DNA from: an uncultured Clostridia bacterium | GTDB lineage: Bacteria > Bacillota > Clostridia > Christensenellales > CAG-1252 | DNA: 36,706 nucleotides | Assembly (NCBI GenBank): GCA_946625545.1 | Contig: CAMOTC010000005.1 | Coordinates: forward strand, 1-36,706 | Reading direction: 5' to 3' | In this document: piece by piece, positions 1-36,706 of the stretch | Layout: every line of letters begins with the position of its first letter | Numbering within the stretch: the stretch's first letter is position 1 | Notes under the pieces: model-generated | What the model was told of the DNA's origin: nothing | The model's database searches: none | Seen by the model: only the letters and a program-made list of their open reading frames with translations | Translations under genes and position numbers: made by a program

Positions 1-150
1 CAGAAAGGCAAGAAAGAGCGCTACGGTTAATACCACGAGGAGGCTCGCAAATAAGCTCGTCAGGGCAGTATCCGTCAGACGATAAAAGAGGAGAAATGCG
101 AGTAGAAACAGAAGTAGAGATATAGCGACTTTGTCTATGGTCTTTCCCAT
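1..150 (-). CDS. N-terminal fragment of a membrane protein of unknown function
   Basis: A reading frame begins with ATG at 150-148 on the minus strand and stays open for exactly 50 codons to the window edge, so the 3' part is missing. After a short basic start (MGKTIDKVA) the visible protein is nearly all hydrophobic: one segment at about residues 8-26 and another at about 32-50, separated by a short loop (YRLTDTALT). That looks like a transmembrane hairpin at the N-terminus. It is divergent from nadD, with 79 bp between the two starts. No strong Shine-Dalgarno sequence is visible upstream. I do not recognise a family from this fragment; the missing C-terminal domain would decide it. The hydrophobicity and open frame are seen directly; that it is a real gene is an inference from them and from the divergent layout. 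Confidence 0.5.
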   Translation of the reverse strand, partial: MGKTIDKVAISLLLFLLAFLLFYRLTDTALTSLFASLLVVLTVALFLAFL

Positions 151-194
151 ATCCCGATTTTTGCCCTAGAAATCACCATTTAGTCGGATAACGA

Positions 195-223
195 TTGAAT
201 TTCGATGAGGAAAGTATTATAAT
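195..223 (+). promoter_or_regulatory. Sigma-A promoter of nadD, predicted leaderless
   Basis: A -35 TTGAAT (195-200), a 17-bp spacer and a perfect -10 TATAAT (218-223). The nadD ATG is at 230, six bases after the -10 box, so transcription should start at or within a base or two of the ATG. No Shine-Dalgarno sequence is present. Confidence 0.72.
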
Positions 224-229
224 AATCCT

Positions 230-1339
230 ATGATATGTATCTTCGGAGGGGCATTCGATCCCCCGCATAAAGAACACATTCGCATCGCGAAGGAGATCAA
301 AGAGGAGTTCGGTTTTTCCGAGGTCGTTTTTTTGCCTTCGGGCAATTCTCCGCATAAGAGCTTAGAGACTCCCTATGATGTCCGCATCTCGATGTTGTCC
401 GTTGCGATCAACGGCGCTTTTCCGATCGATCTGACGGAAGGGACGCTCACGGAACGAGCCTATTCCTACAAGGTGCTCCCTCTCCTCAAAGAGAAGTACG
501 GAGAGATCGCCTTCCTGATCGGCGGAGACAGCCTATTCGCTTTGGATCGGTGGCGTTGTCCTGATGCGATACTGAAGATATGCCCTTTGATCGTCGTACC
601 GCGCGGCGATGATGACTTGTCCGCACTCAGGTGTGCCGCAGACTCGTATATCGCGCGCTGGGGCGGGCGGATCCTTATCTCCGAGAAAGTGCGCGGAGAG
701 AGCGTCTCCTCCTCGATGATCCGCGCAAAGGCGGAGCTTGAATTGGATATCCCCGAGGTGGATCCCTCCGTCCGAGAGATCATAGAAGGGTGCTCGCTGT
801 ATCGCCGCTATACCTCGATCGTTGAGAGGGTGCGCAGTATGCTGCGAGAAGGGCGCTGGCGCCATACTTGCGGCGTCGTCCTCGCAGGATTAAAGATCAA
901 TGAGCGCATCGGTTTACCTTTTGAGAAGGTATTTCTCGGATGTCTCCTTCACGATTGTATGAAGCACACCGACCGCATCAATCCCGGGGTGCCTGAGGAC
1001 GTGATCGGGACAAAGGTACTGCACGCCTTTAACGGCGCAGAGGAGGCTCGCCTCGCTTTCAAGATAGAGGACGAGGAGATTCTGGACGCGATCCGATATC
1101 ATACGACGGCGCGAGGAGGGATGACTACCCTTGATAAACTCGTCTATACTGCCGATATGGTGGAGGAATATACTAGGGACTTTGAGGGAGTGGAACACTT
1201 GCGCGAGACGGCGTATCGCGATCTCGACGAAGGATTCCGCCTCTGCTTGGAGAGTTGCTATCAGTCGCTGATCGAGCGGGGGATATCCATCTACCACCTG
1301 ACGATGGACGCATATAACGAATATTGCAAAAAGGAGTGA
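230..1339 (+). CDS. nadD: Nicotinate-mononucleotide adenylyltransferase fused to a YqeK-type HD phosphohydrolase
   Basis: This 369-residue protein joins two enzymes. Residues 1 to about 190 are NadD, which adenylylates nicotinate mononucleotide to deamido-NAD in NAD synthesis: the nucleotidyltransferase motif GGAFDPPH is at 6-13, GGD at 98-100, and SSSMIR near 160-165 replaces the usual ISSTxIR. Residues about 195-369 are a YqeK-type HD domain, a family known as symmetrical Ap4A hydrolases: H212, the H241-D242 pair (HDCMKH), H265, H291 in HTTARGGM and D309 in YTADMVE are the expected metal ligands and family motif. In Bacillus the two are separate adjacent genes; here there is no stop or restart between them. 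The ATG at 230 is the only sensible start because the GGAFDPPH motif follows at once. rsfS follows after 5 bp, the usual nadD-yqeK-rsfS order. Confidence 0.93.
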   Translation: MICIFGGAFDPPHKEHIRIAKEIKEEFGFSEVVFLPSGNSPHKSLETPYDVRISMLSVAINGAFPIDLTEGTLTERAYSYKVLPLLKEKYGEIAFLIGGDSLFALDRWRCPDAILKICPLIVVPRGDDDLSALRCAADSYIARWGGRILISEKVRGESVSSSMIRAKAELELDIPEVDPSVREIIEGCSLYRRYTSIVERVRSMLREGRWRHTCGVVLAGLKINERIGLPFEKVFLGCLLHDCMKHTDRINPGVPEDVIGTKVLHAFNGAEEARLAFKIEDEEILDAIRYHTTARGGMTTLDKLVYTADMVEEYTRDFEGVEHLRETAYRDLDEGFRLCLESCYQSLIERGISIYHLTMDAYNEYCKKE

Positions 1340-1344
1340 TAAAT

Positions 1345-1701
1345 ATGACTAAGGAGCAATTGATCTCCGAGATCACCAAGATCTTGGTGGATAAGAAATG
1401 TCGCAACGTGCTCTCGATCGACGTCTCCGCTAAAACCGACGTTACCGAGGCTTATATCGTCTGCTCTGCCAAAAATCCGCCGCAGGCAAAGGCTGCTTAC
1501 GAGGAGATCTGCGCGATCATGGAGGCGCAGGGGGAGTACACCTACGGCGTTGACGGTTTGCGCGAAGGGCGCTGGATCGTGATGGACTACGATAAGGTCA
1601 TCGTTCATATCTTCCATACGAGCGTGCGCGATCTCTATCGCTTCGAGGAGCTTTGGGGAGATGCGGACGGTAAAAATATTACCCGCTTCGATATCGAATA
1701 A
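1345..1701 (+). CDS. rsfS: Ribosomal silencing factor RsfS
   Basis: A 118-residue RsfS/YbeB/Iojap-family protein. Members bind ribosomal protein uL14 on the 50S subunit and block joining of the 30S subunit when nutrients are short. Family hallmarks are visible in the C-terminal half: the run around EGRWIVMDYDKVIVHIF, then R-D-L-Y-R-F-E-E-L-W, which is the conserved D-Y-x-x-V-V-V-H-I-F plus L-E-x-L-W signature. I chose the ATG at 1345 because AAGGAG (1331-1336) lies eight bases upstream; the earlier in-frame start at 1324 falls inside the end of nadD-yqeK. Five bases separate it from the preceding stop, so it should be co-transcribed and translationally coupled with nadD-yqeK. Nothing is unusual about its length or sequence. 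Confidence 0.95.
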   Translation: MTKEQLISEITKILVDKKCRNVLSIDVSAKTDVTEAYIVCSAKNPPQAKAAYEEICAIMEAQGEYTYGVDGLREGRWIVMDYDKVIVHIFHTSVRDLYRFEELWGDADGKNITRFDIE

Positions 1702-1724
1702 TCCTCTTTGAACTGCACATACTG
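1695..1724 (+). promoter_or_regulatory. Possible forespore (SigG-type) promoter
   Basis: CGAATA (1695-1700), 17 bp, CATACTG (1718-1724), against the Bacillus SigG consensus TGAATA and CATACTA: 5/6 and 6/7 matches. The downstream ATG at 1730 is five bases after the box. It overlaps the rsfS stop codon. Consensus matching by eye only. Confidence 0.38.
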
Positions 1725-1729
1725 CCCAT

Positions 1730-2086
1730 ATGAATATGCTTACCATTATATCGGCAGTACTCATTTCCGCGATCTCACCCATCGCAGTCCCCGATCTTCC
1801 CGGCATTAAAGATGCCCGTGCGATCGCTCTCGACGACCAATATATCGTCGCCGTCATTCCCGACGCTTACGCGGGATTGGACGCAAAGTCCGACGCCCTC
1901 CGCACTGCGACGGAGATTCTCGGAGAAGAGTGGGATGCCGAAGTCTTTCTGACAGAAGATCTCATGACCTATATGTCACTTGCCCGCATAGAGAAAAGGG
2001 GAGCGGACGAGTACGAGAGGAAGAGCCTCGCCGCTCGATTGAATAAGATACACGCTTATTGCTATGCTTCCGAGAAGGTCGGATAG
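1730..2086 (+). CDS. Small exported protein, YhcN/YlaJ-like sporulation candidate
   Basis: A 118-residue protein with a hydrophobic N-terminus (residues 1-19, no basic residues, no lipobox cysteine) followed by a soluble domain. The segment GIKDARAIALDDQYIVAVI and the following alternation of strands and helices, ending in an Asn-containing basic helix, resemble the YhcN/YlaJ domain of spore membrane lipoproteins, but the resemblance is from memory and moderate. There is no Shine-Dalgarno sequence before either possible ATG (1730 or 1736). A SigG-like promoter ends just upstream, which would fit a forespore-expressed protein. A clear intrinsic terminator follows at 2091-2114, so it can be the last gene of the nadD operon or its own unit. 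If the YhcN assignment is wrong it is simply an uncharacterised exported protein. Confidence 0.55.
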   Translation: MNMLTIISAVLISAISPIAVPDLPGIKDARAIALDDQYIVAVIPDAYAGLDAKSDALRTATEILGEEWDAEVFLTEDLMTYMSLARIEKRGADEYERKSLAARLNKIHAYCYASEKVG

Positions 2087-2090
2087 CGCC

Positions 2091-2114
2091 GCCGCTCATT
2101 GAGCGGCTTTTTTT
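2091..2114 (+). terminator. Intrinsic terminator after the nadD-rsfS unit
   Basis: Perfect 7-bp stem GCCGCTC/GAGCGGC with an ATT loop and seven T residues. It begins four bases after the stop codon of the preceding gene. Confidence 0.92.
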
Positions 2115-2127
2115 ATAGAAACAATCC

Positions 2128-2156
2128 TTGCGAAAAGCGCTTTCCGCAGGTATAAT
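2128..2156 (+). promoter_or_regulatory. Sigma-A promoter of the YgiQ-type gene
   Basis: TTGCGA (2128-2133), 17 bp, TATAAT (2151-2156). The start site should be near 2163, immediately before or in the AAGGAG at 2162-2167, so the leader is very short. An in-frame TTG at 2128 lies inside this promoter and cannot be the start codon. Confidence 0.72.
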
Positions 2157-2172
2157 GATAGAAGGAGTCAAT

Positions 2173-4050
2173 ATGCCTTTTTTGCCCATTACTGCGCAAG
2201 AGGTCGAGGGTCCTCTCGACTTTATCATCGTTACTGCGGATGCCTACGTGGATCATCCTTCTTTCGGTCATGCGATCATCTCGCGTTTGATCGAGGCGGA
2301 TGGCTTCACCGTGGGGATCATTCCTCAACCGCAGAATGATGCCGACTATTTAAGATTCGGCTCGCCAAACGTTGCCTTCATGGTCTCGGGCGGCGTCGTG
2401 GACAGTATGGTGAATAATTACACCGTTGCAAAGAAGCGCCGTACCGCAGACGTCTATAGCGAGGGGGGAGAGTATGGCAGGCGTCCCGATCGCGCCGTTA
2501 CGGTCTATACCCGTGCCCTCAAACGTCTTTTCCCCGATGTCCCCGTCGCGATCGGCGGGATCGAGGCGAGTCTCAGACGTTTTGCACATTACGACTATTG
2601 GGCGGATGACGTCCTTCCGTCTATCCTAGTCGATTCGGGTGCCGATCTCCTGATGTACGGTATGGGAGAGAGACCTCTCTGGGATATCCTTGCGCTCGTC
2701 AAAAAGGGTGTCCCGTTTCGCTCCATTCGAGACGTTCGCGGGACGTCCTATCTATCAAAATTTTCCGAGTTATCCGATAAAACGAAAGAAACGCTCCGCG
2801 TGAATGCTCGCTTTTGTCCCTCCTTTGAGGAGGTCTCTAACGATAAAGTGAAATATGCCAAGGCGTTCAAGATGCAGTCGGAGGAGAGCGACTACGTGAC
2901 GGGTGTGATGCTCGTGCAGAAGCACGGTGATCGCTACGTCGTGCAGAATCCTCCCCAGCGCCCCTTATCGATCGAGGAGATGGATAGAGTGTACGCGCTC
3001 CCCTTTATGCGCGATTATCATCCATCGTACACGAAAGGCGTGCCCGCGATCCAAGAGGTGAAATACAGCATTTCCTCGGTGCGCGGGTGTTTCGGCGAAT
3101 GCAGTTACTGCGCGCTGACCTATCACCAAGGGAGAAGGGTGCAAAATCGCTCCAAGGAGTCCATTCTGCGCGAGGCGAAAACGTTGATAAACGATCCCGA
3201 TTTCAAGGGATATATCCACGACGTCGGCGGTCCCACAGCGGATTTTTACGGTGACGCCTGCGACAAGCAGGAGAAGTGCGGCGTGTGCAAAAATAAGCAT
3301 TGTATCGGTTATCAACCTTGCAACAATCTGAAAGTGCATCACGAGGAATATCTCGATATTCTGCGTTCTCTCCGCGCGCTCCCGGGAGTAAAGAAGGTCT
3401 TTGTGCGAAGCGGTGTGAGATTTGACTACATACTCTACGATAAGGATCGCACCTTCTTCCGCGAGCTCCTCGAGCACCACGTCAGCGGACAGCTCAAGGT
3501 CGCGCCGGAGCATTGTTCGGAAAAGGTGCTCTCCTATATGAATAAGCCTTCGTTCTCGACCTACCTGCGATTTAAGAAGGAGTACGAAGAGATCAATCAC
3601 GATCTCGGGAAGGAGCAGTATCTCGTCCCTTACTTTATCTCCTCGCACCCCGGCTCGACTTTGAATGACGCGATCGACCTCGCCGTCTATCTGCATTCCA
3701 TACATTCCGTTCCCGAGCAGGTGCAGGACTTCTATCCCACTCCTTCGACAAAATCAACCTGTATGTATTATACGGGGCTGAATCCGGACGACCTCTCTCC
3801 CGTCTACGTCCCCAAGTCGCGAGAGGAAAAGAGAGAGCAACGCGCTCTCCTGCAATACGGCAAACCCGAGAACTACGATCTCGTCTATGCGGCGCTTATC
3901 AAAGCAGGGCGAACCGATCTGATCGGAAACGGTCCCGGCGCCCTGATCCGTCCGAGAAAAAGCACGCAGGGGAGTCCTTCGGGCCCTGTGCGTCACGACG
4001 GGAAAAAGGGGAAGAATCTCCTCTATCGCGGCGTGAAAAAACGGAAATAA
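2173..4050 (+). CDS. YgiQ-family radical SAM protein
   Basis: A 625-residue member of the YgiQ / UPF0313 family of radical S-adenosylmethionine proteins. The [4Fe-4S] cluster motif CxxxCxxC is clear at C306, C310 and C313 in the run [19 protein letters not shown] second cysteine group follows ([15 protein letters not shown] and C-N-N-L), typical of the family. The N-terminal half, starting MPFLPI, is the cobalamin-binding-like domain seen in these proteins, and the extreme C-terminus is basic. The physiological substrate of the family is not firmly known to me. I chose ATG 2173 because AAGGAG lies five bases upstream and family members begin MPFLP. The gene has its own promoter and its own terminator, so it is a single-gene unit. 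Confidence 0.9.
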
Positions 4051-4070
4051 CCTTATCATTTGCATAATTT

Positions 4071-4110
4071 GATCCGTTCGGCAATATGAATAGTCGAGCG
4101 GATTTTTTTT
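4071..4110 (+). terminator. Intrinsic terminator after the YgiQ-type gene
   Basis: Nine-base arms ATCCGTTCG (4072-4080) and CGAGCGGAT (4095-4103), pairing with one G-U, 14-base loop, then seven T residues. Confidence 0.85.
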
Positions 4111-4203
4111 GTTTGTTACAAGATGCGTTCGTTTTCGCCAAACGATAGGATTTTTCGACAAAAAATAGACCGTTCAAATACTGTATCGTATCCGAGGTAG
4201 CAG

Positions 4204-4971
4204 ATGTTTGTCGTATTGAAGAGAAAAGAGATCATCAAAGCGTTGATCGTTGTCATCGTATTCGTTTCATGCGTCGTTTGTCTGAGTTTTACAGACGTAG
4301 ACCGCACCGTATTTGCAAAGAGCGAGAGAAAGCTCCCGATCTATCGTGTGGATAACGGAGAGGACAAGACGATCGCGATCTCCTTCGATGCGGCGTGGGG
4401 CGCCGATAAGACGCGAAAGATCGTCGAGATACTGCAAGAAAGAGGGGTGAAAGCAACCTTTTTCCTCGTTGGCTTTTGGGTAGATGCCTATAAAGATGAG
4501 GTCGCCTTTCTCGCGGACAGCGGAATGGAGATCGGCAATCATAGCAAAAATCATCTCCATATGAATTCCCTTGCCGCCGCTAAGGTAAAAGAGGAGATAG
4601 AGTACGTCAACTTTGCCGTGAGAAATCTCACGGGGATCACCCCCAAGGTCTTTCGCGCACCCTTTGGCGAATACGACGACACGCTGATCGCCGCAGTGGA
4701 AGAGTGCGGGATGAAAGGGATACAGTGGGACGTGGACAGCTTGGACTGGAAGGGGATCTCGGCGGAGGAGATCGTGGATCGTGTGGTGAATAAAGTCAAG
4801 AGCGGATCCATAATACTCTGCCACAATAACAGCGACCACATTTTGGAGGCGCTCCCCGTGATCTTGGATGAACTGACCGCAAAGGGGTATAGATTCGTCG
4901 CGATGAGTGAGCTCGTCTATGCCGATAACTATACGATAGATGCACAAGGCGTGCAACATAAAAACAAATAG
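4204..4971 (+). CDS. PdaB-like polysaccharide deacetylase (NodB domain)
   Basis: A 255-residue membrane-anchored NodB-homology protein. A signal anchor lies at about residues 10-31, followed by the deacetylase domain. Motif 1, normally TFDDG, reads SFDAAWG: the catalytic first Asp is kept, the metal-binding second Asp is Ala. Motif 2 (H-x3-H) is NHSKNH, motif 3 is FRAPFGEYD, motif 4 is DVDSLDWKG, and motif 5 is ILCHNN. This pattern matches PdaB/YbaN-type proteins of spore formers, which are needed for stable spore cortex, better than vegetative chitin or peptidoglycan deacetylases. GAGG at 4194-4197 supports ATG 4204. Only a weak promoter candidate is visible upstream (TCGACA at 4155, AATACT at 4177). 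The OB-fold gene follows after nine bases. The fold is certain; the PdaB role is inferred. Confidence 0.82.
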   Translation: MFVVLKRKEIIKALIVVIVFVSCVVCLSFTDVDRTVFAKSERKLPIYRVDNGEDKTIAISFDAAWGADKTRKIVEILQERGVKATFFLVGFWVDAYKDEVAFLADSGMEIGNHSKNHLHMNSLAAAKVKEEIEYVNFAVRNLTGITPKVFRAPFGEYDDTLIAAVEECGMKGIQWDVDSLDWKGISAEEIVDRVVNKVKSGSIILCHNNSDHILEALPVILDELTAKGYRFVAMSELVYADNYTIDAQGVQHKNK

Positions 4972-4980
4972 GGAGGAAAT

Positions 4981-5619
4981 ATGAACTACGAAGAAATGAA
5001 TAATAACCGCGTGCTCTTGACGGGGAAAGTAACGGAAGAGGCGAGATTCAGCCACGAAGTATTCGGTGAAGGATTTTATGAGATCAAGCTGGAAGTGCCA
5101 CGACTCTCGATGCAGACCGACGTCCTACCCGTGACCATCTCGGAGAGGCTCCTCAGCTGTCACGATGCCTCGGTGGGCGCGACTTTATCCATCATCGGAC
5201 AATTCAGGAGCTATAATAAACTCGAGCAGGAACGCAGCCGACTGATGCTCACCGTCTTTGCGCGTGACGTATCGGAGTCGGATGACGAGCCAAATCCCAA
5301 CGTGATCGAGCTCGAAGGATATATCTGCAAGCCCCCTCTATACAGGACCACTCCCTTTAAGCGGGAGATATGCGATATCCTCCTCGCGGTAAATCGCGCT
5401 TACAATAAGTCGGATTATATCCCTTGTATCGCTTGGGGGAGAAACGCCCGCTACGTCAATGGACTTTCTGTCGGAGACCGCATCGCCGTGCAAGGCAGGA
5501 TACAGAGCAGAGAGTATCAAAAAATGGGGGAGGACGGCGTCCAGATCACAAAGACCGCTTACGAGGTCTCGATCAGCCGCGTGACCTCTGTCACGACCGA
5601 GGTCAAACAGGCGAATTAA
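4981..5619 (+). CDS. SSB-like protein with two tandem OB-folds
   Basis: A 212-residue protein in which two OB-fold, single-stranded-DNA-binding-like units follow one another. The first runs from about residue 8 (NRVLLTGKV) to about 97 (LMLTVFARDV); the second from about 105 (NVIELEGYI) to about 203. The second has the better SSB features: T-P-F-K-R-E-I-C-D-I-L-L-A-V-N-R, I-P-C-I-A-W-G-R-N-A, V-G-D-R-I-A-V-Q-G-R-I-Q-S-R-E-Y. The acidic glycine-rich tail with a C-terminal DDDIPF-type peptide of replicative SSB is absent, so this is probably an accessory SSB rather than the main one. A strong GGGAGG precedes ATG 4981, nine bases after the deacetylase stop, suggesting co-transcription. The function is inferred from fold only. 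Confidence 0.72.
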   Translation: MNYEEMNNNRVLLTGKVTEEARFSHEVFGEGFYEIKLEVPRLSMQTDVLPVTISERLLSCHDASVGATLSIIGQFRSYNKLEQERSRLMLTVFARDVSESDDEPNPNVIELEGYICKPPLYRTTPFKREICDILLAVNRAYNKSDYIPCIAWGRNARYVNGLSVGDRIAVQGRIQSREYQKMGEDGVQITKTAYEVSISRVTSVTTEVKQAN

Positions 5620-5653
5620 AGAGAGTCGGAAGGGCAGAAGTTTTCGCTTATAC

Positions 5654-5682
5654 TTTACAAAAAATCCAAACGATGGTATAAT
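5654..5682 (+). promoter_or_regulatory. Sigma-A promoter of yggS, predicted leaderless
   Basis: TTTACA (5654-5659), exactly 17 bp, TATAAT (5677-5682). The yggS ATG is at 5690, seven bases after the box, and no Shine-Dalgarno sequence exists between them. Transcription should begin at or next to the start codon. Confidence 0.76.
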
Positions 5683-5689
5683 CTATACC

Positions 5690-6364
5690 ATGGATAACGT
5701 CAGCGAAGTCGTCGAGAGATATGATAAAGTATTATCCGAGGTGCGGGGGATCTCTCCTCGCGCCACTCTCGTTCTCGCGTCAAAGATGGTTTCCCGCGAG
5801 GTTTTGGAAGGGCTCGCGGCGCGTCGCCCCGGTGTGATTTACGGAGAAAATCGCGTACAGGAGCTACTCTCCAAATATTTCCCCGCAGAAGGGCTCACTT
5901 GGCAGTTTATCGGCCGTTTGCAGACAAATAAAGTCAAGTATATCGTGGACAAGGTCTCCTTGATACAGTCGGTAGATTCCTTGCGCCTTGCCGAAGAGAT
6001 CGAGCGCCGCTCGGCAAAGATCGGTAAGGTCATGAATGTCCTCGTGGAGGTCAATATCGGCGGAGAGGAGAGTAAGGGCGGCGTCCCCAAGGAGGAGCTT
6101 TTCCCCTTGATCGACGCTATTTCGGCGATGCCTCATCTGCGCCTTTCCGGACTGATGAGCGTCTTGCCCGCGACGGAGGAAGGGGAGCTGATCCCCTTGT
6201 ATGACGAGTTATATGCTCTCTATAGAGAGGTCGCCGCGAAGGTGGGTGCAGGAGAGGACTTTATCCTCTCTGCCGGCATGAGCGGGGACTATGCGCTTGC
6301 CCTCTCTCACGGTAGTACAATGGTGCGTATCGGCAGTAAGGTTTTCGGCGCGAGACAGTATTGA
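5690..6364 (+). CDS. yggS: Pyridoxal-5'-phosphate homeostasis protein (YggS/YlmE/PLPBP)
   Basis: A 224-residue PLP-binding barrel protein that buffers free pyridoxal phosphate and has no known catalytic reaction. The PLP-binding lysine is K32 in LASKMVS. Other signatures are GENRVQELLSKY, WQFIGRLQTNK (the usual His before I-G-x-L-Q is Phe here), VNIGGEESKGG, and at the C-terminus LSAGMSGDY, GSTMVRIG and VFGARQY. The length is normal. In Bacillus the homologue ylmE sits just before ylmF (sepF) in the division region, and the same adjacency is seen here: sepF follows after 15 bp. The start has no Shine-Dalgarno sequence; the promoter places the transcript start at the ATG. This gene probably leads the operon yggS-sepF-lspA-rluD. 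Confidence 0.94.
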   Translation: MDNVSEVVERYDKVLSEVRGISPRATLVLASKMVSREVLEGLAARRPGVIYGENRVQELLSKYFPAEGLTWQFIGRLQTNKVKYIVDKVSLIQSVDSLRLAEEIERRSAKIGKVMNVLVEVNIGGEESKGGVPKEELFPLIDAISAMPHLRLSGLMSVLPATEEGELIPLYDELYALYREVAAKVGAGEDFILSAGMSGDYALALSHGSTMVRIGSKVFGARQY

Positions 6365-6379
6365 ACGTAGGAGGAAGGT

Positions 6380-6853
6380 ATGAAGAATAATCGTGATTAC
6401 AGAGATACGGACAGGAATGCGTCGAGATCCTTTGATCTCCCCGATGATCCCTTTGTAAGGCAGGGCGCGCCCGCAGACCGCGGCGGTTTTGATCCCCTGC
6501 GCAGACCTTATCCCGACAGGGCTCCCGCGAATGATCCCTTTCCTCGTTATGCACCGCGCGAGGATGCTCCCGTTTATCCCGATTATGCAGCGAATGGAAA
6601 CGTAAACCTCTACACGCCGAAAAGCTATGCCGACGTGCAGAGTATGATCGATATCCTCCGCAGAAACGAGTCCATCATCGTAAATCTCGAAGGGATCGAG
6701 TCCGCCTCCGCACAGCGCATTTTGGACTTTCTCAGCGGCGCGGCGTATGCTCTCGGCGGCAGTATGAGGCGTTTGGATGAAAAGCGCCTTAACTTCCTGA
6801 TCACTCCGCAGGGAATGGGAATCACCGATACGAATGGCAATCGCAATTATTGA
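6380..6853 (+). CDS. sepF: Cell division protein SepF, with an unusual polar N-terminus
   Basis: A 157-residue protein whose C-terminal 85 residues are the SepF domain, which binds the FtsZ C-terminal tail and arranges filaments at the septum: VNLYTPKSYADVQSMIDIL, then IIVNLEGIESASAQRILDFL, SGAAYALGGSM and FLITPQGMGI. The first 65 residues are a disordered-looking linker rich in Asp, Pro and Arg. SepF proteins normally begin with a short amphipathic helix that attaches to the membrane; here the start is MKNNRDYRDTDRNASRSFD, which is strongly polar. An upstream extension is impossible because the in-frame codon at 6362 is the yggS stop. AGGAGGAAGG precedes the ATG. The last 20 bases overlap lspA. 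Confidence 0.9.
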   Translation: MKNNRDYRDTDRNASRSFDLPDDPFVRQGAPADRGGFDPLRRPYPDRAPANDPFPRYAPREDAPVYPDYAANGNVNLYTPKSYADVQSMIDILRRNESIIVNLEGIESASAQRILDFLSGAAYALGGSMRRLDEKRLNFLITPQGMGITDTNGNRNY

Positions 6854-7481
6854 TTTCATCATCGTCGCCGTGCTTCTCACGGGCGATCTACTCAGCAAGC
6901 ACTATGCCGCGAGCATTCTCCCTGAGATAGGGGGCTCGTACGAGGCGATCAAGGACGTCTTGACCTTCCGTTACAGCGAGAATACGGGTGCGGCTTTCGG
7001 GATGTTTGAGGATTCCCGCGTCTTTCTCTCCGGCTTCGTCGGGGTGGTGATCCTCGCGCTCCTCGCTTTTATGGTGTATCATATCGTCAAGAAAAAGTAT
7101 AAGGAGAAGGGGGGCGTCTTTTTGCAGGTAGCGCTCGCTATGATCCTCGCGGGCGGTATCGGTAATCTCGTGGACCGTATCGCGCTGGGTTACGTGCGTG
7201 ATTTTATCGAGTACACCATCGTCTATACTCTCTTTAAGAAAGATTTTGCTATATGCAATCTCGCCGACGTCTATCTGACGATCGGAGTCATACTCGTGAT
7301 CATCTATCTGATCTACGCTATGGTGATCGAAGCGCGCAAGGAAAAAGAGAAAAAAGCCCTTGCCGCGCAAAGTGAAACGCCCACGACATCGCAAGAGGAG
7401 AGTGCCCCGCAGGACTCGGAAAAAGTGGGCGAAGATAACGAAGTAACGCCGAATGACGCAGGAGGCGAAGGGGATGAGTGA
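6834..7481 (+). CDS. lspA: Lipoprotein signal peptidase II with an acidic C-terminal tail
   Basis: A 215-residue aspartyl protease of the cytoplasmic membrane that removes signal peptides from diacylglyceryl-modified prolipoproteins. The first Asp motif is T-G-D-L-L-S-K (residues 16-22), the second conserved region is RYSENTGAAFG, and the two catalytic aspartates lie in GNLVDRI and CNLADVYLTIG (the usual F-N-x-A-D has Cys for Phe). Four hydrophobic segments fit the family topology. After the last one, at about residue 165, there is a 50-residue cytoplasmic tail rich in Glu, Gln, Ser and Thr that most homologues lack. The gene starts inside sepF and its end overlaps rluD by 8 bp (ATGAGTGA), so translation is coupled on both sides. 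Confidence 0.92.
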   Translation: MAIAIIDFIIVAVLLTGDLLSKHYAASILPEIGGSYEAIKDVLTFRYSENTGAAFGMFEDSRVFLSGFVGVVILALLAFMVYHIVKKKYKEKGGVFLQVALAMILAGGIGNLVDRIALGYVRDFIEYTIVYTLFKKDFAICNLADVYLTIGVILVIIYLIYAMVIEARKEKEKKALAAQSETPTTSQEESAPQDSEKVGEDNEVTPNDAGGEGDE

Positions 7482-8382
7482 GGTATTTATATGCGATCAG
7501 GGAAACGTCCGCTTGGACGTTTTTCTTGCGGAAAAGCTGGATCGCACCCGTTCCGCCGTCCTCAAAGCCATCGAGGAGGGTAGGGTGCTCCTAAATGGCG
7601 CGATCCCCCAAAAAGCAGGTGTAAAACTCTCTGTCGGTGACGAGATCAAGGCAGACATCGGTGAGCCGCGCCCCATCTCTGCCTGTCCGCAGGATATCCC
7701 CATCGACATCCTCTATGAGGATGAGGATATCGTGGTAGTGAATAAGCCGCAAGGTATGGTCACCCATCCCGCTAGCGGTTCTCCCGATGGAACTCTCGTC
7801 AACGCATTACTATACAAGGTGTCCGATCTCAGCGGGATCAACGGAGAGATCCGTCCCGGTATCGTGCATCGATTGGATAAAGACACTTCGGGCGTCCTCG
7901 TCGTCGCGAAAAACGACGCTGCCCATCTCTCCCTATCGGAGCAGATCTCGACAAAGAAGGCGTTGCGCTATTATTACGCGATCGTCGTCGGGAATATCGC
8001 AAACGAGGAAGGGAAGGTGGATAAAGCGATCGCAAGGAGTAAGAGGGATCGTAAACAAATGGCGATCTCGGAGGATGGACGCGAAGCCGTCACCCTATAT
8101 AAAGTGATCGAGCGAGTCAAAGGATATACCCTCGTGGAATGCGAGCTAAGGACGGGACGCACCCATCAGATCCGCGTGCATATGAAGAGCATCGGGCATC
8201 CCGTGCTCGGCGATCCCGTCTATGGCAAGGCAAGCCCCCTCGCGCCGCACGGACAGCTTTTGCACGCTCATAAATTGGTATTGTATCATCCTGTTTCGGG
8301 GGTAAAAATGACCTTTGAAGCGCCCGTAAACGAGGCTTTTGCCTCGGCGCTTTCCGCCCTCGGTTTTAGTAGTAAGATTTGA
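7474..8382 (+). CDS. RluD/YlyB-type 23S rRNA pseudouridine synthase
   Basis: A 302-residue RluA-family pseudouridine synthase that isomerises uridines in 23S rRNA. An N-terminal S4 RNA-binding domain covers about residues 5-70 (RLDVFLAEKLDRTRSAVLKAIEEG), followed by the catalytic domain with NKPQGMVTHPA and HRLDKDTSGVLVVAKN; the catalytic Asp is D135. LRTGRTHQIRVHM and GDPVYG follow near the C-terminus, as expected. I chose ATG 7474, which has AGGAGG at 7460-7464 upstream and overlaps the lspA stop, over the earlier in-frame ATG at 7453. The lspA-rluD order is common in Bacillota. It converges on rqcH with only two bases between the stop codons and no visible terminator in between. Confidence 0.93.
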   Translation: MSEVFICDQGNVRLDVFLAEKLDRTRSAVLKAIEEGRVLLNGAIPQKAGVKLSVGDEIKADIGEPRPISACPQDIPIDILYEDEDIVVVNKPQGMVTHPASGSPDGTLVNALLYKVSDLSGINGEIRPGIVHRLDKDTSGVLVVAKNDAAHLSLSEQISTKKALRYYYAIVVGNIANEEGKVDKAIARSKRDRKQMAISEDGREAVTLYKVIERVKGYTLVECELRTGRTHQIRVHMKSIGHPVLGDPVYGKASPLAPHGQLLHAHKLVLYHPVSGVKMTFEAPVNEAFASALSALGFSSKI

Positions 8383-8384
8383 TT

Positions 8385-10064
8385 TTACCGATCTTTGCAC
8401 TCTAAGTGTGCGTCGGGTTTCACTATGATGGTTTTATAGTCGGAATAGTATACGAGCCCAACCTTTTTTGCAGGGTGGCGTCTGACGTTTTTTCTCTTGG
8501 TATAATCGATGGATACGGATAGATCCTCTCTCCGCTCGGAGTAATATGCCGCGATCTCTGCGGCGAAGAGAAGGACAGATTCGGGGATCTCCTTATTTTC
8601 CCCCGAGATAATGACGTGCGCTCCGTGAGATTTCGCGGCGTGCAGCCACAGATCGTTCTCCTTCCCGAGCTTAAAGGTGACGTACTCGTTCTGGATCCCG
8701 CCTTTTCCACAATAGATCAACCATCCGTCCTTTCGGAAAGTCATACAGCGGGACGTTTCGCTCTTGTTTTGCTTTTGTTTGATCGAGCGGATCAGCCCGG
8801 CAGCGCGCATCTCCTCCTCGGTGATCGTGAGATCCTGCACGCTCTCCGCCATCTTGATCTGCGCCGCGAGCTCTTCGTAGTAGAGCAGGTTATCTTGGTT
8901 TTGTTTCAGCATGGTGCGATTGATCAAGGCGCCGCGCTTGAGCTTTTGATAGCGTTTATACAGCTTCTGTGCGTACTCGTTTGGACGGAGAATGGGGTCT
9001 AGGGTGATCAGGCGCTCCTTATTTGCATAATAGTCATATACCGTGATCTCTTCATCACGCAGTCCGATCTTGTAGAGATTTGTTGTGATGAGCTCCGCGA
9101 TGATGCGGATCTCTTCCGCCTTGCTCTCATCCTCGATCTTTTCCGAGATCACCTCGATGGAATTTTTCGCCTTCTTGATCGCGAGGTCCAAGGAGTGTTC
9201 AAGGGACTTTGCAGCGCTCTTGACGCGCGCTTCGCGGTCTGATGCCGAGTAGACGATATCCGCCGCTTGATTGATCCCCTCTGACTTTTCGGTCTCGGCA
9301 AAAGGATAATCGTAAGGGTAGTAGTCGGCAGGAAGTGCGGAGTGGCAAGGTGAATAATAGTCGGAATGATAGATGTCGGCAAATTTCCTCGCGACATCCG
9401 CTATCATCTCGGGTGAGGCGTTTTCTCCCGCATGGGAGAGGATGGTCTTTGCGGTGGGGAGTGACGCTCCCGCGATGCGTTTCACGAGGACGGTACGATA
9501 TTCTTCGGGAGTGACGGCGGTCAGTTCTTTTGCAACACTTGCAGCGTCACCGATAAAGGGTTTATTTTGCTCGGGCGGGAGATAACGTGCGCCGACCATG
9601 ATCTGCCGTTTTTGCTTTTCGTCGGGGATGAGTTTATGCAGGGCGTCGAGGATGCGTCTCTCCTTGTCGAGGAGGATCAGATTGCTGTATCGACCCATCA
9701 GTTCGCACACGAGATAAAATTCCTCGTCGTCAAACATCTCGTTTCTTGCGGAAAACTTGATCTCGATGATGCGATCGCCGGCGATAGTCCCGATCCCTCT
9801 TATGACCGCCGCACCGATATGTTTGCGCAGGATCATCAAAAGGGGCGGGGCGGCGTAAGGGTTTTCTTTCTTTACAGTGGTCAAATGGATGCGCGGACTA
9901 TTTGCATTCGCGCTGATCACGAGGAGGAGATTCGTGCGGCCGTTATAGACGCTGACGGTGATCTCGTCCTTCTCGGGCTGACAGATCCTTCTTATTTTAC
10001 CGCCTGCGAGCTTATCGTTCAGCTCGGATGCGACGGCGTTTAGCGTGACGTAATCGTTGGGCAT
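8385..10064 (-). CDS. rqcH: Ribosome quality control protein RqcH (NFACT family)
   Basis: A 559-residue NFACT protein, formerly annotated as fibronectin-binding FbpA. In Bacillus RqcH binds obstructed 50S subunits carrying peptidyl-tRNA and adds C-terminal alanine tails that mark stalled nascent chains for degradation. The NFACT-N domain carries the D97-R98 pair (GDRII) that is required for tailing in Bacillus, and at the same residue numbers. ELMGRYSNLILLD follows. A helix-hairpin and coiled-coil middle section (about 270-420) leads to the NFACT-R domain: FRKDGWLIYCGKGGIQNEYV and DLWLHAAKSHGAHVII. The start is the ATG at 10064-10062; there is no Shine-Dalgarno sequence and the promoter puts the transcript start at the ATG. 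The gene sits next to tig-clpP-clpX-lon, which includes the protease (ClpXP) that degrades Ala-tailed products. Confidence 0.93.
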   Translation of the reverse strand: MPNDYVTLNAVASELNDKLAGGKIRRICQPEKDEITVSVYNGRTNLLLVISANANSPRIHLTTVKKENPYAAPPLLMILRKHIGAAVIRGIGTIAGDRIIEIKFSARNEMFDDEEFYLVCELMGRYSNLILLDKERRILDALHKLIPDEKQKRQIMVGARYLPPEQNKPFIGDAASVAKELTAVTPEEYRTVLVKRIAGASLPTAKTILSHAGENASPEMIADVARKFADIYHSDYYSPCHSALPADYYPYDYPFAETEKSEGINQAADIVYSASDREARVKSAAKSLEHSLDLAIKKAKNSIEVISEKIEDESKAEEIRIIAELITTNLYKIGLRDEEITVYDYYANKERLITLDPILRPNEYAQKLYKRYQKLKRGALINRTMLKQNQDNLLYYEELAAQIKMAESVQDLTITEEEMRAAGLIRSIKQKQNKSETSRCMTFRKDGWLIYCGKGGIQNEYVTFKLGKENDLWLHAAKSHGAHVIISGENKEIPESVLLFAAEIAAYYSERREDLSVSIDYTKRKNVRRHPAKKVGLVYYSDYKTIIVKPDAHLECKDR

Positions 10065-10070
10065 ATATGG

Positions 10071-10100
10071 ATTTTATCACAACAACCTCAATATTATCAA
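10071..10100 (-). promoter_or_regulatory. Sigma-A promoter of rqcH, predicted leaderless
   Basis: Read on the minus strand: TTGATA (10100-10095), 18 bp, TAAAAT (10076-10071), then six bases to the ATG at 10064. Each hexamer matches the consensus 5/6. No Shine-Dalgarno sequence precedes the ATG. Confidence 0.6.
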
Positions 10101-10107
10101 GATAATA
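10092..10107. promoter_or_regulatory. 16-bp dyad between rqcH and tig, possible operator
   Basis: TATTATC-AA-GATAATA has perfectly complementary 7-bp arms. It overlaps the -35 box of rqcH and lies 13 bp upstream of the tig -35 box. It does not match CIRCE or the CtsR operator. It is AT-rich, so it may be chance. Confidence 0.35.
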
Positions 10108-10119
10108 AAATAAAAATAC

Positions 10120-10148
10120 TTGCAAGACTTATTTATTTATGTTATCAT
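10120..10148 (+). promoter_or_regulatory. Sigma-A promoter of the tig-clpP-clpX-lon operon
   Basis: TTGCAA (10120-10125), 17 bp, TATCAT (10143-10148), predicting a start near 10155 and a leader of about 25 nt that contains the CGGAGGA before tig. No heat-shock operator (CIRCE or CtsR box) is seen nearby. Confidence 0.7.
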
Positions 10149-10179
10149 TTATTTTGCAATTCTATACGGAGGAATAATT

Positions 10180-11526
10180 ATGAGCAAGAAAAACGTATTA
10201 AAAATATCCGTCAAAAACGGCAAAGAGACCAAAGAATTCGATCTCTCCTACGACTTGAAGACCTCTCCTCTGACCGAGGTGTATTCTTTCACCGTCGAGG
10301 GAGACCTTTGGAAGGTCTTTTCCGACAAAGCTTTTATCGAGAATAAAGGCAAGTTCAATATCGTCGGATTCAGAAAGGGTCATGCGCCGCGTTCCGTTAT
10401 CGAGAATAATTACGGCAAGGACGTCTTCGTCGCCGATACCGAAGAGGTCTCGGTCAACGAGATCTACAATGCCCTTATGGATAGCAAGACCATCGACGCA
10501 GAGCGTCTCGCGATGCGTCCCGCTCTCGACGTCTCCCAGCTCGAGAACGGAAAGGTCGCTTTCTCTCTGACCGTTGCCTATCTCCCCGAAGTCGCAGAGC
10601 TCAAGTACAAGGGCTTGGATATCGAGCGGGTCAATCCCGACGTGGACGGCGCGGTGGAGCGTGAGATCGCCGCGGCGCGCGACAGGGCAGGATATTGGAA
10701 CGTTGTGGAACGCGAGGCGAAGGAGGGCGATCAGCTCAATCTCGACTACAGCGGCTCGATCGACGGCGTAAAGTTTGACGGCGGCACTGCGGAGAAGCAG
10801 ACGCTCATCCTCGGCAGCGGTAGCTTTATTCCCGGTTTCGAGGATCAGCTCATCGGGATCAAGGCGGGCGAGAGCAAGGACGTTGTCGTGAAGTTCCCCG
10901 AGGACTATCATGCGACCGATCTCGCAGGAAAAGAGGCTGTCTTTGCCTGCAAGGTGCATTCCGTCAGCGAAAAGGTGCTTCCCGAGCTGGATGACGACTT
11001 TGCAAAGGACGTCAGCGAGTTTGATACCTTTGACGCATATAAGGAGGATGTCCGTAAGAAGGCTGAGGATCGTGAGGTCAAGAACGCCGAGATCGCTACC
11101 TCCAACCGCATCATCGAGACCATCGTCGCGAATAACCCCATCGAGATGTCCGAGGCACTCATCGAAAACCGTGCCAATCGTATGCTCCAGGATATGAAGA
11201 ATCGTATGGAGAGCCAGGGCATCCCCTTCGCTACCTATATGCAATATATCGGCAAGACCGAGGCGGATATGATCGAGGGCTATAAGGCTGAGGCGAAGGA
11301 GCGCGAGATCACCCGTTTCATCATGAATCAAATCGTCGAGAAGGAGAATATCCAAGTCACCCAGGCGGATTTCGACGCGGCGATCGAGGTCAGAGCCGCT
11401 TCCGCAGGCAAGAAGGCGGGCGATTACAGACGTACGATGGCGCAGGACGAGGCGGACTACATTCTCAATACATTGATGACCGACAAGATCATCAAATTCC
11501 TCTCTGACAACAATAACGTGAAGTAA
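10180..11526 (+). CDS. tig: Trigger factor, ribosome-associated chaperone and prolyl isomerase
   Basis: A 448-residue trigger factor, the first chaperone that nascent chains meet at the ribosome exit. The ribosome-binding signature G-F-R-x-G-x-x-P is GFRKGHAPR at about residues 63-71, slightly later than usual because the N-terminus carries about 15 extra residues. The FKBP-type peptidyl-prolyl isomerase domain covers about residues 185-265 ([36 protein letters not shown]). The C-terminal helical chaperone domain follows. ATG 10180 is preceded by CGGAGGA with correct spacing; the earlier in-frame TTG at 10120 lies in the -35 box and is rejected. tig leads a protein-quality operon with clpP, clpX, lon and engB, as in other Bacillota. 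Confidence 0.95.
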
Positions 11527-11573
11527 TATTATCCACTAACCTGTCAATAAAAATAAGAAGTGAGGTGCACAGT

Positions 11574-12170
11574 ATGTTGAAAAAGGGAAGTATACCCATT
11601 CCTATGGTTATCGACCAAAACAACGGATCCGAGAGATCCTACGACATCTATTCCCGTCTTCTTGAGGATCGTATCATCTTCCTCAGCGGCGAAGTGGAGA
11701 CCAACCTTGCTAATCTCGTGATCGCTCAGCTCATCTTCCTCGAGGCGAAGGATCCCAATAAAGATATCTATCTTTATATCAATAGCCCGGGCGGCTCTGT
11801 TACCGATGGTTTGGGCATCATCGACACGATGAATTACATCAAGTGCGACGTCAATACGATCTGTATCGGTATGGCGGCGAGCATGGGCGCGATGATCCTC
11901 TCTGCGGGTACGAAGGGCAAGAGATTTGCTCTCCCGAACTCCGAGGTCATGATCCATCAGGTCCTTGGCGGCACCCGTGGTCAGGCGACCGAGATCGAGA
12001 TCTATACCAAGAACATTCTCAAGACGAAAGAGCGTATGAATAGAATGCTCGCAGAGAACTGCAATCAGCCCTACGAGAAGGTCTGCCAGGACACCGAGCG
12101 TGATAATTATCTCTCGGCGGAAGAGGCGCTCGAGTACGGCATCATCGATAAGATCTATTATAAGCGTTAA
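11574..12170 (+). CDS. clpP: ATP-dependent Clp protease proteolytic subunit
   Basis: A 198-residue serine peptidase that forms the barrel-shaped proteolytic core used by ClpX. The catalytic triad is S103 (GMAASMGA), H128 (MIHQ) and D177 (T-E-R-D), with the family spacing of 25 and 49 residues. YINSPGGSV, the substrate-binding loop, is at 68-76. The N-terminal propeptide appears short, as expected. ATG 11574 has GAGGTG at 11562-11567 upstream; a GTG at 11565 lies inside that Shine-Dalgarno sequence. The gene follows tig after 47 bp without a terminator and precedes clpX by 18 bp, so the peptidase and its unfoldase should be made in balance from one mRNA. Confidence 0.96.
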
Positions 12171-12188
12171 AAAGGTATCGGAGGCAGG

Positions 12189-13424
12189 ATGTCAGTTAAA
12201 ATCGAAGAACAAAACGTATGCTCCTTTTGTCAGAAGCGTTCCGGCGACGTCAAACAGATGATCGCCAGTAAGACCGGCGCATTCATTTGCAGTGAATGCG
12301 TACGTGTTTGCTATGACATTTTGCGCGGAGAGGATAAGCAGCCCGTCTATCAGGAGGACGCGCTTCCCACCCCGCGTGAGATCAAGGCGAAGCTTGACGA
12401 GTATATCGTCGGACAGGAGGAGGCGAAAAAGACGCTCTCGGTCGCGGTCTATAATCATTACAAGCGTATCAATAAAAAGATGGACCCGACGGACGGCGTT
12501 GTTCTCGAGAAGAGTAACGTTCTGCTTCTCGGTCCTACCGGTAGCGGTAAGACCCTCCTTGCAAAGACTCTTGCAGGGATCTTGAAAGTGCCTTTTGCCG
12601 TAGCGGACGCCACGACCTTGACCGAGGCGGGATATGTCGGCGAGGACGTCGAGAATATCCTCTTGAAACTCATTCAAGCGGCGAACTACGATATCAAGGC
12701 AGCCGAACGCGGGATCATCTATATCGATGAAATCGATAAGATCTCTCGTAAAGGTGAAAACGTCAGCATTACGCGCGACGTCAGCGGTGAAGGCGTCCAG
12801 CAGGCACTCCTCAAGATCATTGAGAGCACGGTGGCGAGCGTCCCGCCGCAGGGTGGCAGAAAGCACCCGCAGCAGGAATGTCTGCAGATCGACACGACGA
12901 ATATTCTCTTTATCTGCGGAGGCGCCTTCGTTGGTTTAGACAAGATCGTCAATAAGAGAAAGGCGACGGCAGGTCTCGGCTTTGGCGCTGAGGTCTCCTC
13001 GCTCGCATCGTCGGGCTATGCCGATATGATCAAGGACGTACAGCCCGATGATCTCATCAAGTACGGCTTGATCCCCGAGTTTGTGGGCAGGGTGCCTATC
13101 GTCGTGGGACTCAACGCGCTGGACGAAAAGGCGCTTATCAAGATATTGACCGAGCCCAAGAACGCACTTACCAAGCAGTATAAAAAGCTTTTCGGATTTG
13201 ACCACGTCGAGCTCGACTTTGAGAAGGAAGCGATCGACGAAGTCGCAAAGAGGGCGATCGATCTCAAGACGGGCGCTCGCGGCTTGCGCTGTATCCTCGA
13301 GGACGTGATGCTCGACATAATGTATAAAATCCCCGGTTCCAGCGACGTGGAGAAGGTCATCATCACTGCCGACTCCATCCGAAAGGTCGCACCGCCGACT
13401 GTGGTATATAAGCAAACGGCGTAA
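12189..13424 (+). CDS. clpX: ATP-dependent Clp protease unfoldase ClpX
   Basis: A 411-residue AAA+ unfoldase that recognises tagged substrates, unfolds them and feeds them into ClpP. The N-terminal zinc finger has C11, C14, C34 and C37. Walker A is GPTGSGKT at 115-122, Walker B is IIYIDEID, and the pore-region run [16 protein letters not shown] follows. The ClpP-docking tripeptide, usually IGF, is LGF in AGLGFGAEV. The C-terminal small domain ends normally. GGAGG precedes ATG 12189. It lies between clpP and lon with spacings of 18 and 20 bp. Its likely substrates include Ala-tailed products of the neighbouring RqcH pathway, which is an inference from Bacillus. Confidence 0.96.
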
Positions 13425-13444
13425 TTATTTACGGAGTACCTAAG

Positions 13445-15742
13445 ATGAACGAAAACGATGTCACTTTAAGCGAGCAAAACTCACTCAAAGACCTCTATCC
13501 CGTCCTTGTGGGATTTACCAAGGCGATCCTCCCCGATACCGACGTTGCGATCAATATCGATAAGGCGATCTTTATCGAGAAGTATGCGTCGATCTTTGTG
13601 CATGGGGCGACTTTTGCTACGACCGACAAGCTCCCTGACGGTACCTTGATCGGCACGATGGTCATGATCCACTATACCAAGGAGAAGGATAACGTCTATA
13701 GCGTCATCGGCAGGTCGCTGATGCGTGTGAGACTCTCCGAAGTGACTGTCTCGAATGATGTCTTTTATGCAAAACTCATTTCCTATCCCTACGAGAAGGA
13801 CTGTGACGACGACACCATCGCCGTATATGCAAATCTTATCTCCGGATCGGTGAAAAGGCTCGCCTCGGGGGAGACTTCGGATAGACTATACTCCGAGATC
13901 CCGCCTTTCTATGTCGAGGATCCCGATCGTTGGATCAATTCCTTCGCTCCCGCTTTCAAAAACGTCGATACGAATCTGATCTTCTATACCGATAAACTCT
14001 CCGCTCGCCTCGAACATCTCGCGGTCTCTATCGGTGTACAGCTCGATCAGCATAAGATCAGGGAAGATATCGAAAAGAAGGTGCAGGAAAGCATTGAGAA
14101 AGGGCAACGCGAGTATTATCTACGTGAGGAGCTCAAAGTCATCAACGAGGAACTCTACGGCAGCGAGGATGAGCGCAATAAGTACGAGCTCGCCATCGAG
14201 GAGATGAATGCTCCCGCCGAAGTAAAGGAAAAACTCACGCGCGAACTCAATAAGATGCTGACCTTGCAAACGGGCAGTCCCGAGAGCTTCGTGTGTAAGA
14301 ATTATATCGATACCGTGCTCGCTCTCCCTTGGGGCAAGTACAGCGAGGAAAATCGCGATATCAAACGTGCGCGTGAGATCCTCGACGCCGATCACTACGG
14401 CATCAAGGAGGTCAAGGACCGCATCATCGAGTATCTTGCCGTGCATAATCTCAGCGAAGGGAACGTCACGAATATCCTCTGTCTCGTCGGACCTCCCGGC
14501 GTGGGCAAGACCTCTATCGCGGCATCCATCGCTCGCGCCCTCGGCAGAGAATACGTACGCGCGAGTCTCGGCGGCGTACACGACGAAGCGGAGATCCGCG
14601 GTCATCGCAGGACGTATATCGGCTCGATGCCGGGTAGGATCATCGCAGGGATCAAGAAGGCGGGGACGGCAAATCCTCTCTTCCTTCTCGACGAGATCGA
14701 CAAGCTCGGCGCCGACTATAAGGGAGATCCTTCCAATGCTCTCCTCGAAGTTCTCGATCCCGCGCAGAATTCCACCTATCAAGATCATTATATCGATCTG
14801 CCTTTTGACCTTTCTAAGGTCATGTTTATCACGACGGCAAATTCCTTGCAGACCATGTCTCGGCCTCTTCTCGATCGTATGGAGATCATCGAACTCGGGA
14901 GCTATATGCCCGAAGAGAAGCGTTTGATCGCCATCAATTTCCTTATTCCGAAGCAGATGGCGAATTATCATCTCACGACGGAACAGGTTGAGATCACGGA
15001 CGATGCGATCGATAAAGTCATTCGTTTCTATACGCGTGAAGCGGGCGTGCGTCGTTTGGAGCAGTTGCTCTCCAAGGTTTTGCGCAAGGCGGCTGTCACC
15101 GTCGTGGAGAAGGGAGAGCGCGTGAAGGTGGACGTCTCCGACGTCGAGACCTATCTCGGGATCCCGAAGTATGCCGAATCTGATGCTCTATTGCAGGATC
15201 GCGTCGGCGTCGTCCACGGTCTCGCTTGGACGGAGAGCGGAGGCGAGCTGCTTGACGTGGAAGCGCTCCTTCTCGATGGAAAGGATAAAAAGATCGTGAC
15301 GGGTAATCTCGGCAACGTGATGAAGGAGTCGGTCGAGATCGCTCTCTCCAATGCGCGTGAATACGCCGCTAAGGTGCTCGGAGAAAAGGTCGATCTCGCG
15401 GATAAAGATCTCCACGTGCATTTCCCCGAAGGAGCTGTGCCGAAAGACGGTCCCTCAGCCGGCTGCGCGATCTCTACGGCGATACTTTCCGCGCTGACGG
15501 GGAAGGCTGTTAAAGGCGATATCGCGCTCACGGGCGAGCTCTCTCTCGTCGGGCGGGTACTACCGATCGGCGGCGTAAAGGAGAAATGTCTCGCGGCACT
15601 CCGAAACGGTATCACCAAGATCATTCTCCCCGCGGAAAACCGTAAGGACGTCGCGGATATTCCCGATACCCTGCGCGATAAGATGCAGTTCACTTACGTT
15701 GAAAAGGTGGACGAAGTCTACAAGATGCTCCTGGCCTTATGA
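13445..15742 (+). CDS. lon: ATP-dependent protease Lon (LonA type)
   Basis: A 765-residue LonA protease with N-terminal substrate-recognition domain, AAA+ module and serine-lysine protease domain in one chain. The N-domain is divergent at the start ([19 protein letters not shown], where most have L-P-x-L-P-L-R). Walker A is GPPGVGKT at 349-356; the sensor region is [20 protein letters not shown]. The catalytic Ser is S671 in PKDGPSAG and the Lys is K714 in GGVKEK, 43 residues later as in the family. GGAG precedes ATG 13445. The last four bases (ATGA) overlap the start of engB, so the two are translationally coupled, an arrangement also known from the Bacillus lonA-ysxC locus. Confidence 0.95.
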
Positions 15743-16317
15743 TCATAAAGAACGCGGAATACGTCACGAGCATCGTCTCGAAAAAGCTTTTTGAAGGGGG
15801 CGCTCCCGAGATCGCGATCGCCGGTCGCTCAAACGTGGGTAAGAGCTCCTTTATCAATATGCTGACAGGGCGCAAAAAGCTCGCTCGCTCCTCCTCCGAG
15901 CCGGGCAGGACGCGTATGCTGAACTATTTTTCCGTAAACGGCGGTGAGTTTTATCTCGTCGATCTACCCGGATACGGTTACGCGAAAGTAACGGATAAAG
16001 AGCGCGACTCCTGGAAGGGGCTCATCGAGTTTTATTTGCAGAAGAGTGCGGGTCTGAAATTCGTCTTTTTGATCGTGGACGTTCGTCGCGAGCCTACCGA
16101 TCTTGACCTTCAACTCGCGCAATACTTTGAGTATTACGAGATCCCCTACGTCCTCGTTGCGACCAAGGCGGATAAGCTCTCTCGCTCTGCCTGTAAAAAC
16201 GCCGTTACCGCCATCGCGAAAGGATTTAATCAAGACCCCGAGAAGGTCCTCCTTGTCTCCTCTTTGAACGGTGCAGGCCGTGACGCGGTGCTCGCCGCGA
16301 TCTCCGAGCGTATCTAA
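15739..16317 (+). CDS. engB: Ribosome biogenesis GTPase EngB (YsxC/YihA)
   Basis: A 192-residue TRAFAC GTPase needed for late assembly of the 50S subunit and essential in Bacillus. The GTP motifs are in order: G1 GRSNVGKSS, G2 in P-G-R-T-R-M-L-N-Y-F, G3 DLPGYGYAKV, G4 TKADKLS and G5 SSLNGAG. The length is normal. The ATG at 15739 overlaps the lon stop codon (ATGA) and has no Shine-Dalgarno sequence of its own, so initiation probably depends on ribosomes finishing lon. A hairpin with a short T run follows at 16329 and may end the operon. Confidence 0.95.
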   Translation: MIIKNAEYVTSIVSKKLFEGGAPEIAIAGRSNVGKSSFINMLTGRKKLARSSSEPGRTRMLNYFSVNGGEFYLVDLPGYGYAKVTDKERDSWKGLIEFYLQKSAGLKFVFLIVDVRREPTDLDLQLAQYFEYYEIPYVLVATKADKLSRSACKNAVTAIAKGFNQDPEKVLLVSSLNGAGRDAVLAAISERI

Positions 16318-16328
16318 AGCACTTTTAG

Positions 16329-16374
16329 CCTCCTTTTTTCATATATTTCAGTAGTGAATATGAAAAGGAGGTTT
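16329..16374 (+). promoter_or_regulatory. Hairpin that can hide the Shine-Dalgarno site of the next gene; possible weak terminator
   Basis: CCTCCTTTTTTCATAT (16329-16344) can pair with ATATGAAAAGGAGG (16358-16371), 14 bp with a two-base bulge, loop of 13 bases. The right arm is the ribosome binding site of the gene at 16379. Four T residues follow the stem, so it could also end transcription from lon-engB. Which role holds cannot be told from sequence. Confidence 0.6.
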
Positions 16375-16378
16375 TATT

Positions 16379-17011
16379 ATGTCATTTTCTAATAACGTTC
16401 GTCCCGACCGTATGCCGGGACCTATCGTGGGGAATGCTGCAAACGGACTTTGCGAAAAGGTATGTATCGAAGTCAAGAAAGTCTTTGACGCCTGTATCAA
16501 GCAAGAAACGCTGAGCGATCAGACCCTCTCGCTCGAGAGTACCGTACCTGCCGACGTGCAGGAGCCTTTCACCTTTGTCAGCGCGAGGAGCTCCTCCTCT
16601 GTCGGTACGATCAGCAATCTCGTCGTGACGCCTACTACCGAGACGCCCGGCTGCAGCAGGGTGCAATGCTCCGTCGCGATCCCGATGCAGGTGAATTTTA
16701 CCGATGCCGTCGGCGTGCAGGCTGTGGGCACGGGTACCTTCACTCTGCAACGTGACGTGATCCTGCGCGTCCCCGAGCCCTCTGTGATTCCGTATGAGAT
16801 CGTCGCAGTCGTGAATGCGGTATCGGCGGAAGGGAGTTACAGCGGTGACGGACAGTTCAGCATCACCCTCTGCGTGACGGTCATCTTGAAGGTCGTGATG
16901 GACGTCGAGCTCTTGGTGCCTTCCTACGGCTATTGCTACATACCCCCTTGCCAGGAGTATCAGGAGGAGATCTGCGAAGGATTCTTCGATTTACCTCTCT
17001 TCCCGAGATAA
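16379..17011 (+). CDS. Uncharacterised cysteine-containing beta-rich protein, spore-coat candidate
   Basis: A 210-residue protein I cannot assign to a named family. It has no signal peptide or membrane segment. The N-terminal third contains LCEKVCIEVKKVFDACIKQE; the middle alternates hydrophobic strands (CSVAIPMQVNFTD, GTGTFTLQRDVILRVP, TLCVTVILKVVMDVELLVP); the end has YGYCYIPPCQEYQEEICEG and FFDLPLFP. There are nine cysteines, three of them in the last 25 residues. The strand pattern loosely recalls DUF3794 domains of spore-coat assembly proteins, but I would not assign it on this. AAAGGAGG gives a strong ribosome binding site, which lies inside a hairpin. A weak SigK-like pair is visible (AC at 16321, CATATATTT at 16340). 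The gene is flanked by a terminator-like hairpin and a 10-bp inverted repeat. Confidence 0.75.
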   Translation: MSFSNNVRPDRMPGPIVGNAANGLCEKVCIEVKKVFDACIKQETLSDQTLSLESTVPADVQEPFTFVSARSSSSVGTISNLVVTPTTETPGCSRVQCSVAIPMQVNFTDAVGVQAVGTGTFTLQRDVILRVPEPSVIPYEIVAVVNAVSAEGSYSGDGQFSITLCVTVILKVVMDVELLVPSYGYCYIPPCQEYQEEICEGFFDLPLFPR

Positions 17012-17021
17012 CAGGCCGAAA

Positions 17022-17067
17022 ATAACCCGCGTTCGTATCAAAAACCTTGAAATCGCGCGCGGGTTAT
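17022..17067. repeat. 10-bp perfect inverted repeat around the phosphoesterase promoter
   Basis: ATAACCCGCG (17022-17031) and CGCGGGTTAT (17058-17067), 26 bases apart. The right arm fills the spacer between the -35 and -10 boxes of the next gene; the -35 box is in the loop. No T run follows on the plus strand, so it is not a standard terminator for the upstream gene. Confidence 0.6.
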
Positions 17068-17075
17068 GCTACTAT
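17047..17075 (+). promoter_or_regulatory. Probable promoter of the phosphoesterase, predicted leaderless
   Basis: TTGAAA (17047-17052), 17 bp, TACTAT (17070-17075), then six bases to the ATG at 17082. No Shine-Dalgarno sequence is present. The -10 box matches the consensus 4/6. Confidence 0.5.
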
Positions 17076-17081
17076 ATATCC

Positions 17082-17765
17082 ATGATATATTCGATCTCGG
17101 ACCTTCACCTCGGTACGTCGGTGGACAAGCCTATGGACGTCTTCGGCAAGAAGTGGGAAGGGCATTTTGAAAAGATAAAGAAGGATTGGCTGGCAAAGGT
17201 CGGTGACGATGACGTCGTGCTCCTTGCCGGCGATCTTTCGTGGGCGATGACTCTCGACGAGGCGAAGGAGGACCTTCGCAAGATCGCAGAGCTCCCCGGT
17301 AAAAAAGTGCTTTTAAAGGGAAATCACGACTACTGGTGGCAGTCCTTGTCTAAGGTAAAGTCCATACTCCCCGAAGGGGTCTACATCTTGCAGAATGACG
17401 TGGTCCGTATCGGGAAATATCTCTTTTGCGGTAGCCGCGGCTGGGCGATGGAGCATCCGACCGAGGAGGATAAAAAGATCTTCGATCGTGAATTGATCCG
17501 TTTGGAGCTCTCCCTCTCTGCGATGAGCAAGCTGCGGGGAGAAGGGGACGTCGTTATCGGGATGACGCATTTCCCTCCATTTGATCTGACTTTTGAGCCT
17601 ACTCCCGTCACGGAGCTCTTCCGCAAGTATGACGTCGAGACCGTCGTGTACGGGCACTTGCACGGTAACGTCTATGCCAAACGCAAGGTATATTTAGATA
17701 AGACGAACTACTTTTTGACCAGTTGCGACCTCGTCGATTTTGCTCTCGTAGAGATCGCCGATTGA
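17082..17765 (+). CDS. Calcineurin-like metallophosphoesterase
   Basis: A 227-residue cytosolic binuclear metallophosphoesterase. All five metal-binding motifs are present in order: DLHLG at the N-terminus (D7, H9), GDLSW, GNHDYWW, the His of THFPP, and GHLHG near residue 193. The Y-W-W after G-N-H-D and the W-A-M after G-D-L-S mark the group of small clostridial phosphoesterases often found near division or sporulation genes; its substrate is not known to me. The length is complete. The start follows directly on the motif, since MIYSISDLHLG leaves no room for a later start, and there is no Shine-Dalgarno sequence. The gene stands alone between an inverted repeat and the terminator at 17825. 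Confidence 0.88.
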   Translation: MIYSISDLHLGTSVDKPMDVFGKKWEGHFEKIKKDWLAKVGDDDVVLLAGDLSWAMTLDEAKEDLRKIAELPGKKVLLKGNHDYWWQSLSKVKSILPEGVYILQNDVVRIGKYLFCGSRGWAMEHPTEEDKKIFDRELIRLELSLSAMSKLRGEGDVVIGMTHFPPFDLTFEPTPVTELFRKYDVETVVYGHLHGNVYAKRKVYLDKTNYFLTSCDLVDFALVEIAD

Positions 17766-17770
17766 TCCCG

Positions 17771-17798
17771 CCACTTTTATCCATTGACTATCCACTTT
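17771..17798 (-). promoter_or_regulatory. Inverted MraZ-box-like cluster
   Basis: Read on the minus strand this is AAAGTGGATA, ten bases containing AATGGAT, then AAAAGTGG. The units AAAGTGG/AATGGAT/AAAGTGG lie about 10 bp apart, the same motif and phase as the boxes on the mraZ promoter but in the opposite orientation and about 200 bp upstream. Confidence 0.4.
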
Positions 17799-17824
17799 GA
17801 GGGCTGATAGCGCCTCAAAAGCCG

Positions 17825-17851
17825 AAAACAGGGGATTTTTCCTCTGTTTTT
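17825..17851 (+). terminator. Intrinsic terminator after the phosphoesterase
   Basis: Arms AAAACAGGGGA and TCCTCTGTTTT pair over 11 bases with one G-U, four-base loop, followed by T residues. It isolates the mraZ leader from upstream transcription. Confidence 0.8.
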
Positions 17852-17906
17852 CTTGTTATTTTTAGCATATAATAAAAGTTTCATCCACTGAGTAACCACC
17901 TAAAAA

Positions 17907-17922
17907 CCACAATATATTGTGC
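17907..17922. promoter_or_regulatory. NrdR-box-like palindrome upstream of mraZ
   Basis: CCACAATATATTGTGC contains a perfect 14-bp palindrome and matches the known NrdR box (ACAC-W-ATATAT-W-GTGT) at 14 of 16 positions. It is about 70 bp upstream of the mraZ -35 box. Confidence 0.5.
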
Positions 17923-17939
17923 TTTTATATCTATATAGA

Positions 17940-17955
17940 ACACAATATATGCTTT
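17940..17955. promoter_or_regulatory. Second, half-conserved NrdR-like box
   Basis: ACACAATATATGCTTT has the left half and centre of an NrdR box intact (first 11 positions) and a degenerate right half. It starts 33 bp after the first box, about three helical turns, the usual arrangement of paired NrdR boxes. Confidence 0.4.
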
Positions 17956-17985
17956 TTTCAAATAATTATGAGAAATTTTAAAAAA

Positions 17986-18015
17986 ATAGTGGACGAAAGT
18001 GGATAAAAGTGTTAT
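17986..18015 (+). promoter_or_regulatory. Three tandem MraZ boxes
   Basis: ATAGTGGACG, AAAGTGGATA and AAAGTGTTAT follow each other with an exact 10-bp period. They match the AAAGTGKNNN repeat described as the MraZ operator in Mollicutes. They cover the mraZ -35 box and spacer, so bound MraZ should repress its own operon. Confidence 0.72.
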
Positions 18016-18018
18016 TAT
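17990..18018 (+). promoter_or_regulatory. Promoter of the mraZ (dcw) operon
   Basis: TGGACG (17990-17995), 17 bp, TATTAT (18013-18018), predicting a start near 18025, at the edge of the AGGGAGG ribosome binding site. The -35 box is weak (4/6), as is common for a regulated promoter. Confidence 0.5.
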
Positions 18019-18040
18019 ATGTACAGGGAGGATTCCGTAC

Positions 18041-18466
18041 TTGAGAGATATTATCGGCGGTACATATAAATATCAGATCGACTCTAAGGGTAGAGTTCGT
18101 ATCCCCGCGAAGATCAAAGCGCTTCTCGGTGATAATCTTTGGATATGTATCGGCGATCAGGAGAACCTTGTCATCTACACCGAAGAGATGATGGATCAGA
18201 TCTACGATAAGTACTCTCGTATGGAGGTAACAGATCCCGAATACAGCAAGCATCGTCTCATCTTTGCAAACTTGTATCCGTTCGTCCCCGATAATCAGGA
18301 TCGTTATCAGATCCCGCAGAGCCTTCGCGAAGCATTCGGGCTCAAGGACGAAGCGGTCTTTGTCGGTATGGTCAATAAGCTCGAAGTGTGGCGCGAGGAC
18401 GTCTATTTCGAGACGCTCGCGAGGGATAATCCCGATAGGCATATCCCGCGTTTTGCGAGGAAATAA
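18041..18466 (+). CDS. mraZ: Transcriptional regulator MraZ
   Basis: A 141-residue protein with two AbrB-like MraZ/SpoVT half-domains, forming a ring-shaped DNA-binding protein that regulates its own dcw operon. The signature D-S-K-G-R-V-R-I-P-A-K is at about residues 13-23 and the second copy is DNQDRYQIPQSLREAFGL. The start is a TTG at 18041 (MRDIIGGTYKYQID by family alignment) with AGGGAGG at 18025-18031; an ATG-less upstream extension to 17999 would run through the operator and promoter and is rejected. The TTG start may keep levels low. Three MraZ boxes overlap its promoter, so autoregulation is likely. rsmH follows with no gap. Confidence 0.93.
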   Translation: MRDIIGGTYKYQIDSKGRVRIPAKIKALLGDNLWICIGDQENLVIYTEEMMDQIYDKYSRMEVTDPEYSKHRLIFANLYPFVPDNQDRYQIPQSLREAFGLKDEAVFVGMVNKLEVWREDVYFETLARDNPDRHIPRFARK

Positions 18467-19411
18467 ATGAGCGAGTTTCGCCACGTGCCTGTGATGGCGA
18501 GCGAAGTCATCGCAGGGCTCGAGATCAAGCCGAATGGCAAATACCTCGACTGCACGCTCGGCGGTGGAGGGCACAGCTCTCTGATCCTCTCAAAGCTCGA
18601 GGGCGGTAAGCTCTATGCGGTGGATAAGGATCAAGACGCGATCGCCTTTGCAAAAAGCCGATTGGGTGAGCGTCCCATCTACATTCACAAGGACTTCAAG
18701 GACGCGATCGCAGCGTGGTCGGATGGCGAGCTTGACGGCATATTGATGGATCTCGGCGTTTCCTCCTACCAGTTGGATACGCCGTCAAGAGGATTCTCCT
18801 ATCGCTTTGATGCTCCTTTGGATATGAGGATGGACTCGGATAGCACGCTGACGGCGCAAAAAGTGGTCAACAGCTATTCCCAGAGGGAGCTCACCGACGT
18901 CTTTTATAAGTATGGCGAAGAGCCCTTTGCGAAAAAGATCGCAGCGAATATCGTGAAGGAAAGGGAGAACGCCCCGATCGAGACGACTGCGGAGCTCGTC
19001 AGGATCATAGAAAAGAGCATTCCGCCCAAAGTCAGATACTCGGGATCGCATCCTGCAAAGCGTGTCTTTCAGGCGATCAGGATCGAGGTAAACGGAGAAC
19101 TGTCCGGCCTCTATGAAGCGGTACTCGGAGCGATAAAGCTCTTAAAGCCGGGCGGGAGGATCGCAGTGATCACCTTCCATTCCTTGGAAGACAGGATCGT
19201 AAAGCAAGCCTTCAAGTACGCTGAGCTCGACTGCATCTGTCCGCCGCGTTCCCCGATATGCACTTGCGACAAAGTGAGCGAGGTGGAAATCATAACGAAA
19301 AAGCCCATTCTTCCGAGTGAAACGGAGATGGATGATAACCCGAGATCAAAGAGCGCGAAGCTCAGGATCGCAGAAAAAAAGGAATATATTAAAAAGGAGA
19401 GAATACAATGA
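18467..19411 (+). CDS. rsmH: 16S rRNA (cytosine-1402-N4) methyltransferase RsmH
   Basis: A 314-residue methyltransferase that modifies C1402 in the ribosomal P site with S-adenosylmethionine. The SAM-binding motif is YLDCTLGGGGHS at about residues 26-37, followed by AVDKDQDA; GILMDLGVSSYQLD, R-G-F-S-Y-R and the C-terminal FHSLEDRIVK are family signatures. A cysteine cluster near the end (C-I-C-P-P-R-S-P-I-C-T-C) is also typical. GAGGAAAT overlaps the mraZ stop and precedes the ATG. The end overlaps the next gene by four bases (ATGA). mraZ-rsmH is the usual opening of the dcw cluster. Confidence 0.96.
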   Translation: MSEFRHVPVMASEVIAGLEIKPNGKYLDCTLGGGGHSSLILSKLEGGKLYAVDKDQDAIAFAKSRLGERPIYIHKDFKDAIAAWSDGELDGILMDLGVSSYQLDTPSRGFSYRFDAPLDMRMDSDSTLTAQKVVNSYSQRELTDVFYKYGEEPFAKKIAANIVKERENAPIETTAELVRIIEKSIPPKVRYSGSHPAKRVFQAIRIEVNGELSGLYEAVLGAIKLLKPGGRIAVITFHSLEDRIVKQAFKYAELDCICPPRSPICTCDKVSEVEIITKKPILPSETEMDDNPRSKSAKLRIAEKKEYIKKERIQ

Positions 19412-20076
19412 TGGTAAGCGAACGTGAAAGAAACGGATACAACGCAAACTACGATTATGACGTCAGACGTAATGATCGTTATTCTATTCGCTACGGCAAC
19501 GAAATAAGTTACGAAGCTGATCGTAATCGCACGAGTCAGAGCTATCGTGATTCTCTCTATGATTCTCTCGAGAGACCCGCATCCAGGAGCCGCTTGGAGA
19601 GGGCAGACGAGAATAGATATGGATTCTACATGGCGAATATCGCCGCAGGAGAGAATAACTACGATAAGTTCTGGGATGCTAAGCACGCCGCAGAGAGCCA
19701 AAAGACGACAGCGCCCAAGAGTGAAAAGAGGCGTTTTGCTTTTATCTTGACCTACGTCATCATCGCGCTTGTCGCTGTGATCGCGGTCACTCTCGCCGTT
19801 GTAGGGACAGGCTCCGAGCCCGCCGTTGTTTCCAAGACCATCGAGAGTGAGACCGTGACGGCAACTGCGGAAGTAGGCGCCACCGTCGCTAGTGGTGCGG
19901 AAAGCGCGGCGGAGATCGACGAAGAAACGGCACTTCCGGGCGGAGAAAACTACATCATGCTCGCCAACGGCGAAGTATTTGAGGTGGTAATGCCCGAGCA
20001 TACTGCACAAGCTGAAGAGGAAGAGAACAGTTTCGACAAGTTCTGCACTTGGTTGAACGGAGTATTCGGAGGCTGA
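19408..20076 (+). CDS. FtsL-position bitopic membrane protein
   Basis: A 222-residue protein in the place where ftsL normally sits, between rsmH and the division PBP. It has a 109-residue cytoplasmic N-terminus very rich in Tyr, Arg, Asn and Ser, one transmembrane segment at about 110-133, and an outer part rich in Ala, Glu, Thr and Val ending in F-D-K-F-C-T-W-L-N-G-V-F-G-G. Classical FtsL is about 100-120 residues with a short cytoplasmic part and a leucine-zipper-like coiled coil outside; no such heptad pattern is visible here. By position and topology it may serve as FtsL, but sequence alone does not show it. The start overlaps the rsmH stop (ATGA); AAGGAGAG lies upstream. Confidence 0.7.
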   Translation: MMVSERERNGYNANYDYDVRRNDRYSIRYGNEISYEADRNRTSQSYRDSLYDSLERPASRSRLERADENRYGFYMANIAAGENNYDKFWDAKHAAESQKTTAPKSEKRRFAFILTYVIIALVAVIAVTLAVVGTGSEPAVVSKTIESETVTATAEVGATVASGAESAAEIDEETALPGGENYIMLANGEVFEVVMPEHTAQAEEEENSFDKFCTWLNGVFGG

Positions 20077-20083
20077 CAACTAC

Positions 20084-21985
20084 TTGAATCTACAAACACA
20101 AATATCAATCAAAAGAAGGTTATTCGCGATTATGATGCTGATAACCTTCATTTTTTTTATCGTAGGGGGGAAGTTGATCTATTTACAGATCATCAAGGGA
20201 CGCAGCTTGCAGGCAAAAGCGCTCGACCAATGGACGCGCGACGTCCCACTGACCGCCATTCGCGGGGATATCTTGGACTGTAACGGAGTACTTCTTGCGG
20301 GAAGTAATACGACCTATACTCTATACGTGAGACCCAATGCGGCAACGGATAAAGAAGTGACCGCACGCAGTATCTCCGAAGTCCTCGATATGCAATATGA
20401 CGAGGTCTATGAAAAGGTTACCAAAAGAGGGGTATCTGAGGTCACCATCGCAAAGAAGGTATCAAAGGAACAGATGACCGACTTGATCGCGAGTGGCGCT
20501 GAGGGACTTTACTTCGGCAGAGACGTCGAGAGATACTATAAGTATGGTAATTATCTCTCCCAACTCCTCGGCTTTGTGAATGCGGACGGCGACGGGCAAG
20601 CAGGGCTGGAAGGGTACTACAACGAGTATCTCAAGGGACAAGACGGCAAAGAACTCACCGAGACCGATCTCGTGGGGAGAGAGCTCTCGGGTGATCTGAC
20701 GTACCTGCCTGCTACGGAAGGGCTCGATCTCTGTCTGACGATAGACAGCAGTATCCAATTTATTGCCGAAAATGCCGTAAATTCCGCACTTTCCGAGTAT
20801 AATGCCAAAAGTGCGAATTGCGTCGTGATGAATGCTAAGAGCGGTGCGATCCTCGCGATGGCGCAGGCGCCTTCCTTTGATCTCAACCATATCGATAGGA
20901 GTGACGTCGGAGCGCTCTTTGACAAGATGAAATTGAATGCCATTACCTCCGTATACGAGCCGGGATCCACTTTTAAGATCCTGACGACGGCGATCGCGCT
21001 CTCGCTCGGAGTCGTCAGCGAGAAGGATCGTTTTTACTGTGCGGGCGGACGTATCGTCGATGGGAAAAGGATCCGTTGTTGGAAATCCATCGGACACGGG
21101 AGCCAGAGCTTTGCCGAAGGTGTGCAAAACTCCTGTAACTGCGTGTTTATGGAGCTTGCGGAGCGTATCGGCGTGGATCGAATGTACGAATACTTCGAAG
21201 CATTCGGTTTGACCCATAAAACGGGGATCGATTATATCGGTGAAACTTCCTCTATTATGTTGAAAAAGGAGAGCGTAAAAACGGTAGATGCCGCGCGTAT
21301 CGGCTTCGGTCAGGCGATCGCGATCACTCCGATGCAACTCATTGTGGCTACTGCGGCAGCGGTAAACGGCGGCAACCTCGTCACTCCCTACCTAATGCGG
21401 GAGATAAGGGACAAGGAAGGGAGAACGGTGATACGAAATTATCCCTCTTCAACTAAAAGTGTGATCTCGGAGAGTACCTCTTCTACCGTGCGTTCACTCC
21501 TAAAAAACGTGGTCTCACTCGGGAGCGGAAAACTCGCGGGCGTCGTCGGATATTCCATCGGAGGAAAGACGGGTACCGCGCAGAAGTATGAAAACGGAAA
21601 GATCGCTTCGGGAAAGTACGTTTCTTCCTTTATCGGATTCAGCACGGTGGAGGACCCCGAATATATCGTCTATTTTATGGTAGATGAGCCGCAGGGGTAT
21701 CGTTATTACGGCAGTTTGGTCGCCGCGCCATACGTCGGCAAGATATTCGCTGAGATCTTTGAGTACAGAGAGATCAGACCTACGGAAGAGATCGTGAAAT
21801 ACACCTATAGCGAAATGCCCGATCTCATCGGAATGACTGCGGGAAATGCGATCAAAGCATTGAATGCGCTCGGGCTGGATTATGAGATCTCGGGGAGCGG
21901 CGGCTCTGTCATCGCGCAATACCCCGAGGCGGGTGCGATCGTCAATGAGCGCTCGATCACCCTCATCACCTTGTCGGAGGAATAG
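20084..21985 (+). CDS. Class B penicillin-binding protein with PASTA domain (FtsI/SpoVD type)
   Basis: A 633-residue transpeptidase that cross-links septal or spore peptidoglycan. An N-terminal anchor lies at about residues 13-35, a dimerisation domain follows (RGDILDCNG), and the transpeptidase motifs are SxxK at 295-298 (STFK), SxN at 350-352 (SCN) and KTGT at 495-498. A single PASTA domain at the C-terminus (MPDLIGMTAGNAIKALNALG) resembles SpoVD and Pbp2B. As the only class B PBP gene in this dcw cluster it may serve vegetative division, sporulation, or both. The start is TTG 20084, with GGAGG at 20068-20072; the next ATG would cut the anchor. murE follows after two bases. Confidence 0.92.
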   Translation: MNLQTQISIKRRLFAIMMLITFIFFIVGGKLIYLQIIKGRSLQAKALDQWTRDVPLTAIRGDILDCNGVLLAGSNTTYTLYVRPNAATDKEVTARSISEVLDMQYDEVYEKVTKRGVSEVTIAKKVSKEQMTDLIASGAEGLYFGRDVERYYKYGNYLSQLLGFVNADGDGQAGLEGYYNEYLKGQDGKELTETDLVGRELSGDLTYLPATEGLDLCLTIDSSIQFIAENAVNSALSEYNAKSANCVVMNAKSGAILAMAQAPSFDLNHIDRSDVGALFDKMKLNAITSVYEPGSTFKILTTAIALSLGVVSEKDRFYCAGGRIVDGKRIRCWKSIGHGSQSFAEGVQNSCNCVFMELAERIGVDRMYEYFEAFGLTHKTGIDYIGETSSIMLKKESVKTVDAARIGFGQAIAITPMQLIVATAAAVNGGNLVTPYLMREIRDKEGRTVIRNYPSSTKSVISESTSSTVRSLLKNVVSLGSGKLAGVVGYSIGGKTGTAQKYENGKIASGKYVSSFIGFSTVEDPEYIVYFMVDEPQGYRYYGSLVAAPYVGKIFAEIFEYREIRPTEEIVKYTYSEMPDLIGMTAGNAIKALNALGLDYEISGSGGSVIAQYPEAGAIVNERSITLITLSEE

Positions 21986-21987
21986 AT

Positions 21988-23421
21988 ATGTTTATCATGA
22001 AATTGCTGGAAAACGTACATATAAAAAGCGTCCTTCATTTTGCCGACGTCGAGATCGGGAAGGTCACAGCGGATAGCCGCGATGTGACAAAGGATACCCT
22101 CTTTGTCTGTCTCTCGGGAGGGAAGGTTGACGGTCACTCTTTTGCATCGGAAGCACGCGAAAAGGGGGCGGTAGCTATCGTTAGCGAGCGCGAACTCGAT
22201 ATCGACCTTCCGCAATTCGTGGTGGAAAGCACCCGCGAAGCTCTCGCGGTGATTGCGGGTAATTACTATTCTCATCCTGCGGAGAAGATGAAGATCATCA
22301 CGATCGTAGGGACGAATGGGAAAACCTCTACCGCAGATATCCTCTCTGAGATCTTTCTTGCCGCAGGTCACCGCGCCGCGACGATCGGGACTCTCGGATA
22401 TAAGTTTGGCAGAGAGAGAAGCTCGGGAAACTTGACGACGCCCGACCCCATGGAGCTCCATCGGCATTTGGCGGAATTTTGTGAGAAGGGGGCGGAATAC
22501 GTCTTTATCGAAGCGTCCGCACATGCGATCTACTACGACAAACTCGCGGGGATACGTGCAAACGCCACGATATTTACCAATATCACACAGGATCATCTCG
22601 ACTTTTTCTCATCCATGAATGAGTATGCAGAGACAAAGCTCTCCTATTTCTCTCCCGCAAATACCGCACTCGCCGTCGTCAACTCGGATGACGGCTACGG
22701 ACAGAGGTTGATCGCCGAGCGAAAAGTCCCTACGATCTCCTACGGAACGGACAATCCCGCAGACGTCTTTGCCATCGATATCATAGAGGATAGCGGGGGG
22801 CTTTCTTTTACCGTCAACGCTTTCGACAGGATAGAGCGTATCGTGACGCCGCTCCACGGCCGCTTTAACGTGTATAATCTCATGGCGGCGATCTCGACGG
22901 CGATGTATTTCGGACTCGATCTCCCGAGGATCGCGAAGGCGCTCGAGCGTATCCCCATTGTACCGGGACGTTATCAAGTGTACGAGATCAAAGGGCGGAG
23001 AATGATCGTGGACTTTGCTCACACCCCCGACGGCATGGAGAACCTTCTTGTGGATCTCTGTCATCAAAAGCCGGGACGCATCTTGACGGTATTCGGTTGC
23101 GGTGGAAATCGTGACAGACTCAAGCGTCCTTTGATGGGTAGTATCGCGGCGAAATACTCCGATCTCGTGATCGTAACGAGTGATAATCCTCGAGATGAGG
23201 ATGCAAGTGCGATCGCGCGGGAGATCGTGAAAGGGATGCCCGAAGATACCGATTGCGAGATCGTGATCGATCGAGAGAGGGCGATCCGCCGCGCCTTTGA
23301 TCTCTCCAAGGCAGGGGATACTATCGTGATCGCGGGGAAAGGTCACGAGGAATATATGGAGATAAAAGGGCAAAAAATACCGTATAGCGACGTCGCCGTT
23401 TTGGAAAAATTAACTCGGTAG
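21988..23421 (+). CDS. murE: UDP-MurNAc-tripeptide synthetase MurE, meso-diaminopimelate type
   Basis: A 477-residue Mur ligase that adds the third amino acid to UDP-MurNAc-L-Ala-D-Glu in the cytoplasm. The ATP-binding loop is GTNGKTS at 108-114. The carbamylated lysine lies in Y-A-E-T-K-L-S-Y-F. The amino-acid specificity loop reads DNPRDE at 399-404; DNPR is the mark of meso-diaminopimelate enzymes, so the organism should have mDAP-type peptidoglycan, usual for spore formers. GGAGG at 21976-21980 supports ATG 21988. murF, which usually follows murE, is not here: mraY starts eight bases later. The length and domain order (substrate, ATPase, C-terminal domain) are normal. Confidence 0.95.
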   Translation: MFIMKLLENVHIKSVLHFADVEIGKVTADSRDVTKDTLFVCLSGGKVDGHSFASEAREKGAVAIVSERELDIDLPQFVVESTREALAVIAGNYYSHPAEKMKIITIVGTNGKTSTADILSEIFLAAGHRAATIGTLGYKFGRERSSGNLTTPDPMELHRHLAEFCEKGAEYVFIEASAHAIYYDKLAGIRANATIFTNITQDHLDFFSSMNEYAETKLSYFSPANTALAVVNSDDGYGQRLIAERKVPTISYGTDNPADVFAIDIIEDSGGLSFTVNAFDRIERIVTPLHGRFNVYNLMAAISTAMYFGLDLPRIAKALERIPIVPGRYQVYEIKGRRMIVDFAHTPDGMENLLVDLCHQKPGRILTVFGCGGNRDRLKRPLMGSIAAKYSDLVIVTSDNPRDEDASAIAREIVKGMPEDTDCEIVIDRERAIRRAFDLSKAGDTIVIAGKGHEEYMEIKGQKIPYSDVAVLEKLTR

Positions 23422-23428
23422 GTGTCAC

Positions 23429-24442
23429 TTGGAAAAAGCATTTCTCATTCGCGCGCTCGTAGCGCTCCTTCTCTCTTTCGTTATAGCGGTGATCTTCGCC
23501 CCCTTCGTTTTGCGCCTGGCAAAAAGGTTAAAAGCGGGACAACCCATACTCTCCTACGTGGAGCAGCACGCCGCAAAGGCAGGCACGCCGACCTTCGGCG
23601 GGTTTATCTTTTTGATCCCCACCTTTCTCGTGACTATCGTCTTGACTCTCCACGAGACGCCGGGCGCAGGACTTGTGGCGTCGCTCGTTATGCTCTCCTA
23701 TGCCGTGCTCGGTTTTCTCGACGACTTTATCAAGATCCGCACCAAGGACAACCTCGGTCTAAGACCCTATCAAAAGATCATCGGACAAGCCGCCATCGCC
23801 GTGATCGTCGCGATTTACGCCTTTCGTTCGAGTGAGATCGGATCGTACGTGTACCTTCCTTTCTTATCTCAGCCGATCGATTTCGGATATTGGTATATCC
23901 CGTTCGCTTGCTTTATCTACCTCGCGCTCTCCAATTGTGTAAATCTGACCGACGGCTTGGACGGGTTGGCGTCGGGGTGTTCCGTCGTCTATCTCACCGC
24001 TTTTGCCATAGTCATCGTCATTATGATCGGTTCGAGTGGGGTCTCTCCCTCGCTCCTCACTTTTTGCTCGGCGCTGATCGGCGGACTCCTCGCATTTCTC
24101 CTCTTCAATACCAATAAGGCGTCTATCTTTATGGGGGACACAGGCTCCCTCGCGCTCGGAGGTGCCTGTGCGGCGGTCGCACTCTTTTCCAAACAACCCT
24201 TCCTCGTCCCCATCTGCGGCATAATGTTTGTGGTATCGGGCATATCTATAATGATACAAGTCGCTTATTTCAAGCTGACGCATGGGAAGCGCGTCTTTCT
24301 AATGGCGCCTTTCCATCATCATCTCGAGAAAAAGGGCTTGAGCGAGGCAAAGATCTGCGCGATCTATTCGATCGTTTCCTTTATAATGGGGATCCTTGCC
24401 ATCTTATCGGTAATCGTGGGGCAGTATGGATCAAATGGATAA
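23429..24442 (+). CDS. mraY: Phospho-MurNAc-pentapeptide transferase MraY
   Basis: A 337-residue polytopic membrane enzyme that moves phospho-MurNAc-pentapeptide onto undecaprenyl phosphate, making lipid I. The conserved regions are AGTPTFGGFIF, the catalytic DDF of FLDDFIK, NLTDGLDGLASG, FMGDTGSLALGG and FHHHLEKKG; about ten hydrophobic segments are visible. The start is TTG 23429, preceded by GGTAGGTG; family members begin about 45 residues before A-G-T-P-T, which fits this TTG and no ATG does. The end overlaps murD by 17 bp, so translation is coupled. Confidence 0.95.
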   Translation: MEKAFLIRALVALLLSFVIAVIFAPFVLRLAKRLKAGQPILSYVEQHAAKAGTPTFGGFIFLIPTFLVTIVLTLHETPGAGLVASLVMLSYAVLGFLDDFIKIRTKDNLGLRPYQKIIGQAAIAVIVAIYAFRSSEIGSYVYLPFLSQPIDFGYWYIPFACFIYLALSNCVNLTDGLDGLASGCSVVYLTAFAIVIVIMIGSSGVSPSLLTFCSALIGGLLAFLLFNTNKASIFMGDTGSLALGGACAAVALFSKQPFLVPICGIMFVVSGISIMIQVAYFKLTHGKRVFLMAPFHHHLEKKGLSEAKICAIYSIVSFIMGILAILSVIVGQYGSNG

Positions 24443-25691
24443 TAACGTGATCGTTCTCGGAATGGGGCGCACAGGGCGTGCGGTCAAGGAATACCTCGAG
24501 CATCGCGGGGCAAACGTTAAGTGCCTCGATGACTCTAAGGAGTACGACGGCGAGGAAGCATTATGTCGCAGATACGACTACGCCGTGATCAGCCCGGGGA
24601 TCGCTATGACCCATCCCGCTGTGCTCAGCTTAAAGGAGAGCGGCGTCCCCATCCTCTCCGAGCTCGACCTTGCATACATAAATTCCGAATCAAGAAATAT
24701 CTATGCGATCAGCGGTACGAATGGCAAGACCACGACCTCTACGATCTTGCACGCGCTCCTCTCGGGCGTCACGCACTCCCATCTCGTCGGGAATATCGGG
24801 ACGCCCTGGATATCCCGTCTCGATGATATCGAGAAGGGGGACGCCATCGTCGTGGAGACGAGCAGTTTTCAGATCGAGCAGAGCACTCTCTTTCGTCCCT
24901 ATATCGCCGCGCTCACAAACGTCGGAGAGGATCATCTCGATCGTCACATCACGGCGGAGGCCTATCAACGGATCAAGCTCTCCCTCCTCGATATGGCGAA
25001 GGTGAAAGTCATCAACAAAGGGGATCTCATGCAACGCGATGTCCCCAATGCGATCTCCTACTCGGACGTCGATCCCACGGCGGACTACTATCTTTCCGCT
25101 CGCACGATCTATCACAACGGCAAGAAATATCTCTTGCCCATCTCCTCTCGCGGAGCATCCTTTGATCTCGACTACCTATGCGCTTTTGCCGTGGCTTCGA
25201 CGGCGTTCGGCGTGAAAAGGCGGTATTTGCAGGTTTACAGTCAAGTAAAGATCCCCGGCTATCGCTTTCACTATGTCGGCACGCTCAAGGGAGCGAAGGT
25301 CTACAATGACAGCAAAGGCACGAATATCGATGCGACGGTCTTTGCGGCAGGTCGCATCGTGGAGCCTCTTGCCTTGATCCTCGGCGGGAGTGACAAAGGG
25401 GAAGACTACACGCGTCTTTTTGCACACCTCGGGAAAAACGTGCAAAGGATCTATCTGACCGGCGCGAACGCATTGAAGATATACAACGCATCGGGCGCCT
25501 TTCGTCAGAAGTGCCGTATCCTCCCCGATCTTCGCGCGGTGGTGCGCGATTTTGTCGAGGATCCACTCCCCGTCCTTCTCTTTTCTCCGGCGTCGGCGTC
25601 ATTCGACCTCTATCACAGCTACGAGGAAAGGGGACGAGATTTTGACAAAATATTCACTGAATGCGGAGGTGTACAAGATGAACTCCGATAA
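24426..25691 (+). CDS. murD: UDP-N-acetylmuramoylalanine-D-glutamate ligase MurD
   Basis: A 421-residue Mur ligase that adds D-glutamate to UDP-MurNAc-L-alanine. The N-terminal Rossmann-like domain starts VIVLGMGRTGRAVKEYL, ATP loop GTNGKTT is at 97-103, the Mg-binding region is VVETSSFQIEQ, the N-V-G-E-D-H-L-D-R-H run is the H-L-D-x-H motif, and the C-terminal domain has YNDSKGTNIDAT and LFSPASASFDLY. The start at 24426 lies inside mraY; a second in-frame ATG at 24435 is possible. The end overlaps ftsW by 14 bp. Order mraY-murD-ftsW is the standard dcw order. Confidence 0.95.
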   Translation: MDQMDNNVIVLGMGRTGRAVKEYLEHRGANVKCLDDSKEYDGEEALCRRYDYAVISPGIAMTHPAVLSLKESGVPILSELDLAYINSESRNIYAISGTNGKTTTSTILHALLSGVTHSHLVGNIGTPWISRLDDIEKGDAIVVETSSFQIEQSTLFRPYIAALTNVGEDHLDRHITAEAYQRIKLSLLDMAKVKVINKGDLMQRDVPNAISYSDVDPTADYYLSARTIYHNGKKYLLPISSRGASFDLDYLCAFAVASTAFGVKRRYLQVYSQVKIPGYRFHYVGTLKGAKVYNDSKGTNIDATVFAAGRIVEPLALILGGSDKGEDYTRLFAHLGKNVQRIYLTGANALKIYNASGAFRQKCRILPDLRAVVRDFVEDPLPVLLFSPASASFDLYHSYEERGRDFDKIFTECGGVQDELR

Positions 25692-26826
25692 TTATTCGCC
25701 TGCGATCAATGCGCCGCTTTCATTTGTTCCGAAGGAATACTCGAGGAGAAACGCCGCTCTCATCACCCTCACGATGATCCTCTCTCTATTTGGGCTCCTG
25801 ATGATCTACAGCGCGAGCGGATATGCGGCGGAAAGGTCGGTTGGGGATTCCTTTTACTATGTAAAAAAGCAGGGCATAGCCCTCCTCGTTGGAACGGCAG
25901 CGATGATCTTTCTCTCCAGAGTTGATCCTTTTACCGTCAAGAAATTGCGCTACGTGATCCTCGCGATCTCCTTTCTCCTTCTCGGGGTGATCTTTATCCC
26001 CGGAGTGGGGGTAGTCAGCTATGGCGCCAGGCGTTGGATCGATCTCGGCTTTATGACGATGCAACCCTCGGAGGTAGCGAAATTCGGCTATGCGATCTAC
26101 GCCGCATCCTTTATCTCGGATAGGAGCTTATCTTCTTTTAAGAACGTGATCCTTGTCCTTCTCCCGGGCGTCGCGATGTGTATCCTCATCATGCTCGAAC
26201 CGAATATGAGTATCACGATGTGCCTTTTTGCCTTGATGCTGTGTATGCTCCTCGCGGGAGGCATATCGGGAAAGAAGCTCCTCTTGCTCTTGATCCCCGC
26301 GCTCCTGATGATACCCGCGCTGATCCTACTTGAACCCTATCGATTGAAGCGCTTGATGGCTTTTCTCGATCCCTGGGCGTCGCCAAAGGCGGAAGGATAT
26401 CAGTTGATACAGTCCTATTATGCCCTCTGCCGCGGCGGGATCTTTGGAGTCGGGCTATTTAACAGCCGTCAAAAGTATCTCTTTCTCCCATTTGCAGAGT
26501 CCGACTTTATCTTTTCCATCATCGGCGAGGAGCTCGGGTTGACGGGGGCGATCGTCACGATGCTGCTCTTTCTCGCCTTGATCGGATACGGGTTATCCAC
26601 AGCGAAAAGGGCAAAAACGCGATTTGAAGCACTCCTTGCGAGCGGGATTACCTCGCTGATCGGGATCCAGACGGCGGTCAATCTCGCCGTAGTGACGGGA
26701 TGTATCCCGCCGACAGGGTTGCCCTTACCCTTCGTCAGCGCAGGGGGAAGTTCTCTCGTCAGTTTTATGAGCGGGGTTGGGATCTTACTCTCCATCAATC
26801 GACACAGTAGCACAAATCTCCGCTGA
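25678..26826 (+). CDS. SEDS-family peptidoglycan polymerase FtsW/SpoVE
   Basis: A 382-residue polytopic SEDS protein that polymerises lipid II at the septum together with a class B PBP. Family signatures are MIYSASGYAA in the first membrane segment, Y-G-A-R-R-W-I-D-L, Q-P-S-E-V-A-K in the first long loop, and PTGLPLPFVSAGGSSL near the end. I chose ATG 25678 because GGAGGTG lies six bases upstream; the open frame extends 42 codons further back but that part is read through murD. Whether it acts in vegetative division (FtsW) or spore cortex synthesis (SpoVE) cannot be told from sequence; it is the likely partner of the PBP at 20084. Confidence 0.92.
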   Translation: MNSDNYSPAINAPLSFVPKEYSRRNAALITLTMILSLFGLLMIYSASGYAAERSVGDSFYYVKKQGIALLVGTAAMIFLSRVDPFTVKKLRYVILAISFLLLGVIFIPGVGVVSYGARRWIDLGFMTMQPSEVAKFGYAIYAASFISDRSLSSFKNVILVLLPGVAMCILIMLEPNMSITMCLFALMLCMLLAGGISGKKLLLLLIPALLMIPALILLEPYRLKRLMAFLDPWASPKAEGYQLIQSYYALCRGGIFGVGLFNSRQKYLFLPFAESDFIFSIIGEELGLTGAIVTMLLFLALIGYGLSTAKRAKTRFEALLASGITSLIGIQTAVNLAVVTGCIPPTGLPLPFVSAGGSSLVSFMSGVGILLSINRHSSTNLR

Positions 26827-26850
26827 TACCATAAGATGTAGTATCTTTTT
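26825..26850 (+). terminator. Weak terminator or attenuator between ftsW and murA
   Basis: GATAC (26825-26829) and GTATC (26841-26845) can pair, followed by five T residues. A five-base stem is weak, so it would at most reduce read-through into murA. Confidence 0.3.
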
Positions 26851-26866
26851 ACATTGGAGATTTTTT

Positions 26867-28120
26867 ATGAGCCGATTGCTGATAAAAGGCGGAAATCCTT
26901 TACGCGGTGAAGTACGCATCAAGGCGGCGAAAAATGCCGTCTTACCCATCCTTGCCGCCTCGCTGCTGACACAAGACGAATGCGTGATAAAGGACGTTCC
27001 CCATATCACCGATATAACGTATATGCTCAAGATCATGGGCGCGCTCGGCAGTAGTTACACCGTCGATGGCGACATTCTCGCGATCAAGAGCGAAGCCCCG
27101 ACCCATTACAGCGTTCCCGCGGAGTACGCAAAGGAACTGCGATCCTCGCTTTTTCTCCTCGGGCCCTTGCTCGGGAGAGTGCGTCGTGCCGTCGTCGCCT
27201 ATCCCGGCGGATGCGATATCGGCGTCCGTCCCTTGGATATCCATCTGAAAGGCTTACGCGAGATGGGGGTCGCGATCGAGGAGAGTCACGGCAAGATCTA
27301 CTGTGACGGCACACGACTCAAAGGGGCGGATGTCCTCCTCGACTTTCCCAGCGTGGGGGCGACGGAAAACCTGATGATGGCTGCCGCCTCGGCTCGTGGT
27401 GTGACGCGCATCTCCAATGCGGCGAAAGAGCCTGAGATCGTCGATCTGCAAAACTTTATCAACGCGATGGGCGGCAAGATCACGGGGGCAGGGAGCGACC
27501 GCATCGTGATAGAAGGGGTGGAGAAATTGCACGGATGCGAGTACACTCCGATCCCCGACCGCATCGTCGCAGGGACTATCCTGATCGGCGGGGCGGTATG
27601 CGGCGGAGACGTTACTATCAGTAACGTGATCCCCGATCATCTCGAGCCCCTCCTCTTCAAAATCAACAAAAGCGCTTGCCATCTCTCTCTGCGGAGTGAT
27701 AATATATCAATAACCGCAGAGGGGCGTCCACGTACTTTCGATAAACTGGAGACACAGCCCTATCCCGGCTTTCCGACAGACCTTCAGTCGCAGATCATGG
27801 TGCTGATGTCGGTCGCAGAAGGGACGGGAGTCATCGTCGAGAATATCTTTGAGACTCGCTTTCGTATCGTGCGGGAGCTGATCAAGATGGGAGCGACGAT
27901 CACCGTGAAGGATCGCACCGCAGTGATCCGCGGGGTAAAGAGGCTCGAAGGGGCGGCAGTCTCCGCCGCCGATCTCCGAGGCGGGGCGGCGCTCGTCATC
28001 GCAGGCGCAAAGGCGGAGGGATTCACCACGATCGATAACGCTCGCTATATCGACAGAGGATATGAGTCGATCGAGAGGATCTTCGGAGAGCTCGGCGTCG
28101 AGATAAATAGGTTGGAATGA
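26867..28120 (+). CDS. murA: UDP-N-acetylglucosamine 1-carboxyvinyltransferase MurA
   Basis: A 417-residue enzyme that transfers enolpyruvate to UDP-GlcNAc, the first committed step of peptidoglycan synthesis and the fosfomycin target. The active-site cysteine is C116 in YPGGCDIGVRP, so the enzyme should be fosfomycin-sensitive at this position. The N-terminal K-N-A in I-K-A-A-K-N-A-V-L-P-I and the C-terminal D-L-R-G-G-A-A-L-V-I-A-G are family motifs. ATG 26867 has TGGAG seven bases upstream; the earlier frame lies in the end of ftsW and is rejected. In this cluster murA occupies the place where murG usually stands between ftsW and ftsQ. Its end overlaps ftsQ by four bases. Confidence 0.95.
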   Translation: MSRLLIKGGNPLRGEVRIKAAKNAVLPILAASLLTQDECVIKDVPHITDITYMLKIMGALGSSYTVDGDILAIKSEAPTHYSVPAEYAKELRSSLFLLGPLLGRVRRAVVAYPGGCDIGVRPLDIHLKGLREMGVAIEESHGKIYCDGTRLKGADVLLDFPSVGATENLMMAAASARGVTRISNAAKEPEIVDLQNFINAMGGKITGAGSDRIVIEGVEKLHGCEYTPIPDRIVAGTILIGGAVCGGDVTISNVIPDHLEPLLFKINKSACHLSLRSDNISITAEGRPRTFDKLETQPYPGFPTDLQSQIMVLMSVAEGTGVIVENIFETRFRIVRELIKMGATITVKDRTAVIRGVKRLEGAAVSAADLRGGAALVIAGAKAEGFTTIDNARYIDRGYESIERIFGELGVEINRLE

Positions 28121-28926
28121 ATAGGTCGAAACTAATCATCGGTATCTTTATAGTTTTTATTTTGATCGTGATCACGATCGTGCTCTTGGCTTGCACCGTC
28201 TTTGTCGTACGTCAAGTGGTCATCGAGAAGGAGGTGGATTCTCCTCTCCTTGACGATGATAAGATCGTCGAGAGCAGTGGTCTCTCTATCGGCAAAAGTA
28301 TCATTTCCATCAGCAAGGAAAAGGTCGAGTCTTCCATCGAAAAGGAGAATCCTTACGTGGAAGTAAAAAATATCTCTCGAGTTTTCCCCAATAAAGTCAT
28401 CATCGAGGTGACCGTTCGGACAGGAATTATGGTGATCTCCTCTTCTGACGGTGCGTATCGTGCTCTTGTGGATTCCTCGTTGAAAGTTTTGAACGTCCTT
28501 CCCGCCGCGGATACGCTCTCCGTCGATGCGACGTTGGTTAGCGGCGCGACGTTCCTCCTTCCCGACAGCGGGGCGGAGTCTTTGATCGGATCGGTTTTGA
28601 CCTTGTCGGACGATTCTCTCACTCCCATCTTTAAGGACTTTGCCTCTTTTACCGAAGAGTTCGACCTCGGAGGGCAGAGTTTTACCACGCTGTATAAGGA
28701 GATCTCCTTCCGAGAGGGAGAGGGCGCTACCCTCGTGCTCATTCGTACCAATAGAGGGGTTTCTTTCGTCCTAGATACCTCGCTCACCTCCTCGATCAAG
28801 TATCAGCTGTATGCCTGTATGTACTATTACACGACGGATAAGGAAGTGACTATCGACCGCACGAAAGGATATATCGCCTTCGATCGCACGAGAAATTCAT
28901 ATAATTGGCTCGAGTCGTTGGACTGA
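28117..28926 (+). CDS. ftsQ: Cell division protein FtsQ/DivIB
   Basis: A 269-residue bitopic membrane protein of the FtsQ/DivIB family, which links FtsL and FtsB/DivIC in the divisome and helps to activate septal synthesis. One transmembrane segment covers about residues 6-29. The outer part begins with a POTRA-type domain: VVRQVVIEKEV, the helix LDDDKIVESSGLSIGKSIISI, and ENPYVEVKNISRVFPNKVIIEVTVR, which is the conserved P-x-V-x-x-x-x-I-x-x-x-x-P-x-x-L-x-I-x-V-x-E run with T-V-R for V-x-E. A beta domain follows. The start overlaps the murA stop (ATGA). After it the ftsA promoter begins, so it is probably the last gene of the first dcw transcript. Confidence 0.88.
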   Translation: MNRSKLIIGIFIVFILIVITIVLLACTVFVVRQVVIEKEVDSPLLDDDKIVESSGLSIGKSIISISKEKVESSIEKENPYVEVKNISRVFPNKVIIEVTVRTGIMVISSSDGAYRALVDSSLKVLNVLPAADTLSVDATLVSGATFLLPDSGAESLIGSVLTLSDDSLTPIFKDFASFTEEFDLGGQSFTTLYKEISFREGEGATLVLIRTNRGVSFVLDTSLTSSIKYQLYACMYYYTTDKEVTIDRTKGYIAFDRTRNSYNWLESLD

Positions 28927-28963
28927 TTTTTGCATTTTTTTATAAAACACCCGTTTTCCGCTA

Positions 28964-28992
28964 TTGACAACTATAAATTATTATTTTATAAT
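28964..28992 (+). promoter_or_regulatory. Perfect-consensus sigma-A promoter of ftsA-ftsZ
   Basis: TTGACA (28964-28969), 17 bp, TATAAT (28987-28992): both hexamers and the spacing are ideal. The start should be near 29000, just before AGGGGG at 29003-29008. It is the strongest-looking promoter in the window. Confidence 0.88.
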
Positions 28993-29012
28993 AATAAATT
29001 ATAGGGGGTTTT

Positions 29013-30164
29013 ATGTCCAAGCTGTCCGATATGGTCGTCATCGATATAGGATCAAAGAATATCTCTGCATACAACGCAGAGTTTCTTTCGGACGAGAATT
29101 TTTCTATCAAAAATTCATATTCGATCGAGTACAGCGGCTACATGGACGGCAGTTGGATCGTCCCCGAGGAGATCATCCCTTCCATCGTCAAATTGATCGA
29201 CAGGATGGAGAGAGCTTCGGGCAGGATCAAGCGGGTCTATATCGGGATCCCGACGCAGTTCGTCGTCGTACGCAGCGTAGCGGATCACCTCTATTTCCAG
29301 AAGAGAAAGCGTCTCACCTCGTCGGATATCGACGATCTGATCGACGCGAAAGACCCTTATCGCAATACGCCCTATAAGAGGATCCACGCCGAGCCTGTCT
29401 TTTATATGAATGACAGGGGAGAGCGCCTCTATTCTCCGATCGGGAAGGAGACCTCCTCTCTCACCGCGCAGATCTCCTACGTCGGCGCGAGACGTGACGT
29501 CATCTCGGATATTCGCGACGGACTCATTCGCCACGGGGTAAAGTCTGTGGATTTCATTCAGTCGGAGTATGCCGCGGCTCTCGCGCTCTTTTCTAAAGAG
29601 GAAAGAAAGAACGGCATCATCCTCGCGGACATAGGCTATCTCTCCACCTCCGTCCTGTACGTAGGCGGCGACGCGCTCCTTGATCTGAAGGACTTTTCTC
29701 TCGGCGGGAGTATGATCCCTCTCGGGATCTCCACCACCTTGAATGTCCCCTTTCCCATCGCGTCTGCGATCATGGGGAAGATCAATCTCGGATACAAGGA
29801 CGAGGGCGAGTATTCGCTGAAATACGACGCGAATACCTATACCCTCCCTATCGCGCAGGTTAATACCATCACCAAGGAGAGCATTGCCTGCGTGGTAAAG
29901 TACATAAAGAAAGCGATAGAGGCATTTCGTTACGAGGTCGCTCCCGATATGCCCATCTATCTGACGGGTGGTGGTTTCTCCGAGATCCGCTTTGCCCGCG
30001 AGTTTATGGCAAAGTATTTCGATCGAGAGGTCGAGGTAGTGCAGCCCTCTATGCCGAATTACGACAGACCGTCCTATTCGTCTATGATCGGGCTGATGAA
30101 GAAAGCAATCAACATGGAAAAGGGCGAGAAATTCGGATTTCTCAAGAGACTTTTCCGTTTATAG
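29013..30164 (+). CDS. ftsA: Cell division protein FtsA, membrane tether of FtsZ
   Basis: A 383-residue actin-like ATPase, shorter than typical FtsA (about 420). The actin-fold motifs are phosphate-1 VIDIGSKNISAY at the N-terminus, phosphate-2 LADIGYLSTSVLYVGG, and the adenosine motif IYLTGGGFSEI. The SHS2-type insertion is present (EEIIPSIVKLID, V-Y-I-G-I-P). The C-terminus GFLKRLFRL is a typical amphipathic membrane-targeting helix. AGGGGG precedes ATG 29013. ftsZ follows after nine bases, and the two share the strong promoter at 28964. Identity rests on position, fold motifs and the C-terminal helix. Confidence 0.9.
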   Translation: MSKLSDMVVIDIGSKNISAYNAEFLSDENFSIKNSYSIEYSGYMDGSWIVPEEIIPSIVKLIDRMERASGRIKRVYIGIPTQFVVVRSVADHLYFQKRKRLTSSDIDDLIDAKDPYRNTPYKRIHAEPVFYMNDRGERLYSPIGKETSSLTAQISYVGARRDVISDIRDGLIRHGVKSVDFIQSEYAAALALFSKEERKNGIILADIGYLSTSVLYVGGDALLDLKDFSLGGSMIPLGISTTLNVPFPIASAIMGKINLGYKDEGEYSLKYDANTYTLPIAQVNTITKESIACVVKYIKKAIEAFRYEVAPDMPIYLTGGGFSEIRFAREFMAKYFDREVEVVQPSMPNYDRPSYSSMIGLMKKAINMEKGEKFGFLKRLFRL

Positions 30165-30173
30165 GAGGTTACT

Positions 30174-31469
30174 ATGGACGATTTCTTTATGAACCAAATG
30201 AACTCAACCGACCTGCCTAACGCGCAGCCGACAGAGGAGACGGTTCCTTTTGTCAATCCTATGCTCAATCCCGATGACGAGGAGGATCTCACCGAGCGCG
30301 TGTGTAAGATCCTCGTGATCGGCGTCGGCGGTGCGGGTAATAACGCCGTCAATCGTATGATCCTCAGCGGGATCAAGAGCGCCGATTTTGTCGCCGCGAA
30401 TACCGATAAGCAGGATTTGATCTATTGCGCGAAGGGCAGGACCGACTTGAAGAGGCTCATGCTCGGTGTAAATTCCACAAAGGGTCTCGGCGCAGGCTCC
30501 GATCCCAAGGTGGGCAAGAAAGCCGCCGAAGAGACTCGCGAGATCATCAAGGAGCTCTTGACGGGGATCGACCTCCTCTTTATCACCGCAGGTATGGGTG
30601 GCGGTACGGGCACTGGCGCCGCGCCTGTTATCGCGAGCATCGCGCATGAGCTCGGGATCCTGACCATCGCCGTCGTCACCACTCCCTTTAAGTTTGAGGG
30701 TGACCGCAGAATGTCGCAGGCTCTCAGCGGCATCGACGAACTGCGTCCTTACGTGGATACGCTCCTCGTTATCCCCAATCAAAAACTTCTCGACGTACTC
30801 CCCAAGGGCACGACTTTTGCCGATGCTTTTGCTTATGCCGACGATATCCTTCGCCAAGGTATCCAAGGCATCGCAGGTCTCATTGTCAAAAATTCTCTCA
30901 TCAACCGTGACTTTGCCGACGTAAAGACCGTCTTAAAGGCGAAAGGCTTTGCGCATATCGGCATCGGCTCTGCGGAAGGGGAGAACCGTACCGTTGAAGC
31001 GATCACCAAGGCAGTCAACAATCGCCTCCTCGACACGAATATTCGCGAGGCGAGCGCCGCGATCCTCTTTGTCAGCGGCGGCTCCGATCTGACCCTTGCC
31101 GAGATCGACGAGGCAGGATCTCTCGTCGCGCAGGTACTGAATCCCGATGCGACCTTGATCTTCGGCGCGGATAACAGCCAGCAGACGAGCGGCGTCACCG
31201 TCACGATCATCGCGACAGGGTTCAAGAATGGAAATGATCCGATGTATCTCCGCACCCTCCCGTCCAATGCTCCGATCTCCCCGCGCGATCACATGATCCC
31301 GCACGATCGTGTCACTTCCTTTACCGATCTCCCGCCGATGCCCGATCGCAGACCTCCCGTCAACGATGCGCCCGTTCCTCCGCAGAATAACGACGACTCG
31401 GACGGTAGGATCCGTCTCTCCGACAATGATCTCCCTCCCTTTATGAGAAAGATCAAGCATCAGCAGTAA
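30174..31469 (+). CDS. ftsZ: Cell division protein FtsZ
   Basis: A 431-residue tubulin-like GTPase that forms the cytokinetic ring. The N-terminal tail is about 40 residues, longer than usual (Asp, Asn, Pro and Glu rich), before CKILVIGVGGAGNNAVNRM. The tubulin signature GGGTGTG is at 142-148, NTDKQDL and the T7 region around NREFADV-like NRDFADVKTVL are present. A Pro/Asp-rich linker follows, and the C-terminal conserved peptide is DLPPFMRKIK, the docking site for FtsA and SepF, both encoded in this window. AGGAGGTT precedes ATG 30174. A strong terminator follows. Confidence 0.97.
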   Translation: MDDFFMNQMNSTDLPNAQPTEETVPFVNPMLNPDDEEDLTERVCKILVIGVGGAGNNAVNRMILSGIKSADFVAANTDKQDLIYCAKGRTDLKRLMLGVNSTKGLGAGSDPKVGKKAAEETREIIKELLTGIDLLFITAGMGGGTGTGAAPVIASIAHELGILTIAVVTTPFKFEGDRRMSQALSGIDELRPYVDTLLVIPNQKLLDVLPKGTTFADAFAYADDILRQGIQGIAGLIVKNSLINRDFADVKTVLKAKGFAHIGIGSAEGENRTVEAITKAVNNRLLDTNIREASAAILFVSGGSDLTLAEIDEAGSLVAQVLNPDATLIFGADNSQQTSGVTVTIIATGFKNGNDPMYLRTLPSNAPISPRDHMIPHDRVTSFTDLPPMPDRRPPVNDAPVPPQNNDDSDGRIRLSDNDLPPFMRKIKHQQ

Positions 31470-31488
31470 ATCGGTGGAATATGAAATC

Positions 31489-31519
31489 AAGCATTCGCGT
31501 TATGCGAATGCTTTTTTTT
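31489..31519 (+). terminator. Intrinsic terminator after ftsZ
   Basis: Ten-base perfect arms AAGCATTCGC and GCGAATGCTT with a five-base loop and a run of eight T residues. It separates the division genes from the sporulation block. Confidence 0.95.
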
Positions 31520-31540
31520 CTTCGCGATAGTCGTATCTCT

Positions 31541-31591
31541 TTAGACAAAAAAGGACTATTTCTTTCTCTTTTCCGAGATGCGACTTATGAT
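31541..31591 (+). promoter_or_regulatory. Possible Spo0A-controlled promoter of spoIIGA-sigE
   Basis: TTAGACA (31541-31547) is the reverse of TGTCTAA, one mismatch from the Spo0A box TGTCGAA. TATGAT (31586-31591) is a 5/6 -10 box and no good -35 box stands 17 bp before it, as expected for an activator-dependent promoter such as Bacillus spoIIG. The ATG at 31603 has no Shine-Dalgarno sequence. Confidence 0.32.
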
Positions 31592-31602
31592 AGTCTATAA
31601 CT

Positions 31603-32358
31603 ATGATCGTATATGTGGAAGCTGTGATTATAGATAATTTTTGTTTTGACTTTTTGCTCGGGTATATGACCTATCTCTTTACAAAGCAGAAGGTCAGATA
31701 CCTTCCCATCGCTTTGTCCGCTCTCGTCGGGTGCGTCTTTGCACTCCTATTTCCCTTGATCAGATCCTTTGGACTCATCGTGAAGATCCCGATCCTTTTC
31801 TTTTGCACTTTGCTACTCACGTTGAAGCGGAGTTTACGCACCTATTTGAAGAATACTTTTGTCTATGCGACTTTGACTTTTCTATTATCCGGAGTCATAT
31901 CCTTTCTCCTTGGGGGTGAGGAGGGTTTTATCGGTATAAAGTGGGGAGGTGTCGTCGGCGCGGCATCGGTCGGCGTCTTTGTCACGCTATATATCGCGAG
32001 ACAGGTGATTGGACTCATAAAAGAGAGAAAGACGGCGTCGAAATACGCAACGGCGGAACTTATAAACGGTGAGAAGAGCATCAAGATCAACGCACTCTAC
32101 GACAGTGGGAATCTCCTGACGGATGAAAACGGCGAGGGAGTCGTCGTCACAGACCTAAGATATATCGAGGCACTCGGGAAGTTATCCGCATTCGGCGAAA
32201 TGTGCGTGCATACTGCGAGCGGAAGCAAGGTGCTGACTCTCGTAAAGATCCCCGAAATCAGGATATATTCCGAAGAGCAGGAGAATATACTTTTTAACGT
32301 AACGGCAGCCTTGTCCGATCTGCCGAAAGAGTACGCTTTGATATTGCCGTGCGAGTGA
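31603..32358 (+). CDS. spoIIGA: Pro-SigE processing aspartic protease SpoIIGA
   Basis: A 251-residue membrane aspartic protease that removes the pro-sequence of SigE in the mother cell. Five hydrophobic segments fill residues 1-140, beginning VIIDNFCFDFLLGYMTYLF, which matches the N-terminus of known SpoIIGA. The soluble catalytic domain has the active-site Asp D167 in INALYDSGNLL. It is about 50 residues shorter than the 309-residue Bacillus protein, mostly at the C-terminus and in the loops. The stop lies ten bases before the sigE ATG, and the GAGGAG for sigE overlaps it, so protease and substrate are made together. No Shine-Dalgarno sequence is seen before the ATG. Confidence 0.92.
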   Translation: MIVYVEAVIIDNFCFDFLLGYMTYLFTKQKVRYLPIALSALVGCVFALLFPLIRSFGLIVKIPILFFCTLLLTLKRSLRTYLKNTFVYATLTFLLSGVISFLLGGEEGFIGIKWGGVVGAASVGVFVTLYIARQVIGLIKERKTASKYATAELINGEKSIKINALYDSGNLLTDENGEGVVVTDLRYIEALGKLSAFGEMCVHTASGSKVLTLVKIPEIRIYSEEQENILFNVTAALSDLPKEYALILPCE

Positions 32359-32367
32359 GGAGTGACT

Positions 32368-33081
32368 ATGTTTGATAAGATCAAGGCTCTATTGAGAAGG
32401 TTTTTTGCGCTGTTTGATCTCTTTGAGAAAAGGAAAGAACTGCATTTTATCTATGGGGAATCTCTGCCCGCTCCCTATACGCCCGAGGAGGAAAAAGCGG
32501 CGATGGAGCGCTTGCTCGCAGGAGACGAAAAAGCAAAGAACGATATCGTCGAGCACAACCTACGTCTCGTTGTGTATATCGCGAAGAAATATGAAGGAAC
32601 GGTGGGTGACGTCAGCGATCTCGTCTCGGTGGGGGCGATGGGACTGATGAAGGCGGTAAACTCCTTTGATCCTACTAAGAATATCAAGCTCGCGACCTTT
32701 GCTTCGCGCTGTATCGAAAATGAGATCTTGATGTATCTCAGAAAGATCGTGAAGAGAAAATGTGAAGTGTCGCTGGACGAGCCCATCAACGTGGACGTGG
32801 AAGGGAATGAGCTTTTGCTCTCCGACGTCGTGGGGACGGAGCCCGACCAGATCGTCAAAGATCTCGAGAAAAAGATGGAGATCGAGGAACTGTATAAGTC
32901 CTTTTCCTCGCTCTCCAAGCGCGAATTTGAGATCATCAAGATGAGATATGGTCTCATGGATAGCGAAGAAATGACGCAAAAGGAGATCGCGGATATGATG
33001 GGGATATCGCAGTCCTATATCTCGCGTATCGAAAAGAAGGTACTCGGGAAACTGAGAAAAGAATTGGCAAAATTTGTATAA
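32368..33081 (+). CDS. sigE: Sporulation sigma factor SigE (pro-protein)
   Basis: A 237-residue sigma-70 family factor that directs early mother-cell gene expression after processing by SpoIIGA. The N-terminal 25 residues are basic and hydrophobic (FDKIKALLRRFFALFDLFEKRK), the expected membrane-associated pro-sequence. Region 2 has NLRLVVYIAKKYEG, DLVSVGAMGLMKAV and KLATFASRCIENEILMYLRK; region 4 has Q-K-E-I-A-D-M-M-G-I-S-Q-S-Y-I-S-R-I-E-K. DEPINVDVEGNELLLSDV between them is a SigE mark that separates it from SigK. ATG 32368 has GAGGAG five bases upstream; a GTG at 32362 lies within that site. sigG follows after 53 bp with its own promoter. Confidence 0.95.
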   Translation: MFDKIKALLRRFFALFDLFEKRKELHFIYGESLPAPYTPEEEKAAMERLLAGDEKAKNDIVEHNLRLVVYIAKKYEGTVGDVSDLVSVGAMGLMKAVNSFDPTKNIKLATFASRCIENEILMYLRKIVKRKCEVSLDEPINVDVEGNELLLSDVVGTEPDQIVKDLEKKMEIEELYKSFSSLSKREFEIIKMRYGLMDSEEMTQKEIADMMGISQSYISRIEKKVLGKLRKELAKFV

Positions 33082-33104
33082 ATCGCTCGAAATAGGTCAT
33101 AATA
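33075..33104 (+). promoter_or_regulatory. SigF/SigG-type forespore promoter of sigG
   Basis: TGTATA (33075-33080), 17 bp, CATAATA (33098-33104): 5/6 and 6/7 matches to the SigG consensus TGmATA/CATACTA. The overlapping GTATA and GGTCATAATA also fit the SigF consensus at all but one position. It straddles the sigE stop codon. This fits SigF-started, self-sustained sigG transcription. Confidence 0.55.
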
Positions 33105-33134
33105 CCCTTGTGTGCCCCTACATAGGAGGGCAAT

Positions 33135-33908
33135 ATGGCGCACAAGGTAACGATCAGCGGCTTGGACACAAACAAGCTGCCGAAACTAACGGCAAAACAA
33201 AGCGAAGAATACCTCGAAAGGATCAAGAAAGGGGACAGAGTAGCGCGCGAAGCATTTCTTCTCGCGAATATGCGACTCGTATTATCGATGGTGCATCGTT
33301 TCTCAAACGTGGCGCTCGACCCGGACGATCTCTTTCAGGTGGGATGTCTCGGGCTCGTGAAGGCTCTAAACCATTTCGATCCGTCCTTTAAGGTGATGTT
33401 CAGCACCTACGCCGTCCCGATGATCCTCGGTGAAATACGCAGATACGTCAGGGAGGCGAATGGGATCAAGGTCAGCCGTTCGATGCGTGACACCGCATAT
33501 CGGGCGATGCAGGCGCGTGAGTCTCTCGAAGTAAAGAATACGGGGGATCCCACTCTGTATGAGATCGCAGAGGAAATGGACGTCCCCGTAAAAGAGGTGG
33601 TATGCGCGCTCGATGCGATAGCCACGCCCATCTCGCTGTATGAACCGATATCGGGAGAAGGGGCGGATACTCTCCTCGTGATGGACGGCGTAGTAGGGGA
33701 GAGAAATCCCGAAGAAGGCTGGACCGAAAGGCTGGATCTCAGAGCGGCGATCAAGGAGTTACCAGATCAAGAGCGATCGGTGATCGGACTCAGATACTAT
33801 AAGGGGCGCACGCAGATGGAGGTCAGCAAAGAGCTCGGGATCTCGCAAGCGCAGGTCTCGAGGCTGGAGAATAACGCGATCAAGCGATTACGATCGGTGC
33901 TGAGCTAA
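33135..33908 (+). CDS. sigG: Forespore sigma factor SigG
   Basis: A 257-residue sigma-70 family factor that drives late forespore transcription. The N-terminus KVTISGLDTNKLPKL matches the SigG-specific lead (V-x-I-x-G-x-D-T-x-K-L-P), and region 2 has NMRLVLSMVHRF, DDLFQVGCLGLVKAL and FSTYAVPMILGEIRRYVRE. Region 3 follows, with DPTLYEIAEEMDVPVKEV, and region 4 ends QMEVSKELGISQAQVSRLE. SigF shares much of this, but the N-terminus and position directly after sigE decide for SigG. AGGAGGG precedes ATG 33135. A forespore-type promoter lies just upstream and a terminator follows, so it can be a single-gene unit besides read-through from sigE. Confidence 0.95.
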   Translation: MAHKVTISGLDTNKLPKLTAKQSEEYLERIKKGDRVAREAFLLANMRLVLSMVHRFSNVALDPDDLFQVGCLGLVKALNHFDPSFKVMFSTYAVPMILGEIRRYVREANGIKVSRSMRDTAYRAMQARESLEVKNTGDPTLYEIAEEMDVPVKEVVCALDAIATPISLYEPISGEGADTLLVMDGVVGERNPEEGWTERLDLRAAIKELPDQERSVIGLRYYKGRTQMEVSKELGISQAQVSRLENNAIKRLRSVLS

Positions 33909-33913
33909 TCGAT

Positions 33914-33936
33914 AGGGTGGCGGTGTCACCCTTTTT
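33914..33936 (+). terminator. Intrinsic terminator after sigG
   Basis: Six-base arms AGGGTG and CACCCT, seven-base loop, four further T residues. The stem starts six bases after the sigG stop. Confidence 0.72.
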
Positions 33937-33937
33937 G

Positions 33938-33966
33938 TCATAGAGGACATCTCAACGCAATATTAT
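33938..33966 (+). promoter_or_regulatory. Weak SigE-like promoter of the ymxH/ylmC gene
   Basis: TCATAGA (33938-33944), 14 bp, AATATTAT (33959-33966) match the SigE consensus kmATATT/CATACAmT at 5/7 and 5/8. The ATG follows five bases later without a Shine-Dalgarno sequence. Low certainty. Confidence 0.22.
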
Positions 33967-33971
33967 TATAT

Positions 33972-34229
33972 ATGAATAAACTGACTTTTTGCGAATTGAG
34001 AGATAAGGAGATCGTGAACGTTGCCGACGGCAAACGGTTCGGCCGCATCATCGATCTCGCTCTGACCTGTAACGGCAGAGTGCTTGGGATCGTCGCGCCC
34101 GGGGACAAGTCGATTCTCAAGAGTTTCGGCGGGAAGGACGCGCTCTTTATCCCTTGGCAAAATATCGTGAAGATCGGAGACGACGTGATCCTCGTCGATC
34201 TCCCGACAGGCAATTTCCCCGTCTGCTGA
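33972..34229 (+). CDS. YlmC/YmxH-family PRC-barrel sporulation protein
   Basis: An 85-residue single-domain PRC-barrel protein. The family, YlmC/YmxH, is conserved in spore formers and is linked to sporulation, but its molecular job is unknown. The pattern M[23 protein letters not shown], then I-D-L-A-L and [18 protein letters not shown], matches it throughout. The start has no Shine-Dalgarno sequence; the upstream AT-rich stretch makes a very short or absent leader likely. It lies between sigG and nrdR, a neighbourhood common in Clostridia. Confidence 0.9.
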
Positions 34230-34268
34230 TCTCACATGGGGGCAGGATAGGCAGATATCGGTTTTTTC

Positions 34269-34298
34269 TTGCATTTTATACACTATATATTGTATAAT
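34269..34298 (+). promoter_or_regulatory. Sigma-A promoter of nrdR
   Basis: TTGCAT (34269-34274), 18 bp, TATAAT (34293-34298), start near 34305, then AAGGAG at 34305-34310. The spacer is almost filled by an NrdR box. Confidence 0.72.
34280..34295. promoter_or_regulatory. NrdR box in the nrdR promoter
   Basis: ACACTATATATTGTAT matches the NrdR consensus ACAC-W-ATATAT-W-GTGT at 15 of 16 positions. It lies between the -35 and -10 boxes and overlaps the -10 box by three bases, so NrdR binding should block RNA polymerase: autorepression. Confidence 0.75.
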
Positions 34299-34317
34299 TA
34301 TCGCAAGGAGATTTTCT

Positions 34318-34773
34318 ATGAAATGCGTTTATTGCGGATCTATGGACAGTAAGGTTATCGACTCGCGTATCTCGGACGACGGGACCTCGATCAGGAGGAG
34401 ACGTGAGTGTTTGGAGTGCGGCAGAAGGTTTACGACCTATGAGACCGTCGAGCGCATTCCCGTCTTTGTGATCAAGAAGGACGGCAATCGCGAGTTATTT
34501 GACATCAATAAACTGCGCAGCGGCATTATGAAGGCGTGCGAGAAGCGCCCCGTGACCTATGAAAGCATCAATAAGCTCGTGACCGAGATCGAAAAGACCG
34601 TCTATAATATCGGGAGCAACGAGATCTCGAGCGATCGCATCGGCGACGAGGTCATGAAAGGGCTCAAGGAGCTCGATCAGGTCGCATACGTACGCTTTGC
34701 CTCTGTCTATAAGGAGTTTAAGGATATCGACACCTTCCTTGCGGAGATCGAGATGATCCTCGGTAAGAAATGA
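34318..34773 (+). CDS. nrdR: Transcriptional repressor NrdR
   Basis: A 151-residue repressor of ribonucleotide reductase genes that senses ATP/dATP. The N-terminal zinc ribbon has C3, C6, C31 and C34 with the family run V-I-D-S-R between. The ATP-cone follows from about residue 47 ([32 protein letters not shown]). The length is exactly that of the family. AAGGAG precedes ATG 34318. The promoter contains a near-perfect NrdR box, so the gene should repress itself. The last four bases overlap the next gene (ATGA). No ribonucleotide reductase gene is in the window. Confidence 0.96.
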
Positions 34774-35585
34774 TCGAGCGCAGGTATGGCGGCGCGGATA
34801 AGGCTCTTAAAAGGGCGCTCTCCGAGCTCTTTCCCGAAGTATCCTATTCCGAGCTTTCCGCTTGTTTGCGCCGTAGGGACGTAAAGGTGGACGGCGTTCG
34901 CGCTTCCGGTGACACTATCCTCCAAAAAGGGAGTATCGTCCGCATTTATCCACAGAAGACCAAAGAGATCAAAGTTCTCTACGAAGACGACGATCTCCTC
35001 GCCTGCTATAAGCCGAAAGGCATCGCGAGCGAAGGGGATCTTTCTTTTTCCACCCTCGTTACGGCGGAGCACAAGGATGCAAAACTCATGCATCGCTTGG
35101 ATACAAATACCGACGGCATTCTGCTTTTTTCAAAAAACGATACCGCCTATCACGAGATATTCTCGGCGATGAAAGAAGGGCGCATTCGCAAGGAATACCT
35201 CGCGGAGGTTTACGGCGTGCCGCAGGTGAAGGGGGAGAAGGATCTCGACTATTATTATAAAAAGGACTCGGAGCGCGAGCGCGCGATGATCTCCGATACT
35301 TCGCGTGAGGGATTTATCCCCGTTCATCTCTCTTTCTCCGTTGTGGAGGCTCGAGAGGAGACGGCGCTCCTTCGCGTAGTTATCCACAAAGGGAAGATGC
35401 ACCAGATCCGCGCGATGCTCGCGCATTACGGATACTTTATCCTCGGTGACGGGAAGTACGGGTCGGATCGAGTCAATCGTTTCCTCGGTGTGAATAAAAC
35501 CCGCCTTACCGCTTGCGCCGTGCAGTTTTCCTTCCCTCTATCCTCTCCTTTATATCACTTGAACGATCTCCGCATCGAGCTCTGA
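34770..35585 (+). CDS. RluA-family pseudouridine synthase
   Basis: A 271-residue pseudouridine synthase distinct from the RluD-type gene at 7474. An S4-like N-terminal part covers about residues 5-65 ([31 protein letters not shown]), then the catalytic domain: [11 protein letters not shown] and [17 protein letters not shown] with catalytic D111. [14 protein letters not shown] and GDGKYG follow. The usual H-R-L-D-x-x-T-S-G has Asp for Ser. The target RNA is unknown. The start overlaps the nrdR stop. Two sequences identical to the DnaA-box consensus lie inside the gene but are probably chance. The terminator at 35614 follows. Confidence 0.88.
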
Positions 35586-35613
35586 TCTCTCTTTGCGCTT
35601 TCTGATATCTCTG

Positions 35614-35653
35614 TGCTTGTACTTCTTTTATCGGTACAAGCAATATTTTTTTT
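35614..35653 (+). terminator. Intrinsic terminator after the RluA-family gene
   Basis: Nine-base perfect arms TGCTTGTAC (35614-35622) and GTACAAGCA (35634-35642), 11-base loop, then ATA and eight T residues. Confidence 0.78.
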
Positions 35654-35670
35654 ATATCCGAATATAAAAT
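35643..35670 (+). promoter_or_regulatory. Possible SigE-dependent promoter of sigK
   Basis: ATATT (35643-35647), 15 bp, TATAAAAT (35663-35670) resemble the SigE consensus kmATATT/CATACAmT (core -35 intact, -10 at 6/8). SigE control of sigK is known in Bacillus. The -10 also resembles a SigA box. Weak evidence. Confidence 0.3.
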
Positions 35671-35702
35671 AATACCTTGCCGAAATATGGGGGATCGTGT
35701 CG

Positions 35703-36401
35703 ATGATAGAGGGGATCATAGCGCTCTTGTCCAATGCTTTTTGTTTGACCGGATACATCGAGAGAAACGGCGCATTCCCAAAACCGCTGACGAGAGAGGA
35801 GGAGCAGGCGTGCTTTGCCGCCTTGCGTGCGGGTGACGAGAGGGCGAGGGAGAGCTTGATCTCGCATAATATGCGGCTTGTGGTGCATATCGCGAAAAAG
35901 TACGTTGACGCCCTCGATCCCTCGGATATGGTCAGTATCGGCTCGATCGGGCTGCTCAAAGCGATCGATACATTCAAGCATGATAAAGGCACGCAGTTCG
36001 CGACCTATGCTGCGCGCTGTATCGAGAACGAGATCTTGATGGCGATCCGTTCCAATAAAAAGCATAAGGTCTGCGTCTCGCTCTCCGCGCCCATCGGCGT
36101 AGATAAGGAGGGGAATGAGATCAACCTTGTCGATACCCTCGAGGGAGAGGATATGGACGTCGTTGCAAAGATAGAGAGGGAGGAGTGTGCCGCCGAGCTA
36201 CACAAGATCTTGAAAGAGGTGCTGGACGATCGCGAGTATAAGATCATTCGTTATCGGTACGGACTGGATGGGGCGGAAGTCTTGCCGCAACGCGAGATCG
36301 CAAAGATGCTCGGGATCTCCCGCTCCTATATCTCGAGGATCGAGAGCCGTGTGCTCGATAAACTGAGAGAATATATCGTAGAGAATGGGATCGAATTATA
36401 A
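35703..36401 (+). CDS. sigK: Late mother-cell sigma factor SigK, uninterrupted
   Basis: A 232-residue sigma-70 family factor for late mother-cell genes such as coat proteins. The N-terminus (IEGIIALLSNAFCLTGYIERNGAFPKPLTREEE) matches pro-SigK, with the marker N-x-A-F-P-x-P-L. Region 2 has NMRLVVHIAKKYVD, DMVSIGSIGLLKAI and QFATYAARCIENEILMAIR; SAPIGVDKEGNEINLVDTL is the SigK-type linker; region 4 has QREIAKMLGISRSYISRIE. The frame is whole, with no skin-type element splitting it. A GTG at 35697 is an alternative, but GGGGGA at 35689-35694 fits ATG 35703 better. It converges on rnpB; the rnpB terminator overlaps its stop codon. Confidence 0.95.
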   Translation: MIEGIIALLSNAFCLTGYIERNGAFPKPLTREEEQACFAALRAGDERARESLISHNMRLVVHIAKKYVDALDPSDMVSIGSIGLLKAIDTFKHDKGTQFATYAARCIENEILMAIRSNKKHKVCVSLSAPIGVDKEGNEINLVDTLEGEDMDVVAKIEREECAAELHKILKEVLDDREYKIIRYRYGLDGAEVLPQREIAKMLGISRSYISRIESRVLDKLREYIVENGIEL

Positions 36402-36428
36402 AAAGGGCGGGTGTAAGCCACCGCGCCC
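36400..36428 (-). terminator. Intrinsic terminator of rnpB
   Basis: On the minus strand GGGCG plus GGTG pair with CACC plus CGCCC (one bulged base, five-base loop), followed by five T residues. It overlaps the stop codon of sigK on the other strand and may also serve sigK poorly, since no T run exists on the plus side. Confidence 0.78.
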
Positions 36429-36429
36429 G

Positions 36430-36706
36430 ATTGGTGTGAGTTAATCTGTAAGCCGAGTTCTGTATTAAACGGTCATCTGTCTAGACGCGCAGTTACCTAC
36501 GCGTTCAAGCGAACGTCGGATAGCGGCGGACCACCTTAGCCTATCCTCTCTTGCACCGAGTGGGGTTTACCTGGCAGACTCGTCGCCGAGCCTCCGGTGA
36601 GCTCTTACCTCACCATTTCACCTATTGCCGCGAGATCGCGGCTGTGTATTTCTGTGCACTTTCCTTGAAGTCGCCTTCACCGGTAGTTAGCCGGCACTCT
36701 GTCCTG
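36430..36706 (-). ncRNA. rnpB: RNase P RNA, A-type, 5' end outside the window
   Basis: Reading the minus strand, the conserved pieces of bacterial RNase P RNA occur in order: the P4-side ACAGAAA region (GTGCACAGAAATAC), GGTGAAA, the L15 CCA-binding loop in GCCAGGTAAACCCC, GGTAACTGC, AGATGACCG, and at the 3' end ACAGAACTCGGCTTACAGAT, which closes helices P4 and P2. RNase P RNA is the catalytic part of the ribozyme that trims tRNA 5' ends. The features around GGTAAACCCC and the 3' GGCTTACAG indicate the A (ancestral) type. The first part of the gene lies beyond position 36706. The mature 3' end is placed at about 36430-36437. A terminator follows on the minus strand. Confidence 0.95.

Follow-up and report, generated by a model that had tools for sequence, protein, structure and literature searches.

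Upstream of mraZ and its division and cell wall (dcw) gene cluster lies a pair of NrdR-type boxes, which is probably an operator of an expanded NrdR regulon that would be bound when dATP is high, with repression as the likeliest outcome. NrdR is described as a dedicated repressor of ribonucleotide reductase genes. In the genus studied here, which consists of uncultured gut bacteria, probably from the rumen, its regulon looks as if it had grown beyond dNTP synthesis to take in replication, ribosome synthesis and division. This points to a single sensor of DNA precursors that helps to control how fast members of the genus grow. The pair was found in a stretch of 36,706 nucleotides, called the window below. 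Binding by NrdR, its transcriptional effect and the sign of that effect at mraZ are what we infer from the sites, their conservation and spacing, the motif shared with other promoters and the presence of nrdR.

The coordinates of the features are collected in Table 1. Both boxes lie in gene-free DNA, in an upstream region with an A+T content of about 75%, with a terminator-like hairpin on one side and GTGGA-type repeats on the other, as had been predicted from the sequence. The repeats are assigned to MraZ from established knowledge, and we take them to be probable MraZ boxes. An operator for a divergent gene is excluded: there is no such gene, and the upstream gene is co-directional and ends in the hairpin. 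In the source genome, the centre of box 2 is 41.5 bp upstream of the MraZ repeats and 65.5 bp upstream of the mraZ -10 element. The pair neither overlaps nor adjoins the core promoter. Overlap or adjacency is usual for NrdR and not obligatory; the NrdR sites reported so far include a promoter-distal pair as well as boxes ahead of the -35 element (PMC12051234).

Direct reading bore out the original prediction of a first box at 17907 that matches the NrdR box at 14 of 16 positions, and of a second copy with one degenerate half. Box 1 is a 16-bp palindrome near ACACWATATATWGTGT, and its inner 14 bp, CACAATATATTGTG, form a perfect palindrome. The two boxes are 33 bp apart, start to start, in the source genome, with a spacer of 17 bp (16–17 bp over the nine genomes compared) and an integer number of helical turns between the centres. 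As the spacer optimum measured for four NrdRs is 15–17 bp and two boxes are needed (PMC12051234), the geometry fits that of a true NrdR pair, as had also been claimed.

Table 1. Features of the mraZ and nrdR regions, and further box positions in the source genome.
Feature	Position	Strand	Remarks
Terminator-like hairpin	17824–17851	+	3' of upstream phosphoesterase-like gene
NrdR-type box 1, CCACAATATATTGTGC	17907–17922	+	Read directly; matrix score 20.9; 79% mean pairwise identity, 9 genomes
NrdR-type box 2, ACACAATATATGCTTT	17940–17955	+	Left (inner) half intact, right half degenerate
GTGGAC/GTGGAT direct repeats, probable MraZ boxes	17988–18011	+	10-bp period; overlap mraZ promoter
Likely mraZ promoter, TGGACG -17- TATTAT	17990–18018	+	TG before -10; 9/12 consensus bases; -10 conserved in genus alignment
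mraZ	18041–18466	+	TTG start; TIGR00242 74.8 bits, under curated cut-off 98.35
rsmH (mraW)	18467–19411	+	TIGR00006 370 bits
ftsZ	30174–31469	+	In mraZ gene cluster; TIGR00065 378 bits
NrdR-type box at nrdR, ACACTATATATTGTAT	34280–34295	+	One mismatch; extends into nrdR -10 (TATAAT, 34293–34298)
nrdR, full-length Zn-ribbon/ATP-cone repressor	34318–34773	+	TIGR00244 197 bits; solved NrdR chains matched end to end, E 1.4e-39
Box at dnaN, source genome	L111 1506–1521		
Box overlapping -10 of gyrB/parE-type gene, source genome	L121 1235–1250; contig C3 near 38235		gyrA/parC-type gene next

It had been stated that no reductase gene is present here. This is true of the reductase itself, but the window does contain the gene for NrdR, 16 kb downstream of mraZ, so that the source genome encodes an intact NrdR. 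Within the genus, a search for nrdR gave a match in 9 of 13 genomes, the remaining four being 77–88% complete, and a box is present at 8 of the 9 nrdR promoters, where the partner box is weak or absent. Since NrdR autoregulation was never found in Proteobacteria (PMC5343134), a box on the nrdR promoter is already unusual.

No class I or II reductase was found in the 20 genomes of the family. This excludes either class as the target and leaves the class III gene nrdD, which is present in all 19 other family genomes (PF13597), as the relevant reductase target; it is the only ribonucleotide reductase gene found in the genus. In the source assembly, which is 81% complete, nrdD was not found with TIGR02487 or PF13597, and the link to the reductase therefore rests on the relatives. 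There, all ten genus genomes with the nrdD upstream region assembled carry a pair with 32-bp spacing directly before the TTGACA -35 element. The likeness of the nrdD and mraZ pairs indicates that the lineage uses one motif and one geometry at the reductase gene and at mraZ, and NrdR is most likely the protein that would bind the mraZ pair.

The motif is found at a wider set of promoters. A search of twelve relatives with the box pattern, allowing at most one mismatch, returned 34 sites, compared with a single site for the reversed control pattern. It was found that 30 of the 34 lie at six promoter types, namely nrdD (9), mraZ (5), dnaN (5), rRNA (5), nrdR (4) and S10 (2). As the motif is common to these promoters, the mraZ site is one member of a set, and it is from such pattern searches that the regulon was drawn. 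With the matrix, a box was located on the -10 element of dnaN in 13 of 13 genus genomes, 97–99 bp before the gene (L204–L215, L217). At the 16S rRNA promoter, the box is 74–88 bp before the TTGACA -35 element in all five leaders seen (L096, L098, L101, L104, L108), a count that is biased upward because the leaders were located via their boxes and those without a box would be missed. All five also have an inner half-site 32–33 bp upstream of the box. The contigs of these leaders break right after the box, at the rRNA operon. Rfam confirmed a downstream 16S gene in two of them, another two show the start of 16S, and the fifth ends in the homologous leader; the 16S covariance search gave a match in G017 only. 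The leader of the S10 ribosomal-protein operon has the box in two genomes. Outside these promoter types, one genome (G011, contig C32 near 2358–2404; L109 1458–1506) has a strong pair of NrdR-type boxes at a distance of exactly 33 bp; the pair directly follows a 469-codon open frame, and a tRNA gene lies about 220 bp downstream of it. Another genome (G003; L102 1498–1513) has a one-mismatch box between a rightward DNA glycosylase-like gene and a leftward frame, where a DNA-repair target is possible.

These sites point to a regulon that would comprise nrdD, nrdR, dnaN, a gyrB/parE-type gene, the 16S rRNA promoter, the S10 operon and mraZ/dcw. When dATP is high relative to its use, NrdR carrying dATP and ATP would form a tetramer on both boxes, three helical turns apart. 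Low dATP, as during active replication, would release the genes for precursor synthesis, replication, ribosomes and division together. Steric repression is expected at nrdD, nrdR, dnaN and gyrB/parE, where the boxes are in contact with the -35 or -10 element. At mraZ, rRNA and S10, some 40 to 90 bp separate the boxes from the core promoter downstream of them, and NrdR probably would act via bending of the DNA or via contact with RNA polymerase or MraZ. Such modes of action are plausible because NrdR introduces a sharp bend at each of its boxes (PMC12051234). With its degenerate box 2, mraZ would be expected to bind NrdR more weakly than nrdD does, and possibly to respond at high dATP only; in E. 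coli, a single mutated box lowers the affinity of NrdR 530- to 1000-fold (PMC12051234), so that binding at mraZ could be weak.

It is this upstream position that bears on the sign of the effect. NrdR may bind the pair yet act from its upstream position as an activator of mraZ, rRNA and S10; high dATP would then favour division and growth instead of holding them back. The boxes at these three promoters are indeed set apart from the core promoter, while those at nrdD, nrdR and dnaN are on it or adjoin it, and activation of topA via one box has been reported for the NrdR of P. aeruginosa (PMC4409342). However, NrdR has proved to be a repressor in every case where its mechanism was studied, and doubt has been cast on the topA claim (PMC12051234). 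Activation is therefore considered unlikely as an account of the pair, while being the main alternative at mraZ, rRNA and S10; repression is ranked first and appears the most likely effect at these promoters.

A less probable explanation is that a transcription factor other than NrdR reads the palindrome at all of these promoters. It would account for the presence of rRNA, S10 and mraZ, which lie outside the NrdR regulons found described in the literature searched. However, the motif and the 32-bp pairing at nrdD match published NrdR sites (PMC12051234), and nrdR, where it was found in the genus, itself carries the box at all but one promoter. We regard another factor as improbable, and NrdR remains the preferred reader of the pair.

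The scores and the conservation of the pair deal with the matter of chance. When the window was searched with CACWATATATWGTG, allowing at most two mismatches, three matches were found compared with 0.15 expected, and none of the shuffles reached three; the two best matches are box 1 of mraZ and a site 24 bp before nrdR. The matrix was trained on the nrdD and nrdR boxes of the genus only, which score 14.1–23.3, and box 1 of mraZ falls inside this range. The mraZ pair of the source genome scores 25.0, and the best of 300 shuffles 6.5. Nine genomes of the genus, including the source genome, have mraZ assembled, and the pair is present in the same place upstream of the gene in all nine, with 32- or 33-bp spacing; in each of them, none of 300 shuffles attained the score of its mraZ pair. 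Of the 46 offsets tried for the left half of box 2, the top-scoring one was 32 or 33 bp in each of the nine genomes. Nearly every genome has a degenerate box 2. Mean pairwise identity is 74% for the left half of this box, compared with 38–39% for the 16 bp that precede box 1 and for the spacer, close to the 31% expected by chance. The pair is thus not a chance match, as it was kept at one place while the spacer and flanks drifted almost to chance identity, and a chance palindrome is ruled out by the shuffles and the conservation. It is very improbable that the pair has no role, be it as a neutral remnant or as a chance palindrome in AT-rich DNA: the base composition of the region, the degenerate box 2 and the absence of the pair from most promoters of the sister genus might suggest it, but both boxes are retained in all nine genomes of the genus within flanks near chance identity, at scores that no shuffle reaches.

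The position of the pair relative to the promoter was compared in eight of the nine genomes, leaving aside G001, whose sequence contains undetermined bases in this part. Box 2 and the mraZ -10 element are 65.5–67.5 bp apart in six genomes and 77.5–78.5 bp apart in two. The helical phase of the pair relative to the mraZ promoter appears to be kept, with about one turn more in the longer group. The two distance groups are probably two clades, and the one-turn shift is therefore counted as one evolutionary event.

Beyond the genus, the picture is less uniform. The comparison of mraZ upstream regions across the family, with which the original prediction was to be checked, found the pair in every genome of the genus with mraZ assembled. 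Of the six mraZ promoters of the sister genus, five have no strong box, and the sixth (G015) has a box without a partner. Among 70 mraZ upstream regions from the rest of the order, beyond the family, 7 scored above the 99th percentile of shuffles, where 0.7 would be expected, the best scores being 20.6 (L133), 17.4 (L185) and 15.5 (L164). The last of these genomes (G051) has a full mraZ box and, by eye, a degenerate partner about 32 bp on. With only these seven above the threshold, an ancestral mraZ site of the whole order is unsupported. Judged by the genomes compared, the putative mraZ link is fixed in the genus and sporadic elsewhere. The proposed link between NrdR and division is thereby supported at the level of the genus, where the pair is retained and nrdD and nrdR share the motif, but its retention at the family level is only partial. 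A different element, approximately TTATTAAGAAATCTTAAT, was observed before mraZ in the sister genus (L026–L031) and before the S10 operon in the genus with the mraZ pair (L106, L110); it may be a second growth-related operator.

The coupling between replication and the cell cycle is an open question in bacteriology. If, in this one lineage, NrdR governs division, the replication clamp and rRNA as well, the dATP/ATP ratio would be a direct input to growth and division. The broader proposal is that NrdR is a general growth-rate regulator, in which one dATP/ATP sensor would jointly set the genes for the reductase, sliding clamp, topoisomerase, rRNA, ribosomal proteins, and division and cell wall synthesis; in our judgement, it is evenly balanced between right and wrong. 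It is a concrete proposal that specifies both the sites and the protein, and an established in vitro assay exists for it. In the literature searched, with much subscription literature lying outside it, no report of NrdR sites at dnaN or rRNA operons was found, and the co-mention of NrdR and mraZ that was examined stands in a gene list only.

The NrdR operators of the reductase operons of Streptomyces, E. coli, Listeria and Streptococcus resemble the mraZ pair in having paired, 16-bp palindromic boxes, three helical turns between the centres, a spacer of 15–17 bp and an NrdR of the Zn-ribbon/ATP-cone type. The mraZ pair differs from them in that its target would be a division and cell wall cluster, half of box 2 is degenerate, and the pair lies upstream of the promoter rather than on it. 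P. aeruginosa likewise has an NrdR box at a gene that is related to replication and does not encode a reductase, topA (PMC4409342). There, however, the box is single, whereas in the genus described here the sites at mraZ and rRNA are paired and the range of candidate targets is much wider. At the mraZ promoter of E. coli, PdhR is likewise a metabolite-sensing repressor that joins metabolism to division (PMC3265435), but it senses pyruvate, belongs to another protein family with another motif and bound only weakly in vitro (PMC3265435). In Streptomyces, WhiA acts on nrdR and on division genes (PMC3781837), so that there, too, one transcription factor links dNTP supply and division. While WhiA controls nrdR from above (PMC3781837), the NrdR-type sites described here are located at the division cluster itself.
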